Assembly (NCBI RefSeq): GCF_020923435.1
Contig: NZ_CP087263.1
Location: 2,995,970 to 3,059,969, forward strand
Direction of reading: 5' to 3'
Origin: Brevibacillus humidisoli
GTDB lineage: Bacteria > Bacillota > Bacilli > Brevibacillales > Brevibacillaceae
Length of the DNA: 64,000 nt
Shown: in pieces, positions 1 to 64,000 of the stretch
How positions within the stretch are numbered: the first letter of the stretch is position 1
Layout of the letters: every line of letters begins with the position of its first letter
Made by a program: the position numbers and the translations under genes
Notes under the pieces: model-generated
Databases searched by the model: none
Told to the model about the DNA's origin: nothing
What the model saw: only the letters and a program-made list of their open reading frames with translations

Positions 1-20
1 CCTAACCGGTTATGGAATGA

Positions 21-58
21 AAACAAGCGGCACGCCTTTCACGGCTTGCCGCTTGTTT
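21..58 (-). terminator. Hairpin downstream of the Fur-regulated gene
   Basis: A perfect 12-bp inverted repeat (21-32 with 47-58), extended by 3 bp after one mismatch, lies 28 bp past the stop of the minus-strand gene that begins at 556. The stem ends in AAAC/GTTT but has no long T-run, so termination efficiency is uncertain. It could also serve a plus-strand transcript entering from the left. Confidence 0.5.
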
Positions 59-85
59 ATGTACCACTTTTTATGAAAAGAAGCG

Positions 86-556
86 CTAAGCGATCCGTAC
101 GACCTTTGTTTGCTCCCCGGATGGGAGGAATGGCAGATCAACGTGCTCTCTTGCCTGCTCCAGTCCCACATCCTGAACCAGTATCTGCACCTCTTCCTGA
201 AACGGAGGCGTACAACTACCCTCGTTCAACTCACACAGACGCTTAAGATGACGCAGGCGCTCTGCCAGCTTTTGTTCCCGCATCCACTCGTTTTGCAGCT
301 CGCATACATTCACGTGCCTGGCATCGGCGATCATGCCAATCTCGTTGACGTGTACGATCAAGCGCTGCCCCTCTTCGGTGACAAAGCCGATCGAACAAAA
401 CTGGGAAGCTGCCATTTCCAAACGCGTAATCACCGCATTCCGGTACTCCTCTCCGGAACGAAGGCGAAGCATGCCAGCCTCTACCGCACCGCCCACTTTT
501 CGCTCATTGGCAATCACCGTATACATATCTGTGTAACCGTCGATCTGGTACCGCAT
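86..556 (-). CDS. Conserved-looking protein of unknown function, Fur-type promoter
   Basis: A 156-residue protein I do not recognise. There is no signal peptide or membrane segment. The N-terminal half alternates short hydrophobic strands and turns (MRYQIDGYTDMYTVIANE), and the C-terminal half is a charged, probably helical stretch (EWMREQKLAERLRHLKRL). The ATG at 556 has a strong AGGAGGG site about 7 nt upstream, which favours this strand over a long overlapping plus-strand reading frame that lacks one. It is a single-gene unit ending at a hairpin (21-58). Its promoter (632-660) sits inside one Fur box, with a second just downstream, so expression under iron limitation is the best clue to its role. 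The function remains open. Confidence 0.72.
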   Translation of the reverse strand: MRYQIDGYTDMYTVIANERKVGGAVEAGMLRLRSGEEYRNAVITRLEMAASQFCSIGFVTEEGQRLIVHVNEIGMIADARHVNVCELQNEWMREQKLAERLRHLKRLCELNEGSCTPPFQEEVQILVQDVGLEQAREHVDLPFLPSGEQTKVVRIA

Positions 557-605
557 AACGCCCTCCTGTGTACAGCGAAGATCAGTTCACATGATCAAGC
601 GAAAT

Positions 606-660
606 GATACTCATTATCATTATCTGCAACCATCGTATAATGAAAATCATTATCTGTCAA
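606..660 (-). promoter_or_regulatory. Promoter with two Fur boxes
   Basis: Reading the minus strand, TTGACA (660-655) and TACGAT (637-632) are separated by 17 bp. GATAATGATTTTCATTATA, at 654-636, fits the classic 19-bp Fur consensus at 16 of 19 positions and covers the spacer. A second box, GATAATGATAATGAGTATC at 624-606, matches 17 of 19 and covers the expected start of transcription. This is a typical iron-repressed arrangement and drives the gene starting at 556. Confidence 0.8.
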
Positions 661-884
661 TATCAAGCTCACAGCAAGGAGTGTTGTTTCTGCATGAGTT
701 TATCGTTAGTTTATCCAGACATACTCTTTTCTAACAAACCTCTTTTGGCTCTCGTTTACCCTATGCAGTTGCCCAGCAAAAGGTGAAAAATCGTCAAGAC
801 TCGACCCAATTTTCCGAATTTACTGTTTTCACGTGAAACAAAAAGTCAACCAAGTACCTGATTGACCTGATCATATGAAAATGC

Positions 885-908
885 CCAGCAAGCCACAAGC
901 GCTGCTGG
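885..908 (-). terminator. Probable terminator after the aminotransferase gene
   Basis: CCAGCA (885-890) pairs with TGCTGG (903-908), with further imperfect GC pairs inside. A short T-rich stretch follows on the minus strand (882-877). It lies directly after the stop at 917. Confidence 0.5.
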
Positions 909-916
909 ACACCCTC

Positions 917-2098
917 CTATCGTCCTGCTGAAAACAGTTCCAATCTGGCGATTCGCTGGACAGCCTCGACCAATCGCTGCTCCGATGTCAACAATGCTAC
1001 CCGAACGTAGTTTTCACCATGCTCACCGAATCCAATGCCCGGTGCTACCACAACGTGTGCCTTTTCCAGCAGCAGATCAGCAAACGCGGCTGACCCCATC
1101 TTGTCCGGCACCGGCAGCCAGGCAAAGAAAGAACCTTGCGAAGGCGACGCCTGCCAGCCGATCTGTCGCAAGCTGTCAAACAACGCATTGCGACGACTTT
1201 CATAGGTTTCGACCAGTTGGCGTACGCACTCCTGTGTATCGGTCATCGCCCGTACTGCCGCCATCTGTACAGCACCAAACAAACTGACAAAATAGTGATC
1301 CTGGAGCAGGTTCATCATGCGAACCAACTCCCGGTTGCCAACCATTGCACCGACACGCCATCCTGCCATGTTGTAAGTTTTGGACAGTGTGTAGAACTCC
1401 ACCCCTACCTCTTTGGCGCCAGGGGTCTGCAGAAAGCTAACCGGCTTCTTGCCGTCGTAACTGATCGCACCATAGGCGAAATCGTGACATACGACGATCT
1501 CATGGCGCCGTGCAAAGCGGACTGTTTCCTCGAAAAACTGGATAGGGGCAGTAACCGCAGTTGGATTGTTCGGGTAGTTGAGGAACATCAATCTTGCCCT
1601 CTCCAGATCTGCCGGCGTCAGCTCACCGTAGCCGGGGAGAAACTGGTTCTCTTCCCGCAGCGGCATCATCACCATGCGCCCGCCGGATATTGCCACGCCC
1701 GACCAGTAGTCTGGATATCCCGGATCGGGCACCAATGCCACATCACCGGGGTCAAGCAACACCTGACAAATCTCGACAAGCCCGGTTTTGCTCCCAAACA
1801 AGATGGCGACCTCTTCTTCCGGATCGAGATCCACATCGAATTCCTGCTTGTACCAGTGGGCAACTGCTTCTTTCAGTTCCCGTCTGCCCTGGAACGGCGG
1901 ATACTTGTGATGCATGGGATCGGCAGCCTGTCTCTGCAATTCTTCCACAATATGCGGGGGAGTCGGCAAGTCAGGATTCCCCTGCCCGAGGTTGATAATG
2001 TCATGCCCTTCCGCTATTACCTTGTTTACTTTGGCCACAAGAGTAGAAAAGAATTGCGTGGGTAGTTGATTCATGATGGAAGCGGGTCTGATGCGCAT
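917..2098 (-). CDS. mtnE: PLP-dependent aminotransferase, probably methionine-salvage MtnE
   Basis: A 393-residue fold-type I aminotransferase. Visible motifs are NLGQGNPDLPTPPHI near the N-terminus, PDPGYPDYWSG, FLNYPNNPTAV, CHDFAYGAI and the PLP lysine motif TLSKTYNMAGWR. The order and wording are those of the YkrV/MtnE branch, which transaminates 2-keto-4-methylthiobutyrate to methionine. The ATG at 2098 has AAGGAAGG upstream. A SAM-I riboswitch with terminator precedes it, so transcription should fall when S-adenosylmethionine is plentiful. That supports a role in the methionine cycle rather than in lysine or aromatic amino-acid synthesis. It stands alone, with no other mtn gene in the window. 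An aminotransferase of another specificity placed under S-box control cannot be excluded. Confidence 0.85.
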   Translation of the reverse strand: MRIRPASIMNQLPTQFFSTLVAKVNKVIAEGHDIINLGQGNPDLPTPPHIVEELQRQAADPMHHKYPPFQGRRELKEAVAHWYKQEFDVDLDPEEEVAILFGSKTGLVEICQVLLDPGDVALVPDPGYPDYWSGVAISGGRMVMMPLREENQFLPGYGELTPADLERARLMFLNYPNNPTAVTAPIQFFEETVRFARRHEIVVCHDFAYGAISYDGKKPVSFLQTPGAKEVGVEFYTLSKTYNMAGWRVGAMVGNRELVRMMNLLQDHYFVSLFGAVQMAAVRAMTDTQECVRQLVETYESRRNALFDSLRQIGWQASPSQGSFFAWLPVPDKMGSAAFADLLLEKAHVVVAPGIGFGEHGENYVRVALLTSEQRLVEAVQRIARLELFSAGR

Positions 2099-2119
2099 CG
2101 TCTGTCCTTCCTTTCAAGC

Positions 2120-2157
2120 CAAAGAATAAACCCCTTCTTCCATACAGAAGAAGGGGT
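2120..2157 (-). terminator. Riboswitch-controlled intrinsic terminator
   Basis: Perfect 11-bp stem (2130-2140 with 2147-2157), 6-nt loop, then TTTATTCTTT on the minus strand. It lies between the SAM-I aptamer and the aminotransferase start and is the expression platform. Confidence 0.85.
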
Positions 2158-2176
2158 ATGCATCTGCCAGCACAGC

Positions 2177-2283
2177 CTTATCTGTCAGGAAGTACTCCTG
2201 CTGGATTTGGCACAGCATCTCGCTTGTGGGCGAGACCCGCTGCCGGGCTTCATAGGGCCAGTCCCTCCGCCTCTCTCGATAAG
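2177..2283 (-). ncRNA. SAM-I (S-box) riboswitch aptamer
   Basis: On the minus strand the P1 arm CTTATC (2283-2278) is followed by the invariant run AGAGGCGGAGGGACTGGCCC and then TATGAAGCCCGGCAGC, the core of the S-box aptamer. GATAAG at 2182-2177 closes P1. The terminator at 2120-2157 follows. SAM binding should stabilise P1 and allow the terminator to form. Confidence 0.95.
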
Positions 2284-2323
2284 TGATCGACTTGTCAGAT
2301 CGTTCTGTTTTCGATCTTTTTCT

Positions 2324-2352
2324 ATACTAGCGGGGGGTTGCAGCAATGTCAA
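2324..2352 (-). promoter_or_regulatory. Promoter of the SAM riboswitch transcript
   Basis: Minus strand TTGACA (2352-2347), 17 bp, TAGTAT (2329-2324), about 40 bp upstream of the aptamer. The -35 lies in the loop of an inverted repeat (2331-2340 with 2350-2360, C/G runs) that also sits just past the efflux adaptor stop at 2376, so that element may double as a weak terminator. Confidence 0.6.
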
Positions 2353-2375
2353 TCCCCCCGTTTACAGCTGTTTGC

Positions 2376-3611
2376 TTACTTGTCGGTCTGCTGGATCTTG
2401 ACCTTGGCGCCATCCTTCAGCATCGTCTGACCTTTTACGACTACTTGATCACCTTTATTCAAGCCGCTCAGGATCTCGATCTTGTCGCTTGACTCGGCCC
2501 CAGTGGTTACTTCCACCTGCTTGGCCTGATCACCTTCTACAATGTACGCATAACGCTTGCCATCCTGATCGAACACAGCCGTTCTCGATACAACCAGTGT
2601 CTTGGCATTCTCGGTGCCATCGCTCAGCTGCACATTTGCGACCATGTCAGACTTTAATTCACCTGTTGGATTGGGGATCGAGATTTCTACCGGGTATCCC
2701 TTGACCTGTTGATCCATCACCGGGCTGATCGCCGTTACACTAGCTTCCAGTTCTTTATCCAAAGCCGGCAGGTGAACCGTCACCTTGGAGCCAACCTGAA
2801 GCGTTGTAATCTCCTGTTCGGAAACGTTCACCTTGACCAGCAGCGGATCAGTGGTAACTAGCACGACTACCGGCATCTGTGGCGAGGCCATCTCTCCTAC
2901 CGACCCTGAAACAGATGAGACTACGCCAGAGATAGGAGCCGTAACCGTTGAGTTGGCCAGTTGTTCCCTAGCGTTCTCCAGAGAGACTCGAGCCTGGTCA
3001 ACCGAGGCTTGGGATACACCGATTCCCACTTGCTTCTGCGCTGCGTCGTAGGTAGCTTTTGCATTGTCATAGGCCGTTTGCGCATTGGTTACAGCCGATT
3101 TCGCCTGCTCATATTGCTGCTGAGAGATGGCACCCTGGCTGAATAACTGATTCATCCGTTGTTCATTCAGCTTCGCGTCTTTCAGCGCCTGCTCTGCCTG
3201 GGTCAGGCTGTTTTTAGCCTGCTCCACCCCTTGAGCGGAACTTGTATCGCTCTGCTTGAAGTTGGCCAATGCCAGCTTGTAAGCCGCTTCTGCCTGCTGC
3301 ACGCTGTTCATCAGGTCCTGTTGATCCAGCTTGAACAGCACATCTCCCTGGCTCACTTTTTGTCCCAGTTCAACATTGAGTGTTTGAATCTTGCCGCTTA
3401 CCTTAGGAGCGACCTGTACCGTCTTGCCTGGGGCAAGCGTGCCTGTCAAACCTGCTGCTACGCCAACCGATCCTTCGGTCAAACTCTCCACCTGTACCGG
3501 GATAGGCGCTTCTTCCTTCTGTTCCTCCACCGCAGTCGGTTGGGCACTACAGCCGGCTAACACCAATGTCAGCATCACAAAACTCGTCAGGTATTGTTTT
3601 ACACGTCTCAT
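2376..3611 (-). CDS. RND efflux periplasmic-adaptor-type lipoprotein (MFP/HlyD family)
   Basis: The adaptor of the RND pump encoded just upstream. The start at 3611 (RBS GGAGGA; MRRVKQYLTSF) gives 411 residues. Its ATG overlaps the pump's TGA (ATGA), whereas a longer reading frame from 3707 would run deep into the pump gene without an RBS. The N-terminus is a lipoprotein signal with lipobox LAGC, so the protein is anchored on the outer face of the membrane. After the lipoyl-like half-motif (PGKTVQVAPKVSGKIQ) comes a long Ala/Gln-rich coiled-coil hairpin, then the second half-motif (STVTAPISGVVSS), beta-barrel and membrane-proximal domains. It probably works with the RND protein in export of lipophilic compounds or surfactant-like peptides. 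The substrate cannot be read from sequence. Confidence 0.92.
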   Translation of the reverse strand: MRRVKQYLTSFVMLTLVLAGCSAQPTAVEEQKEEAPIPVQVESLTEGSVGVAAGLTGTLAPGKTVQVAPKVSGKIQTLNVELGQKVSQGDVLFKLDQQDLMNSVQQAEAAYKLALANFKQSDTSSAQGVEQAKNSLTQAEQALKDAKLNEQRMNQLFSQGAISQQQYEQAKSAVTNAQTAYDNAKATYDAAQKQVGIGVSQASVDQARVSLENAREQLANSTVTAPISGVVSSVSGSVGEMASPQMPVVVLVTTDPLLVKVNVSEQEITTLQVGSKVTVHLPALDKELEASVTAISPVMDQQVKGYPVEISIPNPTGELKSDMVANVQLSDGTENAKTLVVSRTAVFDQDGKRYAYIVEGDQAKQVEVTTGAESSDKIEILSGLNKGDQVVVKGQTMLKDGAKVKIQQTDK

Positions 3612-6600
3612 ATGTTTCCTCCTTCCAGACTCGGTCCGGCTTCTTCGGCGGCTGTTTTCAGGCCCCGGCGCTTGCGAAAGCGGAACCCACGAATCTTGCG
3701 TCCCCAATCGTCAAACAAGGTGTAGACGACCGGGATCAAGAACAGTGTGATCAATGTGGAAAAGCTGAGACCGAAAATGACGACGATCGCCATAGGAGCC
3801 ATCGACTCATTCCCCGAACCGCCGCCAAACGCGAGCGGCATGATGGCAAGTACTGTCGTCAATGTTGTCATCAAGATTGGACGCAGACGCAGCGGCCCTG
3901 CTTGGAGAATGGCCTCGTTTCTCTCTTCTCCCCGTTTTCGAAGCGTGTTCACGTAGTCAATCAACACGATCGCGTTGTTCACGACAATCCCGATCAATAG
4001 AATATACCCGATCAAAGCTGGCACACTTAGCGGGTTTCCGGTCAACAACAGCCCGACCACGACGCCAATCAAGGTTGGCGGAATGGAGAACATGATGATG
4101 AACGGACTGAACAGGGATTCAAACTGGCTGGCCATCACCATGTAGACCAGAGCGATTGACAAGATGATCGCCAGTCCAAGGCTGCTAAAGGATTCAGCCA
4201 TCTCTTGAGCATCCCCGCCCATTTCTACGATGTAGCCATCAGGCAAAGAAAGCTGATCCAGTTTCGCCCTGATTTCCATCGTGATCGAATTCAGATCCCG
4301 TCCGACAGTATCTCCGGTAATACTTACTTCCCGAGCCTGATCGGTACGGCTGATCATCTGCGGTACAGCCTCTTCCGTAATCGTGGCAACAGAGGAGAGA
4401 GGGACCTGCGCTCCGCTCGCCGTGGTGATACGCAGTTGATTGAGGAAGCTGATATCTTCCTGGAACGTCTCTGGCATCTTGACAACCACGTCAATCTCAT
4501 CTTCACCTGTGCGATAGCGGGTGACCGTCTGTCCCTGGAATACCGTTCGCACGTTGGAGAGGATCTGCGACGTGCTCAAACCATAATGACTAGCTTGGTC
4601 TGCATCGATTTCAACCTGGTATTCCACCTGGGTTTCTTCCAATGAGGATGATACGTTGCGCATCCCAGGCACACTTTTTATCTCTTCCATCACGACGCTG
4701 CTGATATCCTTCAGGACGTCCAGATCATCACCACGCAAACTGATGCTCACCGGTGAGCCAGATGACGTACCCGATTGATCCACTTCTGATACGGTGATCT
4801 CAGCACCCGCTATGTTGGACAGCTGTTGCCGCAGATCTTCCACTACGTCAACCGTCTCTCGCGTACGGGCCTCTTTGTCGACAAGCGTCAGCTCCAACTG
4901 TGCCTGGTTGCTCATCGCATTGGCAACGATCGCAGGACCACCGCTGCTGCCCATCGAGATGTACAACTGCTCAAGCTCCGGCACTTCTTTAACAATCGCT
5001 TCTGCTTGCTGCACCACTTTTTCCGTCTCGGAGAGCACCGTACCGTTTGGCGTTTTGATCGAAACCGATATCTTGCCCTGGTCCATCCCCGGAATAAACT
5101 CGGCTCCTACCATCGGAGTCAATGCAATGGCTCCGATAAACAATACGATCGTCCCACCGATGACCGTTTTCCGGTGGGAAAGCGACCAGCGAAGCATCCG
5201 GCCGTAGAGTCGGCTCACTTTGCTAAACCACACGTTAAACCAGATGATCGGATTGAGGCCGCGGTAGCCTGCTTCGTAGATCGATTCATCCGGAACCCGC
5301 TTGAGCCAACGAGAACTGAGCATCGGAACCAAGGCCAGCGAGACAAACAGCGCTGCTACGTGCGAGTAGACAACGGCCAGTGCCATGGGACCAAACAGTT
5401 CGGAGGCCAATCCTTCGACGAAAACAATCGGCAGGAAGACGGAGATTTGCGCGAGAGCAGAAGCCATGACAGCCGTACCTACTTCTTGCGAGCCCAACTT
5501 GGCCGCTTCCAGCATACTTTTTCCTTCTTGTCGTAGGCGGTAGACGTTTTCTAGGATAACGACCGCAAAATCGACCAGAGACCCCAGTCCCAAGGTTAAT
5601 CCGCCCAGCGAGATCATGTTGATCGTTTGTCCGGTAAAGTACATCAGACAGAAGGTGGTAATCACCGAGATCGGAATGACGATCGCGACGATCAACATAG
5701 AACGGAAGCTGTTCAAGAACAGAAGCAGGATCACAATGGAGAACAAACCACCAACCAGTGCATGCTCGGCAACCGTATAGATCGAATCTTTGATAAATAC
5801 GGACGCATCCATAATCGTTGTCAGTTTCATGTTCTCAGGCAATTCTGCCTTCAGTTCCTGAAGGGCTTTATTTACTTCATCGGCCACTTCAACTGTGTTG
5901 CCGCCGGATGCCTTGGTGATGTTGAGCCCGACACTCGGCTGGCCGTCCAGTGTCGCCTTTTGTGTCACTTCTTTATACGTATCGTTGATCTCGGCGATGT
6001 TTTTCAACGGAATGGACCCACTGGCCACGCGAATCGGCGTATTGCCGATGGCCTGAACTGTACCGTACTCGCCTTCCACACGGATGTTCAGTTTTCCGTC
6101 GCCTTTCCGTACGGAACCGGCCGTACCGGAAACATTGGTGGAGGAAAGAGCCTGCTGCACCTGATCGATTGTGATCCCATATGCAGCGGTCTTGTTGGGG
6201 TCGAGCACAATCTCAATCACTCGGTCGCGTCCACCGGACACACCGACAGATGCTACCCCTTCCACTCGTTCCAGCCGTGGCTTGATCACGTCATCGGCGA
6301 CTGATTTCAGCTTCACGATATCTTCTTCACCGGACAAGGCGAGGGTGAAGATAGGCATGCTGTTAGGATCCAGCTTCAAAATACGCGGTGCATTGGCCGA
6401 ATCCGGCAGGGCACCTTTTACCAGGTCCACCTTGTCCCGAACATCTAGCAGTGCCTGATCCATATCAGTGCCCCAGTCGAACTGGATAATCACCTGTGAG
6501 GCTCCTTCTGCCGAATTGGACATCAGTTTACTCACATTAGCCGTTGTTCCGACTGCTTCTTCGATTGGTTTGGTGACGAGGTTTTCCACCTCTGCGGGCG

Positions 6601-6763
6601 CTGCACCGTCAACCGAGGTTACGACCACAGCGACCGGCAGATTTAACTCGGGATACAGCTCAACTGCCAATCTCGGCAGAGAGACGAACCCGAACAAAAT
6701 CAGCGCGACACAAACCATCAAAATCGTAACGGGACGCTTGATCGAGAATCCCGATAAATTCAT
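3608..6763 (-). CDS. RND-family efflux transporter (SwrC/AcrB type)
   Basis: A 1051-residue proton-driven RND pump of full length. The first membrane helix follows MNLSGFSIKRPVTILM. Two large extracytoplasmic loops and two blocks of helices follow. The TM4 motif reads LGLGSLVDFAVVILENVYR, so it has one acidic residue where AcrB has a DD pair, as in other Gram-positive members. The GAEFIPGMDQGKISV motif marks the second repeat. It lies 4 bp after the MarR regulator and overlaps the adaptor by ATGA, giving a three-gene operon regulator-pump-adaptor. By analogy with Bacillus SwrC/YerP it may export surfactin-like lipopeptides or drugs. The ATG at 6763 is preceded by GAGGAAG. Confidence 0.94.
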   Translation of the reverse strand: MNLSGFSIKRPVTILMVCVALILFGFVSLPRLAVELYPELNLPVAVVVTSVDGAAPAEVENLVTKPIEEAVGTTANVSKLMSNSAEGASQVIIQFDWGTDMDQALLDVRDKVDLVKGALPDSANAPRILKLDPNSMPIFTLALSGEEDIVKLKSVADDVIKPRLERVEGVASVGVSGGRDRVIEIVLDPNKTAAYGITIDQVQQALSSTNVSGTAGSVRKGDGKLNIRVEGEYGTVQAIGNTPIRVASGSIPLKNIAEINDTYKEVTQKATLDGQPSVGLNITKASGGNTVEVADEVNKALQELKAELPENMKLTTIMDASVFIKDSIYTVAEHALVGGLFSIVILLLFLNSFRSMLIVAIVIPISVITTFCLMYFTGQTINMISLGGLTLGLGSLVDFAVVILENVYRLRQEGKSMLEAAKLGSQEVGTAVMASALAQISVFLPIVFVEGLASELFGPMALAVVYSHVAALFVSLALVPMLSSRWLKRVPDESIYEAGYRGLNPIIWFNVWFSKVSRLYGRMLRWSLSHRKTVIGGTIVLFIGAIALTPMVGAEFIPGMDQGKISVSIKTPNGTVLSETEKVVQQAEAIVKEVPELEQLYISMGSSGGPAIVANAMSNQAQLELTLVDKEARTRETVDVVEDLRQQLSNIAGAEITVSEVDQSGTSSGSPVSISLRGDDLDVLKDISSVVMEEIKSVPGMRNVSSSLEETQVEYQVEIDADQASHYGLSTSQILSNVRTVFQGQTVTRYRTGEDEIDVVVKMPETFQEDISFLNQLRITTASGAQVPLSSVATITEEAVPQMISRTDQAREVSITGDTVGRDLNSITMEIRAKLDQLSLPDGYIVEMGGDAQEMAESFSSLGLAIILSIALVYMVMASQFESLFSPFIIMFSIPPTLIGVVVGLLLTGNPLSVPALIGYILLIGIVVNNAIVLIDYVNTLRKRGEERNEAILQAGPLRLRPILMTTLTTVLAIMPLAFGGGSGNESMAPMAIVVIFGLSFSTLITLFLIPVVYTLFDDWGRKIRGFRFRKRRGLKTAAEEAGPSLEGGNI

Positions 6764-6767
6764 AGAT

Positions 6768-7220
6768 TCACTTCCTCTCTCTTTCTGCTTGTGCTGCCAG
6801 CTTTTCCTGTAGGTACCTGTTGACCAGCATGAAAGATTGGCATATCTGCTCCACTTCCTCTTTCGTCATTCCGGCAAACAGTTCGCCCAAATAGGTTTTG
6901 CTCATAAACGGGAGACGCTGTTCCAACTGCTCCAAATCGCCTGCCAGGCAGACCCAAACCACACGCCGATCGTTCTGATCTTTTTGCCGGACGACGTATG
7001 CGTCTTTCTCCAAACGGTCGACCACTCCTGAGATCGTGCTGTACGGAAAGCCGGACAGCTTGCTTAGTTCCCCTATTGTTCTCGGCGATTCCATGATGTG
7101 CTTCAAGACAAATACTTCTGCGTATGAAATGCCGTATCGTCCGACCACCTCCGAAAAGATGTCATAAAACAATTCGTTCGTCTGCACCAGTAGATCGGAC
7201 AATCGCTCTAGATGATCCAA
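6768..7220 (-). CDS. MarR-family transcriptional regulator of the RND operon
   Basis: A 150-residue MarR-type winged-helix protein. The recognition region reads TIGELSKLSGFPYSTISGVVDRLEK, followed by a beta wing (AYVVRQKDQNDRR). The start is TTG at 7220, with GGGGAGGG 7 nt upstream. It is the first gene of the efflux operon, 4 bp from the pump. Two copies of a TTCG-N5-CGAA palindrome lie over its promoter (7241-7272), which points to autoregulation and control of the pump, relieved by an unknown ligand. Confidence 0.92.
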   Translation of the reverse strand: MDHLERLSDLLVQTNELFYDIFSEVVGRYGISYAEVFVLKHIMESPRTIGELSKLSGFPYSTISGVVDRLEKDAYVVRQKDQNDRRVVWVCLAGDLEQLEQRLPFMSKTYLGELFAGMTKEEVEQICQSFMLVNRYLQEKLAAQAERERK

Positions 7221-7237
7221 TCATTTCCCTCCCCTAG

Positions 7238-7298
7238 ATATTTCGAGACACGAACATTTCGAAGCACGAAATATTATCCCACAAGTAGAACTACGCAA
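7238..7298 (-). promoter_or_regulatory. Promoter and tandem MarR operator
   Basis: On the minus strand TTGCGT (7298-7293), 16 bp, TAATAT (7276-7271) forms the promoter. Two inverted repeats of the same type lie over and after the -10: ATTTCG-N5-CGAAAT (7256-7272) and TTCG-N5-CGAA (7242-7254). An outer pair, ATATTTCG/CGAAATAT (7238-7245, 7267-7274), frames both. These are plausible binding sites for the MarR protein whose gene starts at 7220. Confidence 0.7.
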
Positions 7299-7525
7299 GC
7301 AAGACTACCGTTCGTAAAAACGGTTGGAACCTGACGCCATTGGAAGCAGGAAATCGTGATCGTCTCCTTTCAACATGTAAATACGAAAGAGAGTTACGAG
7401 AAATTGTGTCTATTTTGTTAAAAAAGCATGAACTTTTGTCCGGCAATGAAATAACCACCAGAGCGGAACTGCATCTCCCCTGTTAGCTAGCGTCTAACAA
7501 GTGGGTACAGTTTCACCCTGGCGGT

Positions 7526-7570
7526 TCTTTGCTCTGGACGAGCATAGTGGGGGGCGAAAGAGAAAAACAG
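7526..7570 (+). repeat. Dispersed structured repeat, copy A
   Basis: The 29-bp core at 7542-7570 (GCATAGTGG, then GGGGCGAAAG, then AGAAAAACAG) matches 28 of 29 bases at 52897-52925. The stretch before it (from 7528) is also alike but forms a different small hairpin, GCTC-TGGAC-GAGC, where the other copy has TGCG-ACA-CGCA. The nature is unknown: a degenerate mobile-element end or a small RNA are both possible. Confidence 0.65.
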
Positions 7571-7715
7571 GTTTGCTCGGCTCGTGGCAGTGCCCGCAAA
7601 GAAGCGGTCAAGACCGTCTCCGCTTCAAAACATCCCTTGTACCTTTGAAATGACCTGGCCGTTCGCCATTGCATAAGAGCCGTTGTCCCATCTGCTGCTG
7701 TGATTTCGCTCCCTT

Positions 7716-8222
7716 TTATTCTGATACCGTTTTTCCAGGCTGATCGGATCGGACGAATTCGCCGCTCTTCCCGCCTGTCTTGGACTGCAAGTAGGTCGGC
7801 CCCAGTACCATTTCTTTATCCATCGCTTTGCACATGTCGTACACCGTCAGCACTGTCACGCTGGCCGCCGTCAACGCTTCCATCTCTACCCCTGTCCTGC
7901 CGGTCGTCTTTACCTCTACTTCGACGGCGAGCGTATCGTCACTCTCAAAGGAGAAGCGGATGTCGATGCCTGAGAGCGGCAGTGGGTGACACATCGGGAT
8001 GATCTCCCACGTTTTTTTGGCTGCCATGATCCCGGCTACCTGAGCCACTGCCAACACGTCACCCTTGTCAATCCGTCCATCGCGAATTCGCTGCAGCGTC
8101 TGTGGCGTCATTTTTACTTGACTGCAGGCAACAGCGACCCGCTTCGTCGTTTCTTTATCAGATATGTCAACCATCTTGGCCCGCATTTGTTCATTAAAAT
8201 GTGTCAGTTGATCGTGCCCCAT
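7716..8222 (-). CDS. moaC: Cyclic pyranopterin monophosphate synthase, MoaC
   Basis: A 168-residue MoaC, which converts the MoaA product to cyclic pyranopterin monophosphate in molybdenum cofactor synthesis. Family motifs are visible: [16 protein letters not shown], the [19 protein letters not shown] segment, [24 protein letters not shown] and [12 protein letters not shown]. The ATG at 8222 has GGAGGAGG 7 nt upstream, so an in-frame start 33 bp further up is less likely. The divergent neighbour is a MoeB/ThiF-type activating enzyme, which fits a small Moco locus. Confidence 0.95.
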
Positions 8223-8548
8223 CTCGTTTCCTCCTCCACACGCTTTGCTATCCATACTTTCCTCTACCCTATATCAGCCAGGGGACAAAATCAACAGAGC
8301 AAAAATCTGTGTTCAGGCCAGCCTACTGCTGCTTCGGAAGATTTGGCAGGTTTGCCCGTTTGTGTTATCGTCTAGTTGGGAAAAGCGGTGGTAGTTGCCC
8401 TTTGTGGAAAAAACCACCTCGCTCTTTTGCAACAAAACGTGCAGATTGGGAAAAAGAAAAAGAAGAGGAAAAAAGCGAACGGAAGAAACGCACTCGACAG
8501 GCAGTTCTCCGCTCCGCCACCTCCTCGTCAGGAAAGGGAGTATTTGCA
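8223..8548. other. Intergenic region between divergent moaC and moeB-like gene
   Basis: 326 bp that must hold both promoters. I looked for a molybdenum cofactor riboswitch and could not recognise one. A purine-rich stretch (about 8438-8490) precedes the plus-strand gene. A long upstream extension of that gene's frame through this region has no RBS and low-complexity Lys/Arg composition, so I treat it as noncoding. Confidence 0.5.
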
Positions 8549-9574
8549 GTGGATATGCGTTATTCCCGACAGGTTTTGTTTGCCCCGATCGGTCGGGATG
8601 GTCAGGAAAAACTGGCCGCAAGCCGAGTGGCGATCGTTGGCATGGGAGCACTCGGGACCGTTTTGGCCAATCACATGGTACGCGCTGGAATCGGCTTTGT
8701 CCGGCTGATCGACCGCGATTTTGTCGAACCAAGCAACCTGCAGCGACAGATGCTCTATGACGAGACCGATGCCGAACAACATCTGCCGAAGGCGATGGCA
8801 GCTTACGACAAGCTGCGGCGGATCAACTCCCAGGTAATGTTGGAGCCTGTTGTGGCCGACCTGACGCCGTTCAACGCCGAACGCTGCCTGGCCGATGTCG
8901 ATCTCGTCCTCGATGCGACAGACAACTTTCAGGTTCGCTATCTGATCAATGATCTCTGCGTGAAACACTCCATCCCCTGGGTGTACGGGGGAGCAGTCAG
9001 TGCCAAAGGCATGTTCACGGCGATCCGCCCAGGCCTCACTCCTTGTCTGCGGTGCCTGTTTCCGGAGGCGCCCAAACCGGGTGACACGCCCACATGCGAT
9101 ACCGCCGGGGTGATCGGCCCAATCATCCATGTCATCGCCTCCTATCAAGCGACAGAAGCACTCAAGCTGTTGGTCGGTGCAATAGATGCCCTCAATCCAC
9201 ATCTGGAACACTTTGATCTATGGCAGAATCAGCATCAACAGATTCGGGTCTCCTCCGCGCGACGGATCGACTGTCCCACCTGTGTCCAGCATCAGTTCGA
9301 TTACCTTGAACCAGTGTCACAAGAGGGACTGGCTGCCTCGCTCTGCGGACGCAACACCATCCAGATCAGTCCGGCTGCCGATATGCAGCTTGACCTGAAG
9401 ACCTTGCAAGATCGTCTCGCTCCATTGGGCGAGGTGGAACGAAATCCGTTTCTGATCCGCTTCCATATTGATGATCATACACTGGTTGTATTTCCTGATG
9501 GTCGTGTGCTGGTTCAGGGGACGGATGACCCCGTACTGGCCCGTTCTCTGCACGCCAGGTATATTGGAGCTTGA
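8549..9574 (+). CDS. moeB: MoeB/ThiF-family adenylyltransferase
   Basis: A 341-residue E1-like enzyme that adenylates the C-terminal Gly-Gly of a sulfur carrier such as MoaD or ThiS. Visible are MRYSRQVLF, the nucleotide-binding loop VAIVGMGALGTVLA, RLIDRDFVEPSNLQRQ, the DATDNF motif and two CxxC zinc pairs (CLRC and CPTC). The C-terminal 80 residues form an extra small domain seen in some Firmicute members. GTG at 8549 is 8 nt after GGAAAGGGAG; the ATG at 8555 is the alternative. The moaC neighbour favours a role in Moco synthesis, but the sequence alone does not separate MoeB from ThiF. Confidence 0.88.
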   Translation: MDMRYSRQVLFAPIGRDGQEKLAASRVAIVGMGALGTVLANHMVRAGIGFVRLIDRDFVEPSNLQRQMLYDETDAEQHLPKAMAAYDKLRRINSQVMLEPVVADLTPFNAERCLADVDLVLDATDNFQVRYLINDLCVKHSIPWVYGGAVSAKGMFTAIRPGLTPCLRCLFPEAPKPGDTPTCDTAGVIGPIIHVIASYQATEALKLLVGAIDALNPHLEHFDLWQNQHQQIRVSSARRIDCPTCVQHQFDYLEPVSQEGLAASLCGRNTIQISPAADMQLDLKTLQDRLAPLGEVERNPFLIRFHIDDHTLVVFPDGRVLVQGTDDPVLARSLHARYIGA

Positions 9575-9664
9575 TCGCCCTCCCCATTTAGCTGGACGGT
9601 GAGATTTTGAAACTTTTTGTTGCGATTTTGTGAAAAGACTATGGTAGACGAAGCACATATCGAG

Positions 9665-9670
9665 TATAAT
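9665..9670 (+). promoter_or_regulatory. Likely -10 box of acnA
   Basis: TATAAT at 9665-9670, about 93 bp upstream of acnA. No good -35 is placed 17 bp upstream. I saw no clear cre or CcpC site here. Confidence 0.4.
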
Positions 9671-9762
9671 GAAGCCATAGCAAAGAAACGAAACCGGGTT
9701 TCATCTGATGAAACACTCTCGTTTCCTCTATCATTGCTTGATGAACAAGGAGGGTGATCGAT

Positions 9763-12492
9763 TTGTCGAACAAAGACGCTTATCAAGTGAAATCGACGCT
9801 GCAAGTAGGAGATCGCTCCTACGCTTACTATCGACTGCAGGGGCTGGAAGAGAAGGGGATTGGCCCTGTCTCCAAGCTGCCGTTCTCGATCAAGGTACTG
9901 CTGGAAGCTGCCGTTCGCCAATTTGACGGTCGTGCGATTTCCAAAGAGCATGTACAGCAGTTGGCCAACTGGACCGAGGGACGTGACGCCAACAGCGAAG
10001 TACCGCTGATGCCTGCTCGTATCGTGCTGCAGGACTTCACCGGTGTTCCCGCCGTGGTTGACCTGGCTGCCATGCGCGAAGCAATGAAAGCAAAAGGTGG
10101 CGATCCGAAACGGATTAACCCGCTGGTACCAGTCGATCTGGTTATTGACCACTCTGTGATGGTTGACGCATTTGGTTCTGCAGATGCGTTGGAAACAAAT
10201 ATGAATCTGGAATTCGAACGCAACGAAGAGCGCTACCGCTTCTTGCGCTGGGCGCAAACGGCGTTTGACAATTTCCGTGCCGTGCCTCCGGCGACCGGTA
10301 TCGTTCACCAGGTAAACCTGGAGTACCTCGCTACCGTCGTGGCCACCCGTGAAGTAAATGGCGAAATCGTGGCCTTCCCTGACTCGCTGGTAGGAACCGA
10401 CTCTCACACCACCATGATCAACGGCCTGGGTGTAGTCGGTTGGGGTGTCGGCGGTATCGAGGCAGAAGCGGGCATGCTCGGCCAGCCGCTCTACTTCGTC
10501 ACACCAGAAGTGGTCGGCTTCAAGCTGACCGGTACGCTGTCCGAAGGAGCGACTGCGACCGACCTGGCTTTGACCGTTACCCAGATGCTGCGGAAAAAAG
10601 GCGTGGTCGGCAAGTTCGTCGAGTTCTACGGCCCCGGCTTGTCAAGCATTTCACTGGCTGACCGTGCGACAGTAGCCAACATGGCTCCGGAATACGGTGC
10701 TACGATGGGCTTCTTCCCGGTTGACGCCGAGACACTCAACTACCTGCGTCAGACTGGCCGCAGTGAAGAGTTGATCACACTCGTAGAAGCCTATACCAAA
10801 GAACAAGGTCTGTTCCGTACGGACGACACTCCGGATCCGGTCTTCAGCGAGACGCTCGAACTGGATCTCTCCACCGTCGTGCCTAGTTTGGCTGGTCCTC
10901 GCCGTCCGCAAGACCGTGTCGAACTGACTGCGATGAAGGAAACCTTCAACAACAGCCTGCGCACCCCGATTGAGAAAGGCGGTTTCGGTCTGTCCGAAGA
11001 TAAAATCGCCGCCCAATCGGAAGTGGTTCACCCGAACGGCGAAAAGAGCGTATTGAAAACTGGTTCCGTGGTTATCGCCGCGATCACTTCCTGTACCAAT
11101 ACATCCAACCCGAGCGTGATGCTGGGTGCAGGACTGGTAGCGAAAAAAGCCGTAGAAAAAGGCTTGATTAAACCTGCTTACGTAAAAAGTTCGCTGGCGC
11201 CAGGTTCCCGCGTCGTAACCCAATACCTGAGGGACGCAGGTCTGCAGGAATATCTCGACCAACTCGGCTTCCATACCGTGGGATACGGCTGCACCACTTG
11301 TATCGGCAACTCCGGTCCGCTGCCGGACGAGATCAGCAAAGGGATTGCTGACAACGATCTGACGGTAGCAGCGGTGCTTTCGGGTAACCGCAACTTCGAA
11401 GGGCGTATCCATGCTCAGGTAAAAGCCAACTACCTGGCTTCGCCGCCGCTGGTCATCGCCTATGCACTGGCTGGTACCGTGGACATCGACCTGACCAAAG
11501 AGCCAATCGGAACCGGCAAAGACGGTCAGCCCGTCTATCTGAAAGACATCTGGCCGACACCGCAAGAAGTCGCAGAAGCGACCAAGAAAGCGATGAACCC
11601 AGAATTCTTCCGTGCCGAGTACGAGCACGTCTTTACGGCCAACAAGCGCTGGAACGAGATCCCGACACCGGCTGGCGATCTGTACGAGTGGGACGAAAAG
11701 TCCACCTACATCCAAGAGCCGCCGTTCTTCAAGGATCTGAGCGACGAAGTAGGCCATATCGCTGACATCAAAGGTGCAAAATCAATGGCCCTGCTTGGTG
11801 ATTCGGTAACAACCGACCACATCTCGCCGGCAGGAAACATCGCGCCAACCAGTCCGGCCGGTCTCTACCTGCAGGAAAAAGGAGTAGAACGGAAAGACTT
11901 CAACTCCTACGGTGCCCGTCGCGGTAACCACGAAGTGATGATGCGCGGTACGTTTGCCAATATCCGCATCCGCAACCAAATGGCACCGGGCACAGAGGGC
12001 GGCGTCACCACGTACCTGCCGACAGGCGAAGTGATGTCGATCTACGATGCCTGCATGAACTATCAAGACAACAACACGCCGCTGGTTGTCCTCGCCGGCA
12101 AAGAGTACGGGACAGGAAGCTCCCGCGACTGGGCGGCAAAAGGTACCTTCCTGCTCGGCGTGAAAGCGGTCATCGCTGAAAGCTACGAGCGGATTCACCG
12201 CTCCAACCTGGTGGGCATGGGTGTCCTGCCGCTGCAGTTCGCCAACGGCGAAAGCTGGCAATCGCTTGGCATCACCGGCAAAGAAACATTTGACATCGTC
12301 GGTCTTGGCGATGACGTACAGCCGGGCCAAAAAGCAAAAGTAAAAGCAACCCGCGAAGACGGCAGCACGTTTGAATTCGACGTGATCGTCCGTCTCGACA
12401 GCACCGTGGAAATCGACTACTACAAAAACGGCGGTATCCTGCAAACGGTACTGCGTCAGTTGATGGATGAGAATCCGGTAGCAGTAGGCTGA
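9763..12492 (+). CDS. acnA: Aconitate hydratase A
   Basis: The TCA-cycle enzyme interconverting citrate and isocitrate, 909 residues, also known as CitB, with RNA-binding moonlighting in Bacillus. The three cluster cysteines are in [11 protein letters not shown] (about residue 443) and [14 protein letters not shown] (about 510). Other family motifs are [34 protein letters not shown] and [15 protein letters not shown]. Start choice: GTG at 9754 abuts the AAGGAGG and is too close, whereas TTG at 9763 is 9 nt away and gives the usual MSNKDAY N-terminus. It is a single gene closed by a terminator at 12517. Confidence 0.97.
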
Positions 12493-12516
12493 TTGACGGG
12501 AATAGAGTGACAGGAG

Positions 12517-12541
12517 AACGGCGGGGAACCGCCGTTTCTTC
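12517..12541 (+). terminator. acnA terminator
   Basis: AACGGCGG (12517-12524), GGAA loop, CCGCCGTT (12529-12536), then TTCTTC. Twenty-five bases past the acnA stop. Confidence 0.8.
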
Positions 12542-12644
12542 TATGTGGAGTGGACGTCGGTCCCTTGTTGGGGGCACCGTACAATTGGGGAGTGGCGTTC
12601 AGGCTAGAAAGCCAGGGTAGGAATCCAATCGTTCGCACATGACG

Positions 12645-12700
12645 AAAGCCCTTTGGTTTTGCCGGTAGGCAAGGCCAAGGGCTTTTTTGGTGAGTTTTTT
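12645..12700 (+). terminator. Orphan intrinsic terminator before the CRISPR array
   Basis: AAGCCCTTTGG (12646-12656) pairs with CCAAGGGCTT (12675-12684) with one bulged base, followed by TTTT and a second T7 run. It is 105 bp beyond the acnA terminator and no gene precedes it, so the 100 bases between may be a small RNA. Confidence 0.55.
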
Positions 12701-12775
12701 TCTGAGCAAACCCTTTCTTGGGGGAGGATCAAAAACACTTTTCATACCGCTACGATTTGTTATATCGGCACTTCG

Positions 12776-13603
12776 GTTTTAATTCTTGATAGGTACGATT
12801 ACAAACTCCGGAGGTTATCGATGACTACACCAGCGGAGACGGTTTCAATTCCTCATAGGTACGATACAACCGCGACGGATCAGAGGGGCAGGCCTTTGTG
12901 GTTGCGTGAGTTTCAATTCCTCATAGGTACGATACAACCATATGGTTTGATGGATGGGAAAATGTTCTATACAAGTTTCAATTCCTCATAGGTACGATAC
13001 AACCCACGTCACTACTCCGGGTGTGCCCTCAGTACTATTAGTTTCAATTCCTCATAGGTACGATACAACCGCGGCAATTGACGGGAAATGGCGGCGACTT
13101 AACGTGTTTCAATTCCTCATAGGTACGATACAACCCCTTCCGCGCGGAGGCGTGCGATCTCATTCGGTTGCCGTTTCAATTCCTCATAGGTACGATACAA
13201 CCCCACCAACTGGGACTATAGGACGAGTTATCTTGATCAGTTTCAATTCCTCATAGGTACGATACAACCCCGGAGGATACACTGACAGCTAAGCGCAAGA
13301 CCGAGTTTCAATTCCTCATAGGTACGATACAACCGAAATCGGCTGAATATTATCGAATGAACGCCGAGAAAGGTTTCAATTCCTCATAGGTACGATACAA
13401 CCCACGTTGCAATCTTTGGTTGATTGGTTCAATCAACTGTTTCAATTCCTCATAGGTACGATACAACCGGAGGACGCGCAGTTTCTCGAAACCCGGAAGT
13501 TTCAACGTTTCAATTCCTCATAGGTACGATACAACCTTTTCGATAGATTGGGAATATCGCGCACCAAGTAGGTGTTTCAATTCCTCATAGGTACGATACA
13601 ACC
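12776..13603 (-). CRISPR. CRISPR array, 12 intact repeats plus one decayed repeat
   Basis: Twelve identical 30-bp repeats start at 12842, 12910, 12975, 13041, 13106, 13173, 13240, 13305, 13373, 13439, 13507 and 13574. Each begins GTTTCAATTCCTCATAGG and ends TACGATACAACC. Spacers are 35-38 bp. A degenerate copy with several changes and one inserted base lies at 12776-12805. Reverse-complemented, the repeat ends in ATTGAAAC, the 8-nt 5' handle of type I-B/III crRNAs. Transcription is therefore probably on the minus strand, with the leader beyond 13603 and the decayed repeat at the old, leader-distal end. No cas gene is present in the window. Confidence 0.97.
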
Positions 13604-13745
13604 CCCAAAAACCCCCGACAACAATAGGATTCTCCAACCCCTGTCACACTCCTGCTTTTCATTATCTGCGAAAACCTAAAGATGGAAAAGCCATAGATTC
13701 CCTCCACTATACTTCATCTTTCTCATCTTTCCTCCAACACACAAA
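13604..13745 (-). promoter_or_regulatory. Probable CRISPR leader
   Basis: The noncoding stretch next to the last intact repeat, on the side predicted to be leader-proximal. It contains a TATAGT -10-like element on the minus strand (around 13707-13712) and no reading frame of note. Assignment rests on the orientation argument, not on a recognised leader sequence. Confidence 0.5.
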
Positions 13746-13793
13746 ATGTCGTCGATCCCCCGGGTTTCCGACGCTACTAGGGATCGACGACAT
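13746..13793 (-). terminator. Long perfect hairpin after the IclR gene
   Basis: A 14-bp perfect inverted repeat ATGTCGTCGATCCC (13746-13759) with its complement at 13780-13793, 20-nt loop, followed on the minus strand by TTTTGTGTG. It is 90 bp past the IclR stop and would separate that gene from the CRISPR leader. Confidence 0.6.
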
Positions 13794-13882
13794 ATCCACT
13801 CTTAGAACAAGCTCACCAAATATCCACTGATCATAACACCAGCCTAATCAAAACGACCGCCATTCCCGCTGCGCTCGCCATC

Positions 13883-14626
13883 CTACTTGATCATCTTGCC
13901 CATTCTCCAAGCCGCTTCCATCACCGGTCCAGAGATTTCTTTCATTCTCTCCATCGTCAAGCGGTTGGATGGACCCGATACTGCCAGAGCAGCCACGATC
14001 TTCCCGAATCCGTTAAAAATCGGCGCCGCGACCGCTGCTGCTCCTAGTTCTCGTTCTTCCACGCTGGTGGCATAGCCCAAGCTACGTATCTCTTCCAACT
14101 GCTCTACATAGGCAGACTTATCTACCGTATCCGGCCAGTCAGGGTCATGCAAAATATCCGCCCGTGTCGCTTCGTCGGCATAAGCGACCAGTACCTTGCT
14201 GGAAGCGCCAACGGCCAGCGGCATCCGTGCACCGACGGGAGCGACGCGGCGAATCGCTTGGTTGCTCTGCACGGCCTGGATGCGGATCCGCTCTTTATTG
14301 TCGCTCACGTACAAGCTGATCGTCTCTCCTACCAGATCACGCAGCCTCTCCATCTCCGGCAGCAGGATTTGCGCCGGATCATCGGAGCGGGACATATTGG
14401 CGGACAATTCCCAGATGCGGAATCCCAACCGATACTTTTCCGTTTGCGGATCACGGATCACAAACCCCTTCCCCTCCAATGAAGCGAGCAGACGGTGTAC
14501 CGTGCTTTTATGCAGGGATATGCGGTTGGCGATTTCGCTTAATCCCAGTTCGGTGGTCTCTGTGAAGCAGAGCAAAATGTCCAGTGCCCGTTCAACAGCC
14601 CGTACGGTCGACTTTTGTTCTTCCAC
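13883..14626 (-). CDS. IclR-family transcriptional regulator
   Basis: A winged-helix N-terminal domain (AVERALDILLCFTETTELGLSEIANRISLHKSTVHRLLASLE) followed by the IclR effector domain (MERLRDLVGETISLY, YATSVEERELGAAAVAAPIF, LAVSGPSNRL). GTG at 14626 follows GGGGGAG and gives 247 residues, the normal family length. A longer form from GTG at 14689 adds 21 residues but has no RBS. No enzyme gene is adjacent, since sftA lies upstream on the same strand and the CRISPR array downstream, so the regulon and ligand (often an aromatic acid or sugar acid) cannot be guessed. Confidence 0.88.
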   Translation of the reverse strand: MEEQKSTVRAVERALDILLCFTETTELGLSEIANRISLHKSTVHRLLASLEGKGFVIRDPQTEKYRLGFRIWELSANMSRSDDPAQILLPEMERLRDLVGETISLYVSDNKERIRIQAVQSNQAIRRVAPVGARMPLAVGASSKVLVAYADEATRADILHDPDWPDTVDKSAYVEQLEEIRSLGYATSVEERELGAAAVAAPIFNGFGKIVAALAVSGPSNRLTMERMKEISGPVMEAAWRMGKMIK

Positions 14627-14788
14627 AACTCTCCCCCGCTTTCGAGCAGCGTCATGTGAATGAAGGTAAGATTCCCCGTGTCGTTTCACTAGCTGAAATG
14701 TGGTTTTACTATTAAGTATACTTGAAAACCAGTTAATTTAACATATCTGATGCGTCAAACCGGGAAAAGAGCGTACATTCGGCACCGC

Positions 14789-17464
14789 CTAAAACAGGCT
14801 CGTCCCTTCTGTCAGTGCTTTGGCATCCTCCGGAGAAATCAAAACCGTACGCGGTTTTCCCCCGCTCTGGCCGGATACGTACCCATCAGCCTCCATCATT
14901 TCGATCAGGCGGGCCGCCCGATTGTAGCCGATTCGAAAACGACGCTGCAGCGCTGAAGCGGAAGCCTGTCCTTGCTCCGCCGCATGAACGAGCGCTTCAA
15001 AATAGAGTGGATCTTCCCCTGCATCATAGGATTGAACAGATTGTTCCAGCTCCTCTTTGGTAAACAGGTAGTCTGGTTTTCGCTGTCGCTTGATCAACTC
15101 GGTAATCCGCTCGATCTCATCGTCGGACACGAAGTTGCCTTGCAGACGGACTGGAGCTGCCCCGCTCTCCAGGAACAGCATATCGCCGCGCCCCAGCAGC
15201 CGCTCCGCGCCAGACTGATCCAGAATGGTCCGCGAATCGATCTGGGAGAAGACAGCAAACGCGAGTCGGGTCGGCACGTTTGCTTTGATGTTGCCGGTGA
15301 TGACATCAACAGATGGCCGCTGTGTGGCCAGCAGCAGGTGGATCCCGCACGCCCTGGCCTTCTGCGCGATGCGGATAATCGCATCCTCCACATCCTGCGG
15401 TGAGACCATCATCAGATCAGCCAGCTCGTCAATGATAATCACGATATACGGCAGAGCCTCCTCCGCAACGCGGTTGTACCGTTCAATGTCGCGAGCGCCA
15501 GCGTCCACAAACAGCGCATAGCGCCGCTCCATTTCCTCTACAGCCCACTTCAGCGCGGCAGTCGCCTGCTTGGCATCGGTGACGACAGGTGTGACCAGAT
15601 GCGGCAGGTGATTGTACGGTGCCAGCTCTACCATCTTGGGATCGATCAGCAGCAGCCGGACCTGATCTGGACTTGCTTTGAACAACAGGCTGACGATGAT
15701 TGAATTGATGCAGACGCTTTTTCCGGAACCCGTCGCCCCAGCGATCAACCCATGCGGCATTTTTTTAATGTCGGCGACGATCGCCTCACCGCCGATGTCC
15801 ATGCCAAGTGCCACTGCCAGAGGTGACGGATGTTCGCGGAAGGTAGCAGACTCGATGATTTGGCGGATATAGACCGGCATGCTTTTGCGATTGGGTACCT
15901 CAATACCGACCGCGTTTCGTCCGGGAATCGGCGCTTCAATGCGGATATCCTTGGCGCTCAGGCTCAACTTGATATCGTCGGACAGTCCGGTGATCTTGTT
16001 TACCTTTACCCCGGGCGCAGGCTGCAGTTCAAAACGGGTCACGCTGGGCCCGCGGACAATCCCCACAACCTGTGCCTGAACGTTGAAGTTTTCCAGCGTT
16101 TCCTCCAAGAGCCGTCTCTGTTCGCTCGTTGACTCCTCATCTGCTTGTTCCAACTGCGGCGGCGATTGCAGCAAGTCAAGCGGAGGGTAGCGGTAAGTTT
16201 CCTGCCGCCCTTCAGCCGCTCTGCCAAACATCCTGTCCGGCACGTTTGAAGGTGTGACCGTACGGGCAAACGACGGGCCTGCCACGGGTTGCATGGATGG
16301 GCGGGTTTGCTCCGATCGCACCTGGTCTTCCATTCGTTCCCGTTCCTCATTATGATGCTGCTGCAACCACAGCTCTTTGGTCATCTCCTGTCCAGTAGCG
16401 GACCAAGAAGACGTTGGAGCCGCATCCAGTGTGACGGCCGCCTCATCATCTGGGTCGTGATCCGCGTTCGTTCCCAATTCGGAAGAGACTGCCAACTCCG
16501 CAGCCGCGCCCACCACTCGGTCAGTCTCCTCGGCTTGGTCAGTCTCCTCAGAATGATATGATCTGCTCCTAGCCTCTCCTTGCAAAGACCCGTTCCGTTC
16601 ATCGCTGAGCTGGTTCGCTTGTGCGTCGGCACCGGTCTCTCGTGGCAAGAATGGGGAGAAGTTGGTTGCTTTGCTGTCAATGTGCTCTCCTGATGTGCCC
16701 TCCTCTGGACTGCGCTCTCCCCTGCTGTTTTCTTCTGGCTTGTTTTCTTCTACTGCCGACTGCTCCCACCGATTTGTCAGATCTACTGCAGCCGGAGATG
16801 CCTTTTCAACGGCGGCAGATCCGTTCTCCTGCTCATCGCCGCTGTTCACATCTGCCATCCGTTCATCTCGCAGCGGATCTGACTCCGAGTGTTCTTGCTC
16901 GCTCTGATGGAACTGGTTACGGGACGGATCGTCCGAAACACGTCGTTGATTGGGATCGATCCTGCCGTATATGGGAGAAATGATTTCTGTCGCTTCCAAA
17001 CTGGCGCTTTCTTTGTGACGTTCCGCTTTTGGCGTCCTTTGCTCCCTCGACCGTTCCCGGTTCGACTCGTTCACCTGCTCTTTGTTTTCCCATCGTTTGG
17101 ACGGTGGGACTTCTGCTTGAGAAGCAGGCTGCTCTTTACTTGCAACTCCCTCTTTGTCCTGTTCTCGGCGCGTCGTCGATTGGGCGAACAGCTCGTATGG
17201 AGCCGGCAGATCGTCACTCCCCCGCGAGGTTCGCTTCGGCTGATCGGGAATGACAGGAAACCGAAACTGCCCACGCCGCTCCGCTCCCCGCTCTTCCTCC
17301 GGGGGTGAGGATCGGCGCCTCTTCCGGTCTTTGGGATAAATATTTTTGGAGCGAGCCTCCAGAGATCGCGGCTTCACAGCGTGCGAGGAGAGATCAGGCG
17401 GGCGTTGTTCCCCTTCCGCTTCGCTCATTAAGTTTTTCCATAGCTGTACAATCCACTTCCACAT
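14789..17464 (-). CDS. sftA: SftA-type DNA translocase (FtsK/SpoIIIE family, soluble)
   Basis: An 891-residue DNA pump that clears chromosome DNA from the closing septum. The first ~420 residues are a charged, low-complexity Glu/Arg/Ser-rich linker with no membrane helix, which separates it from SpoIIIE and matches Bacillus SftA (YtpS). The motor follows: alpha region around NFNVQAQVVGIVRGPSVTRFE, Walker A GATGSGKS near residue 573, LLLIDPKMVELAPYNHLPHL, Walker B IVIIIDELADLMM, and the gamma winged helix GYNRAARLIEMMEADGYV at the end, which reads polar KOPS/SRS motifs. ATG at 17464 has AAAGGA upstream. Confidence 0.93.
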   Translation of the reverse strand: MWKWIVQLWKNLMSEAEGEQRPPDLSSHAVKPRSLEARSKNIYPKDRKRRRSSPPEEERGAERRGQFRFPVIPDQPKRTSRGSDDLPAPYELFAQSTTRREQDKEGVASKEQPASQAEVPPSKRWENKEQVNESNRERSREQRTPKAERHKESASLEATEIISPIYGRIDPNQRRVSDDPSRNQFHQSEQEHSESDPLRDERMADVNSGDEQENGSAAVEKASPAAVDLTNRWEQSAVEENKPEENSRGERSPEEGTSGEHIDSKATNFSPFLPRETGADAQANQLSDERNGSLQGEARSRSYHSEETDQAEETDRVVGAAAELAVSSELGTNADHDPDDEAAVTLDAAPTSSWSATGQEMTKELWLQQHHNEERERMEDQVRSEQTRPSMQPVAGPSFARTVTPSNVPDRMFGRAAEGRQETYRYPPLDLLQSPPQLEQADEESTSEQRRLLEETLENFNVQAQVVGIVRGPSVTRFELQPAPGVKVNKITGLSDDIKLSLSAKDIRIEAPIPGRNAVGIEVPNRKSMPVYIRQIIESATFREHPSPLAVALGMDIGGEAIVADIKKMPHGLIAGATGSGKSVCINSIIVSLLFKASPDQVRLLLIDPKMVELAPYNHLPHLVTPVVTDAKQATAALKWAVEEMERRYALFVDAGARDIERYNRVAEEALPYIVIIIDELADLMMVSPQDVEDAIIRIAQKARACGIHLLLATQRPSVDVITGNIKANVPTRLAFAVFSQIDSRTILDQSGAERLLGRGDMLFLESGAAPVRLQGNFVSDDEIERITELIKRQRKPDYLFTKEELEQSVQSYDAGEDPLYFEALVHAAEQGQASASALQRRFRIGYNRAARLIEMMEADGYVSGQSGGKPRTVLISPEDAKALTEGTSLF

Positions 17465-17690
17465 GTTGCTTCGTCCTTTCTTGCTCTTTGAGGCAGCAGA
17501 ATTCGTTCGCGCTTGTTCTTTTATCTTATCATGAATTGCTAGGTATTTTTGCCATCCCTGATTATTTTCTCTTTCCCGAAACTTTCCGCATGTTGTAACG
17601 TATACACATGTGGGTGTTCATTCAGCTCATGGCTGTTCCGCGTTCGGCGCAGCCAACTAATGGCACGAAAACAAGAAAGAGGTGTACCAG

Positions 17691-19256
17691 ATGTTTTTGA
17701 AGAAGGGAATCATTCTACTCCTGTCTGCCATGCTGCTGCTCGCAGGGTGCGCAGGAGAGGCGTCACTCGTACGTGATGCTGTCGTCCAATCGGTAGAAAA
17801 TCCAAACTACGACTACCAAGGGACGCTGAAACTGACCGGCAACATCGACGAACTGCTCGAATTGTCCGGCGAAGAAGTGGACGAAGAGGCTCAAGCGGTA
17901 CTGGACGCGATCGAGGCAGGTCTGACCATTCGTGGGTCACAGCTTGATCTCAACCGCGCAAAACTGGTATTGGAAGCAAATGACGATAGTCTGCTTCGTG
18001 AAAAAGGGCTGTGGACAGGAGACGACAAAGCAGCGCTGGAACTGCTGCTCGATACCAACACGACTTATCTGAAGTCTCCGATTGATGAGAAGTACATCGC
18101 GATCGATCCAAATGAAATGGACCAATCCGGTATCGATCCGGAAGAGGCAAAAGCCTTCCAGGAAAAAGTAAATGAGCTGATGATCGACTTCTTGAAGAAG
18201 TACGTCGCTGAATACGGCTTCGAGCTGTCTGACGCTGAGAATCTCGGCACAGAAACAGTAACCCTGCCGAACGGCGATGAGGTAGAGGCAACCCACGTCT
18301 CCATCACACTGGATACGAAAGAGCTGATTAACCTCTTCCTCTATACGGCAAAAGATGCTACGACCAACCCAGAAGTTCGCAGCTTTGCCATCGATCTGAT
18401 GACAGCGATCAGTGAGTTTGCCGAAGCGAATGGCGAAGAAATGCCGTTCCCAGCTGAAGATCGCAAGGCTCACATCGAAGAGATGGTAGACGAAGGTCTG
18501 GCGCAGCTGAAAACGATGGTAGACACCCTGGAACAAACCTACACGGTTGACGAAATGGTGGAAATGGCACAAGAAGAAGGGCTGAAGTCGCTGGAAGTAG
18601 AGCTGGATTACTACATCAACGACGACAAGCTGCCTGTCCGCACCACCAGCACCATCGAAGTATCTTTTGAAGATCCTAGCGGGGAACTCTCGGTTCCGGT
18701 AAAACTCGGCCTTGAGAGTGACAGCTACATCTGGAATTACGGTGAAGCCACCTCGTTTACCTATCCGGATGAGGAAGACACTATCTCGATCGAGCAATTG
18801 ACCGAAGAAAAAGAAGTAGAAGGCCTGAATAAAGACGGCTTCCTGTACGCGATCGTACAAGAAATGAACAAGGAAACCGGGATGATCGTATTCGATCTCA
18901 ACGAGAACTCGACTACTTTGAACGGTGAAGCGCATGCTGACGTGAAGCCGTACCAAGATCCGAAAACCGGGACGACCATGGTACCGTTCCGCTTTATCGG
19001 GGAAGCGATGGGAGCTGACATCAGCTTCGACGCTGAGACCAAAGCGGCTATCTTTGAAAAAGACGATGTTCGCATCGTCCTGACCAATGGCAGCAGCACG
19101 GCAGAAGTGAACGGTGAAACCGTCACGCTTCCGCAGCCTAGCGTAATCAAAGACGGCTCCCTCTACGTTCCGCTGCGTTTTGTCAGCGAGCAGTTGGGCG
19201 CAGAAGTGATCTGGATCGATGAAGTCAAACAAGTGCTGATCCAGTACGAGAAGTAA
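17691..19256 (+). CDS. Stalk-domain (copper amine oxidase N-like) lipoprotein
   Basis: A 521-residue surface lipoprotein with signal and lipobox LLAGC. The body from about residue 25 to 400 is acidic and helical, with no catalytic motif I know. The C-terminal ~110 residues are a stalk domain of the copper-amine-oxidase-N type (PF07833-like): two half-repeats MVPFRFIGEAMGADISFD and YVPLRFVSEQLGAEVIW, common in secreted proteins of Paenibacillaceae and unrelated to amine oxidase activity. ATG at 17691 is 6 nt from AAGAGGTG; a GTG 9 bp upstream is the alternative. A terminator at 19270 closes it. Confidence 0.88.
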   Translation: MFLKKGIILLLSAMLLLAGCAGEASLVRDAVVQSVENPNYDYQGTLKLTGNIDELLELSGEEVDEEAQAVLDAIEAGLTIRGSQLDLNRAKLVLEANDDSLLREKGLWTGDDKAALELLLDTNTTYLKSPIDEKYIAIDPNEMDQSGIDPEEAKAFQEKVNELMIDFLKKYVAEYGFELSDAENLGTETVTLPNGDEVEATHVSITLDTKELINLFLYTAKDATTNPEVRSFAIDLMTAISEFAEANGEEMPFPAEDRKAHIEEMVDEGLAQLKTMVDTLEQTYTVDEMVEMAQEEGLKSLEVELDYYINDDKLPVRTTSTIEVSFEDPSGELSVPVKLGLESDSYIWNYGEATSFTYPDEEDTISIEQLTEEKEVEGLNKDGFLYAIVQEMNKETGMIVFDLNENSTTLNGEAHADVKPYQDPKTGTTMVPFRFIGEAMGADISFDAETKAAIFEKDDVRIVLTNGSSTAEVNGETVTLPQPSVIKDGSLYVPLRFVSEQLGAEVIWIDEVKQVLIQYEK

Positions 19257-19269
19257 GCATATTATCATC

Positions 19270-19309
19270 AAAGCGGCTCGCGTCAACCAAGCGAGCCGCT
19301 TTCTTTTTC
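19270..19309 (+). terminator. Terminator of the stalk-domain lipoprotein gene
   Basis: AAAGCGGCTCGC (19270-19281) pairs with GCGAGCCGCTTT (19291-19302), then CTTTTTC. It directly follows the stop. Confidence 0.9.
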
Positions 19310-19513
19310 GGTCATCTCGACGGGGATGAACAGGTCGTGAATGCAGCAACCAGAAAGGCGTATGAAGAGGCAGGGATCGTCTTCCTTACGTGCGAAAAGC
19401 GATCGATAACGACGTACGAGGGATGTGGTTTGACAGTGACGGCTGGTCGGCTGATTGAGATCAGATTGTGAGCAGCGATCTTTCTGTCGAATTGGAGTGA
19501 AAGGGCCCCTCTA

Positions 19514-19543
19514 GGGGAAAAAACCCGGCTGTCCTATGCCGGG
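19514..19543 (-). terminator. Terminator of the small membrane/HTH gene
   Basis: CCCGGC (19524-19529) pairs with GCCGGG (19538-19543). On the minus strand six T follow (19523-19518). Three bases past the stop at 19546. Confidence 0.8.
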
Positions 19544-19545
19544 GT

Positions 19546-19947
19546 CTATCGCATACTGATGTGAATCCGGGCATCTTTCAGCCAGTCGTCAAGGGCATCC
19601 TTATAAAAAATATACTTGTTATTGATGGCAATGTAGGGAATGCCCAACTCTGCTCGATTCACGAACTCCGACAATTCCTTGTAGTCCATGCCAAGATACT
19701 GGGCAGCATCACTCATGTACATGTATTCCTTATCCCCTTGCACGTTGTCCCGCTGCCCACCTCTACTGCTGGCGACCTCTCTTGTTACATCGGCCAACTT
19801 ACGGATCGCCTGAGCCACTTGCCCGCTGTCATCCCCATAGCGAGCCCGTGCTACTTGCTCAAGCGCACCAGCGATGACATATGAGCCGATCAAGATCGAT
19901 ACGGCCAGTCCCCCAATCGCTACTGCAAACCATTTCTCTTTTTCCAT
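19546..19947 (-). CDS. Small membrane-anchored protein with an excisionase-like HTH
   Basis: A 133-residue protein with one N-terminal membrane helix (WFAVAIGGLAVSILIGSYVIAGALE), a charged linker, and a C-terminal domain reading MYMSDAAQYLGMDYKELSEFV and IPYIAINNKYIFYKDALDDWLK. The latter has the layout of MerR/excisionase-type (HTH_17) DNA-binding domains, in which the wing is followed by a helix ending in W. The RBS is GGAGGTG. A membrane-tethered DNA-binding protein is unusual, and the domain may serve as a protein-interaction module instead. Both neighbours are separated by terminators or gaps, so context gives no function. Confidence 0.75.
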   Translation of the reverse strand: MEKEKWFAVAIGGLAVSILIGSYVIAGALEQVARARYGDDSGQVAQAIRKLADVTREVASSRGGQRDNVQGDKEYMYMSDAAQYLGMDYKELSEFVNRAELGIPYIAINNKYIFYKDALDDWLKDARIHISMR

Positions 19948-20097
19948 GGTTTCACCTCCAAACCATCACAGCGAGCCTCAACAGCTCGCTGCCTCTGTAC
20001 GGAACCACCCTATGAATTCCCTACTGTGAATAGCGTACAATACAACTGAAGTGCAAGGCCAGAATGAATTCTTTCATCTCTATCAAGACTCTACTCT

Positions 20098-21516
20098 CTA
20101 CTCGTTCGTCTCCTCACCAGGGAAGGCGTCCCCCGATACCGGCTCCAGTCTGGCAGTAAAGTGACGCAGAATGTCGGGCTCATAAGTAAAACGTACTCCG
20201 CTGATCTGCTCCCGCCGCTTGTAAATGCTGATCAGGGCGTCAGCCACCACCCGCAGGTGGTTGTCTGTGTAGACGCGCCGAGGGATGGTCAGCCGCAGGA
20301 ACTCAACAGGCGACTGCAGATTTTTTCCGGTTTCCGGATCACGCCCCAATAAAAAGGAACCTACTTCCACCCCGCGCACGCCTGCCTCTACGTACAGTTC
20401 CACTGCCAACGCATGGGCAGGGAATTGATCGAATGGGATATGCGGCAGGAACTTTTTGGCGTCGACAAATACGGCATGACCGCCTACCGGCTTTTGGATG
20501 GGGATGCCTGCCTCGTCTAACCAACGTCCCAAACGTTCCACCTGTCCCATCCGATGAGCCAGATAAGCTTCCTCAATCACTTCACGCAAGCCGCGGGCCA
20601 AAGCTTCCATATCGCGTCCGGCCAAGCCACCGTAAGTGGGGAATCCTTCATACGGGACGACCATCGCTTGGATCCGCCGGTACAGGTTTTCATCCTCTTT
20701 GAGCGCAATCATGCCGCCCATGTTGACCAACCCGTCTTTTTTGGCACTCATCGTCAACCCGTCGCCGTAAGAAAACATTTCTCGCACTATTTCCTCGGTG
20801 CTCTTGTCCGCATATCCCGCTTCCCGCTGCTTGATAAAATAAGCGTTTTCCGCAAAACGGGCAGCGTCAAAAAAGAGCGGCAGTCCTCTCTCCCGCGCCA
20901 TCTTACTAACCGCACGGATATTGGCCATCGATACGGGCTGTCCTCCAGCACTGTTGCAAGTGATTGTAATCAGGATAAACCCGATCTGCTCACGCGGGGT
21001 GGCATCCAGATAAGTCTTCAGTTTTTGCAGATCGAAATCGCCTTTAAACGGATAGAGAGAGTCGGTATCGAACGCTTCCTCGACGACGAAGTTGAGCGCA
21101 CACCCACGGGCCAGTTCTATGTGTGCCTTGGTTGTATCAAAGTGCATGTTGCCGATCGCGATTTGACCAGGGGTATGGAGCAGCAGCGGAAACAGCACCT
21201 GTTCCGCTCCCCTCCCCTGATGGGTAGGAATCACGTAGCGATACCCGAACAGCTCTTGGACGACACGTTCCAGATGGTAAAAGCTGCGGCTGCCGGCATA
21301 CGCCTCGTCTCCTATCATCAAGCCCGCCCACTGTGTATCGCTCATCGCTCCCGTTCCACTGTCGGTCAACAGGTCGATATAGACATCTTCCGCGCGCAGG
21401 GAAAAGGGATTGTAACCCGCTTCGATGATCCGCTTGATCCGCTCCTCACGGGGAATCAGCCGGATTGGCTCCACCATCTTGATCTTGTATGGCTCCGCAC
21501 GATAATGATTTTCCAT
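20098..21516 (-). CDS. tnaA: Tryptophanase
   Basis: A 472-residue PLP enzyme cleaving tryptophan to indole, pyruvate and ammonia. Shared family motifs are [42 protein letters not shown] and the PLP lysine in MSAKKDG. Tyrosine phenol-lyase was the alternative. The segment [17 protein letters not shown] lacks the TPL substrate arginine (SMERG), and RHFTARL has the tryptophanase His where TPL has Phe, so I call tryptophanase although the N-terminal third looks TPL-like. The ATG at 21516 has AGGAGG 7 nt upstream; a GTG 3 bp earlier is possible. A consensus sigma-54 promoter lies 50 bp upstream, and a sigma-54 activator is the next gene upstream. Confidence 0.93.
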
Positions 21517-21566
21517 CACTCAGCCTCCTCGGTATTCACAGTTCCTTCTACCTGCTTATGATGGGT

Positions 21567-21583
21567 AGCAATCCGCGTGCCAA
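21567..21583 (-). promoter_or_regulatory. Sigma-54 (-24/-12) promoter of tnaA
   Basis: Minus strand TTGGCACG-CGGA-TTGCT, 21583 to 21567, fits the sigma-54 consensus YTGGCACG-N4-TTGCW at every fixed position. The GG and GC pairs are correctly spaced. Start of transcription is expected near 21556, leaving a ~40-nt leader before the tnaA ATG. Confidence 0.92.
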
Positions 21584-21644
21584 TGCCATGGCGAGAATTG
21601 GGGAGGGCCGATGGAGGTTCTGCTGCGCCAATCGTTTTTCCCCG

Positions 21645-21675
21645 AAAAAGAGAGGCCCTTTTCTATGTTAGGGCC
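21645..21675 (-). terminator. Terminator between activator and tnaA
   Basis: GGCCCT (21654-21659) pairs with AGGGCC (21670-21675); minus strand then runs TCTCTTTTT. Second of two hairpins that should isolate tnaA from upstream transcription. Confidence 0.7.
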
Positions 21676-21703
21676 CCTACTCTAACCAATACTTTCATTC
21701 ACA

Positions 21704-21720
21704 TGTCCTATAATAGAACA
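21704..21720. promoter_or_regulatory. Candidate upstream activator site for the enhancer-binding protein
   Basis: TGTCCTATAATAGAACA is a 17-bp near-perfect palindrome (14 of 16 paired positions) centred about 155 bp before the predicted tnaA start, the usual distance for a sigma-54 enhancer site. A function as a -10 element is also possible because of the TATAAT inside. Confidence 0.55.
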
Positions 21721-21745
21721 CCAAAAACCTTTTTTGATTCATTAT

Positions 21746-21772
21746 GAAACAAAAAAGCGGAACATTCCGCTT
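21746..21772 (-). terminator. Terminator of the sigma-54 activator operon
   Basis: AAGCGGAA-CA-TTCCGCTT (21755-21772) is an 18-bp perfect palindrome. The minus strand continues TTTTGTTTC. It lies ~150 bp past the activator stop at 21924. Confidence 0.8.
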
Positions 21773-21923
21773 AGAGGCTGTAAAAAAAGAGGGATGGCAC
21801 GGGAGATTGTATTCTTTTCCTTCCATCGATCATAGCCACTTTCCAGGAAACAGAACGATCGGCAGCACACGATTCGAAAACGAGCGAACCTTAAAACGGG
21901 AGCTTCATTGTATTATTTTTGTC

Positions 21924-23288
21924 TCATTTCGAAACATCAAGACCATCTAGTCCATACTCTTTCAGCTTTCGATAGAGAGTCGATCTGGATATGCCAAGCT
22001 GTTTGGCCAGTTCCCCGCGTGTGACGGATCGCTGCAACCCATACCGGATATAGGCAGCCTCCATTTCCGCCAATGTCCGAATCGGTTCATCAGTTCCTGC
22101 AAGGGGCGGACTACCAGGACTGGATAGCTGCTGCAGGGACAGATCATCCACCTTGATCCGATCATGTTCGCAAACGGCTACCGCCCGTTCCATCAGGTTG
22201 GACAGTTCACGAAAATTGCCGGGGAAATGATACTGCTCGATGTGGAGCAGCGCTTCTTTGGAGAGTACGACATGGGGGCGGCCCAGCTTTTGTTTGGCTC
22301 GCTCAAAAAAGAATTGGGTAAAGAGGCGGATATCTTCGCCTGTCTCCCGGAGCGGTGGCAGTTGTATCGGGAAAACAGCGAGCCGATAGTACAGATCCTG
22401 GCGGAATGTACCCTCCTGCACCATACTGGAAACATCGCGATTGGAAGCGCTGATCACCCGCACGTCTGTTTTTCGCTCCATCCTGCCCCCTACCCGCATC
22501 ACTCTCATGTCTTGCAATACCCGCAGCAGTTTCACCTGCAGGTGAATCCCGATTTCTGTGATCTCATCGAGGAACAGCGTCCCTCCTTCTGCCATCTCGA
22601 ATAATCCTGGACGCCCTCCTTTTCTCGCTCCCGTAAATGCCCCTTCCTCATAACCAAACAATTCGCTTTCCAACAACGACTCTGGAATCGCTGCGCAGTT
22701 TACCGCCAGAAACGGTTTCTCCCTGCGCTCGCTCGAAGCGTGAATGTAGCGGGCCAGTACTTCTTTTCCTGTCCCACTCTCCCCGATCAGCAGCACAGGC
22801 GAGGGAATTAGCGACGCTTTTTGCGCGAGCCGCCACATCTGTTCCCGTTTGAGATGGCGGCCAAACAGCACGCCATCTGGTTCAAAAGTTTGCACCTGCA
22901 TGGTGCGGATCGTCTCCGCCGCTACCTGCAATTGTTCCGTTAGCTGCCGCAGTTCCGTCACATCCCGAAACAACGACAGCGCCCCTATTCGTTTGCCTCG
23001 ATGGGCAAGCGGCGTGATATTGGATATGACCTCTCTGTCCAGCACTTTCGTCTTTACCCCTGTCTGTGCTTCTCCCGTTTTCAACGTGTGCAGCAGACGG
23101 GAAAACGGAACGGCATCTGTCACGTACTGTCCCAGCACGTCTTCCGGTGCGAGTCCGGTGATCCGCCGGTTCGCTTCGTTTACATACCGAACAATCCCCG
23201 CCTTATCGATCACTACGACTCCGTCGTACAACGCATCAAGGATAGGTGCGGCAACCTCAATCATCTGCTGGAGCACGGATTGGCTCAT
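21924..23288 (-). CDS. Sigma-54-dependent enhancer-binding protein (PAS-AAA+-Fis), likely tnaA activator
   Basis: A 454-residue bacterial enhancer-binding protein. N-terminal PAS domain (residues ~15-120: DALYDGVVVIDKAGIVRYVN), then the AAA+ domain with Walker A GESGTGKE (~172), the sigma-54 contact loop GAFTGA (~212), Walker B GGTLFLDEI, and a C-terminal Fis-type helix-turn-helix (TRGELAKQLGISRSTLYRKLKEYG). The ATG at 23288 has AAGGAG. It starts 4 bp after the stop of the inositol-monophosphatase-family gene and is probably cotranscribed with it. The next gene downstream, tnaA, has a consensus sigma-54 promoter, so this protein is its probable activator. The PAS ligand is unknown; tryptophan or a derivative is an inference. 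Confidence 0.92.
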   Translation of the reverse strand: MSQSVLQQMIEVAAPILDALYDGVVVIDKAGIVRYVNEANRRITGLAPEDVLGQYVTDAVPFSRLLHTLKTGEAQTGVKTKVLDREVISNITPLAHRGKRIGALSLFRDVTELRQLTEQLQVAAETIRTMQVQTFEPDGVLFGRHLKREQMWRLAQKASLIPSPVLLIGESGTGKEVLARYIHASSERREKPFLAVNCAAIPESLLESELFGYEEGAFTGARKGGRPGLFEMAEGGTLFLDEITEIGIHLQVKLLRVLQDMRVMRVGGRMERKTDVRVISASNRDVSSMVQEGTFRQDLYYRLAVFPIQLPPLRETGEDIRLFTQFFFERAKQKLGRPHVVLSKEALLHIEQYHFPGNFRELSNLMERAVAVCEHDRIKVDDLSLQQLSSPGSPPLAGTDEPIRTLAEMEAAYIRYGLQRSVTRGELAKQLGISRSTLYRKLKEYGLDGLDVSK

Positions 23289-23292
23289 GCGA

Positions 23293-24069
23293 TCACTCCT
23301 TGATCAGGCGACGAACCTCCTCGTGCAGCGGACCGTTACTCGCCATCATCGATGGAAGATCATCGGGATCAAATGGTTTATGTTGATACGTCTGCCCCTG
23401 CCAGTCTGTAATCTTCGCACCCGCCTCCTGGGCAATCAAAATGCCGGCCGCCACGTCCATCACACTGGACCGCTGCAAGATGATGTAGTCGATCCAACCA
23501 TTTGCCAATAAACACCAGTCCAATGCCGGGGCGATCGTCCGCAGCAGCCGTTTGCTTCGCAGCACAAACGGTTCGGTGAAAGCCAGTTCCTCTTCTCTGC
23601 TCAACGAATCACGTCCACGGATATAGGAACCCACCGCTTTGGTCAGTTCACGGCGTGTATTGACGGAGATCCGCCTGCCGTTGAGATAGGCTCCTTTTCC
23701 GCGCTCCGCCCAAAACATCTGCTCAGCGATCGGATTGTACACCACGCCCAGCACAATCTGCCCCGCTTGCTGTAGGGCAATCGAAACAGAGAAGTACGGA
23801 TAGCCGATAAAGTAGTTGTTCGTCCCATCCAGCGGGTCGACGATCCAGAGATACTCGTCTTCTCGTCGCACCATCCCCACTTCCTCCGAGATGATCGTAT
23901 GCGTGGGGAAGTGTTGGTGGAGCAAACGGATAATCCGCTCTTCGCTCCCTTTGTCTTCCGGCAGCTTCACATCGTTGTGCGATTCCAGATCAGGGGTTAG
24001 CTGCTGCATGAATCGTTGCTTCAGGTATCCACCCGCTTCGCGGGCCGCTTGTTTTGCAATCTCCAGCAT
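23293..24069 (-). CDS. Inositol-monophosphatase-family phosphatase
   Basis: A 258-residue Mg-dependent sugar or nucleotide phosphatase. Metal-site motifs are ISEEVG (~62), WIVDPLDGTNNYF (~80) and SSVMDVAAGILIAQEAGA (~205), which carry the Glu and three Asp residues of the active site. In Bacillales such proteins hydrolyse inositol phosphate, fructose-1,6-bisphosphate or 3'-phosphoadenosine nucleotides; sequence alone does not choose. ATG at 24069 has AAAAGGAG. Cotranscribed with the sigma-54 activator, which has no obvious functional link. Confidence 0.88.
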   Translation of the reverse strand: MLEIAKQAAREAGGYLKQRFMQQLTPDLESHNDVKLPEDKGSEERIIRLLHQHFPTHTIISEEVGMVRREDEYLWIVDPLDGTNNYFIGYPYFSVSIALQQAGQIVLGVVYNPIAEQMFWAERGKGAYLNGRRISVNTRRELTKAVGSYIRGRDSLSREEELAFTEPFVLRSKRLLRTIAPALDWCLLANGWIDYIILQRSSVMDVAAGILIAQEAGAKITDWQGQTYQHKPFDPDDLPSMMASNGPLHEEVRRLIKE

Positions 24070-24296
24070 CTTGATTCCTACTCCTTTTCCTGTCTTTTAC
24101 ATCCTTAGCAGACCTGCGAAGAGCATACTCGCCTCCCGCTGCAAAACGGTGTTTGTCTGTGGGGACTCCATTGGGTCGTTGTGACCTATTGCCGTTGCGT
24201 CGCGTGACGATTGCCTTGATTTTCCCTTGCCTTTTCATCGTGCGCTGACTATCATAGAAAAAAGCTGCTTGCTTACAAGAAAGGAGGCAGGTACAC

Positions 24297-24674
24297 GTGA
24301 ACAGCGATTTTATCCGCTTGAGAAACCTGGAAGGCGAGCTGAAGCTCACCCAGATGAACAGGAGCTACAGCTGTTCCGTCACCAGCAAAGAACTGGTGTT
24401 TCAAAAGCCGCACATGACCTACCATCTGTTCTTGCACGACATTCTCAGCATCGTGCCGATTTCACCGGAACAGCGGACGATTCCCTTTCGCCACAGTGCC
24501 GATCAGGCTCGTTCCGAGTATGGTTCCGATTACTATAAGATAGCCGTGAAGTGGGGACGGGTTGTTACCCGTTCCGGTGTTGTGGAACGGGAAGATATGG
24601 AGTTTATCGTCCCGCTGTCCAACAAGATGCTGCAGTACATCGCCAAATACAGCGGAATGACGATTATCCCGTAG
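24297..24674 (+). CDS. Small protein of unknown function
   Basis: 125 residues from GTG at 24297 with a strong AAGGAGG (24281-24287). Soluble, mixed alpha/beta, no cysteine-rich or catalytic motif apart from one Cys near residue 26. The middle (HDILSIVPISPEQRTIPF) and end (MEFIVPLSNKMLQYIAKYSGMTIIP) look well ordered. I do not recognise the family. Its stop overlaps the 3' end of the convergent thioesterase gene by 11 bp. Confidence 0.72.
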   Translation: MNSDFIRLRNLEGELKLTQMNRSYSCSVTSKELVFQKPHMTYHLFLHDILSIVPISPEQRTIPFRHSADQARSEYGSDYYKIAVKWGRVVTRSGVVEREDMEFIVPLSNKMLQYIAKYSGMTIIP

Positions 24675-25164
24675 CCCCCTTAGTTTTTGGGTGACCGAGG
24701 AGCATAAAGCTGCCGGTAGCGTGGGCCACTAATCGCTCCACATCGTCGTACAAGCTAGCCTCACACACGACCAGGCTTTGTCCGCGGTGCAGGATAGCGG
24801 CTACACAGCGCAGCTGTTTGCCCGTGCCGGGACGGATGTAATTAATCTTCAGTTCCGTTGTCACAGCGTACCGTCCGTTTGGCAGCGATCGGTTGATCAA
24901 CGAGCCCATCGTCGAATCGATCAGCGTGGCCGTAATCCCACCGTGCACCACCCCGAGCGAATTGTGCATAAACGGTGTAATCGGCACGATAAACTGATAC
25001 GTCCGCTTTTCCTCGTCGAGATACTCTCCCGACAGGCCGAGAAAACCGGACAGATAGGCGCTGTTCCGCTCCCGCTTGCGACGTACAGCTTGAGCGGCCA
25101 ATGCAAGCACTTCACGCTCTTGTTCCGTTCCGTTCTCCCAAATCTCTCGTAATTCTTCCAGCAT
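24664..25164 (-). CDS. PaaI-type hotdog thioesterase
   Basis: A 166-residue hotdog-fold protein. The signature segment is PFMHNSLGVVHGGITATLIDSTMG, in which HGG and the following acidic residue place it with PaaI/YiiD-type acyl-CoA thioesterases; then ELKINYIRPGTGKQLRC and a closing strand. It probably hydrolyses an acyl- or aryl-CoA in the cytoplasm. ATG at 25164, RBS GGAGGA. It stands alone and is convergent with the 125-residue gene. Confidence 0.87.
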   Translation of the reverse strand: MLEELREIWENGTEQEREVLALAAQAVRRKRERNSAYLSGFLGLSGEYLDEEKRTYQFIVPITPFMHNSLGVVHGGITATLIDSTMGSLINRSLPNGRYAVTTELKINYIRPGTGKQLRCVAAILHRGQSLVVCEASLYDDVERLVAHATGSFMLLGHPKTKGATG

Positions 25165-25245
25165 AGCTCTCTCCTCCGCTTCCGGTCGTTCCTAGTACCA
25201 GATCCTTTTCCATTGTACCCCAACGCCCAGATGTCGATCAAAAGC

Positions 25246-25281
25246 AAAACGCGCTCGGAGTGCTGCTCTTGAGCGCGTTTT
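25246..25281. terminator. Bidirectional terminator
   Basis: AAAACGCGCTC (25246-25256) pairs perfectly with GAGCGCGTTTT (25271-25281). T-rich on both strands. It ends the chemoreceptor pseudogene transcript on the minus strand. Confidence 0.8.
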
Positions 25282-25327
25282 CTGTATACTGCCTTTATCC
25301 ATGTCGAACCCTATCTGTCAGTCTCCG

Positions 25328-27020
25328 CTATACCTTAAACCTTCCGATCAGCTGCTGCAGTTCTTCTGCCATTTTGGCCAAAGCAGAAGTGGATGCTGAA
25401 ATATCTTCCATGGATGCCAACTGTTCCTCGGTTGCCGCGGAAACACTTTGCGTGCCCGACGCTGCTTCGGCGGCAGTCTCAGCGATCTGTTCAATCGCTT
25501 GGTTGACCTGTTCGCTGCTGGCGGATGCCTGTCTGGAAGATACGTGATCTGCTGGATCTGTGTAGTGACAATCCGGATCGATTGCTGGATTTGTTCAAAC
25601 GATTCTCCAGCGGTATGGACCACCTCGATTCCCATAGTCACCTCCTCGGTGCCGGTCTCCATCAACTCAACAGCACGGCTGGTAGCTTCCTGAATCGTAG
25701 CAATCAGTTGGACGATTTCTTGTGTCGAGGCAGCAGCTTGTTCGGCCAGTTTTCTCACTTCGTCGGCAACAACTGCGAAACCTCGGCCATGTTCGCCTGC
25801 GCGCGCTGCTTCAATTGCAGCATTGTGGGCGAGCAGATTGGTTTGAGCGGTGATCTCGGTGATCACTTGAGTGATCTGACCAATATTTGCAGTATTGTCA
25901 CTCAATGTGTTGACCACTACGGCTAGATCTTTCATTGTACGATGGATGGAATTCATCTGCTTGATCGCTGTTTGGATCGACTGGTTGCCTGCGACGGCCC
26001 TGTTGGACGTATCCTCTGCCTTCTGGGAGACATCACCGGCATGCGCGGCAATCTCCTAGATCTGGTTGGTCATCGCCGCAATTGATGCAGATCCCTCTCC
26101 CACACTTTGCACCTGCCGATCCGTACCAGCCGCTACCTCTTGGATGGTTAGAGAGATCTGTTCCGCTGCCTTGCTGTTTTGCTCTACACCGGCCGAAAGT
26201 TCCTCTGCTGACGCCACTACCTGTTCCGCCGACTCGCCAACCTGCGCGACAAGACGCTGAATCTGTTCCAACATCGCGTTGAACGACGCTGAGAGCTCGC
26301 CTACTTCATCCTTTCCTGTTACGGGCAAGCGTGCCGTCAAATCGCCTTCGTTGCCAGCCAATTCGTTCAACCGCTGCGATACGACAGTGAGCGGCCTCAG
26401 TTTTTTAAACAAGACGACAAACACGCCAGCCCCTCTCAACAAGACGAGAGCGATCATCACATTAGTCAGCATGAGATAGAAGGCCGCCATGTCGCTGGCT
26501 TGCTTCTTTTCCCCATCTACCCGCTTCTCCATCGTCTCCTGGAATTGCAGGATCATCTCATTGATCTTCTGTTTATAAGATGCATACTCCTCGCCAAACA
26601 TCAATTGTCGGGCTTTGTCGAAATCGTCTGACTCGACAGCTTTCATCGCTTCCTCTCTAGCCTGACCAGATCATCCGATTGCTGCTTTGCCTGCTCGACT
26701 AGAGCCAGCTCCTCTTCGGGTGTGTTCAATTCCCGCAATTGTTGGATGACCCTTTCACGTGTCTTTGTCTCGTTTACCTCACGCCAATAATTATCGAAGT
26801 GAACACGGTCGCCAAACTGCACACAAGCCCGCATCTCATGAGTGAGGTAATCGGACGTATTTTTCAGGTCAAATCCAAGCTGTCTCGTGATGAGTTGCTT
26901 TTGAACCCATTCCCGTTCCTGTTAAATACTCGAATTCAACTGAAATACGGTGAGAACACTTACTAGCATGACAACAGTCAATATGCCGCCCATCAGTTTC
27001 AGCAAAACAGAAATTTTCAA
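25328..27020 (-). pseudogene. Methyl-accepting chemotaxis protein, four lesions
   Basis: Joined across lesions this encodes a full chemoreceptor: TTG start at 27020 behind GGGAGGGTGG, first membrane helix (LMGGILTVVMLVSVLTVF), ligand-binding region, second helix near 26450, HAMP, and the signalling hairpin ([34 protein letters not shown]). It is broken by an in-frame TAA at 26924-26922, a frameshift near 26650-26680, an in-frame TAG at 26058-26056, and a second frameshift near 25535-25560, after which the normal C-terminus ([20 protein letters not shown]) resumes to TAG at 25328. The hairpin tip has [11 protein letters not shown] where intact receptors have [11 protein letters not shown]. An intact, similar receptor is at 31961. 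Confidence 0.93.
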
Positions 27021-27175
27021 CCGATCCACCCTCCCACCTTTGTGCTATCTTTCCTTTTCCCAAATCGAAAATAGTCGAAACTTGTCGTTTTAATTACACA
27101 AATTTGTTTTTGTCGAATGAAGCAGATTTATCACTCCCCCCCTCTATTCTCTTATTGGAAAACTGGTCGCAAATC

Positions 27176-27203
27176 TTGAAATTTTCTTATTTTGCGGTAT
27201 GAT
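27176..27203 (+). promoter_or_regulatory. Likely ilvD promoter
   Basis: TTGAAA (27176-27181), 16 bp, TATGAT (27198-27203). A small stem AAGAGCT/AGCTCTT (27214-27220, 27231-27237) followed by TTTTG begins about 5 nt after the expected start and may be a weak attenuator. No T-box features are visible in the ~150-nt leader. Confidence 0.55.
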
Positions 27204-27356
27204 TGAAAGTTATAAGAGCTTAAGGACAACAGCTCTTTTGTCAGTGATTATTCCAAACGTCATATAGGGCAGAAAAGAGTCCCACAGGACATACGTTCTG
27301 GCTCACCAGAGAAACATCTCGACGTAGGATTCGACAGTAAGGAGAGGGAGGTAACC

Positions 27357-29039
27357 ATGGCAAAGCAAAAACGTAGAAGTGACATGATTAAGAAGGGATT
27401 TGACCGTGCACCACACCGGAGTTTGCTCCGTGCGGCCGGGGTGAAGGAGGAGGATTTCGACAAGCCGTTTATCGCGATCTGCAACTCGTACATCGACATC
27501 ATTCCGGGCCACGTTCACCTGCAGGAGTTCGGCAAAGTGGTTAAGGAAGCTGTGCGTGAAGCTGGCGCTGTTCCGTTTGAATTCAACACGATCGGCGTAG
27601 ACGACGGTATTGCGATGGGCCACATCGGGATGCGCTACTCCCTGCCCAGCCGGGAGATCATTGCTGACAGTTTTGAGACCGTCGTGAATGCCCACTGGTT
27701 TGACGGTGTGATCTGCATCCCCAACTGCGACAAGATCACCCCTGGAATGATGATGGGGGCGCTTCGCGTCAACATTCCTTCCGTCTTTATCAGCGGCGGC
27801 CCGATGGCAGCAGGTAAGACAAGCGATGGTCGCAGCATCTCGCTCTCGTCTGTCTTTGAAGGCGTCGGTGCCCACCAAGCTGGACTTATTAACGACGATC
27901 AACTGCAAGAGTTGGAGCAGTTTGGCTGTCCTACCTGCGGCTCCTGTTCGGGGATGTTCACCGCCAACTCGATGAACTGTCTGGCAGAGGTGCTCGGGAT
28001 TGCACTTCCCGGCAACGGTACCATTCTCGCCACGTGGCCGGAGCGCAAGGAACTGGCCAAATCAACGGCAGCCCATCTGATGCACTTGATCGAACATGAC
28101 ATCAAACCGCGTGACATCGTCACGGCAGAAGCGATTGACGATGCCTTTGCCCTGGATATGGCGATGGGCGGCTCGACCAATACCGTTCTGCACACGCTGG
28201 CGTTGGCCCATGAAGCCGGAGTCGATTATCCGATTGAGCGCATCAACCAGGTAGCAGATCGTGTGCCTCACCTATGCAAACTGGCTCCTGCCTCAGACTA
28301 CCACATCGAGGATTGCCACCATGCAGGCGGTGTCTCTGCGATCCTGCGTGAGCTGTCGAAAAAAGAAGGCGCGCTTCACATGGAGCGGATCACGGTGACG
28401 GGCAAAACGCTGGCGGAAAACGTCAAGGATGCAGAAATCAAGGATGAAAAGGTGATCCATCGCCTCGACAACCCGTACAGTGAACGGGGCGGACTGGCCG
28501 TCTTGTTTGGCAACATAGCGCCAGAAGGAGCGATCATCAAAACCGGTGCGGTAGACGCCTCGATCAAAAAGCACGAAGGGCCGGCGATCTGCTTTGATTC
28601 TCAGGAAGAAGCGTTGGCGGGGATCGCGAACGGCAAGGTAAAAGAAGGCCATGTCGTCGTCATCCGCTATGAAGGGCCAAAAGGCGGACCGGGTATGCCG
28701 GAAATGCTGGCCCCTACTTCACAAATTGTCGGCATGGGGCTCGGTACCAAAGTGGCGCTGATCACAGATGGTCGCTTTTCTGGTGCCTCCCGCGGGATCA
28801 GTATCGGACACGTCTCTCCGGAAGCGGCCGAGGGCGGTCCAATCGCCTTCATTCGCGATGGTGATTTGATCACAATCGACCTCGAAGGGCGCTCGATCCA
28901 ACTGCACGTCTCCGACGAAGAGCTGGCCAAGCGGAAAGCAGAATGGCCCGGATTTGAGCCGAAAATCAAGACTGGCTATCTTGCCCGCTACACCAAGCTG
29001 GTCACCAATGCGAGCAAGGGCGGGATTATGGAGATCTAG
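27357..29039 (+). CDS. ilvD: Dihydroxy-acid dehydratase
   Basis: 560 residues; dehydrates 2,3-dihydroxy-isovalerate and -methylvalerate in valine, leucine and isoleucine synthesis. Motifs: [14 protein letters not shown], cluster ligands in [18 protein letters not shown] and [18 protein letters not shown], the GGSTNTVLH segment, and [14 protein letters not shown] plus [13 protein letters not shown] near the C-terminus. ATG at 27357 has GGGAGG. It stands alone, away from any ilvBNC-leu cluster. Confidence 0.97.
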
Positions 29040-29094
29040 TAGTGACAGACTTCTGCTGCGTATGAGAGCTGGCATATACATGCCATATATGAAA

Positions 29095-29146
29095 AAAAGA
29101 ACCCGAGTAAAGGACTCTATCAAAAGCCTGTTACTCGGGTTCTTTT
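29095..29146 (+). terminator. ilvD terminator
   Basis: Perfect 16-bp inverted repeat AAAAGAACCCGAGTAA (29095-29110) with 29131-29146, T-rich exit. Probably works in both directions, so it also protects against readthrough from the minus-strand amidohydrolase gene. Confidence 0.9.
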
Positions 29147-29307
29147 CCGTCTGAGTTCGATTTGTGTGCTTGGGAACAAACCCAAAGCGCCCAAAATCAC
29201 ACATTACTGAGACCAATATGCGGGAGACTATAAGTTGGGCCAGGATTTTTCTACAGTGAAGGGGACCCGTTCCAGCGAATTACCTCAGTCCTTTAACTGA
29301 ATTCGAG

Positions 29308-29529
29308 CTAGTTGCTACCACCTGTTAAAAATCCCTTAACAGCGTAGAAGCCCAACACCTCTCCATCCATTCGCACTGAAGACCGAGGCACGACTTGATA
29401 AGAAATTATGTAGGTCAAAGAGTTGTTTGCAGTAGTTGTGAAACTACGCACTACTCTCAACCTACCGCTAGCCTCTTTACTATTAGGTAAGATTACATAA
29501 CGTACCGCAACGCCATCCGGCAAAGCCAC
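29308..29529 (-). CDS. Doubtful 73-residue reading frame
   Basis: Begins at GTG 29529 inside the 3' end of the amidohydrolase gene in another frame and runs on for 60 codons beyond it. The composition is protein-like (LTYIISYQVVPRSSVRMDGE) but there is no RBS, and I recognise no family. It could be a fragment left by a rearrangement at the end of the amidohydrolase gene. The rest of 29147-29492 shows nothing. Confidence 0.22.
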   Translation of the reverse strand: MALPDGVAVRYVILPNSKEASGRLRVVRSFTTTANNSLTYIISYQVVPRSSVRMDGEVLGFYAVKGFLTGGSN

Positions 29530-30656
29530 TCTGTGGCTAGAGGAAGTGCCCGTTCATCGATCACAAACCGAGGGTGATGGTGCGGATATACCGGTCCTTC
29601 CGGCAGCCCCGCGCCGACGAAACAGAAGGCACCAGGCACTTTTTGCAGGTAGTAGGCAAAGTCCTCTCCAGCCATGTTAGGCTGCATGATACCGACATGT
29701 TGGGCGCCAAACACCGGTTCAGCTTCCTGCATCGCTGCCCTCGCTTCCCGTTCATGATTGATCACCGCAGGGTAGCCCCGTACATAATCCATATCGATCC
29801 GGGCCCCATACATCTGGGCTATGCTGGCAGCCGTCTGTTCCAATCGTCCCTGCAGCAAATCTCTTACCACAGGATCAAAACTGCGCACAGTCCCTTTCAG
29901 CACGGCCTTGTCCGCAATCACGTTAAACGCTGACCCGGACTGCAGCAACCCAAAAGTAACCACTCCTGAATCGAGCGGGTTGACCTGACGGCTGACGATA
30001 TGCTGAGACGCCATCACCAGATGGGAGGCAATCACCAGAGAATCAACCGTCTTATGCGGCAGTCCGCCATGTCCCCCCTTGCCACTGATCGTGACCGTAA
30101 ACAGGTCAGCCGCAGCCATCATCGGCCCCTGTGTTGTGTAGAAGGTACCCACCGGAAACTCTGACCATAGGTGGAGACCAAAAATCACGTCTACACCATC
30201 CAGCGCCCCTGCTTCTATCATCCCTATTGCACCACCGGGTGGAATCTCTTCAGCGGGTTGAAAGATGAAGCGAACACTCCCCCGCAGCCGATCGCGCATG
30301 CCGCTCAGGATCTGGGCCGCTCCCAACAAGGCAGCCATATGCCCGTCGTGCCCGCAGGCGTGCATAATCCCCGGCACTTCGGAAGCGTAGGGAAGCCCCG
30401 TCTCCTCCACAATCGCCAGCGCATCCATGTCGGCGCGCAGGGCTACCGTCTTGCCTGGTATCTTCCCCACGAGATCGGCCACCACGCCATATCCATTTAC
30501 TCCCTCGCGTACGTCTAACCCAAACTGCCGCAACATACCGGCCACGACGCTGGCTGTCCTGCTCTCGGCATACGACAGCTCAGGATGACGGTGAAACTCC
30601 CTGCGCCATTTCACGATCTCTCCTGTCAGGCTTTGACAGGCTTCTTTTATCGTCAT
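29493..30656 (-). CDS. M20-family amidohydrolase (peptidase M20D)
   Basis: A 387-residue metal-dependent amidohydrolase of the hippurate / N-acyl-amino-acid hydrolase branch. Metal and catalytic motifs: RREFHRHPELSYAE, LRADMDALAIVEETGLP, MHACGHDGHMAALLGAA, FQPAEEIPPGGA and a C-terminal MAGEDFAYYLQKVPGAF. ATG at 30656 has GGGAGGGG 10 nt upstream and gives the usual family N-terminus (MTIKEACQSL). An upstream extension to 30800 lacks family similarity. The substrate (N-acyl amino acid, indole-acetyl conjugate or diaminopimelate derivative) is not decidable from sequence. Confidence 0.92.
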   Translation of the reverse strand: MTIKEACQSLTGEIVKWRREFHRHPELSYAESRTASVVAGMLRQFGLDVREGVNGYGVVADLVGKIPGKTVALRADMDALAIVEETGLPYASEVPGIMHACGHDGHMAALLGAAQILSGMRDRLRGSVRFIFQPAEEIPPGGAIGMIEAGALDGVDVIFGLHLWSEFPVGTFYTTQGPMMAAADLFTVTISGKGGHGGLPHKTVDSLVIASHLVMASQHIVSRQVNPLDSGVVTFGLLQSGSAFNVIADKAVLKGTVRSFDPVVRDLLQGRLEQTAASIAQMYGARIDMDYVRGYPAVINHEREARAAMQEAEPVFGAQHVGIMQPNMAGEDFAYYLQKVPGAFCFVGAGLPEGPVYPHHHPRFVIDERALPLATEWLCRMALRYVM

Positions 30657-30827
30657 GTTTGTTTTTCCCCTCCCGATCAAGTGATGCTTGCGGATCGTTT
30701 GTTCTTTTCCTTCTTTTATTGTAGCAAATCCCGCAATCGTTGAGTTGCTCTCTTGAATTGTGACGCCGAACATAATAACATGTAGAAGGATTTTTTTCAT
30801 CCGTGATACTTCTCGAGGAGGTTTCTC

Positions 30828-31469
30828 ATGCGATTACGCAATATCCCCGGGGCTGAGGAAGCGCTCCGTCAATATCCAGTGTTCGTAGAAGACCCAACTG
30901 CCTATCGCGGGCGTTGGCAGGAACGCTTTGGCAACGACCACCCGCTTCATCTGGAGATCGGCTGCGGCAAAGGCCGCTTCATTACAACTCTCGCCGAGCA
31001 GCATCCAGAGATCAACTTTATTGCGCTGGAGGTAAAGGCAGAGGTGATTTACCGTACCGCCCAGAGGACCGAGAAGAGGCCCATACCCAATCTTGCGCTG
31101 GTTCAGTACAACGCGACCTTGCTACCCGATCTGTTTGCGGAACAAGAACTGGATCGCATCTACCTCAACTTTAGCGATCCCTGGCCTAAACGACGTCATC
31201 ACAAACGACGCCTCACCTACGCCGGTTTTTTGCGGATGTATAAACAGGTACTGAAACCCCATGGTGAGATTCATCTCAAAACGGATAATGAAAAACTGTT
31301 TGAGTACTCGCTCAACCAGTTTTCTGAGGAACGATTCCAACTGCGTCACATCACGTTTGACCTGCATCAATCGCCGTTTGCCGAACAAAATGTGATGACG
31401 GAGTACGAAGAACGATTTGCCAGCCGCGGACAGCGGATTTATCGTACAGAAGCGGTTTACCTGCCTTGA
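30828..31469 (+). CDS. trmB: tRNA (guanine-N7-)-methyltransferase
   Basis: 213 residues; methylates G46 of tRNA with S-adenosylmethionine. Motifs: SAM loop LEIGCGKGRF (~43), IALEVKAEV, the catalytic Asp in LNFSDPWPKRRHHKRRL, the helix GFLRMYKQVLKP and a terminal TEYEERFASRGQRIYR. ATG at 30828 has GAGGAGG. Divergent from the amidohydrolase; promoter expected between 30657 and 30820. Confidence 0.97.
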   Translation: MRLRNIPGAEEALRQYPVFVEDPTAYRGRWQERFGNDHPLHLEIGCGKGRFITTLAEQHPEINFIALEVKAEVIYRTAQRTEKRPIPNLALVQYNATLLPDLFAEQELDRIYLNFSDPWPKRRHHKRRLTYAGFLRMYKQVLKPHGEIHLKTDNEKLFEYSLNQFSEERFQLRHITFDLHQSPFAEQNVMTEYEERFASRGQRIYRTEAVYLP

Positions 31470-31610
31470 TCACGGAACAAATGAAACTTCCATCTCTCCT
31501 TCTGCACATGAGGAGATCCCACGAATATTACGCGCTTTGTACAGGCGGCGGCCCACCCAACTTGTGTAGTCACTACATATAGTAGGTGTAAACGCTGATG
31601 TAAAGAGGCG

Positions 31611-31745
31611 ATGAATCTGAAGAAGAACGGTCTGTCAAGCGAAGATCTAACCCTGTTGGCTGCTCTCCTTGCGCTTGTAGCTGATATCCTTGTCATATGG
31701 GCACTGTTTAAAGAGAAACAGGAGAAAGAGAGCGATCTTTTATAA
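31611..31745 (+). CDS. 44-residue single-helix membrane protein
   Basis: MNLKKNGLSS, then one hydrophobic helix (LTLLAALLALVADILVIWALF), then a charged tail KEKQEKESDLL and TAA at 31743. AAAGAGG sits only 2-3 nt before the ATG, closer than usual. A hairpin with a short T-rich exit follows. Topology would be N-terminus out or in by the positive-inside rule with balanced charges. Function unknown; small proteins of this build often bind larger membrane complexes. Confidence 0.6.
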   Translation: MNLKKNGLSSEDLTLLAALLALVADILVIWALFKEKQEKESDLL

Positions 31746-31772
31746 AGCAATGAACCGCGCAAAGCGCCTATT

Positions 31773-31804
31773 CGGCTGCCCTGACAAATGGCAGCCGATT
31801 ATTT
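31773..31804 (+). terminator. Terminator after the 44-residue gene
   Basis: CGGCTGCC (31773-31780) pairs with GGCAGCCG (31790-31797), then ATTATTTTA. Confidence 0.65.
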
Positions 31805-31960
31805 TATGCATCCCTCAAAAACCTGTTGCAACGTGATGTACTTTCATGGTAAGCGGATTCACCCGATCCTTCCATGAAAAAGAAACTGTTTTGCCTCAGG
31901 AAAAGTAGGGAATAACCCTAGTTATGTGCAATCGATGAACAACCAACAGGAGGCAGCAGG

Positions 31961-33673
31961 ATGAAACGCAGGATCAAACTTAGTGTAGGTAAGAAACTGT
32001 ATATGGGCTTTATCTTTATGATGTTACTCGTGCTTGGCGTTGGCAGCCTCGGCATGAAGGAAATGAGCAGTATCTATCAGGAAGCCGAAGAGATTAACGG
32101 AAACTGGCTGCCGGGCGTGAGCATCATCAACAATGTGAACTATCTAACCGAACGGGTTCTCTCTCTGGAACTGAAATACGTTGTGACGCAAGATCAGTCG
32201 CAACGGGACAAACTGCTTGCGGAGATGGATCAGACGCTGGGCAAAGTAGAGACAGCCCTTTCCCGATACCAGGCAAAGATCGTGCTGGACGAAGAACGAA
32301 AAGCGTTTACCAGTTTGCAGGAAACATGGGCACAGTACTTGGAGCTGCATCAGCAAATGATCGATGTCGGCAAACAGGGAGAAAGCTTTGCCATGGACCT
32401 GCTGCTGCTCGATGCCGACACGATCTACTCAGAAATGCAAGGGTATATCGACACTCTGATCAAGCTGAATAATGACGGCGCTAACCAGGCAATCAAGGAG
32501 GCAGATGCGGCCTACCAACGCGCTAACAACCTGACAGGATGGCTGCTCGGTATCTCTGTCCTTTTTGGTATGGTCTACGCCTACAGGCTAACCCGAAGCA
32601 TAACGGTACCGCTGAAACAAATCTCGGACAATATGAAACAGGTTGGCCAGGGAGATTTGAGGGTAGAGGATGTTGCGTGTAAAAATCGAGACGAGATCGG
32701 CAGCCTGGCAGCGGATTGCAACAACATGGTCCGCGATCTGCGTGAAGTGATCGGCCAGGTCGGTACAAGTGCCGTCAATCTGTCGGCCAGCTCGGAACAA
32801 TTGGCTGCAAGTGCCGATCAAACGGCAGACGCTACCCAACAAATTGCTTCTACGATCCAGGAAGTGGCGAGTGGAGCAGACAGCCAACAGCAAAGCGCAG
32901 AAGAGAGCGCTCGTTCCATGGAAGAGATGGTCACTGGCATCCAGCGGATTGCCGAATCGGCGGCGGCTGCTTCCGAATTGTCGGCGCAAACGTCAGACGA
33001 GGCAGCACGCGGCGATGAAACTATCCAACAAGCCGTTCGGAACATGGAATCGATCCGCCATTCTGTCGGCCGTTCCACAGAAGTGATCCGACAGTTGGAG
33101 GAGCGGTCCAGAGAAATCGGTGAGATTATTGCTGTCATCACCGGTATAGCCGGACAGACCAACCTGCTTGCTCTAAACGCGGCGATCGAAGCAGCCCGTG
33201 CAGGAGAACAAGGCAGAGGGTTCGCTGTCGTCGCCGATGAAGTGCGCAAGCTGGCGGAACAGTCAGAAGCCTCCGCTCAGCATATCGCACAGTTGATTGA
33301 GCAGATCCAAAGCGACACCCACCTCTCTGTAGAGTCGATGACAACAGCCAATCGGGATGTATCGGAAGGGATGACCACCGTTCGAGATGCCGGTGAAGCC
33401 TTTGAGCGAATCGTACAAGCTGTCACGCGGACAACTGATCAGATACAGGAGGTCTCAGCAGCCTCTGAACAGCTGTCGGCCAGCGCACAACAGGTAACGG
33501 GCACGGTAGAACTGATGGCGATGATCGCCCGCGAATCTACTTCTCACATCCAAGGTGTAGCCGGTTTGTCAGAGGAGCAGCTTGCCTCGATGGAAGAGAT
33601 CAGCAGTTCAACCGCTAATCTGAGCAAGATGGCCCAGGAACTGCAGGAGCTTACGCAGCGGTTTCGCTTATAA
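31961..33673 (+). CDS. Methyl-accepting chemotaxis protein
   Basis: A 570-residue chemoreceptor. Helix 1 at ~13-33 ([19 protein letters not shown]), a four-helix-bundle sensor (residues ~35-185), helix 2 at ~190-210 ([18 protein letters not shown]), HAMP ([17 protein letters not shown]), then a long signalling coiled coil with the hairpin tip [38 protein letters not shown]. The C-terminus has the family's usual [28 protein letters not shown]. No chemotaxis-specific sigma-D promoter was recognised. The ligand is unknown. Related to the decayed receptor at 25328-27020. Confidence 0.95.
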
Positions 33674-33677
33674 TACA

Positions 33678-33712
33678 AAGGGGGCAGCAGCCTCCTTTTT
33701 TCTTTTTTCTGC
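33678..33712 (+). terminator. Terminator of the chemoreceptor gene
   Basis: AAGGGGG (33678-33684) pairs with CCTCCTT (33691-33697) with one G-T pair, then TTTTTCTTTTTT. Confidence 0.75.
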
Positions 33713-33770
33713 TCTCTTCTTTTCTTTCCTCCTGCAAAGGATTACCATGAAAAGGAAGGGAGGGGAGCAG

Positions 33771-34622
33771 ATGATTTACTGGCATTGGCTGTATCGAGAT
33801 TTTTTGCAGGCCTACACCAGCAGCACAAGCAAAGATTGGGTAGAGCAGTATCGTCAGCACTACTGGAGACCGAATCAGCACCTGCTTCAGCCGCTTCACT
33901 ATGCCGTGAGAGGCTACCCGACAGAAGAGCTTGTAGCCTCCCGGATCGCATCCCTTGGCCGCTCCCGGTTTGACCGGTTAGTGGATAGTGTCGGTCAGCC
34001 GGCCATGTTTGAGCAAATGGTTGTCAGTGCCGCAGGCGACCTGCTGCAGCGACTATCTTTCACGCCTGATGGCCAGGATGTCTACGTTATCGTCGGATTG
34101 GACTGCACCAACATCTACAGCGTACCCTACGAGGGGCGCATGGTGACCGTGATCTGCCTGGAAGCGGTCGATGGGCAGGTGGCAGAACTGCAGTTGCTGC
34201 TGGCACACGAATTCCATCACTGGCTGAGACAGTCTCCATCTAGGGAGAATTTGTTTGAGCAATCGGTCGGACAACGGCTGGTCACAGAAGGATTGGCCGC
34301 TTGTTTCACCAAAGAGACCTTCCCCGGGCGAACGCTAGCGGAATACTGCTTTGTCCCCGAAGAGACCGTGAACTGGACGATTGCCCACATCGACAAACTG
34401 AATCATCTGCTTGTCCCACACCTCTACCGGACAGAACTGATACAGGCCCTTTTCTCACGTGCTCCCTCTGGCCTTCCAATCGAAGGGATGCCGCTACGCA
34501 CAGGCTATGCATATGCGATGCTACTCATACAGGAACAGTTAAACCGCCGAAACCTGACTGCACAGCAGGCAGCCCTGCTTCCTTGGGAACAACTGCTGGG
34601 CATCGACACACGCTCCTCCTAA
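33771..34622 (+). CDS. Putative zinc metalloprotease (DUF2268-like)
   Basis: 283 residues. A zincin motif LLLAHEFHHWLRQ lies near residue 146-150 and is followed ~25 residues later by LVTEGLAACFTKE, which supplies a likely third ligand glutamate. This HExxH...E layout matches the DUF2268 predicted Zn-dependent proteases of Bacillales. No signal peptide, so cytoplasmic. ATG at 33771 is behind GGGAGGGGAG; the preceding ATG at 33747 has none. The next gene follows after 47 bp and may be cotranscribed. The substrate is unknown. Confidence 0.8.
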   Translation: MIYWHWLYRDFLQAYTSSTSKDWVEQYRQHYWRPNQHLLQPLHYAVRGYPTEELVASRIASLGRSRFDRLVDSVGQPAMFEQMVVSAAGDLLQRLSFTPDGQDVYVIVGLDCTNIYSVPYEGRMVTVICLEAVDGQVAELQLLLAHEFHHWLRQSPSRENLFEQSVGQRLVTEGLAACFTKETFPGRTLAEYCFVPEETVNWTIAHIDKLNHLLVPHLYRTELIQALFSRAPSGLPIEGMPLRTGYAYAMLLIQEQLNRRNLTAQQAALLPWEQLLGIDTRSS

Positions 34623-34669
34623 TCTAATTTCCAATCCTTACCGATATGGGTAGTAGGGGAGGGTTTTGC

Positions 34670-36130
34670 GTGAACAAGGCACAATTCCTTCAAGAAAAAA
34701 TAGCCTATCTGATCCGCTATCCCGGACAAACCGAGCTTGACTTCTACCGCCATCTGACAGAACGCTATCCAACGGAAGCAGTTGGTTGGTTTCACCTAGG
34801 CGAGGAGAGCGAGCGTCACGGTGACCGGCAGCGGGCTTTACAATATTACCGTCAGGCGATACACGGGCATGCCAGCAGCGAATTCCACGATCTGGCGCGG
34901 CAAGCATATCGTCGGCTGCTGAAGGAGCGAAGACAGCGGCGATGGAAGGCAGCCCTGAGACGGCTGCTCTCTCTGGCTGTGCTTACACTGCTGCTGTCGC
35001 TGCTCCCTCATCCTACCCTGGCCCCCGTCCTTGAGCAGACTGACCAGAACGCCGCTGTCGCAGCACAAACCAGCGGCGTCGAAAAGGATCCTGTGCAGCA
35101 TACGGAAGTAATCGCCGTTCCGCCAGGTTTGACAGGCAAAAGGCTGCAAGCCCAGGTAAAACATTACCTCGCGTCAAGACGGCTGCACTTCACGGTTCCG
35201 TTTACCGTGATCCTCGTACCCGAGACAGGTGGACTGCCATCTTTTACGCCGCTGCTGTTTTATCGCCCGACGACGGTAAAAGGAATCATCCGTTTTGATC
35301 CGACAAGCAACAAGTTGATTGCGGAGAACTATTATGATCCTGCCTGTGAGTGCGCCGATCAACCTCCTGTAGCGGATGCCAAACGGGCGCTGTCTGAGGA
35401 GCAGCAGACGCTGGAACAGGTGCTGCTGATGCGAAATGCCCTCTATCGCACCTATCAGCAAACCGGTCGCCTGCCAGGACAACTGCAGGATTTGACCAAG
35501 CCCACTCCGGCCAACAGACTGTCCGCTCTGCCCCGGCTGGCTGTTCCGGCCAAGCTGCAGCATCAATCGGCGCAAACAGCGGACCTTCAGTGGGCGTACC
35601 GCCCCGATCGATTCCGCCCTGACATGGCTTGGGATAGCTTGTCAGAAGTTCTGCCGCTGCCCTATTATGCAGAACCGACGATACCACTGGATCCGCTGCG
35701 GATTCTTGTACATAAACCCTCCCATCGGCTTCTGCTGACCAGCGGCCCGCATCTCGTGCGCCAGTATCCGATCGGGATCGGGAAAAACGACTCGACACCG
35801 GACGGTTACTTCACCATTCTGCAAAAGATGAACTACCCGGCAGGCGCAGGCAATATCTACGGCTCAAGAGGGATGACTTTTTTCAACACATCCTACGCCA
35901 TTCATGGCACCAACGATCCAGACAGCATCGGCAAGGCGAAATCGCTGGGCTGCATCCGTCTGCACAATGCCGACGTAGAGGAGCTGTACAGCTTTGTCAG
36001 TCCTGGTACAGATGTGATCATCTCATCACAAGCCCAGCCACTGCTCGCCTGGACAAATGGCGCTCGCCAGTTGATCCCTGCCGGCAGCCATGAAAAAACG
36101 CCTGGGGTGACGTATCATTGGCTGCACTGA
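34670..36130 (+). CDS. L,D-transpeptidase with TPR-like N-terminus
   Basis: 486 residues from GTG at 34670 (GGGGAGGG upstream). Residues ~5-85 form TPR-like helices (AVGWFHLGEESERHGDRQRALQYYRQAI) in the cytoplasm. One membrane helix at ~102-118 (LLSLAVLTLLLSLLPHP) follows, then an extracellular region. The YkuD domain is at the end: PIGIGKNDSTPDGYFTI, HGTNDPDSIGKAKSLGCIRLHN, where the His and Cys (~428) are catalytic. It would form or break L,D-crosslinks in peptidoglycan or attach lipoproteins. An N-terminal TPR on the cytoplasmic side of a YkuD enzyme is uncommon and may tie it to an internal partner. Confidence 0.9.
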   Translation: MNKAQFLQEKIAYLIRYPGQTELDFYRHLTERYPTEAVGWFHLGEESERHGDRQRALQYYRQAIHGHASSEFHDLARQAYRRLLKERRQRRWKAALRRLLSLAVLTLLLSLLPHPTLAPVLEQTDQNAAVAAQTSGVEKDPVQHTEVIAVPPGLTGKRLQAQVKHYLASRRLHFTVPFTVILVPETGGLPSFTPLLFYRPTTVKGIIRFDPTSNKLIAENYYDPACECADQPPVADAKRALSEEQQTLEQVLLMRNALYRTYQQTGRLPGQLQDLTKPTPANRLSALPRLAVPAKLQHQSAQTADLQWAYRPDRFRPDMAWDSLSEVLPLPYYAEPTIPLDPLRILVHKPSHRLLLTSGPHLVRQYPIGIGKNDSTPDGYFTILQKMNYPAGAGNIYGSRGMTFFNTSYAIHGTNDPDSIGKAKSLGCIRLHNADVEELYSFVSPGTDVIISSQAQPLLAWTNGARQLIPAGSHEKTPGVTYHWLH

Positions 36131-36179
36131 TCACTGCGGCCTCCTATCCGTCCGTCGGTGAGTCAAAAACTGGCTCCGC

Positions 36180-36620
36180 CTAGAACTTGCCTTGTATGCG
36201 GAACATAATCTCCGCAAACAGGGCCGCAAACAGAAACGTCCCGGTATACACCACGAGAGAGACCACAACGATCCGCCAGCTCAACTTTTTAAAGTCGGCC
36301 AGGTCTTTCCCGAACGATAACCCCGCGTATGCGAGGATCGGTGTGGCCAGCGCCATGAAATTAATCTTTGCGGTCATTTCGGCTAGATAGGAGTTGCCCG
36401 GGAAAACGGGTGAAGTAATCAATAAGGCCAGCAAAGAAATCCAGACAACCGCTGGCAGTTTGAACGGCAGGCAGTCCGTTAAGCTCCAGCCGATGATCGT
36501 GACAGCTACGATGATCATGATGCCGGGCAACGCTTCAATTGGAGAAACGCCGTACCCAACCCAGTTCCCTAAAATAGCAATCAAGCCGATGATTGAGACG
36601 ATCAACAGTTTTTGCTTCAT
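36180..36620 (-). CDS. Small integral membrane protein, partner of the DUF3100-type protein
   Basis: 146 residues with four predicted membrane helices (LLIVSIIGLIAILGNWVGYG; GIMIIVAVTIIGWSL; LPAVVWISLLALLITSPVF; a C-terminal VVVSLVVYTGTFLFAALFAEIMF) and a conserved-looking loop ATPILAYAGLSFGKDL. Start at 36620 overlaps the previous gene's stop by ATGA, so the two are translationally coupled and probably form a two-subunit carrier. I do not know a characterised homologue. Confidence 0.82.
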   Translation of the reverse strand: MKQKLLIVSIIGLIAILGNWVGYGVSPIEALPGIMIIVAVTIIGWSLTDCLPFKLPAVVWISLLALLITSPVFPGNSYLAEMTAKINFMALATPILAYAGLSFGKDLADFKKLSWRIVVVSLVVYTGTFLFAALFAEIMFRIQGKF

Positions 36621-37441
36621 CGGCTGACTCCCTCCCCTTTATCGACAGCATGCCGTCTGCCCAAGATCGGTTCTAGCCAGCGGTAGAGGCGAACCGTGAC
36701 GGGGAGCGAGAAAAAGATACATACATAAGTCCCGATAATGATCGTAATCAGGTTGGCTGCCCCAGCAAACACAGCGATCTCTTCTGCATGTTCGGGGAAC
36801 GTAACCGCCAGTGCTCCAGATGCAGCCGCCATCATGCTGCCAGAGCCGACTCCCGCGCCCATCGCAAGCGAAATCGGGTGAAAGAGGCCCAGACTACCCA
36901 GGAAGCCGGCCAACAAGGCGAGGTAGATCGCTCCGAAGATCGTTCCGCAGATGTATACCCCTAATGCGCCCCGTACCTCCGGAGAATCGCCGCCATATTT
37001 TTCAGAGATGACCGCCAGATTTGGTTCACGGTCAATCGAGAACGTCGCACCGATCGCCTCCCGTTTCATCCCGATTAACAGAGCGATCGGCAGCCCCAGA
37101 ATGATCGTTCCGACAAAATGGCCGATCTCCTGTACACTGAGTGAGAAACCGGCGTCAAAGATCTGCGGCAGAGACGGCCCCAACATCGTGCCCAGCTTGG
37201 CTACAAACAGCATGAAAGCAATGCCCAAAATATAAGATGCCCGCTTCATTTCACCCATTTTCAACCAGTTGAAGGTAGGCCAACTGATAAAACCGCCGAT
37301 GACTAATGCATACAGCATAGGGAAAAGCGCCAAGACACCGATCCCTAAATCAATCTTTTTCGTCCCGATCAGTTCGGTCACAATCACCAGCCCTAGGACG
37401 ATGACGTGAAGCTTCCATTCGCGTACGCGCTCTTCACTCAC
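36617..37441 (-). CDS. DUF3100-type integral membrane protein, putative carrier
   Basis: 274 residues, about seven membrane helices; GTG start at 37441 behind GGAGGG. A glycine/serine-rich loop LAMGAGVGSGSMMAAASGALA near residue 200 resembles substrate-binding re-entrant loops of secondary carriers. Likely DUF3100 family by overall pattern; assignment is from memory of the family and should be tested. It follows a beta-hydroxyacid dehydrogenase and an aldehyde dehydrogenase in the same direction and is coupled to the 146-residue membrane protein, so transport of a hydroxy- or keto-acid substrate of those enzymes is the natural inference. Confidence 0.78.
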   Translation of the reverse strand: MSEERVREWKLHVIVLGLVIVTELIGTKKIDLGIGVLALFPMLYALVIGGFISWPTFNWLKMGEMKRASYILGIAFMLFVAKLGTMLGPSLPQIFDAGFSLSVQEIGHFVGTIILGLPIALLIGMKREAIGATFSIDREPNLAVISEKYGGDSPEVRGALGVYICGTIFGAIYLALLAGFLGSLGLFHPISLAMGAGVGSGSMMAAASGALAVTFPEHAEEIAVFAGAANLITIIIGTYVCIFFSLPVTVRLYRWLEPILGRRHAVDKGEGVSR

Positions 37442-37521
37442 GCTGCATCCCTCCGTTTCCCAACCTTAGTCATCCTGTTTCTTCCTCCTTTCCGATATCG
37501 AACAAACGCTTTTCTATCCAT

Positions 37522-38403
37522 TCAATGATTTGCCAGGGATTGAATCACCTCGCAAACGGCGGACGAATCCAGTGTTCCTTTTCCTTGGGCCTTGGCCGCT
37601 TCATAGAACTGATAGGTTACCGAACCCATCAGCGCAGGTACGGTACAGTACGTGGCGGTACCGACATACAGAGAGAGGTCCTTGTGCATGTGTTCAAGCC
37701 GAAACTTCACCTCTTCATAGGTGCCATTCAATATATTGGGTCCGAAAATTGAGAGTACCCGGTTATGACCAGATCCTTTGTCGATCACCTCCGCCAACTT
37801 GCTTGGTTCCACTCCCGCTTTCTTGGCGACCGTAAACGCTTCCCCAAGAGCAATCGTGATCGTGGCTACAACTGCATTGTGACACAGCTTCGCCACTTGT
37901 CCGGAGCCCGACTCACCCAGGTAGACGATCTCTTGACCGATCGCCTCTAGGTACGGGCGAGCAGTCGGCAACTGCTCTTCATCACCTCCCACCATAATCG
38001 TCAACGCCCCGCTGTCTGCACCTGCCGGCCCTCCACTGACCGGACAGTCAAAAAAGTGTGCTCCTCTCTCCCTCGCCAATCGGTACAGATCACGGGCCGT
38101 TTCAGGATCAGTAGTGCTCGTATCGATTAGATAACTGCCGGAGGAGAGAGAGGAAAAGACGCCATCCTCCCCTGCCAACACCTGTCGCACGATTGACGGT
38201 CCGGGCAGAGAGGTGAAAATCACCTGCGCCGCTTGGCCGATCTCCCGTGGAGACGAGACTGGGATCGCTCCCTGTTGGACAGCCCAGTCTATTGACGTTT
38301 GCTCTGCATCGTATGCGTATACCTGATATCCTTTTTGCAGCAGATTTTTAAGCATTCCCTTTCCCATCGCGCCAATGCCGATCAAGCCGATTGTTTCCAC
38401 CAT
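37522..38403 (-). CDS. Beta-hydroxyacid dehydrogenase (tartronate-semialdehyde reductase / 3-hydroxyisobutyrate dehydrogenase family)
   Basis: 293 residues. Rossmann loop GLIGIGAMGKGM at the N-terminus, the substrate motif FFDCPVSGGPAGADSGALTIMVGG, and the catalytic lysine in GSGQVAKLCHNAVVA. Oxidises a beta-hydroxyacid to its semialdehyde (or the reverse) with NAD(P). It begins 18 bp after the aldehyde dehydrogenase gene. Together they would convert hydroxyacid to semialdehyde to acid or acyl-CoA. Whether the substrate is hydroxyisobutyrate, hydroxypropionate, glycerate or another cannot be read. Confidence 0.9.
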   Translation of the reverse strand: MVETIGLIGIGAMGKGMLKNLLQKGYQVYAYDAEQTSIDWAVQQGAIPVSSPREIGQAAQVIFTSLPGPSIVRQVLAGEDGVFSSLSSGSYLIDTSTTDPETARDLYRLARERGAHFFDCPVSGGPAGADSGALTIMVGGDEEQLPTARPYLEAIGQEIVYLGESGSGQVAKLCHNAVVATITIALGEAFTVAKKAGVEPSKLAEVIDKGSGHNRVLSIFGPNILNGTYEEVKFRLEHMHKDLSLYVGTATYCTVPALMGSVTYQFYEAAKAQGKGTLDSSAVCEVIQSLANH

Positions 38404-38421
38404 TTTCTACCTCTTTCCTGG

Positions 38422-39873
38422 TTAAGGGCGTACGTAGACTGTTTTCAGTTCTACGTAAAAATCGAGTGCCGATTCGCCCTGTTCTTTTGGACCGATGCCG
38501 GAGATCTTCTTGCCGCCAAACGGATACTGCGACTCAAAGTGGGTGGACGGCAGATTGACGTGCGTCACGCCCGATTGAATGCCCCGTACGAATTGGAACG
38601 CCTTATTCAAGTCGTTGGTAAAGATGGTAGAGGAAAGTCCGAATTCCACCCGGTTGGCCGCTTCCATCGCTTGCTCATACGACTCCACGTCGATCACGGA
38701 GATCACAGGTGCGAATATTTCTTCCTGTGCGATAACCATATCAGGTTTCACATTGGTAAATACGGTCGGAGCTACGAAGTATCCGTGCTGCAGGGCACCG
38801 TCGGTTAGGCGCGTTCCGCCGCACTCCAGTACCGCTCCCTCTTCCACGCCTTTTTTCACATAATACAGGTACGTATCCAGTTGGTTTTGATCGATCACCG
38901 GTCCGTTCTCGCTTTCTGGATCAAATCCGTTGCCGACCCTCAGTTCTCTCGCCCTTTTGATCAGCTTCGTCTTCACCTCTTCAGCGACAGCAGGCAGTAC
39001 GAGCACGCGACTGGTTCCGGTGCAGCGCTGTCCGTTGTCGAGAAAGCCGCTCAAAACAATACTGTCGATTGCCAGGTCAATGTCAGCGTCTTCCAGAATG
39101 ATCGCCGGGTTCTTGCCCCCCATCTCCGCCTGCATCTTGCCCCCGCGGGAAGCAACAGCCTGACCAAGCGCCAAGCCAACTTCGGACGAGCCGGTGAAGG
39201 AGATTCCTTTTACGTCTGGATGATGCGCCAATTCATCGCCGATGACCGCCCCCGGTCCGGTAACCATGTTGACGACTCCTGTGGGTACGCCACTCTCGAT
39301 CAAGAGCTGCATCAACATTACGCTGATCAGCGACGTGTTGCTGGCCGGTTTGAACACGACGGTGTTGCCGGCAATGATCGCCGGTACGATTTTCCACAAT
39401 CCGATGCCCAACGGGAAGTTCCACGGTGCGATGATCGCAAACACGCCGATTGGCTCGCGTACGGTATATCCAAAGACCTGCTCATCCCAGGAAGGCACGG
39501 TTTGTCCGGTCAATCGGGTAGCTTCACCTGTCAACTGCTTCATCGACAAGATCGTTTTGTTGACCTCGCCTCTCGCCTCCCGCAAGGTTTTGCCTACTTC
39601 ACGGGTAATCGTCTCCGCCAATTCCTCACGCTTGTTCTCAAGCAGTTGGATCAGCCTGAACAAGAATTCGCCGCGCTTCGGGGCAGCCGTCTGGGACCAA
39701 GCTGGAAACGCGGCCTTGGCCGCTTGGATCGCGTCTCGTGCATCGTCTGCGTTCGACTTTTGGAAATACCCCAACACTTCATTGGTATTGGCTGGATTTA
39801 CGCTGGGAAACAACTGTCCGGAGCGGCAGTTGATCCACTCGCCATTTACATAGTTGCGATAGGTTTCACTCAT
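38422..39873 (-). CDS. NAD(P)-dependent aldehyde dehydrogenase
   Basis: 483 residues, full-length ALDH superfamily. WNFPLGIGLWKIVPAIIAGNTVVFKP, catalytic Glu in QAEMGGKNPAII and catalytic Cys (~282) in DNGQRCTGTSR are all present, as is the EEIFAPVISV motif. The similarity pattern is that of Bacillus YcbD-type semialdehyde dehydrogenases, which do not use CoA. First gene of a four-gene operon, divergent from a GAF/PucR-type regulator. ATG at 39873 with AGGAGG upstream; promoter at 39922-39950. Confidence 0.92.
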   Translation of the reverse strand: MSETYRNYVNGEWINCRSGQLFPSVNPANTNEVLGYFQKSNADDARDAIQAAKAAFPAWSQTAAPKRGEFLFRLIQLLENKREELAETITREVGKTLREARGEVNKTILSMKQLTGEATRLTGQTVPSWDEQVFGYTVREPIGVFAIIAPWNFPLGIGLWKIVPAIIAGNTVVFKPASNTSLISVMLMQLLIESGVPTGVVNMVTGPGAVIGDELAHHPDVKGISFTGSSEVGLALGQAVASRGGKMQAEMGGKNPAIILEDADIDLAIDSIVLSGFLDNGQRCTGTSRVLVLPAVAEEVKTKLIKRARELRVGNGFDPESENGPVIDQNQLDTYLYYVKKGVEEGAVLECGGTRLTDGALQHGYFVAPTVFTNVKPDMVIAQEEIFAPVISVIDVESYEQAMEAANRVEFGLSSTIFTNDLNKAFQFVRGIQSGVTHVNLPSTHFESQYPFGGKKISGIGPKEQGESALDFYVELKTVYVRP

Positions 39874-39921
39874 TCCCTTTCCTCCTCCTTACTGCCCATC
39901 AAGACCATTTGTTTACTGATA

Positions 39922-39950
39922 ATTGTATGAATTCAGAACTCAAGGTACAA
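39922..39950 (-). promoter_or_regulatory. Promoter of the aldehyde dehydrogenase operon
   Basis: Minus strand TTGTAC (39950-39945), 17 bp, TACAAT (39927-39922). It lies in the 138-bp gap shared with the divergent regulator, the obvious place for that regulator's operator. Confidence 0.6.
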
Positions 39951-40011
39951 TGTAAGTATCTACATCATTTGATCATTTATTATAGAAGTTTTTCTATAGG
40001 AGAGAGGCGTC

Positions 40012-42120
40012 ATGGATAACCTTGAGGCGGTCTGTGCCTTTATCGAGAAAAAGGGAGCAGACACTAGCTATTCCATCTGGATTGGCAAGTCGCGCAACCA
40101 CCGTCTGGCATTCGCTTGCGGTCGCGGGCCAAGCCAGTTTTCGTCACCGCCTACTGCAGGCACGGTGCCGATCGACAAAGCGTACGCACTCACCGTTAGC
40201 GAATGCGATATCCAAATCACCTTCGCTTATCCCGAAGGGTTTCTCGCAGTCGTCTCCCTCTGCAGCAGCCATTGTCCGTTCTCAGACGGCGAGCTGGAGC
40301 ACTTGCGGATGCTCCTTCACGTCTGTTTCTTGCAGCAGACCATCCGCATGAAAAACATGGAATTAGGCAAGCTGATTGAAGGAATTCGCTCCATTACTGC
40401 CTCGCTGGATCTGGACGAACTGATCAAAAAAATGATTGGCAACGCCCTGACTGTGATCCCTGCCGCCGACGCGGGTCTGCTTCACCTCTACGACCCGGAG
40501 ATTGATCGGCTGGTTCCCAGAGCAGCTGTCGGGTTTGCCGAAGGCCCGATTCAACAGTTCCGGTTGCGGATCGGCGAATCGATCGCCGGTAAAGTATTTC
40601 AAGACGGCAAAGCACGGATCTACTATTCCAACGCCGAAGCCCACCAGGGGATGAGCGATCTGTCTGCGGAGAACTACTCCCATCTGGATGCAGCCAAAAA
40701 ACTTAGCAGCTTAAAAGCGATGCTGAACGTACCCATCACGATCGGAGGGAAGCGGATCGGTGTGCTGGTATTGCACCAGTTTGAAAAAGAGGGAGAGTTG
40801 TCAGAGCAAGACCTGCATCTCCTGCAAGGATTCGCCGATCAGGCCGCCATAGCCATACAAAATGCGCAGCTCTATATGGAGACAAAGTCAGCCCTGCAGG
40901 AACTGGACGAACTGAGCAAACAGTTGAAGGTAAAAAACCAATCCCTGATCAAGCGGAACGAAATCCACGATACGCTGACCCGCCTTTCGCTGCAGAACAA
41001 AGGAAGCGACGTAATCGTTCAGGCGATGAACCGGATCACGGAGAAGCAGGTGGCGTTTATCGACTGCCTGGAGGATGTGTACTATCCAACCATCGCGGCT
41101 GCTCGTCCCATGATCAGCTCCGATGAGGTTTCACAGCTGTTCCGGTACAGGCGCCGTCCGATTTTCGCCCAAATCGTCACCGATGATAATACAAGCTGCT
41201 ATCTATATCCGATCATCAATGATACGGTGTTGCTCGGCTGTTTGCTCGTCGAGACCGATCATCCCGTACTTCCCGAACTGGACCAGATCACGATCGAACA
41301 GGGAGGAGCGGTGCTTGCCCTGGAGCTGGTAAAAAAGCAAACGATTGCCTCCATCTATTACAAAAAAACGCACGAATTCTTTCAGGAATTGCTCCTCTTT
41401 CAAGATCCCGAGCTGTTGACCAGCCGAGGCAAGGAATTCGGTCTTGTCCCTTCCGCTCCATATGCGGTTGTGCTGTTTAAAATACCAGATTATCAAGATC
41501 TGCAGAAGCTGGAAGCCCAGATACACCGGCTGGTCGCAAAAGTGAAACAGGAATGTTATGGTGCCAGCCATCTTGTGTACGGCTTTCACGATCATGTGAC
41601 CATGCTCGTCTCGCTCACCAACCGCATGGAGGAAACCAGGCTGACCGACGTCTGCAGCGCAATCGCAGAAGAGTGGCACCGTCTGGGCGAGTCCTCGCTC
41701 TGTATAGGAATGGGCAGCATGTACGAAGGGATGGAGCAGATCAAAAAGAGCTATGAGGAAGCGAAGAAAGCGATCGCCTACCTGGTGAATCGCCACCTAA
41801 GCGGCGTCATACACTATCGGGAGCTCGGAGTAAACCGGCTGATTGCTCACCAATCACAAGCTGAAATCGAGACATTCATTGGAGAAGTATTTCATCCGCT
41901 GCGTACGAACAAAGCGAAAAACAGCGACTTGGAGCGGACGCTGCGGCTCTACATCGCGAACAACCAATCGATGCAGAGAACGGCAGATGGGCTTCACATT
42001 CACATCAACACCCTGTACCAACGCCTGCGGAGAATCGAGGAGCTTTTGCAAGTGGACTTGAACAGCCCGGAAGATCTGCTGAAGATTCAACTAGCTTGTT
42101 ATTTAAAAGAGTCCTCTTGA
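40012..42120 (+). CDS. GAF-domain transcriptional regulator, PucR/CdaR type
   Basis: 702 residues. A divergent N-terminal sensor (1-115), a GAF domain (~125-290, LDELIKKMIGNALTVIPAADAG to FADQAAIAIQNAQLY), a coiled-coil link, a second sensor segment, a degenerate GGDEF-like region, and the C-terminal PucR helix-turn-helix (LERTLRLYIANNQSMQRTADGLHIHINTLYQRLRRIEELLQVDL). This class activates catabolic genes on binding a small ligand. Divergent from the aldehyde dehydrogenase operon, which it very likely controls. ATG at 40012 behind GGAGAGAGG. Confidence 0.9.
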   Translation: MDNLEAVCAFIEKKGADTSYSIWIGKSRNHRLAFACGRGPSQFSSPPTAGTVPIDKAYALTVSECDIQITFAYPEGFLAVVSLCSSHCPFSDGELEHLRMLLHVCFLQQTIRMKNMELGKLIEGIRSITASLDLDELIKKMIGNALTVIPAADAGLLHLYDPEIDRLVPRAAVGFAEGPIQQFRLRIGESIAGKVFQDGKARIYYSNAEAHQGMSDLSAENYSHLDAAKKLSSLKAMLNVPITIGGKRIGVLVLHQFEKEGELSEQDLHLLQGFADQAAIAIQNAQLYMETKSALQELDELSKQLKVKNQSLIKRNEIHDTLTRLSLQNKGSDVIVQAMNRITEKQVAFIDCLEDVYYPTIAAARPMISSDEVSQLFRYRRRPIFAQIVTDDNTSCYLYPIINDTVLLGCLLVETDHPVLPELDQITIEQGGAVLALELVKKQTIASIYYKKTHEFFQELLLFQDPELLTSRGKEFGLVPSAPYAVVLFKIPDYQDLQKLEAQIHRLVAKVKQECYGASHLVYGFHDHVTMLVSLTNRMEETRLTDVCSAIAEEWHRLGESSLCIGMGSMYEGMEQIKKSYEEAKKAIAYLVNRHLSGVIHYRELGVNRLIAHQSQAEIETFIGEVFHPLRTNKAKNSDLERTLRLYIANNQSMQRTADGLHIHINTLYQRLRRIEELLQVDLNSPEDLLKIQLACYLKESS

Positions 42121-42196
42121 TCATCACGACAACGGTTTTAAGCAGTTTCTGACAAATCATCACGAGACTACCTGCAAGCAGTCCTATAAAATAAAA

Positions 42197-42224
42197 CGAG
42201 CAGACGCAACCATGCGCCTACTCG
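42197..42224. terminator. Bidirectional terminator between convergent genes
   Basis: CGAGCAGACGCA (42197-42208) and TGCGCCTACTCG (42213-42224) pair with two mismatches. Plus strand continues CTTCTCTTTT and minus strand TTTTATTTTAT, so it can end both the regulator and the 116-residue gene. Confidence 0.75.
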
Positions 42225-42265
42225 CTTCTCTTTTGGTTAAACCATAAGTCCGCAATGGACAGAGT

Positions 42266-42616
42266 TTACTCCTCCAACTGCTCCAGTTTCTCTTCCTGGA
42301 CATTGTCTTCTTCTGGATACCAGTGATCCAGCACTTTTCCCTGCAGCACTTTGCCATCAATAAAAGAAACCTGCTGCTCGGTAAACAGTGTCTTCCAATC
42401 AATCTCCAGCTCTTCCGCCAGCTTCACCACCGTGAGCAGTTCCGACCAGGCAACGTAGCGTTTGTACCAGAAAAACTGGGGCTGCTCATTCATGTATGGA
42501 TAGAGGTCATCAAAGTCCGTATGCTTGCAATCAAGTGCTCGCTCAAAATGGGTCTTTGCCTGCTGCAACTTCTCATAGAAAAACTGGTGCAAATCCAACT
42601 TTACCAAATCGGCCAT
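42266..42616 (-). CDS. Protein of unknown function, 116 residues
   Basis: Soluble, acidic, mainly helical, rich in Trp, Tyr and Phe (FFYEKLQQAKTHFERALD, QPQFFWYKRYVAWSELLTVV). ATG at 42616 has GGGAGG upstream, and the end is a Glu-rich tail. It may be a small structural or adaptor protein. I recognise no family. Monocistronic between a terminator and an open gap. Confidence 0.7.
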   Translation of the reverse strand: MADLVKLDLHQFFYEKLQQAKTHFERALDCKHTDFDDLYPYMNEQPQFFWYKRYVAWSELLTVVKLAEELEIDWKTLFTEQQVSFIDGKVLQGKVLDHWYPEEDNVQEEKLEQLEE

Positions 42617-42874
42617 GTGAATCCCTCCCGCTGGAAAAAATATCTGGGCATCATCAAGGAAAGTGGCAATGAGTTACGGGTTTCTTGTATTGTAACACGC
42701 ATGGCGAAAAGTGCAAATAGTCCAACACTTGACAATTGAAAAAGAGACAACTACCCGATGCGGCCGATTGTCGCAAACGGGTCGTTGGCGTGTTTTTCGG
42801 ATTCAGATAGCGATGCGGTATCACGGAGGAGCCAGTGAATCAATGAACTAACGAGTGCAATCGTTCAATAAATC

Positions 42875-42917
42875 AGCGGTAGTCTAAGACTATATTTTCT
42901 GGTCAAAGACTACCGCT
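42875..42917 (-). terminator. Hairpin after the PBP gene
   Basis: AGCGGTAGTCT (42875-42885) pairs perfectly with AGACTACCGCT (42907-42917). The loop has 21 nt. Thymine enrichment beyond the stem is modest on either side. Position 28 bp past the PBP stop supports a terminator role. Confidence 0.55.
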
Positions 42918-42944
42918 GTTTTGTATGTCGGGGGTCAGTCTACA

Positions 42945-45503
42945 TCATTGGCTTCCCCATGGATCATTGTTGAACTGCGGAATATCTGTCGGACGGTCGC
43001 CGCTTTCCGTAGGATCGAGTTGATCGTTCCGCTGCTCTCCGTCATCACCGTCGTTTCTACCTTCCCTATTTTGGCTGTCGTTATTGCCATCATCGGGCGT
43101 GGATCCGTCATGGTTGCCTTGACCGCCATCATTGGGTTCACCGTTATTGTCTCCGGTGTCACCGGTTTGCCCGTCATTGTCGTTCCCACTGCCGTCGTCA
43201 CCGGGCCATCCGTTGCCACCGTCCCCGTTTTCATCCTGCCCACTGTTATCGCCGTTGTTGTCCTCGTTCCCGTTATTCTGATCGAAGCCGCCTTCTCCCT
43301 GATCTTCATGATGCTGCTCCGCGTCTTCCAGGAATCGTTGCACTTGCGACATATCTACTTCTGCAGGATTGGACGGAGGACCTTCTTTCCCCTCCGCATC
43401 GCGAGGGATGACAATGTATTTGTACAGGGTTCCTTCAAACGCGTCGACGTATTGGTTCGCTGTAATCCCTTCTTGTACCAGCTCTTTCTCCTCTGGTGAA
43501 TCGACAAATCGGTACAAATCGTAGGTCAGTTCCAAACCTTCATTTCCAATCCAAGTGATAACCACTTCCGGCATGTGATTATCCAGCGCCAATACGGCCA
43601 TTACCTGAGGCGGTTGCATCTGCACCGGTTTATCCGGCTTTTCTACTCCCGGTGGAGGCGTAAAGTCCGTCGATTTCACCCCTTGCAGGCCCTGTGCAAA
43701 CACCTTGCTGAACAACTGCGCCGGTTTGCTGCTGCCCTGCGTCATCGCGTTTTGCTTGTCTTCGGGGTCAAACCCCATCCAGACCGCCCCTACATAGTTT
43801 GGCGTATAGCCTACAAACCAGGCGTCTTTGTTGTACTTGGTGTTGTTCCGGTACGCTTCTGATTCGGTTGTCCCGGTCTTACCGGCTACATGGCGTCCGC
43901 TGATTCGTGCATACCGACCGGTGCCTTCTTCGACAGCAGCCTGCAGCATCAGATGCATCTCCCAGGCGGCCTGTGCCGAGAGCACCTGAGTATGCTTGGG
44001 CTCGGCGGATTCCACAATGCCGAATTCCTGCGATTCAATCTTGGTGATCACATAGGGGTGAGCCATGCTGCCGCCATTGGCGAATGTCGTATACGCCTGG
44101 GCCATCGCTAGAGGAGATGTCCCCTTGTGCAGGCCGCCTAGGGCAATCGACAGGTTGCGATCTTCGGGCTGCAGTTGAATCCCGAACTTCTCAATGTACT
44201 TGATCGCATCCGAAATCCCCATCTCATTTAACAGCCAAACTGCCGGGACGTTGATCGAATCGATAACAGCTTGGCGCATCGTGACCGAACTGCTGTACTT
44301 GCCGTTGTAGTTGCGTGGTTTGTACCCGTTGAAGTCCTGTCTGGTGTTGTTTAGTTTGGAATACATGTTCCATTCGCCGCTATCCAAGGCAGGTGCATAG
44401 ACAGCCAAGGGTTTAAACGAAGACCCAGGCTGCCGCTGGGTGTCGACCGCAAAGTTAAAGCCTTTGGCTGCATATTGGCGACCTCCCATCATTGCCGCGA
44501 TCCCGCCTGTCTTCGGATCGAGCACGACCATGCCGGATTGCACCTGGCGATCTGCTCCGTCTGGAGGGAAGTTGTTGGGATCGGCAAAGGCACTTACCAT
44601 CGCATCCTGCATCTTGGGATCAAGCGTGGTGTGGATCTCCCAACCTCCGCGATACAGTTGGTCTTCCGTGATCCCGTACACCTGAGCGGCTTCCCGTACG
44701 ACGTAATCGATAAACGCCCGGTAGCCTTTTTTCAGCCCCCGTTCCTCCTGCCCGTCGTTCTCCGGCAGCGGTTGGTTCTGGGCCGCTTCCTTTTCTGGCT
44801 GTGTGATATAGTTTTGCTCCATCATCAAGCGCAGAACGGTATCGCGCCGCTCCTTTGCCTTGTCTGGATTAGCGAACGGCGAATAGGTACCCGGTGCCTT
44901 GGGCAGCGCCGCCAGCATGGCCGCTTCATGCAATTCGAGCTCCTGCAGATTATCCTTGCCGAAGTAGTACTTGCTGGCCGCCTTCACCCCGAAAATACCA
45001 GGACCAAGATAGATCTTGTTCAGGTACATTTCCAGGATTTCGTCCTTAGAGAACTTCCGCTCCAGGTTGATCGCGATCATCGCTTCTTTGGTTTTGCGCC
45101 AAAACGTCTTTTCATGAGAGAGAAATACGTTGCGAGCCAGCTGCTGGGTGATCGTGCTGCCGCCTTCAACCGCACTGCCCGCCTGGATGTCTTTGATGAT
45201 CGCTCCGCCGATCCGGATGATATCAATCCCGTTGTGTTCAAAGAATCGTTTGTCTTCAACCGCCACGAATGCATTTCTCACATGCTCCGGTATCTGGTTG
45301 AACGAGACGTACTCCCGATCCTCCTCAATGTAGAGCTTGCCGAATTCATTTCCATTCTTGTCGTACAAAACAGAAGCTTCCAGCTTTAAATCCTCCAGCT
45401 TCTGCATGTCGATCATCTTTTCGCCTGCCATCAGCAGTGCGAAATACCCCCCTACAACCGCAAACATTAAAAAGACGAAGAATGAGGCAACGAATACCAG
45501 CAT
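42945..45503 (-). CDS. ponA: Class A penicillin-binding protein (PBP1A type)
   Basis: Bifunctional peptidoglycan synthase: one N-terminal membrane helix (MLVFVASFFVFLMFAVVGGYFALLM), glycosyltransferase domain (FVAVEDKRFFEHNGIDIIRIGG, GGSTITQQLARN, RKTKEAMIAINLERKFSKDEILEMYLN), transpeptidase domain with GSSFKP (~364) and KTGTTE, a fibronectin-III-like domain, and a ~110-residue Gly/Asn/Asp-rich tail. The ATG at 45503 is the first in-frame start after a stretch without RBS and leaves no cytoplasmic tail. A far better start, ATG 45544 with AGGAGG 9 nt upstream, is one base out of frame across an A7 run (45523-45529). See findings. Confidence 0.88.
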   Translation of the reverse strand: MLVFVASFFVFLMFAVVGGYFALLMAGEKMIDMQKLEDLKLEASVLYDKNGNEFGKLYIEEDREYVSFNQIPEHVRNAFVAVEDKRFFEHNGIDIIRIGGAIIKDIQAGSAVEGGSTITQQLARNVFLSHEKTFWRKTKEAMIAINLERKFSKDEILEMYLNKIYLGPGIFGVKAASKYYFGKDNLQELELHEAAMLAALPKAPGTYSPFANPDKAKERRDTVLRLMMEQNYITQPEKEAAQNQPLPENDGQEERGLKKGYRAFIDYVVREAAQVYGITEDQLYRGGWEIHTTLDPKMQDAMVSAFADPNNFPPDGADRQVQSGMVVLDPKTGGIAAMMGGRQYAAKGFNFAVDTQRQPGSSFKPLAVYAPALDSGEWNMYSKLNNTRQDFNGYKPRNYNGKYSSSVTMRQAVIDSINVPAVWLLNEMGISDAIKYIEKFGIQLQPEDRNLSIALGGLHKGTSPLAMAQAYTTFANGGSMAHPYVITKIESQEFGIVESAEPKHTQVLSAQAAWEMHLMLQAAVEEGTGRYARISGRHVAGKTGTTESEAYRNNTKYNKDAWFVGYTPNYVGAVWMGFDPEDKQNAMTQGSSKPAQLFSKVFAQGLQGVKSTDFTPPPGVEKPDKPVQMQPPQVMAVLALDNHMPEVVITWIGNEGLELTYDLYRFVDSPEEKELVQEGITANQYVDAFEGTLYKYIVIPRDAEGKEGPPSNPAEVDMSQVQRFLEDAEQHHEDQGEGGFDQNNGNEDNNGDNSGQDENGDGGNGWPGDDGSGNDNDGQTGDTGDNNGEPNDGGQGNHDGSTPDDGNNDSQNREGRNDGDDGEQRNDQLDPTESGDRPTDIPQFNNDPWGSQ

Positions 45504-45647
45504 CTTGTTTTTTCTGACAACCTTTTTTTCTTGGCTCCAGCCATTTTTCTTTACCTCCTGGTTTCTTTCCCCTCTCCTCGTGTTATAGACGTTTTTTTTG
45601 TGAAAATGTTTCTCTGAATAAGAAAATCCCACATATACCCTGGTGAA

Positions 45648-45679
45648 CAAAAAAAGCCTATCCCGCCGCGGGGATAGGC
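45648..45679 (-). terminator. Transketolase terminator
   Basis: GCCTATCCC (45656-45664) pairs with GGGATAGGC (45671-45679). The minus strand then has TTTTTTTG (45655-45648). Follows the tkt stop at 45712. Confidence 0.9.
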
Positions 45680-45711
45680 CATGTCGATCTGTCATACCTC
45701 TTGGAGCCGGA

Positions 45712-47721
45712 TCAGCGTTTTAGCAGTTTTTCCGCTTCGCTGACCACATGTTCTACTGTAAAGCCGTATTCCTGCATAATCCGTTCACCAGGAGCAGAAG
45801 CGCCAAACACATTGATCCCGAGTACAGCGCCGCCGTCCCCTGTATAACGCTCCCAGCCTTGCGGGAAGGCCATCTCTACACCCAATCGTGCTTTCACCGT
45901 AGGTGGAATTACAGAGTCGCGATACTCTTTGGACTGCCGCTCAAACAGCTCCCAGCTCGGCATGCTGACGACTCGTGCTTTGACACCGCGTGCAGCCAGT
46001 TGTTCGCGTGCCTGGAGGCAAAGCGAGACTTCCGAACCGGACGCCAGCAGCAGCAGGTCAGGCTGACCCCCTTCGGCGTCGGCGACGATGTATGCCCCTT
46101 TTGGCAGACCTTCGCTAGCGGCCGCTGCGGTCTCTGCCAGCACCGGCAGGTTTTGCCTTGTCAGGACCAGCGCTACTGGTTCATCCGTACGCGTGATCGC
46201 ATAACGCCACGCCTCATTGGTCTCATTGGCGTCAGCCGGGCGCAGTACGGTCAATCCTGGCATCGCCCGCAGGGCAGGAAGCTGCTCGATCGGTTCGTGA
46301 GTCGGACCGTCTTCCCCGACCGCGATCGAGTCGTGCGTAAATACGTAAATGACTGGCTGCTTCATCAGTGCGGAGAGGCGGATGGCCGGACGCAGATAGT
46401 CGGAGAACACAAAGAACGTCCCTCCATACACCTTCAGACCGCCATGCAATGCCATCCCGTTGAGAGCTGCCCCCATCGCAAACTCGCGTACGCCAAACCA
46501 GATGTTGCGCCCTTCGTAGCTGCCAGGCAGGAAGTTGCCCTCATCCTTGATCACCGTATTGTTGGAGTGAGCCAGGTCAGCCGAGCCCCCAAACAGATAG
46601 GGAACGCGTTTGGCGATTCCGTTGATCGCTTTCCCTGATGCGGCGCGGGTCGCCAGTTTGCTGCCCGTCTCATGCGCAGGCAGTTCCGCATCCCAGCCCT
46701 CCGGCAGCTTCCCGGATACGGCAGTCTTAAACTGCTCCGCCAACTGCGGATACGCTTTTGCATAGGCAGCGAACAGGTCCGCCCACTCTGCTTCCCGCTT
46801 TTGTCCAGCATCCGCCAGACCTTGGTAAAAATCAGAGACCTCCTGCGGGACGTGGAAATCAGTGTCGTGCCCCCATTCGTAAGCCTCTTTGGTCAGTTTT
46901 GCCTCATCTTTTCCAAGCGGGGCACCATGTGCCGCAGACGAGCCAGCTTTGTTCGGACTGCCGAAGCCGATCGTGGTTTTTACCTCGATCAGAGTCGGGC
47001 GATCCAGATCGGCACGCGCTTCTGAAATCGCCCGCTCAATCTCTGCCAGATCGTTGCCGTCTTCGACGCGCAGGTACTGCCAACCGTACGCTTTGTAGCG
47101 CATCGCCACATCTTCGGAGAACGAGCGGGAGAGTTCCCCGTCCAGCGAGATGTCATTGGAATCATAAAGCATAATCAGTTTGCCCAGTTTCAGATGACCG
47201 GCCAGGGAAGAAGCCTCTCCAGAGACACCTTCCATCAGGTCGCCATCGCCGCAGATCACATAGGTGAAATGATTGACGATATCGTAATCGTCGCGGTTGT
47301 ATGTAGCAGCCAGATGCTTCTCCGCCATCGCCATGCCGACAGCCATGGCAATCCCTTGACCGAGCGGTCCGGTGGTGGCGTCAACACCGGGAGTATGTCC
47401 ATACTCCGGATGCCCCGGGGTGCGGCTGCCCCACTGGCGGAAGTTCTGCAAATCTTCCATGCTGACATCGTATTTCATCAGATGCAGCATGGCGTACAAC
47501 AGCATCGAGCCGTGACCGGCGGACAGCACGAAACGATCCCGGTTGATCCAGTGAGGATTTTGCGGATTGACATTCATAAAACGGCTCCACAGCACATGTG
47601 CCATCGGTGCGGCACCCATCGGCATGCCGGGGTGGCCGGAATTGGCTTTTTCAATCGCATCAATGGCGAGCGTACGCAGGGTGTTAATCGCTAGCTGATC
47701 AATAGACGCTTGATTCGTCAT
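45712..47721 (-). CDS. tkt: Transketolase
   Basis: 669 residues; transfers two-carbon units in the pentose phosphate pathway with thiamine diphosphate. Motifs: [47 protein letters not shown], the TPP loop [20 protein letters not shown], and [23 protein letters not shown] at 47721 ([11 protein letters not shown]) with GGAGGG 11 nt upstream; an ATG 27 bp earlier falls within the promoter-proximal leader. A good -10 TATAAT lies at 47763-47758 on this strand. Confidence 0.97.
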
Positions 47722-47795
47722 GTAAGAATTTTCCCTCCTCCGATTCATTGCAGTGTGATTATACCACAGCTTGTTAGTGCTGGGTGAACAACCGG

Positions 47796-47981
47796 TTATT
47801 TTTTTGACTCTCGCAGGGCTGCGATCGCTTTCATAAATTCTTCCTTATCGATCAAACCGAGTTGGTAAAGTTCGCGGATTTCGTCTTCGATCAGCAAGCG
47901 GTCTCCCTCGGGATCTCCGGTATAGATGACGATGCCAAAACGGTGCAGGAAGTGCTTGAGATCAAACTGCTCTTGCTTCAC
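47796..47981 (-). CDS. yqgQ: YqgQ-family small protein
   Basis: 61 residues from GTG at 47981 with GGGAGGAAG upstream. The segment [35 protein letters not shown] matches the YqgQ (DUF910) pattern of Bacillales, a short three-helix protein of unknown function usually found near glucokinase. The GTG overlaps the upstream TGA (GTGA), so translation is coupled to the 132-residue gene before it. Confidence 0.85.
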
Positions 47982-48376
47982 GTCACTTCCTCCCAAGCCG
48001 ATTCCATCCCTGCCAGCACACGGGTATAGTCGAACTCCACCGCAAAGCCGGTAATCGCCACTACTTTTGCCCGGGGATATGCTTGCTGCCAATCCGCCGC
48101 CTCCCGCTCGCTTACCCCGACGATGTAAAGGGGGGCATCGGCAAGCGTGTCGTCTTGCGTCAGCAGGTCGAGAAAGCGTCCGCTTTTTTCCGGCTCCCCT
48201 GCCGTATTGACGATGATCAGGCTCTTTCCAATGCCCTCCTCCCGCCGCTGTTCTTTGACCAGCTCCAGTGTCTGCTGCGTTGGGACAAGCGCATTTACTT
48301 CAGAAAAATAGTCGAGGATCTCATCGAGCCATTCATCCTCTTGCCAAGCAAAATAGTAGACCATCAGCCGTTCCAT
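47978..48376 (-). CDS. Unknown protein, coupled to yqgQ
   Basis: 132 residues from ATG 48376 (GGAGGAAAAG upstream). An alternating pattern of hydrophobic strands (SLIIVNTAG, APLYIVGVSE, KVVAITGFAV) and amphipathic helices suggests a Rossmann- or receiver-like fold, but the phospho-acceptor Asp and Lys of response regulators are not recognisable. Overlaps yqgQ by 4 bp. TATAAT on the minus strand at about 48488-48483 is its probable -10. Confidence 0.72.
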   Translation of the reverse strand: MERLMVYYFAWQEDEWLDEILDYFSEVNALVPTQQTLELVKEQRREEGIGKSLIIVNTAGEPEKSGRFLDLLTQDDTLADAPLYIVGVSEREAADWQQAYPRAKVVAITGFAVEFDYTRVLAGMESAWEEVT

Positions 48377-48601
48377 CTCTTTTCCTCCAAAGCCGTTGCT
48401 CGCCGGTTGACTCATCACCCGTCAGGCAGCAGGTGATGACAGGGTAACCGGTGACGATTTGACGACATTTTTTTCACTGCTTCATTATAACACGTCCGAC
48501 GGTCAGACAACCCGATTCCGCTGGCTTGACTTCCGGTTAGCCATCACGTAAGGTGGATGCAGAATAGTTCATTCGGAGGCAAAAAGAAAGAGGTTTTTTT
48601 C

Positions 48602-49777
48602 GTGCACAAAAAGCTGCTCACCTTATTATTCAGCGTGATGTTTTTGATGATGCTCGGATTTGGCATTATTATTCCCATCCTGCCTTTTTTTGCTGAGCGG
48701 ATCGGTGCCGACTCACTGCAAATCGGCATCCTGTTTGCCAGCTATAATATTATGCAGTTTCTGTTCTCGCCGCTCTGGGGCAGCCTGTCCGACCGGATCG
48801 GTCGAAAGCCCTTGATCGTTACCGGTCTGATTGGCTTTTCGATTACCTTTGTACTGTTTGGACTTTCAGATACATATGGTGAGATGCTGCTTTACCGGAT
48901 TCTCGGAGGCATCGTCTCCGCTGCTGCCATCCCGACCGTGACCGCGATGGTGGCAGATCTGTTCCCGCCGGATGAACGGGCAAAAGGGATGGGCGTGATT
49001 GGCGCTGGCGTCGGGCTCAGTTTCGTATTTGGACCGGTGATCGGCGGTCTGCTCGGCGACATCAACGCCTCCTACCCGTTCTTTGCCGCAGCGGGAGTGG
49101 CCTTCCTGACGATGTTGTTTGTCCTGGCGATGCTTCCCGAGAGCTTGCCGCGTGACAACCGTGCCGGTCGCGGCGGGCAGCGGTGGATCAATCCGCTGTC
49201 GGCGATGAGCGGACGACTCGCCTTGCTGTACAATCTGCTGTTTATTGTCTCGTTTTCGTTTGCCGGTTTGGAAGCGACGTTTGCCCTCTATATCGGTCAT
49301 CTGTTCGGCATGACCTCAAAAGATCTCGGCTACATGTTCCTGGTGATGGGGATTATTGCTGCCATCGTGCAGGGCGGATTGATCGGGCGGATGGTGAAGA
49401 AGTGGGGAGAATCGGCTGTGCTTTCACTGGGATTGGGTTTGTACGCGGTTGGCTTTGTCCTGATCCTGATCGGACAAGGCTTCTGGAGCCTCTCGCTCTA
49501 TCTCTCGCTGTTTGGTGCCGGTCAAGGGATGATTCGGGCTACCGCTACCTCGCTGATCACACGCCGCACGACACAGGCACAAGGGGTCACCTCTGGAACG
49601 ATGAGCTCGATGGACAGTCTGGGCCGCATCCTGGGGCCGGTCGTCGCAGGAGCCTTGTTTTCCTGGCATTACAGCGCACCGTATATCGCCGGTGCGGTGC
49701 TGGTGGGAGCGATCCTGCTGCTGTTCCTCGTCCGCAATCGCTCTCTGCCGGAACCGACAGAGATCAGGAAAGTGTGA
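48602..49777 (+). CDS. MFS drug-type efflux transporter
   Basis: 391 residues with 12 predicted membrane helices. Motif A is SPLWGSLSDRIGRKPLIV after helix 2, and motif C-like GVIGAGVGLSFVFGPVIGGLLG lies in helix 5, which places it among proton antiporters for drugs (TetA/YkuC-like). GTG at 48602 is 8 nt from AAAGAGG. An ATG at 48557 abuts its purine run too closely and would add a polar 15-residue tail. Monocistronic; substrate unknown. Confidence 0.9.
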   Translation: MHKKLLTLLFSVMFLMMLGFGIIIPILPFFAERIGADSLQIGILFASYNIMQFLFSPLWGSLSDRIGRKPLIVTGLIGFSITFVLFGLSDTYGEMLLYRILGGIVSAAAIPTVTAMVADLFPPDERAKGMGVIGAGVGLSFVFGPVIGGLLGDINASYPFFAAAGVAFLTMLFVLAMLPESLPRDNRAGRGGQRWINPLSAMSGRLALLYNLLFIVSFSFAGLEATFALYIGHLFGMTSKDLGYMFLVMGIIAAIVQGGLIGRMVKKWGESAVLSLGLGLYAVGFVLILIGQGFWSLSLYLSLFGAGQGMIRATATSLITRRTTQAQGVTSGTMSSMDSLGRILGPVVAGALFSWHYSAPYIAGAVLVGAILLLFLVRNRSLPEPTEIRKV

Positions 49778-49790
49778 GAAAAAACCATCG

Positions 49791-49830
49791 CCCCCGCTAT
49801 CCGGTAAAAGAACGGAGATGCGGGGGTTAT
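49791..49830 (+). terminator. Terminator of the MFS gene
   Basis: CCCCCGC (49791-49797) pairs with GCGGGGG (49820-49826), then TTATCTTTC. Weak T-run. Confidence 0.55.
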
Positions 49831-49839
49831 CTTTCGTAG

Positions 49840-49880
49840 TACAAAAGACCAGATCCATCCGGCAAACGGCTGATCTGGTC
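49840..49880 (-). terminator. Terminator of the coiled-coil lipoprotein gene
   Basis: GACCAGATC (49847-49855) pairs with GATCTGGTC (49872-49880). Minus strand continues TTTTGT. Fourteen bases past the stop at 49894. Confidence 0.8.
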
Positions 49881-49893
49881 CACCTGGAGATCC

Positions 49894-50442
49894 TTAAATA
49901 TCATTTGCGATGCTCTCCAGTTTCCAACTGTCCCCTTCTTTTCGGAAGGTCATCACCATCACCGCGAGCAGCGAATCGTCGCCGTAGATCTCCATTCCGG
50001 TGACGAACCGGTCGTCGGGCTGCAGTTCGTACCAACGCTGGCGTACATCATTGGCACGCTCAAGAAAAGGATAATCGATTGGTTCTTTTGAGCCGGCAAG
50101 ATCGCGAAACACCAGTTTTTCTTTCTCTACCGTTACTGTATCGGCAACCAGCTCACGCAACGCTGAATCATTCTTTTTCAGCATGGCGGCAATCACCTGC
50201 CGAGCCTGTAGATCAACGAGATTGCGCACTTCTTTTTCTTCTGTCAACCGCTTCACTTGAGTAGTCAGTTCCGCCACCTGCTGCTTCAACTGGTCCCGTT
50301 CCGCCTCCAACTGCTTGCGAGCAGCCTCTAGCTGCTCCACTTTTCCTGCTTCTGCGCCTCCCGTCGTCTGCTCAGCCTCTTGACCGGTGCAGCCTGCAGC
50401 GAGCAGACCCACAACCAGCAATACCAACCACAACTGTCTCAA
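49894..50442 (-). CDS. Coiled-coil lipoprotein of unknown function
   Basis: 182 residues from TTG 50442, 9 nt after AAGGAG; the ATG at 50451 is directly against the RBS. Signal peptide with lipobox LAAGC, a coiled coil (LEAARKQLEAERDQLKQQVAELTTQVKRL), and a C-terminal globular part resembling an NTF2-like fold (DDRFVTGMEIYGDDSLLAVMVMTFRKEGDSWKLE). Surface-attached. No catalytic motif seen. Confidence 0.83.
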   Translation of the reverse strand: MRQLWLVLLVVGLLAAGCTGQEAEQTTGGAEAGKVEQLEAARKQLEAERDQLKQQVAELTTQVKRLTEEKEVRNLVDLQARQVIAAMLKKNDSALRELVADTVTVEKEKLVFRDLAGSKEPIDYPFLERANDVRQRWYELQPDDRFVTGMEIYGDDSLLAVMVMTFRKEGDSWKLESIANDI

Positions 50443-50511
50443 CGAGAACATCTCCTTTCCGTGAATCGAACCATACCAGTGCGGTTGTCCGCGATGGTTC
50501 GCGCTTGCGCC

Positions 50512-51276
50512 TCAGTTCTCAAACAAACGCTTGCCTGTTTCAGCATTGATAAACTGGATTGTGGAGTACGGCGGCAACTCTGCTTTCCCAACCACATAGG
50601 GGTAGCTGATCACTTGTGGATACATCTTACCTTCCTCTGGTTCGGTCAGACGGACGTAAACCAACAACTGCTCCCAGCTCATCTGCTGTTTTTCGATCTT
50701 CAAACCATATCCTGGGTGGGGCACTTCTCCCCGTGCGATCACATACAGATCACCGAGACGATGAACACCTTGCTTCTGCTTTACCTTTTCGACGAATGCT
50801 TTCTGTTCCTCCGTGAGGGCGTCTTGAGCTACGGAAACAAATGTTCCGGCCGTTTTGGTTTCATTCACGTTGATGGTACGGTTCTTCTCATCCCACTTTA
50901 CCTGGTACCCCAATTCCTCCAGGGTCCAGCGAAGCGGCAGATAACTGCTCTGCTCGTTGACGATCGCTCCCTGATCGATGGTGATCCACTCTCGACCCGT
51001 CTTCACCTGATTTGTGCCTGGTTTATACCTCAGTTGATATCCGTTGGAGGCGATGAGCGTGATCACACCCTCCTCTTCTTCCACACCGCCGTTGATCAGC
51101 TTCGCTACATCCTCTACATCGATCATCGTACGGTCGTTGTACACCACCAATTCCTGTGCCAGCACGACGGACTCGCCACCCAGGGTGACCTGTACGTCTG
51201 TATCGGCAGCGCCCACTCCGGCTGTCATCAGGGAGAGTGCCAGCACCAATGTCGGCAACACTTTGCGTCTGTCCAT
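50512..51276 (-). CDS. Secreted stalk-domain / PrcB-like protein
   Basis: 254 residues from ATG 51276 (GGAGGGATC upstream). Signal peptide ending near TAGVGAA, then a stalk domain (copper-amine-oxidase-N type: MIDVEDVAKLINGG, YLPLRWTLEELGYQVKWD), then a ~110-residue domain matching the PrcB C-terminal pattern (DLYVIARGEVPHPGYGLKIEK). PrcB-type domains are known from spirochaete protease complexes; here the domain is probably a surface module. A long upstream extension of the frame lacks RBS and secretion features. Confidence 0.85.
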   Translation of the reverse strand: MDRRKVLPTLVLALSLMTAGVGAADTDVQVTLGGESVVLAQELVVYNDRTMIDVEDVAKLINGGVEEEEGVITLIASNGYQLRYKPGTNQVKTGREWITIDQGAIVNEQSSYLPLRWTLEELGYQVKWDEKNRTINVNETKTAGTFVSVAQDALTEEQKAFVEKVKQKQGVHRLGDLYVIARGEVPHPGYGLKIEKQQMSWEQLLVYVRLTEPEEGKMYPQVISYPYVVGKAELPPYSTIQFINAETGKRLFEN

Positions 51277-51433
51277 CTCTTGATCCCTCCACCAACTATG
51301 ATCCATTTGTGTTGTATGACTGCTTTCCACAGAAAAATGTTTCATTCCTTTCGTCCATCTTTCTCTAGTAAGAGTGTTTCCAGCTTCCGGTAAAAGTATC
51401 GCAAACGGACGACGAAACTCCTCATCGTTGGAC

Positions 51434-51463
51434 TTGTCTGGACTAATAAGACTGACATATACT
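51434..51463 (+). promoter_or_regulatory. Probable promoter of the YcaQ-like gene
   Basis: TTGTCT (51434-51439), 18 bp, TATACT (51458-51463), ~50 bp before the leader mini-gene. Confidence 0.5.
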
Positions 51464-51511
51464 AACAGATGAATATTTTTACAGAACGTGCACAGAAAGG
51501 GGTCACCTGCT

Positions 51512-51538
51512 ATGGTTGATCGCATAGGTTCGTCATGA
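51512..51538 (+). CDS. Eight-codon leader frame overlapping the YcaQ-like start
   Basis: ATG at 51512 has AAAGGGG 10 nt upstream and reads MVDRIGSS, ending in a TGA that overlaps the next gene's ATG (ATGA at 51535). The downstream gene lacks its own good RBS, so ribosomes finishing this frame could restart there. A coupling device or chance; only the sequence layout supports it. Confidence 0.35.
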   Translation: MVDRIGSS

Positions 51539-52785
51539 GTTCAGCTTATCCCGTGGACCGCATAGCGGCTCGCCGATTTCTCCTGGCTGCACAAGGCCTG
51601 TTAGACGCTGACAGCAAAAAGACGCTAAGCGGCAAAGATGCAGAAGAAACACTGCAGATGATCCGCAGGTTGGAGTGCGTCCAGATTGATCCGGTAGCCG
51701 CCGCAGAACGGAATCAGCATCTGGTGCTGGCCGCCCGCATGCCTGCCTACCGTCCGTCCCACCTCGAACAACTACTCGTAAAAAACAAAATATTTGAGTA
51801 CATCGCCAATGAAGCGTGTGTCATTCCGATGGAGGATTACGCTATATTTGAGCCTATACGGGACCGTTACAAAGCTCGTCTGACGGGCAGGTTGGAGCAA
51901 ATGGGTGAGGTAGTGGAAGAGGTGCTGACACGCCTGCGAGAGGAGGGACCGCTCCCTTCACGTGCTTTCCGCTCCAGCAAGCGTGTACATGGCTATTGGG
52001 ACAACACCACGCCCAAGACAAAAGAAACATCGCTCGTCCTCAACCTGCTGCTCGACATGGGGATCGTCATGGTAGCGAGGCGGGACGGTACCGAACGCTT
52101 CTTTGATTTGGCCGATAAGACGGTTGTGGAGGGACAGCGTCGGAAGGCTGCATCGCTGGATCGTACCAGTGCAACCCAAGCACTGATAGACAAGTACATC
52201 CGAGCTTACCGTCTCTTTGATGCACAGGATCCGCGATTTGGCTGGTGCAAAATCCCTGCTGGCGAGCGACGGACAGAAATCGAACGTCGTCTGCAGGCTG
52301 GTGTCGTAACCGCTCTGCAGATCGAAGGAATCCAACGGCCGTATTATATTTTGTCCGAAGATCTGGAGCAGCTGCGGCAGTGGCAGGACTGTTCGCGGCA
52401 CGACATGTCGTCTGCTGCTTCGCTCACCTTTTTGCCGCCGCTGGACAACCTGCTGTGGCGGCGAGAGAGAATCGTCGACTTGTTTGATTTTCACTACAAG
52501 TGGGAGATCTACACGCCTGCCGAGAAACGCCTATATGGTTATTATGCGATGCCCATCCTGTACGGAGATCGGTTGATCGGCAGGATGGACCCTAGGTTGG
52601 ACCGGAAAGAGGAGAGGCTGGTCGTCCGGCTGCTGCAGTTGGAGCAGGATGTGGAGATCACGTCAGACCTGCAGCTTGCCCTCCGTGAGTCTCTGGAAGC
52701 GTTCGCTCGCTTTCACCAGGCGAAGGAGATTGTCATTGATCAGACCGTGCCTGATGCGCTGAGGAAAAGGCTGAGTTGGGCGTGA
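51535..52785 (+). CDS. YcaQ/AlkX-like winged-helix protein (putative DNA glycosylase)
   Basis: 416 residues of the HTH_42 family (tandem winged helices), which includes YcaQ/AlkX glycosylases that unhook DNA crosslinks. Visible: AARRFLLAAQGLL, the active-site region RLECVQIDPVAAAERNQHLVL with the Gln-x-Asp element, FEYIANEACVIPMED, HGYWDNTTPKTKE, and YGDRLIGRMDPRLDR near the C-terminus. Function by family only; Bacillales members are largely untested. It starts at ATG 51535 with no good RBS, apparently coupled to an 8-codon leader. Divergent from the PrcB-like gene. Confidence 0.85.
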   Translation: MSSAYPVDRIAARRFLLAAQGLLDADSKKTLSGKDAEETLQMIRRLECVQIDPVAAAERNQHLVLAARMPAYRPSHLEQLLVKNKIFEYIANEACVIPMEDYAIFEPIRDRYKARLTGRLEQMGEVVEEVLTRLREEGPLPSRAFRSSKRVHGYWDNTTPKTKETSLVLNLLLDMGIVMVARRDGTERFFDLADKTVVEGQRRKAASLDRTSATQALIDKYIRAYRLFDAQDPRFGWCKIPAGERRTEIERRLQAGVVTALQIEGIQRPYYILSEDLEQLRQWQDCSRHDMSSAASLTFLPPLDNLLWRRERIVDLFDFHYKWEIYTPAEKRLYGYYAMPILYGDRLIGRMDPRLDRKEERLVVRLLQLEQDVEITSDLQLALRESLEAFARFHQAKEIVIDQTVPDALRKRLSWA

Positions 52786-53042
52786 TCATGCAGCGGGACA
52801 GGGTTCCCCCTTTGAGAATTGCCGTGAGGGGTGCAATTCAGGGAAATGCACGCTGTTAGAGAAATGACACGCTGATGCTATTTTGCTTTGCGACACGCAT
52901 AGTGGTGGGCGAAAGAGAAAAACAGCCCTATGCTGATGTTTATCGAACCAAATATGCCGCATGTCATCGTTGTCTCCAGCACCCGCCCTGCTTTGGTTGC
53001 CCCAAAACTTTCAAATTGCAACTAAACTTTTTTATTCGTCGA
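52786..53042. other. Intergenic region between convergent genes
   Basis: Contains copy B of the dispersed repeat (52881-52925) and a closing bidirectional terminator just beyond. Nothing coding is supported. Confidence 0.6.
52881..52925 (+). repeat. Dispersed structured repeat, copy B
   Basis: Core 52897-52925 is 28/29 identical to 7542-7570, same orientation. It is preceded by TTTGCTT and the hairpin TGCG-ACA-CGCA, where copy A has GCTC-TGGAC-GAGC. Both copies have CTGTTAG 60-80 bp upstream. The paired change in stem sequence suggests that structure, not just sequence, is kept. Confidence 0.65.
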
Positions 53043-53044
53043 TG

Positions 53045-53098
53045 AAAAAAAGAAAGGATCACCTTCCACCGACAAAGGGAAGCTGATTCTTTCTTTTC
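53045..53098. terminator. Bidirectional terminator
   Basis: An A-rich arm with AAAGGATCACCTTCC (53045-53067) pairs imperfectly with GGGAAGCTGATTCTTTC and following T-rich bases (53077-53098). It ends both the YcaQ-like gene and the eight-gene minus-strand operon. Confidence 0.75.
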
Positions 53099-53104
53099 CT
53101 TCCG

Positions 53105-53842
53105 CTACAGTTCAATGATCCGAATTCCCTGCGCGCATACTTGTGGATCCACTGGTTTGCCTTTGGATCGAACCAGCGTATAGTATTCATAGTTGCCAAT
53201 GACACTGAAGTCGCCTTCCAATACACCAGGGTAGGCCCGGTTCAGAGAGTAGGCCTGACTCTGATGTGCACGCAGTGCCTCCCCTTTTGTCTGCCGATAG
53301 GGGGAGATGTCCACTTTGCCGGTAATAGGGACAGCCGCCTGTGGTCCCTTGTCCTGGCAGTGGTCATAGTAATGCGGGATCGATACGAAGTAAAAATCAG
53401 AGTAATGTTCGGGATGCAGCATTGGCTCCACCTGCAGTACGGCCTGTACCGTCGCTTTTGACAAGGTGATATGATCCGGGTGTCCCGTCACACCATCTGG
53501 CGGAAAGGTGACCACCACGTTCGGCTTTACTGCGAGAAGCGTCTCAGCAATCCGCCCGGTTAGCTTGGCAAAGTCCTGGTCGGCAAGCGAACCATCTGGA
53601 TAGCGATAGAGAAAGGTCTCTGTAATCCCCAGGATGGAAGCCGCCTGCCGCAGTTCCTGCTCGCGGTGGCTGGCCAGTTCCTCGCGGCAGGTAAACTGAA
53701 ACGGTCCCGACTTTCCCTTGCAGCCGGAAGTGGCACAGACCAGATAGGTCTCCTCTCCAGCTTCGTGATACTTGGCCAACGTCCCCGCACACGCGAACGA
53801 TTCATCATCAGGATGAGGAAACAAAAACAACAGTTTTTTCAT
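53105..53842 (-). CDS. PIG-L family deacetylase, cytoplasmic
   Basis: 245 residues, Zn-dependent N-deacetylase of the LmbE/PIG-L/BshB/MshB fold. Metal ligands in FLFPHPDDESFACAGTLA (start) and GVTGHPDHITLSKA (~120); ends with TGKVDISPYRQTKGEALRAHQSQ, typical of sugar-conjugate deacetylases or amidases. No signal peptide. Last gene of the operon; its ATG overlaps the kinase stop (ATGA). Likely removes an acetyl or acyl group from an amino sugar imported by the same operon. A bacillithiol-pathway role is less likely, since no bsh genes are adjacent. Confidence 0.92.
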   Translation of the reverse strand: MKKLLFLFPHPDDESFACAGTLAKYHEAGEETYLVCATSGCKGKSGPFQFTCREELASHREQELRQAASILGITETFLYRYPDGSLADQDFAKLTGRIAETLLAVKPNVVVTFPPDGVTGHPDHITLSKATVQAVLQVEPMLHPEHYSDFYFVSIPHYYDHCQDKGPQAAVPITGKVDISPYRQTKGEALRAHQSQAYSLNRAYPGVLEGDFSVIGNYEYYTLVRSKGKPVDPQVCAQGIRIIEL

Positions 53843-54876
53843 TTTTCAACACCTCTGTCTGATTCCGCCTTCTCCCTTTTGTTCAAGTACGATATGCCTT
53901 TGGCGATCACTCCGGAGATCGGGTCGTGTTTGGCCGTGTCGACTACCACCTGTGGCGTGAAGTGTCGCACGTTTTCTACGACCAGTCGCCTCACCTGCTG
54001 ATCGTTTTGCAGAACGCCACCTTGCAGGATCATCTTGAATGGCTGCTCGTGCATCGACAACTGCTGAATCACTGCCCGCGCCGCTTGTGCCAGCTCCTCC
54101 GCTGCCAGTGTGAGGATTCGGGCTGCCACAACATCGCCTTCTGCCGCTGTCTGACTGACCAGGGGAGAGAGTTCGCCTACTTTTTCTACCGAATAAGAGG
54201 GGCCATATGTCCAATTATACAACTCTTCCACCTGTGACAGACCAAGATAGCGAAGCAGACGATCGGTCAGCCTGGTTGGCTCCCCGCGACCGTCGGCTGC
54301 CTTTAGGACGGCAGTAATCATCTGTTTACCGATCCAATAGCCGCTTCCCTCATCTCCCACACGATGTCCCCAGCCGCCAGCCCGAGCGGTTATCCCCTGT
54401 CCATTGATCCCATAGGCAATCGAACCGGTGCCTGCGATCACCAGGATCCCGGCGTCTCCGTCGGTAGCTCCCAACAAGGCGGCAAATCCATCGTTTTCCA
54501 CAATCAGGTGGTGAACGTGGATCTTCAGTTGGGCCAACACCTCTTTTACCATCTCCACGATTACCTGCCGGTCGTATTCCGTATCAAGACCAGCCATCCC
54601 AAATACTGCGCACTCCACTTCCCACACCCTGCCCTCTGTGGAGGGTGAGGCATCTGCTTCCTCAGTGGAGGGTGTTCCCTCTGCTGCTGTCGTTGCCATC
54701 GCTGTCCGAATGGCATTGGTCAGTTCACGAGCCGCTGCGGTTGTGCCTATCCCCTGGTAGTTGCAGGATCCGGCACGACCTGTTCCGAGGATGCGCCGAT
54801 CTGTAGCCACCATTGCGGCCAAGCATTTTGTTCCCCCTCCATCTACAGCGAGCAGCGGGACCTGTATACGCTTCAT
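53839..54876 (-). CDS. BadF/NagK-type sugar kinase
   Basis: 345 residues, ASKHA-fold kinase. Phosphate motifs: LLAVDGGGTKCLAAMV, FGMAGLDTEYDRQ, the Asp in VENDGFAALLGATDGDAGILVIAGTGS, and GWGHRVGDEGSGYWIG, which is the pattern of N-acetylglucosamine kinase. Also ILQGGVLQND for the adenosine site. The ATG at 54876 shares one base with the lyase stop (TGATG). It would phosphorylate the sugar released by the other enzymes. Residues ~65-82 hold an inserted Glu/Thr/Ser-rich loop. Confidence 0.9.
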   Translation of the reverse strand: MKRIQVPLLAVDGGGTKCLAAMVATDRRILGTGRAGSCNYQGIGTTAAARELTNAIRTAMATTAAEGTPSTEEADASPSTEGRVWEVECAVFGMAGLDTEYDRQVIVEMVKEVLAQLKIHVHHLIVENDGFAALLGATDGDAGILVIAGTGSIAYGINGQGITARAGGWGHRVGDEGSGYWIGKQMITAVLKAADGRGEPTRLTDRLLRYLGLSQVEELYNWTYGPSYSVEKVGELSPLVSQTAAEGDVVAARILTLAAEELAQAARAVIQQLSMHEQPFKMILQGGVLQNDQQVRRLVVENVRHFTPQVVVDTAKHDPISGVIAKGISYLNKREKAESDRGVEK

Positions 54877-56384
54877 CAAGATTCACTCCATCCATCCACC
54901 ACCTGATCCAGCCAAAGCTGAGCGTCCCCGATGGTTTGTCGCCTTGTCTGAAGCCATTCCTGATTGACCTCCAGCCGCTTTTTCCGCTGTTCAATCATTC
55001 GCTTCATCACCTGCGGACTTGGCCCGCCCGGCAGCGTGCGCACCATGACAAAATGGGCAGGATCAAGCGCCAATCTCAACTGATCCTCCGTCAGTTTCAG
55101 CTTGCGCTTGATCACCGCTTCTGCCGCCTCATTCACAAGATCCAGGCTGATCTGGTTGGCCGCCAGCCCTTGCTGCATCGCTTCGCGGACGACACGGCTG
55201 ACGATATGATGAGATGTGCGGAAAGAAAGACCATCCGTTCGCACGAGGATGTCAGCCAACTCTGTCACGGTGGCAAAACTGTTCTTGGCCCGTTCGAGCA
55301 AGAGTTCCTTGTCCACATCGATCGTTGCGATCACGCATGCGAACAGTCGATACATTTGCTCCAGCACGGACAAGCTGCGCCAGGCATAAGGCTGCATATC
55401 ATCCTCCGTGTCGACGATATCGCCAAACGGCGTGTTGTGCATCATCGTCAGCACAGTCGCAGCATTCCCGGCCGCACTGGACAGGAGGGAACGCATATGC
55501 TCAAAGGAGACAGGGTTTCGCTTTTGCGGCATGATAGAGCTGATCTGGACGTATGGGTTGGCCACTCTCAGCACAGCAAACTCCTGTGTGCACCACTGCA
55601 GCATATCCTGCACCGTCCGCCCCAGGTTGACCGCGGCCAGCTGTACTGCGGCAGCCGTTTCCCCCAGATAATCGGCTCCGCCGATCGCGTCGTAGGCATT
55701 TTCTACAACATCGTCAAAGGCGAGCAGTTCTCTCATCCGCTCCCGACTGATCGAAAAACCCGACGTCGTCAGAGCTGCAGCGCCCATACTGCTCCGATTG
55801 ACCGTGTGAAAGGCATGGATGAGACGATCAATGTCGCGATCAAGGGAGTCGACCACCGCAGTGATATAATGGGCCATCGTCGTCGGCTGTGCCTGCTGCG
55901 TGTGGGTATAGCCGATCATCACCGTCTCCATATGCTCTTCGGCAAACTGGAGCAAATGCTCTTTCAGATAGAGGGCCGATGAGAGGGTGTGCAGCAGTTT
56001 GTCACGCAGCACCAGGCGATAGATCGTTACCCCCATATCATTGCGGCTGCGGGCCAGGTGCAGATTGCCGGCTACGTCACCGGCAACTTCCAACAGCCGA
56101 CTCTCTACCTGAAAGAACAAGTCTTCAAACTGCCCGGTATACGGTGAGCGGCGCAGTTCTTCCAGATCAAGCTGGCGAATGGCCCGGGCAATCGCCCTAG
56201 CTTCCGCTTCACTGATCAACTCCTGTTCGCGGAGCATGATCAGATGGGCCTTGTTCACAGCCATCATCGGCTCCAGCAGATGGTTCTTCGCTTCGTTAAA
56301 GGCAGGCTCCAGCACGACCTCTGTATAGGTTTTGCCCGGGAAGCTGGTGCCCTCCTGCTGAAGCACTTTTTCTCTATAATTCAT
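54876..56384 (-). CDS. Argininosuccinate-lyase-family enzyme, probably catabolic
   Basis: 502 residues of the fumarase/aspartase superfamily, ArgH branch. Signature SSIMPQKRNPVSFEHMRSL (~285), GNLHLARSRNDMGVTIYR, and YTHTQQAQPTTMAHYI with the catalytic regions; the C-terminal extension brings it above the ~460 of housekeeping ArgH. No argG is present. It sits between a creatininase-type amidohydrolase and a sugar kinase, so a role in arginine synthesis is unlikely. Superfamily chemistry is elimination of fumarate from a C-N or C-O bond, as in EDDS lyase of the same branch. Overlaps the upstream gene by 11 bp. Confidence 0.88.
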   Translation of the reverse strand: MNYREKVLQQEGTSFPGKTYTEVVLEPAFNEAKNHLLEPMMAVNKAHLIMLREQELISEAEARAIARAIRQLDLEELRRSPYTGQFEDLFFQVESRLLEVAGDVAGNLHLARSRNDMGVTIYRLVLRDKLLHTLSSALYLKEHLLQFAEEHMETVMIGYTHTQQAQPTTMAHYITAVVDSLDRDIDRLIHAFHTVNRSSMGAAALTTSGFSISRERMRELLAFDDVVENAYDAIGGADYLGETAAAVQLAAVNLGRTVQDMLQWCTQEFAVLRVANPYVQISSIMPQKRNPVSFEHMRSLLSSAAGNAATVLTMMHNTPFGDIVDTEDDMQPYAWRSLSVLEQMYRLFACVIATIDVDKELLLERAKNSFATVTELADILVRTDGLSFRTSHHIVSRVVREAMQQGLAANQISLDLVNEAAEAVIKRKLKLTEDQLRLALDPAHFVMVRTLPGGPSPQVMKRMIEQRKKRLEVNQEWLQTRRQTIGDAQLWLDQVVDGWSES

Positions 56385-57153
56385 CGTTGGTTCCCCTCTC
56401 TCCTGACAGCTTTCTTCTCATCTCCAGCCAGTTGCAGATCAGTAGGTTCATGTTTTTGGCAGCCTCGGCGACAATCGCTTTTCCCGCTTGCAGGGAGGTT
56501 TGCTGGATCCGGCCGGTATATCCCGCCCAGCCAGAAGGAGCGCTCTCTACCAGCACATACGGAAGCGGAGATAATGGCGATATCGCATCCAGTTCCTCAT
56601 CTTCCTCCTCCACGGCGACCAGATCGGGGCGGAGTGCTTTCACTGCTGACATCTCGTACGGACCGCCGTGCCCCCGGCCCGCGGTTCCTTGGAACAGTCC
56701 CTGCTGCTCACAAAACGGGACAGCCGCCATCTGCCACCAGTTGATCAACAAAAAGCTGGCATCCTTGTATTCCGCGGTAACCGCTTCGGCTACCGTGCGC
56801 GAAGGGCCCATATTGGCGTCATGAGCATTAAGCAGGACGATGTTGCGTATTCCCAACTGACAGATACCTGTTACCACATCCCTCAGGTAGGCGATGTATA
56901 CCTCTGGTTGGATGGAGACCGTTCCAGGATAGTCGACCGTTTTCCCTGGACATGGCGAAAAAGGAATGGACGGATAGATCAGCGGTTTGCTCTCTGGATC
57001 GATCAGCTCCGCAAACCCCTCAGCGAGGATCTGGTCAGTTCCGTATGGCGAATGCGGACCATGGTATTCAAGCGAACCCAGCGGAAGCACTGCATAGTTC
57101 GCTTCTGCCAGGGCAGTGCCAAGCTCTCGTCCATGTAGATCGGCTATCTTCAT
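56374..57153 (-). CDS. Creatininase-family amidohydrolase
   Basis: 259 residues. Metal-site motifs of the creatininase/MftE fold: LPLGSLEYHGPHSPYGTDQILAEG, LLNAHDANMGPS and AGRGHGGPYEMSAVKAL. These enzymes open cyclic or linear amides or remove peptides. ATG at 57153 has GGGGAGG 5 nt upstream; the ATG immediately before it is too close. Cytoplasmic. Member of the eight-gene operon; the substrate is probably an amide of the imported compound. Confidence 0.88.
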   Translation of the reverse strand: MKIADLHGRELGTALAEANYAVLPLGSLEYHGPHSPYGTDQILAEGFAELIDPESKPLIYPSIPFSPCPGKTVDYPGTVSIQPEVYIAYLRDVVTGICQLGIRNIVLLNAHDANMGPSRTVAEAVTAEYKDASFLLINWWQMAAVPFCEQQGLFQGTAGRGHGGPYEMSAVKALRPDLVAVEEEDEELDAISPLSPLPYVLVESAPSGWAGYTGRIQQTSLQAGKAIVAEAAKNMNLLICNWLEMRRKLSGERGTNDEL

Positions 57154-57223
57154 CATATCCTCCCCGTGTCATGTGCGGGAGAGGAGCCCGCCGTAGTGTG
57201 ACTAACTCCTCCCCCGTCTCGTC

Positions 57224-59773
57224 TTATTGCTTCAAGCTGATCATGTTGACAAACATCCGAATCGCTCCTGGCACGAGGGCCGGGATTTCACGATACCAGA
57301 CGAGTGTGCTGTAGGTATAGGTGCCTTTGCCATACGGCGCCGTCAAAAAGATGCCAGTAAACTCTTCTTCACCGGGATCTCCTGTAGAGATCAGTTCTAC
57401 GTATTCATCGCCCCACTCAGATGCATTGTAGAGCGAACGATCCTGAATCCAGCCCTGCCAATCCTCTTCTGTGATCTTGTTCGGCGTGTTGAAAATCGGG
57501 TGATCGGGTGCCAGCATCGTCACATGCGAAGTTTCGTCCGTGACGCGCCACTCGATGGACGGACTGCCGACCGTGATCGGGTAAGGTGCCAAGTCGGGAG
57601 ACCAATTGTCAAACGGTTTGTGGTACTGTACGACGAGATTGCCGCCGTCTTTTGCATACTGCAGCAGACGGCCATTGCTCGGGATCAACTCAGGCCTAAA
57701 GCCGTAAGCACGGATGCCGAGCACGATCGTGTCATACTGACTCAGATCGCCAGATTCAATCTCTTTCGCATCCAGTTCGACCACATCCACACCCAACTGA
57801 CGCAGGTACTGATCAATATCGTCAAACCCGCTGGAGACATAGCCTACCTTTAGTCCCTCCGGCACAACCAAATCAAATGCCTGGATGGTCAGCTCTGTCG
57901 GCTGGATCAAATACGTTCGGCCAATATGCGGATACTGGATCACCTGTACATCACGGCTGCTTTCTACGCTGCCGTTGGCTGCCTTTGCCGTAATCATGTA
58001 CTTGCCTTTTGGTACAGAAGCGGCCGGTTTGACGGTAAAATCGGTCGATTTCGTCTCCCCTTTGCTGGCGAACGAGAGTGTCCGGGAGGCAGGCTCAACC
58101 GTCCACCCATCCGGCACCTGCAGCGTGATCGTAGAGGTAGCTGCACCAGGCATATAGTTCCGTACCGTCACGTTTACCGGAATCGGCTCCTGTGGATGGC
58201 GCGTATTGAGCACGGTCGCCTGCGGGTCGAGCGATACCGAGAAGGCAGGCAGTACCGCAATCGTCTGGGTTGGTGCAGCACGAACCATACTTTCACTGCC
58301 AAATGCTTCCCAGCTTACGTCAGCCGTAACGGCGGACGCCTTGTAGGGATGAAACAGCGGCGCATCGTTTGGCACCGTTACCGCAAAGTCGGCCGAAACC
58401 GTCTGATTGTAGCCCAGTTCGGCGAAGTGTGTCTCACCCAACGGCTTCACCTGCCAGCCGGCTGGTGCGTTTAGCCTCAGCTCCGCCTGGTTCAGTTTGA
58501 CGCTGCCGCCATTGTAAGCGGTCACGGTCATCTTGGTTGTCTGTCCGGCGACCAGTTCACCCGTCTCCGGTCTCAGCTTGGCTACGAGCGAGACCGCTTC
58601 TGCACTGGCCTTGTCAAGCTGCTCCGCCTTTACCCGCAGACGGTGCAGCAGATCGATCCGCGTCGCTTCATCCAGCTGGGACGCCTCTACCTGTGCGACT
58701 GTCTTCTCCAGATCGCGCTTCATCTCATGTACTTCCCGGGCCACTTCGGCAAACTGCGGATACGCCTCCATCACTTCCTGCGCATCTTTATGGAGCGTGC
58801 GCAGGCCTTGTGCCGCTTGCTGTCCGCCTGTTTTGGATGCTACTTCCTGGGCCAAATCAGCAAAGGTGTAGGCGATCCCATCGAAGAAATCCGCTTCTTT
58901 TTGCTTGTCGGCTTGATCGACTGCCCCTTCGCTGGTATTGGCCAGCTTGTAATAGTTGTAATGCGGCCCCTCATCGTAATGCCGGCCCATTCCCTGACTC
59001 TTGTGCATGAACCGGGATTCTTCACCCAACTGAAGATATGAGGCGCCGTATACTTCATCGTAGTCACCTACCGGCACGGATACGGTATAATCCTTCTCCG
59101 TAGCCGGCATGTACAGCTTTTTCACCTGCCATGGGTGCAGTCCCCGCTCCAGATGCTCCGGAAAAACGTCTGGATTGGCTGCATCCTGAAACGCCCTCAC
59201 AGTGAGAATGCTGATCGCCCTGTGGTGACCATGTTGGGAGGGATCATTTAAAAAGGCAGGTATCAAGACGTCAGGCCGCAGTTCACGAATCTTGCGAATG
59301 AGACGTTCGTAAACCACCTTCTCTCCCCACAAGGAGAGTGTCTCGTCTGGACTTTTAGAGAAACCGAAATCAAAGATGGGGTCGTTGATCTCTTCGCTGA
59401 GAATGCCCAGTGTCACATTGTTGGCAGCAGATGCTTCCTGCAGCTCCCGTGTGCGAATCACGCCCAAAGCGTTGAACAGCTCACTGCCGATCTCATTCTG
59501 CCCGCCTTCACCGCGGTTGGCGATGATGCTCGATGTGTCCACACCCCGCCCCAACGCCAGATAAGCAAGCATCGCGCTGTGTTCGTCGTCCGGGTGGGCA
59601 CCCGTGTTCATGGCGCTGGCGATGGTGGTGAGAGGTTTGATTGCTTTCCACAGATCGACCACGCCCCGCTCGGCATAAGCGGTTTGCGAGAGTGCCGGCA
59701 GCAGCAGACTAAACAGAAGCGCCACCGACGTGACAAGAGATAACAGTCTGGTGAATGATTTCCCCTTTCTCAT
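57224..59773 (-). CDS. Secreted multidomain PIG-L deacetylase
   Basis: 849 residues. Signal peptide (LLSLVTSVALLFSLLLPALSQ, cut near AYA). A PIG-L domain with ASAMNTGAHPDDEHSAMLAYLA and PSQHGHHRAISILTVRAF supplies the Zn ligands. A helical link follows (~330-400), then two NEW3/Ig-like beta domains (LRPETGELVAGQTTKMTV; QEPIPVNVTVRNYMPGAATSTI) and a C-terminal glutamine-amidotransferase-like domain (KVGYVSSGFDDIDQYLRQLGVDVVELD). Extracellular, so it deacylates polymer or conjugate before import by the ABC system encoded upstream. RBS GGAGGAACG. Confidence 0.92.
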   Translation of the reverse strand: MRKGKSFTRLLSLVTSVALLFSLLLPALSQTAYAERGVVDLWKAIKPLTTIASAMNTGAHPDDEHSAMLAYLALGRGVDTSSIIANRGEGGQNEIGSELFNALGVIRTRELQEASAANNVTLGILSEEINDPIFDFGFSKSPDETLSLWGEKVVYERLIRKIRELRPDVLIPAFLNDPSQHGHHRAISILTVRAFQDAANPDVFPEHLERGLHPWQVKKLYMPATEKDYTVSVPVGDYDEVYGASYLQLGEESRFMHKSQGMGRHYDEGPHYNYYKLANTSEGAVDQADKQKEADFFDGIAYTFADLAQEVASKTGGQQAAQGLRTLHKDAQEVMEAYPQFAEVAREVHEMKRDLEKTVAQVEASQLDEATRIDLLHRLRVKAEQLDKASAEAVSLVAKLRPETGELVAGQTTKMTVTAYNGGSVKLNQAELRLNAPAGWQVKPLGETHFAELGYNQTVSADFAVTVPNDAPLFHPYKASAVTADVSWEAFGSESMVRAAPTQTIAVLPAFSVSLDPQATVLNTRHPQEPIPVNVTVRNYMPGAATSTITLQVPDGWTVEPASRTLSFASKGETKSTDFTVKPAASVPKGKYMITAKAANGSVESSRDVQVIQYPHIGRTYLIQPTELTIQAFDLVVPEGLKVGYVSSGFDDIDQYLRQLGVDVVELDAKEIESGDLSQYDTIVLGIRAYGFRPELIPSNGRLLQYAKDGGNLVVQYHKPFDNWSPDLAPYPITVGSPSIEWRVTDETSHVTMLAPDHPIFNTPNKITEEDWQGWIQDRSLYNASEWGDEYVELISTGDPGEEEFTGIFLTAPYGKGTYTYSTLVWYREIPALVPGAIRMFVNMISLKQ

Positions 59774-59907
59774 TCCACGTTCCTCCGTTTCGCTTTAGAC
59801 TCGGACTGATCTATCGGCAGGAAGTATTCTGTCCTTCCTCCCCCATCAACCACAGCTGCCCAGCCGTATCAGGGAGTGCTTGCTGCGGATTGATGTCCAA
59901 TCGGTGA

Positions 59908-61635
59908 TCAGACGGCCGTCCCGGCATTGTCTCCAGCTACTTTTCGAGAAAAGAACAGAACGATAATGATAAGTGTGATTTGCAGTACTCCATAGGCACA
60001 CGCCGTACCGAACTCAAACGCGTACATACGCTGGAAAATAGCAACGGAAAGCGGTGTAGCGCTTGGTGTAAACAGCAGGATGGAGGCGACGAATTCGCCA
60101 ATTCCCTGCACAAACGCCAGCAGTGTTCCTGCCAGCACGCCGCTTAAAGCCATCGGAAAGACGACGCGCCGAAAACTGTACCACCAGGTAGCCCCCAGAT
60201 TGCGGGCCGCTTCCTCCACCGAACTGTCCATCTGCATCAACGTGGCCGACGTAGAGCGGAACACCAGCGGCAGGTGTCGGACGAAGTAAGCCAGCGGCAT
60301 AATCCAAAAGGTGCCCACCAAGACCTGCTGAAAGCTAAAGGCAGACGGTTCGCTGAAGGCGGCGATCAGGTTGACCGCTACAACCGTCCCAGGCAGTGCC
60401 CAAGGAAGCATGATCAGCACATCGAGCAGTGTTTTGCCTCTGAACTTCAATCGGACCATCGCATACGCAGCGGCTACGCCGAATATGACATTTCCGATGG
60501 TGGCGATAAAACTCAGCTCAAAGCTGGTCGCTATCGGCTCCCACGTATCACTGTCGGTAAACAGCTCGATGTAATGATCAAGCGTATAGATAGGCGGCAA
60601 GATCTGCACGGTCCACGTCCCGTCTTCTGAGAAAGAGATCAGCACCAGCACGAGGATCGGCAGCATCAGCACGATCACCCCAAGCGTTGACAGCACGATC
60701 GAGACGTAGCGTCCTACAGGGCTTTTCACCTCTGTACGATGCACACTTACCCCTTTACTCAGGTTCTGGTAATTGCGGGCACTTTGATACCAGCGCATGA
60801 TCAACAAGAATAAAATGGAGACGATCGACAGAATCGTCGATTGGGTGGCAGCCATCTCCAGATTGCCGTTGGTTCGCGACAGGTATATCTGCATCGTCAT
60901 CGTGCGATCGACGCCAAAAATCAACGGCGCGGTGTAGGAAGCCATCGAGATCATAAAGACCAACAGGGAGGCCGCTACCATCGCCGGTGTCAGCATCGGC
61001 AAGATCACACGTCGCCATACGGTGAAGCGACCTGCTCCCAGGCTGGCAGCCGCTTCTTCCAGAGACGGGTCCAGCCCCTTGATCGCCGCGGAGGCGGTCA
61101 TGTAAAAGTAGGTGTACATCGTAAACGTGTGCACGACCAGCACGCCCCAGATGCCTTTTAAGGAAAAGGGGACCTGTTCCAGTTGAAACAGCCATTGCAG
61201 CGCGCGGGGGATAATGCCGCTCTCGCTGTACAAAAAGGTAAACGAGAGCACACCCACCAGCGGCGGCAGCGCCATCGGCACCATGGCCAGCACCGACAAA
61301 ATCTTGCGGCCGGGAAACTCGTACCGCTCCAGCAAAAACGCCATCGATACGCCTACGATGCCGCAGCAAATGACGCTTAACACCGAGATGTACAAGCTGG
61401 TCCAGAGAGCTTCCAGATTGGCTGGATGCTCAGGATCAAAAAAGTTGGCGTAGTGTTGCAGTGAAAACTGTCCCTCCACCTGTGCACTTTGCAAAAACGT
61501 CTCAAACAGCGGGTAGATCACATAAGCCAGCAAGATGAGAAATAACGGCGCGACCAGGACATATACGAAGTAGGGGGAGGAGGTGAGGGACGTCCTTGGT
61601 TTCGGTGAAATCCGTTTTGACAGTTCCAGCTTCAT
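59908..61635 (-). CDS. ABC importer permease, fused two-domain (FbpB type)
   Basis: 575 residues with 12 membrane helices in two homologous halves, each with a permease EAA loop (SLEEAAASLGAGRFTVWRRVILPMLTP and SVEEAARNLGATWWYSFRRVVFPM). This fused build is typical of iron(III), thiamine and phosphonate importers. ATG at 61635 behind GGGGGATC. It lies 11 bp after the ATPase gene and 134 bp before the secreted deacetylase; no terminator is evident in that gap. Confidence 0.93.
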   Translation of the reverse strand: MKLELSKRISPKPRTSLTSSPYFVYVLVAPLFLILLAYVIYPLFETFLQSAQVEGQFSLQHYANFFDPEHPANLEALWTSLYISVLSVICCGIVGVSMAFLLERYEFPGRKILSVLAMVPMALPPLVGVLSFTFLYSESGIIPRALQWLFQLEQVPFSLKGIWGVLVVHTFTMYTYFYMTASAAIKGLDPSLEEAAASLGAGRFTVWRRVILPMLTPAMVAASLLVFMISMASYTAPLIFGVDRTMTMQIYLSRTNGNLEMAATQSTILSIVSILFLLIMRWYQSARNYQNLSKGVSVHRTEVKSPVGRYVSIVLSTLGVIVLMLPILVLVLISFSEDGTWTVQILPPIYTLDHYIELFTDSDTWEPIATSFELSFIATIGNVIFGVAAAYAMVRLKFRGKTLLDVLIMLPWALPGTVVAVNLIAAFSEPSAFSFQQVLVGTFWIMPLAYFVRHLPLVFRSTSATLMQMDSSVEEAARNLGATWWYSFRRVVFPMALSGVLAGTLLAFVQGIGEFVASILLFTPSATPLSVAIFQRMYAFEFGTACAYGVLQITLIIIVLFFSRKVAGDNAGTAV

Positions 61636-61646
61636 TCAGATCCCCC

Positions 61647-62723
61647 CTACCCCACGAAGTAAATGCTTTCGACAGGAATGTGCAGGGCAAGCTCCTCACC
61701 GCGCTGTCTGACTCTGTGCCCCTGGTTGACAAACATCGCCCGCAGCCGATTCTCCCCGATCTCTGTCACGTAATTGACACTGGCTCCGGTGAATTCCGAA
61801 ACGAGGATTTCCCCCTTGACTACATTGGCATGATCGTCCGCTTTCGCCTCACGAATATACTCCGGTCTGATTGAGACAGTCATCTTATTCCCCACCGCCA
61901 ACTGATTGGCCGGCGAGGTATTGTCCACCTTGCCGATGAGAACAAGACCAGGAGCCACCTCAATCTGCGCTTCCCCGTCGGCAATCGCGGTAATCGTTCC
62001 TTCCCACAGATTGGTTTCACCGATAAAGGAGGCGACAAACCGGTTCAACGGACGGTTGTAGATCTCATCCGGCGTACCGATCTGCTGGACCACGCCACTG
62101 TTCATCACCATAATGCGGTCAGACATCGACATCGCTTCCGCCTGATCGTGCGTCACATAGATCGTCGTAATGCCCAACTCCAGCTGCAGGCGCTTGATCT
62201 CGAACCGGGTCTCCTCCCGCAGCTTGGCATCCAGATTGCTAAGCGGTTCGTCCAGCAGCAAAATCTGCGGTTCGATCACCAGGGCACGCGCCAGAGCCAC
62301 CCGCTGCTGCTGACCGCCTGAGAGTTGATCGATCCGTCGGCTGCCGTACCCTTCCATGTGGACGAGTGCGAGGGCTCGTTCCACTTTTTTCTTGATCTCA
62401 TCGCGCGACAGCTTGCGTACCTGCAGGCCGAACGCGATGTTTTCAAACACAGTCATATGAGGAAAAAGGGCGTAGTTTTGAAACACCATCCCCGTATTGC
62501 GCTTATTGGGCGGCAGTGCGGTCACATCCCGATCACCAAACAGGATGCGGCCGGCAGACGGAAAATAAAAACCGGCGATCATCCGCAGTGTCGTGGTCTT
62601 GCCGCATCCACTGGGGCCGAGAAAGGTAAAAAACTCTCCCTGCTTGATCTCGACGTCTACATCATCTACGCCTCGCACGCTGCCAAATTGTTTGCTTACA
62701 TGCTCCAGTGTCACACCGCTCAA
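61647..62723 (-). CDS. ABC importer ATPase (PotA/FbpC type)
   Basis: 358 residues. Walker A GPSGCGKTTTLRMIAGF, signature LSGGQQQRVALARAL, Walker B PQILLLDEPLSNLDAKLREE, switch His in TIYVTHDQAEAM, and a C-terminal TOBE domain. TTG start at 62723 behind GGGGGG. Drives the permease encoded next. Specificity lies with the binding protein. Confidence 0.95.
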   Translation of the reverse strand: MSGVTLEHVSKQFGSVRGVDDVDVEIKQGEFFTFLGPSGCGKTTTLRMIAGFYFPSAGRILFGDRDVTALPPNKRNTGMVFQNYALFPHMTVFENIAFGLQVRKLSRDEIKKKVERALALVHMEGYGSRRIDQLSGGQQQRVALARALVIEPQILLLDEPLSNLDAKLREETRFEIKRLQLELGITTIYVTHDQAEAMSMSDRIMVMNSGVVQQIGTPDEIYNRPLNRFVASFIGETNLWEGTITAIADGEAQIEVAPGLVLIGKVDNTSPANQLAVGNKMTVSIRPEYIREAKADDHANVVKGEILVSEFTGASVNYVTEIGENRLRAMFVNQGHRVRQRGEELALHIPVESIYFVG

Positions 62724-62777
62724 ATCCGATTCCCCCCGTTGTGAATATGAGCAGACGGAGGATTCCCCCGCCTGACG

Positions 62778-63914
62778 TTACTCGCTGCCTTTTCCTTTGA
62801 TGTTTTCATCCCAATACTGCATCCACTCTTTTTCCTTGGCCGCCATCACAGCCCAGTCGATCTCCATCGGTTTCAGCTCAATTCCCTGCAGCCAGGAAGG
62901 CAGCGTATCTTTGCTGATGTCGCTTCTGGTCGGGATCTGGTACAGGGTCTCGGCCAACTCGACGCGAAGCTGTTGATCAAACAGGAATTCGTAAAACGCC
63001 TTGGCCGCCTCCATGTTCTTGGCTCCTTTGACAATACCTACTCCATCGACAAGGATCGGAGCCCCGCTCTCGGGATAGATGAAGTCGAACGGCTGGTTGT
63101 TCTTCTCTTTCTGGATCATGATGTCCTGCAGGTTCCACAGTGAGATCAAGCCTTCCTGACGAGCCAGCTTGAGGTAGAGGTTGGTCGGGTTTTGCGCGTA
63201 TTCCTTGGTGTTGGCGTCCAGCTTCTTCAACCACTCATACCCTTTTTCCGGTGTATCCGCTCCTTGACGGAAAATCATCGAGGAGTAGATTGTGCGCATC
63301 GTCCCCGACTGCAGGACACCGCGGATGATGATTTTGTCTTTGTACTTTGGATCGAGCAAGTCGTCCCAATCCTGAGGCGCCTCTTCTTTTTTGAGCGCCT
63401 GCGAGTTGTACATGATCACTTCCGGCAGCAGCATCTCGCCATACCAGCGATCTTGCGGGTCTTTGTACAGCTCCGGAATCTTGTCGCTGAAGCTCGGTTT
63501 GTAGCTCTCCAGCAATCCCTCGTCAGCGGCCGTCATCAGTGCGGATTGCGTCCCACCCCACCAGAAATCGGCTTGGGGATTCGCCTTTTCGGCGCGTACC
63601 CGCTCCAGGATTTCCTGAGCCCCCATGGTAAGTACTTCAACTTCGATGTTCGGGTGTTTTTCCTCGAACTTCGGTTTTACGGCTTCAATCACGTTTTTGT
63701 CTCGTGCTGTGTAGATGATCAGCTTCTGCGACTCTGGCTGCTCCGCCCCTGTGTCACCGGACGAATTCTGTTCCCCCCCTGCCGGTTGACTCGTATTGTC
63801 GGCTGATGGCTGTGCTCCTTGACCGCCTCCGCTACAAGCTGCAAGCGTCAGCGCCAGCGTACCGGCAAACACGCCTTGCATCCATTTTTTCAACAGACTG
63901 CTTGATTTTCTCAT
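62778..63914 (-). CDS. ABC importer substrate-binding lipoprotein (Fe/phosphonate-type fold)
   Basis: 378 residues from ATG 63914 (GGGGG upstream). Lipoprotein signal ending LTLAACSGGG, a Ser/Gln/Gly-rich tether, then a type II periplasmic-binding fold (KLIIYTARDKNVIEAVKPKFEEKHPNIEV; FWWGGTQSALMTAADEGLLE). The family includes iron(III), 2-aminoethylphosphonate and putrescine-like binders. The paired tyrosines that bind Fe(III) in FbpA are not evident to me, so an organic ligand is more likely. First gene of the eight-gene operon; a cre-like site lies 51 bp upstream. Confidence 0.93.
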   Translation of the reverse strand: MRKSSSLLKKWMQGVFAGTLALTLAACSGGGQGAQPSADNTSQPAGGEQNSSGDTGAEQPESQKLIIYTARDKNVIEAVKPKFEEKHPNIEVEVLTMGAQEILERVRAEKANPQADFWWGGTQSALMTAADEGLLESYKPSFSDKIPELYKDPQDRWYGEMLLPEVIMYNSQALKKEEAPQDWDDLLDPKYKDKIIIRGVLQSGTMRTIYSSMIFRQGADTPEKGYEWLKKLDANTKEYAQNPTNLYLKLARQEGLISLWNLQDIMIQKEKNNQPFDFIYPESGAPILVDGVGIVKGAKNMEAAKAFYEFLFDQQLRVELAETLYQIPTRSDISKDTLPSWLQGIELKPMEIDWAVMAAKEKEWMQYWDENIKGKGSE

Positions 63915-63964
63915 GCCTTTTCCCCCTTTTTGATATTCCGTCATTTATCTAACAGCTTTTCGGA

Positions 63965-63979
63965 AGGAAACGCTTCCAA
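63965..63979 (-). promoter_or_regulatory. Candidate CcpA cre site
   Basis: Minus strand TTGGAAGCGTTTCCT fits the Bacillus cre consensus WTGNAANCGNWNNCW at every fixed position and is nearly palindromic. It lies 51-65 bp upstream of the binding-protein ATG. The core promoter is not clear and may run past the window edge. Confidence 0.7.
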
Positions 63980-64000
63980 GACGCTGTAGACGGCCCCGAT

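Follow-up and report, generated by a model that had tools for sequence, protein, structure and literature searches.

What does a lyase of the argininosuccinate lyase (ArgH) type do when it lies between an amidohydrolase and a sugar kinase, with no argG in the neighbourhood? This question is raised by a locus of Brevibacillus humidisoli, studied here in a stretch of 64,000 nucleotides that is referred to as the window. The gene (54876..56384, minus strand, ATG start) encodes a protein of 502 aa, predicted here to be a glucosaminyl-malate (N-acylglucosamine C4-diacid) lyase, and matches the Pfam families Lyase_1 (144 bits, cut-off 27) and ASL_C2 (59.7 bits, cut-off 27.3). A sequence-only reading had proposed a fumarate-type lyase of new specificity outside arginine synthesis, which keeps the SSIMPQKRNP loop and sits between a creatininase-type amidohydrolase and a sugar kinase. 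The loop is indeed present at residues 282-291, the neighbouring reading frames (56374-57156 and 53839-54879) match the families named, and argG is absent from the window neighbourhood. An excerpt of PMC13411527 gives the aspartase/fumarase superfamily consensus as GSSxxPxKxN, and the lyase carries its SSxxPxKxN part as SSIMPQKRN (282-290), preceded by I and not G. The predicted model has the fold of this superfamily, with Z about 41 against ASL and about 30 against ADSL and the fumarases.

The 502-aa lyase is not the arginine enzyme. The genome contains an ordinary argG-argH pair elsewhere (locus L002), and an ArgH separate from the family lyase is found in 19 of 20 genomes. The fumarate-side and catalytic residues R114, N115, T160, H161, S282, S283, K288 and N290 are kept in 58 of 58 aligned family rows. 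The contacts on the arginine side, which we take to be S29, D33, Y323, Q328 and K331 of duck delta-2, were scored at S22, D26, Y316, Q321 and K324 of the genome's own ArgH. These positions hold S in 21, D in 21, Y in 22, Q in 22 and K in 23 of the ArgH rows (n=23), whereas the family rows (n=58) show F/Y in 55, K/R in 52, D in 57, E in 54 and K in none. The replacement of D26 by K/R in 52 of 58 rows is a reversal of charge. On the tree, the 23 ArgH rows fall on one side (support 99) and 57 of the 58 family rows form one group (support 100), so that the family stands apart and does not group with ArgH. The gene argG is near the family lyase at 0 of 80 loci and near true argH at 13 of 20 control loci, the other 7 of which also lack it nearby. 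The arginine-side residues are thus not all kept and another argH exists, and the residues, the tree and the separate argGH pair support the proposed new specificity outside arginine synthesis.

The statement that the protein is about 40 residues longer than ArgH is true only of the shorter ArgH, since the same genome's ArgH has 481 aa (a difference of 21) and, among 22 other ArgH-like reading frames compared, 14 measure 457-477 aa, one is shorter and 7 are longer. A long helix (residues 457-501) closes the predicted model at its C-terminal end. Structurally, ArgH (ASL; TIGR00838) resembles the lyase in the SS loop, the catalytic residues, the ASL_C2 domain and the fold, as seen with M. tuberculosis ASL (6ien, Z 41.4, rmsd 2.1 over 449 residues) and with duck delta-2 crystallin holding argininosuccinate (1tjw, Z 41.3). 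The lyase differs from ArgH by its replaced arginine-side residues, its longer C-terminal end, the lack of argG and its amino-sugar operon.

Among solved proteins, the best sequence match is the EDDS lyase of Chelativorans sp. BNC1 (6g3d and others; 248 bits), for which kinship had been suggested. The two folds are alike (6g3e, Z 39.8, 462 residues, 30% identity), and the alignment of residues 30-502 on 33-496 takes in the C-terminal end of the lyase. On the tree, however, EDDS lyase is placed on the ArgH side (support 83) with a long branch of 2.26, and not within the family. Its pocket residues Q159, D290 and Y320, as named in an excerpt of PMC12363623, correspond to H161, V292 and F320 in the window lyase; across the family, the place of Y320 is Y in 8 of 58 rows, and those of Q159 and D290 are never Q or D. 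These results do not establish the suggested kinship. The best NCBIfam model is NF005218 (PRK06705, "argininosuccinate lyase"), which probably represents the same broad family, although its 475.7 bits stay below the curated cut-off of 883; among 398 sampled class genomes, none holds a match above this cut-off. The third-best model is the XcbC-type lyase of bacterial coenzyme M synthesis (NF052535), at 249 bits and far under its cut-off of 575; that enzyme belongs to a different operon.

The setting of the lyase is an amino-sugar operon, all of it on the minus strand. It includes a ROK-family regulator, of which the window holds the 3' end (63941..64000; whole gene L053:1911-3089, the remainder lying outside) and which scores 167.6 bits against the NagC model, below the cut-off of 650. 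It is followed by an ABC importer, which consists of a solute-binding protein of the SBP_bac_6 type with a lipoprotein-like N-terminus on reading (62778..63944), an ATPase (61647..62723) and a fused permease with two BPD_transp_1 stretches (59908..61635). The next gene encodes a secreted PIG-L amidase/deacetylase of 849 aa with NEW3 domains (57224..59773), which has a signal-peptide-like N-terminus on reading and keeps the metal motif AHPDDE and H184. This multidomain protein matches the mycothiol amidase Mca weakly (1.1e-08), below the cut-off. The creatininase-family amidohydrolase (56374..57156; 148.5 bits, cut-off 31.3) precedes the lyase, and a BadF-type amino-sugar kinase (53839..54879; 146.7 bits, cut-off 31.5) comes after it. 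The lyase frame overlaps these two by 11 bp and 4 bp, so the three genes appear operon-like. The kinase scores 109 bits against NagK_SO3507, below the cut-off of 370, and its best solved relative is the MurNAc/GlcNAc kinase 8zo3. Lastly, a small PIG-L hydrolase (53105..53842), with no signal peptide apparent on reading, is nearest to BshB2 (Bca) among the NCBIfam models, yet at 115.6 bits it is below the cut-off of 195; the genome's bshB1, which is above its cut-off, is located elsewhere, outside the lyase operon.

The lyase belongs to a widespread family sitting in amino-sugar uptake operons. Neighbours within 8 kb were compared in 20 genomes between the family lyase locus and the true argH locus, giving 11 against 0 for secreted PIG-L, 12 against 0 for ROK, 5 against 0 for NagK, 7 against 0 for PfkB, 2 against 0 each for NagB and the SIS deaminase, and 0 against 13 for argG. 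This recurrence is partly due to the choice of queries, since the partner queries came from family loci, with the argH loci as control. Two of the control stretches are short (L194 and L199), and the control of genome G542 is its second ArgH place; the best place reads through TGA. A genome scan kept the best 80 of 590 relatives. Across 80 family loci, PIG-L was found at 35, ROK at 35, PfkB at 18 and NagK at 13; the locus sets overlap, L104 and L069 probably being the same contig. Among 149 relatives, the lyase is present in 43 and the secreted PIG-L in 39, all of them lyase-positive. The uptake systems vary (Fe-type ABC, SBP_bac_1-type ABC, SSS or TonB), and across phyla these differing transporters are repeatedly accompanied by the secreted PIG-L, ROK and sugar kinases. 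Glucosamine-6-phosphate deaminases of different folds occur near the lyase at few loci, as NagB above its cut-off (L063 and L041) or as SIS/NagB-II or GlmS-like proteins below the cut-offs (L146 and L112). At locus L150, the neighbour matching ArgH is its aspartase. Among 105 loci, L067 alone showed a cysteine-desulfidase-like gene (SDH_alpha) close to the lyase, and this was given no weight.

The sequence-only reading named no substrate; the operon and the neighbourhoods of related loci suggest an amino-sugar conjugate. Bacillithiol is a bacterial substitute for glutathione. An excerpt of PMC4360819 describes it as Cys-GlcN-malate and reports that a BshB2-type homologue cleaves bacillithiol conjugates, and the review PMC4101496 gives a core of N-acetyl- or N-acylglucosamine as the target of those LmbE/PIG-L enzymes that were known in 2014. 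Bacillithiol is proposed here because it joins N-acylglucosamine, the target of PIG-L, to a succinyl group, the target of the lyase family. We infer a homotetrameric enzyme of the aspartase/fumarase superfamily, which would release fumarate from a glucosamine-borne C4-dicarboxylate by anti beta-elimination, the most likely substrate being glucosaminyl-L-malate (GlcN-Mal), the backbone of bacillithiol. In the order and direction supposed, the secreted PIG-L would hydrolyse the N-acyl group (Cys or acetyl) of scavenged bacillithiol-type compounds, and GlcN-Mal would be taken up by the ABC importer. The lyase would then split GlcN-Mal into glucosamine and fumarate, the kinase would convert glucosamine to glucosamine-6-phosphate, and NagB would yield fructose-6-phosphate and ammonia, with the amino sugar sensed by the ROK repressor. 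On balance, we lean slightly towards the lyase being a putative GlcN-malate lyase that feeds glucosamine and fumarate to metabolism.

A subsequent search for bacillithiol genes showed links to the lyase in one phylum. At locus L107 (Acidobacteriota), the order is bshB1-bshA-PIG-L-lyase followed by a convergent bshC, with BshA at 497 bits (cut-off 273.7) and BshC at 432 bits (cut-off 265.8). A 902-aa reading frame of this locus was considered as a BshB-BshA fusion and dropped, as tblastn locates bshB1 immediately before bshA. Of 60 more loci from Acidobacteriota, 9 have bshC or bshB1 near the lyase, with queries that here too came from family loci; bshC, being convergent, is not co-transcribed with the lyase in L107 and in 7 of these 9. 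The linked loci are related, with 4 changes on the tree, 2 of them forced. The other 124 loci searched, Bacillota included, showed no bsh gene in the vicinity of the lyase (L087 gave a weak glycosyltransferase match), and 20 control loci, only one of which is acidobacterial, showed none near argH.

Several points count against the GlcN-malate reading. The bsh linkage was seen only in Acidobacteriota, among related loci and mostly with a convergent bshC; deaminases are seldom linked (5 of 80 loci by BLAST matches), and PIG-L, ROK, kinase and deaminase are all absent at 27 of the 79 scored loci (of 80, L137 gave no lyase reading frame), only 13 of these 27 being on short stretches under 15 kb. 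The creatininase and an Amidohydro_2 partner seen at 9 of 80 loci are not accounted for by it. ArgH-type enzymes mostly cut C-N bonds, and GlcN-Mal needs C-O cleavage. There is precedent for the latter, as Partovi et al. (2018, J Biol Chem) reportedly describe, by their title, phosphate elimination by a distinct member of the superfamily, an enzyme which we take to be of the XcbC type. Additionally, BshA is above the cut-off in 39 of 39 of the window's order, so that bacillithiol is made there, judging by the genes, and the lyase would threaten biosynthetic GlcN-Mal unless tightly controlled.

Other readings must be weighed against the same evidence. The reading as an ArgH paralog was rejected on the separate argGH, the tree group and the replaced arginine-side residues; these, together with the absence of argG beside the lyase, make a second ordinary argininosuccinate lyase (ArgH2) barely credible, even though the protein passes the curated argH cut-off (TIGR00838, 337.7 bits against 279.5). 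Degradation of an EDDS-type aminopolycarboxylate chelator or metallophore, with the Fe-type ABC importer serving for its uptake, would suit the best solved relative by sequence and the SBP_bac_6-type importer in the window, but the tree does not join the two lyases, the EDDS pocket residues are not kept, and other phyla use another ABC, SSS or TonB, often with ROK and a sugar kinase. It was ruled out as the main reading on the tree and the pocket, and we hold it to be improbable. A C-N lyase for an N-sugar-aspartate (for example an Amadori/Heyns compound of aspartate or an opine-like conjugate), releasing fumarate and an amino sugar, would cut the type of bond that enzymes of the ArgH branch usually cut; the amino-sugar operons fit it equally, and the family pocket gains the acidic D322 and E327, suited to an amine. 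The Heyns form would give glucosamine, and the kinase and deaminase would then use the amino sugar. As it leaves the two PIG-L amidases and the bsh genes near the lyase without a reason, we consider it unlikely, if conceivable.

The lyase might also act as a synthetic enzyme that combines glucosamine with fumarate, as part of a salvage or bypass route to bacillithiol. Reactions of the ASL type are reversible, according to an excerpt of PMC13411527, and some Acidobacteriota have bsh genes beside the lyase, but the operons carry a catabolic set (importers, kinases, some deaminases and ROK regulators) and the window's order has bshA anyway, which renders this quite improbable. Three further substrates were set aside. 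MurNAc, considered because of the kinase's best solved relative, was rejected on its ether acid, which is lactate; N4-GlcNAc-asparagine was rejected by reasoning that elimination would free ammonia rather than the sugar; and mycothiol has inositol as its aglycone, without a C4 diacid (PMC4360819, in excerpt).

Turning again to GlcN-malate, the excerpt of PMC4360819, which covers bacillithiol synthesis and S-conjugate cleavage, gives no fate for it, and among open-licence PMC titles and the beginnings of abstracts, none was found that links genes of the argininosuccinate lyase type with PIG-L and the breakdown of bacillithiol. Automatic annotation may file the lyase under arginine biosynthesis, because the curated argH cut-off is passed. 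Many relatives may be misfiled likewise, as 72 of 398 class genomes match PRK06705 at E <= 1e-100, and possibly also those of an acidobacterial group, in which 63 of 396 genomes have a match to the L107 lyase at E <= 1e-90. Alphaproteobacteria are expected to use glutathione and not bacillithiol. We give an even chance to the family being a glucosaminyl-malate lyase, the first enzyme to take apart the backbone of bacillithiol, and to the operon being a bacillithiol-scavenging pathway in several phyla, Alphaproteobacteria included. If this is true, the GlcN-malate half of bacillithiol would gain a fate, and the redox buffer of one bacterium would be food for another.

The ArgH-like lyase is encoded on the minus strand at 54876-56384 as a protein of 502 residues with Lyase_1 and ASL_C2 domains. 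In profile searches, its top score came from the PRK06705 model (475.7 bits, under the cut-off of 883); the argH model gave 337.7 bits, over its cut-off of 279.5, and XcbC ranked third with 249 bits. The closest solved relatives by sequence are EDDS lyase (248 bits) and Thermus thermophilus ArgH (206 bits). The AlphaFold2 model, built from 58 aligned sequences (mean pLDDT 95.2), has argininosuccinate lyases and delta crystallins as its top structural matches (6ien, Z 41.4; 1tjw, Z 41.3), with the EDDS lyase structure (6g3e) nearly as close (Z 39.8). The protein is a member of the argininosuccinate lyase/fumarase superfamily, not a member of ArgH, and its mechanism should be like that of argininosuccinate lyase and fumarase.

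The sequence-only reading had placed this lyase outside arginine synthesis, and the genome, the residues and the phylogeny all uphold that placement. The genome carries five Lyase_1 genes, among them an argG-argH pair at another locus (L002), whose ArgH retains YNKDMQEDK. The residue table compares 58 family rows (the window, 43 of 80 named loci and 14 others) with 23 ArgH rows. The catalytic and fumarate-side residues are identical in both, whereas S22, D26, Y316, Q321 and K324 of the genome's own ArgH become, in the 58 family rows, F/Y (55), K/R (52), D (57), E (54) and never K, respectively. These positions correspond to duck S29, D33, Y323, Q328 and K331, which we take to be the residues touching the arginine part. 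In an 84-row tree, ArgH (23 rows, support 99) is separate from the family (57 of 58 rows, support 100), and EDDS lyase is long-branched and falls to the side of ArgH (support 83). A protein 48-71% identical to the own ArgH is present apart from the family lyase in 19 of 20 family-lyase genomes, the sole exception being a Woeseiaceae MAG (G535). That the window lyase is not ArgH is close to certain.

Two other ArgH-like lyases are of note. The one family row outside the family group, L150 from an uncultured Selenomonadaceae, is a deep-branching ArgH-like lyase with an asparaginase of type II on one side and an aspartate ammonia-lyase on the other, and therefore points to aspartate metabolism, not amino sugars. 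The fifth Lyase_1 gene of the own genome (L005:1126-2679, at about 552 kb) encodes a very divergent ArgH-like protein of 517 residues; the ORF directly before it, judged by reading, resembles that end of a nonribosomal peptide synthetase which bears the carrier and thioesterase, and the lyase possibly serves a natural product.

From upstream to downstream, the minus-strand operon consists of a ROK regulator, a solute-binding protein, an ATPase, a permease, a secreted PIG-L protein with NEW3 domains, a creatininase, the lyase, a BadF/NagK-type kinase and a small PIG-L protein, so the lyase does lie between creatininase and sugar kinase as first described. The ROK gene (167.6 bits with the NagC model, under its cut-off) lies just past the window end. 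A 773-residue protein also encoded there (L053:3285-5606) may, from reading its letters, have a start like contractile-injection-system cargo and an end like an OTU-type protease. Two nagB genes lie elsewhere in the genome, as do bshA, bshB1 and bshC, which makes the operon's small PIG-L an extra paralog. In 17 loci from relatives, the lyase neighbours are ABC genes (14), kinase (14), secreted PIG-L (13), small PIG-L (9) and creatininase (3). At E <= 1e-80 the lyase was found in 43 of 149 relatives. Of these 43, 39 also carry the secreted PIG-L (E <= 1e-60) and four (G063, G064, G085, G109) have the lyase alone; the remaining 106 relatives have neither gene. These are not independent observations, because one family supplies most positives (37 of its 39 genomes). 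The metal motif AHPDDE and H184 are each retained in 36 of 37 secreted PIG-L sequences, and an N-terminal hydrophobic stretch passes a crude test in 27. In many genomes of one sister genus of the same family (e.g. G016, G018, G020), the secreted PIG-L gene is present as two neighbouring copies, and the G051 copy has one in-frame TAG.

The association reaches across phyla. Among loci of the best 80 of 590 relatives in named genomes, which span Bacillota, Chloroflexota, Acidobacteriota, Alpha- and Gammaproteobacteria and further groups, the lyase is accompanied by secreted PIG-L (35), ROK (35), PfkB kinase (18), NagK (13), Amidohydro_2 (9) and a glucosamine-6-phosphate deaminase homologue (5), and never by argG. 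Of the 79 scorable loci, 52 show one or more of four partner types (PIG-L, ROK, kinase, deaminase); of the 27 with none, 13 are on stretches under 15 kb. The partner queries were drawn from family loci themselves. As a paired control, 20 family loci were set against the true argH loci of the same 20 genomes: argG is near 13 argH loci versus no family locus, and no secreted PIG-L, ROK, sugar kinase, deaminase or Amidohydro_2 gene was found near the argH loci. The window's own locus was scored as lacking ROK, the gene being outside the stretch. Twenty extra Bacillota loci, picked from the 72 genomes that match PRK06705 at E <= 1e-100, show the same pattern (PIG-L 12, ROK 11, NagK 3). NagB adjoining the lyase exceeds the curated cut-off of 236.9 at L063 (306.7) and L041 (263.6); SIS proteins at L146 and L112 are closest to NagB-II or GlmS, under cut-offs. 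Uptake systems vary (Fe-type ABC, SBP_bac_1-type ABC, SSS symporter, TonB receptor). None of the nine Amidohydro_2 loci (L076, L077, L078, L085, L089, L090, L098, L099, L104) has a secreted PIG-L nearby, and this partner is perhaps a substitute amidase or marks another substrate class.

Substrates of the ArgH-type branch are succinyl groups, and the lyase probably acts on an amino-sugar C4-diacid. Splitting glucosaminyl-L-malate (GlcN-malate) requires C-O cleavage, for which fumarase is a precedent, and L-malate has the stereochemistry that fumarase uses; a superfamily member of coenzyme M synthesis reportedly eliminates phosphate, a second such precedent. According to a 2014 review (PMC4101496), the PIG-L/LmbE enzymes then known share an N-acetyl- or N-acylglucosamine core as their target. 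As a 2015 review outlines, bacillithiol is Cys-GlcN-malate: BshA couples UDP-GlcNAc and L-malate, BshB then deacetylates, and BshC putatively adds cysteine, while cleavage of bacillithiol S-conjugates by a BshB2-type homologue is demonstrated (PMC4360819). A 2025 paper calls bacillithiol the predominant low-molecular-weight thiol of bacteria (PMC12719100).

After the GlcN-malate idea was framed, bsh genes were sought near the lyase. At L107 (an Acidobacteria MAG), the order is bshB1, bshA, secreted PIG-L (overlapping the bshA ORF end), lyase and, 37 bp off, a convergent bshC. Of 396 genomes from the phylum to which G537, an Acidobacteria MAG, belongs, 63 carry the lyase (E <= 1e-90); these gave 60 loci, with G537 (the separate locus L101), G786 and G938 outside the set. 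In 7 of the 60, bshC is convergent with and adjacent to the lyase (gaps 4-250 bp), and convergent genes are not co-transcribed. At L281, a bshC cut off by the end of the stretch precedes a TonB-SSS-PIG-L-lyase run in the same orientation, and at L267, bshB1 lies about 8.5 kb from the lyase. With searched stretches averaging 18.5 kb, genomes of about 4.5 Mb and two or three randomly placed bsh loci, we estimate a chance expectation of about 0.5 to 0.75 of 60 loci, but the loci are related: the tree requires 4 changes, 2 of them forced. No bsh gene was found at the 20 argH control loci, only one of them acidobacterial, or near the lyase in the other 124 lyase loci searched, save a weak glycosyltransferase match. 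At Acidobacteriota loci such as L284, L288 and L302, PIG-L is divergent from a ROK-TonB receptor-lyase run, which suggests that a larger compound is taken up through the outer membrane. The bsh linkage in Acidobacteriota is real but moderate support for GlcN-malate, which we lean slightly towards as the substrate of the lyase.
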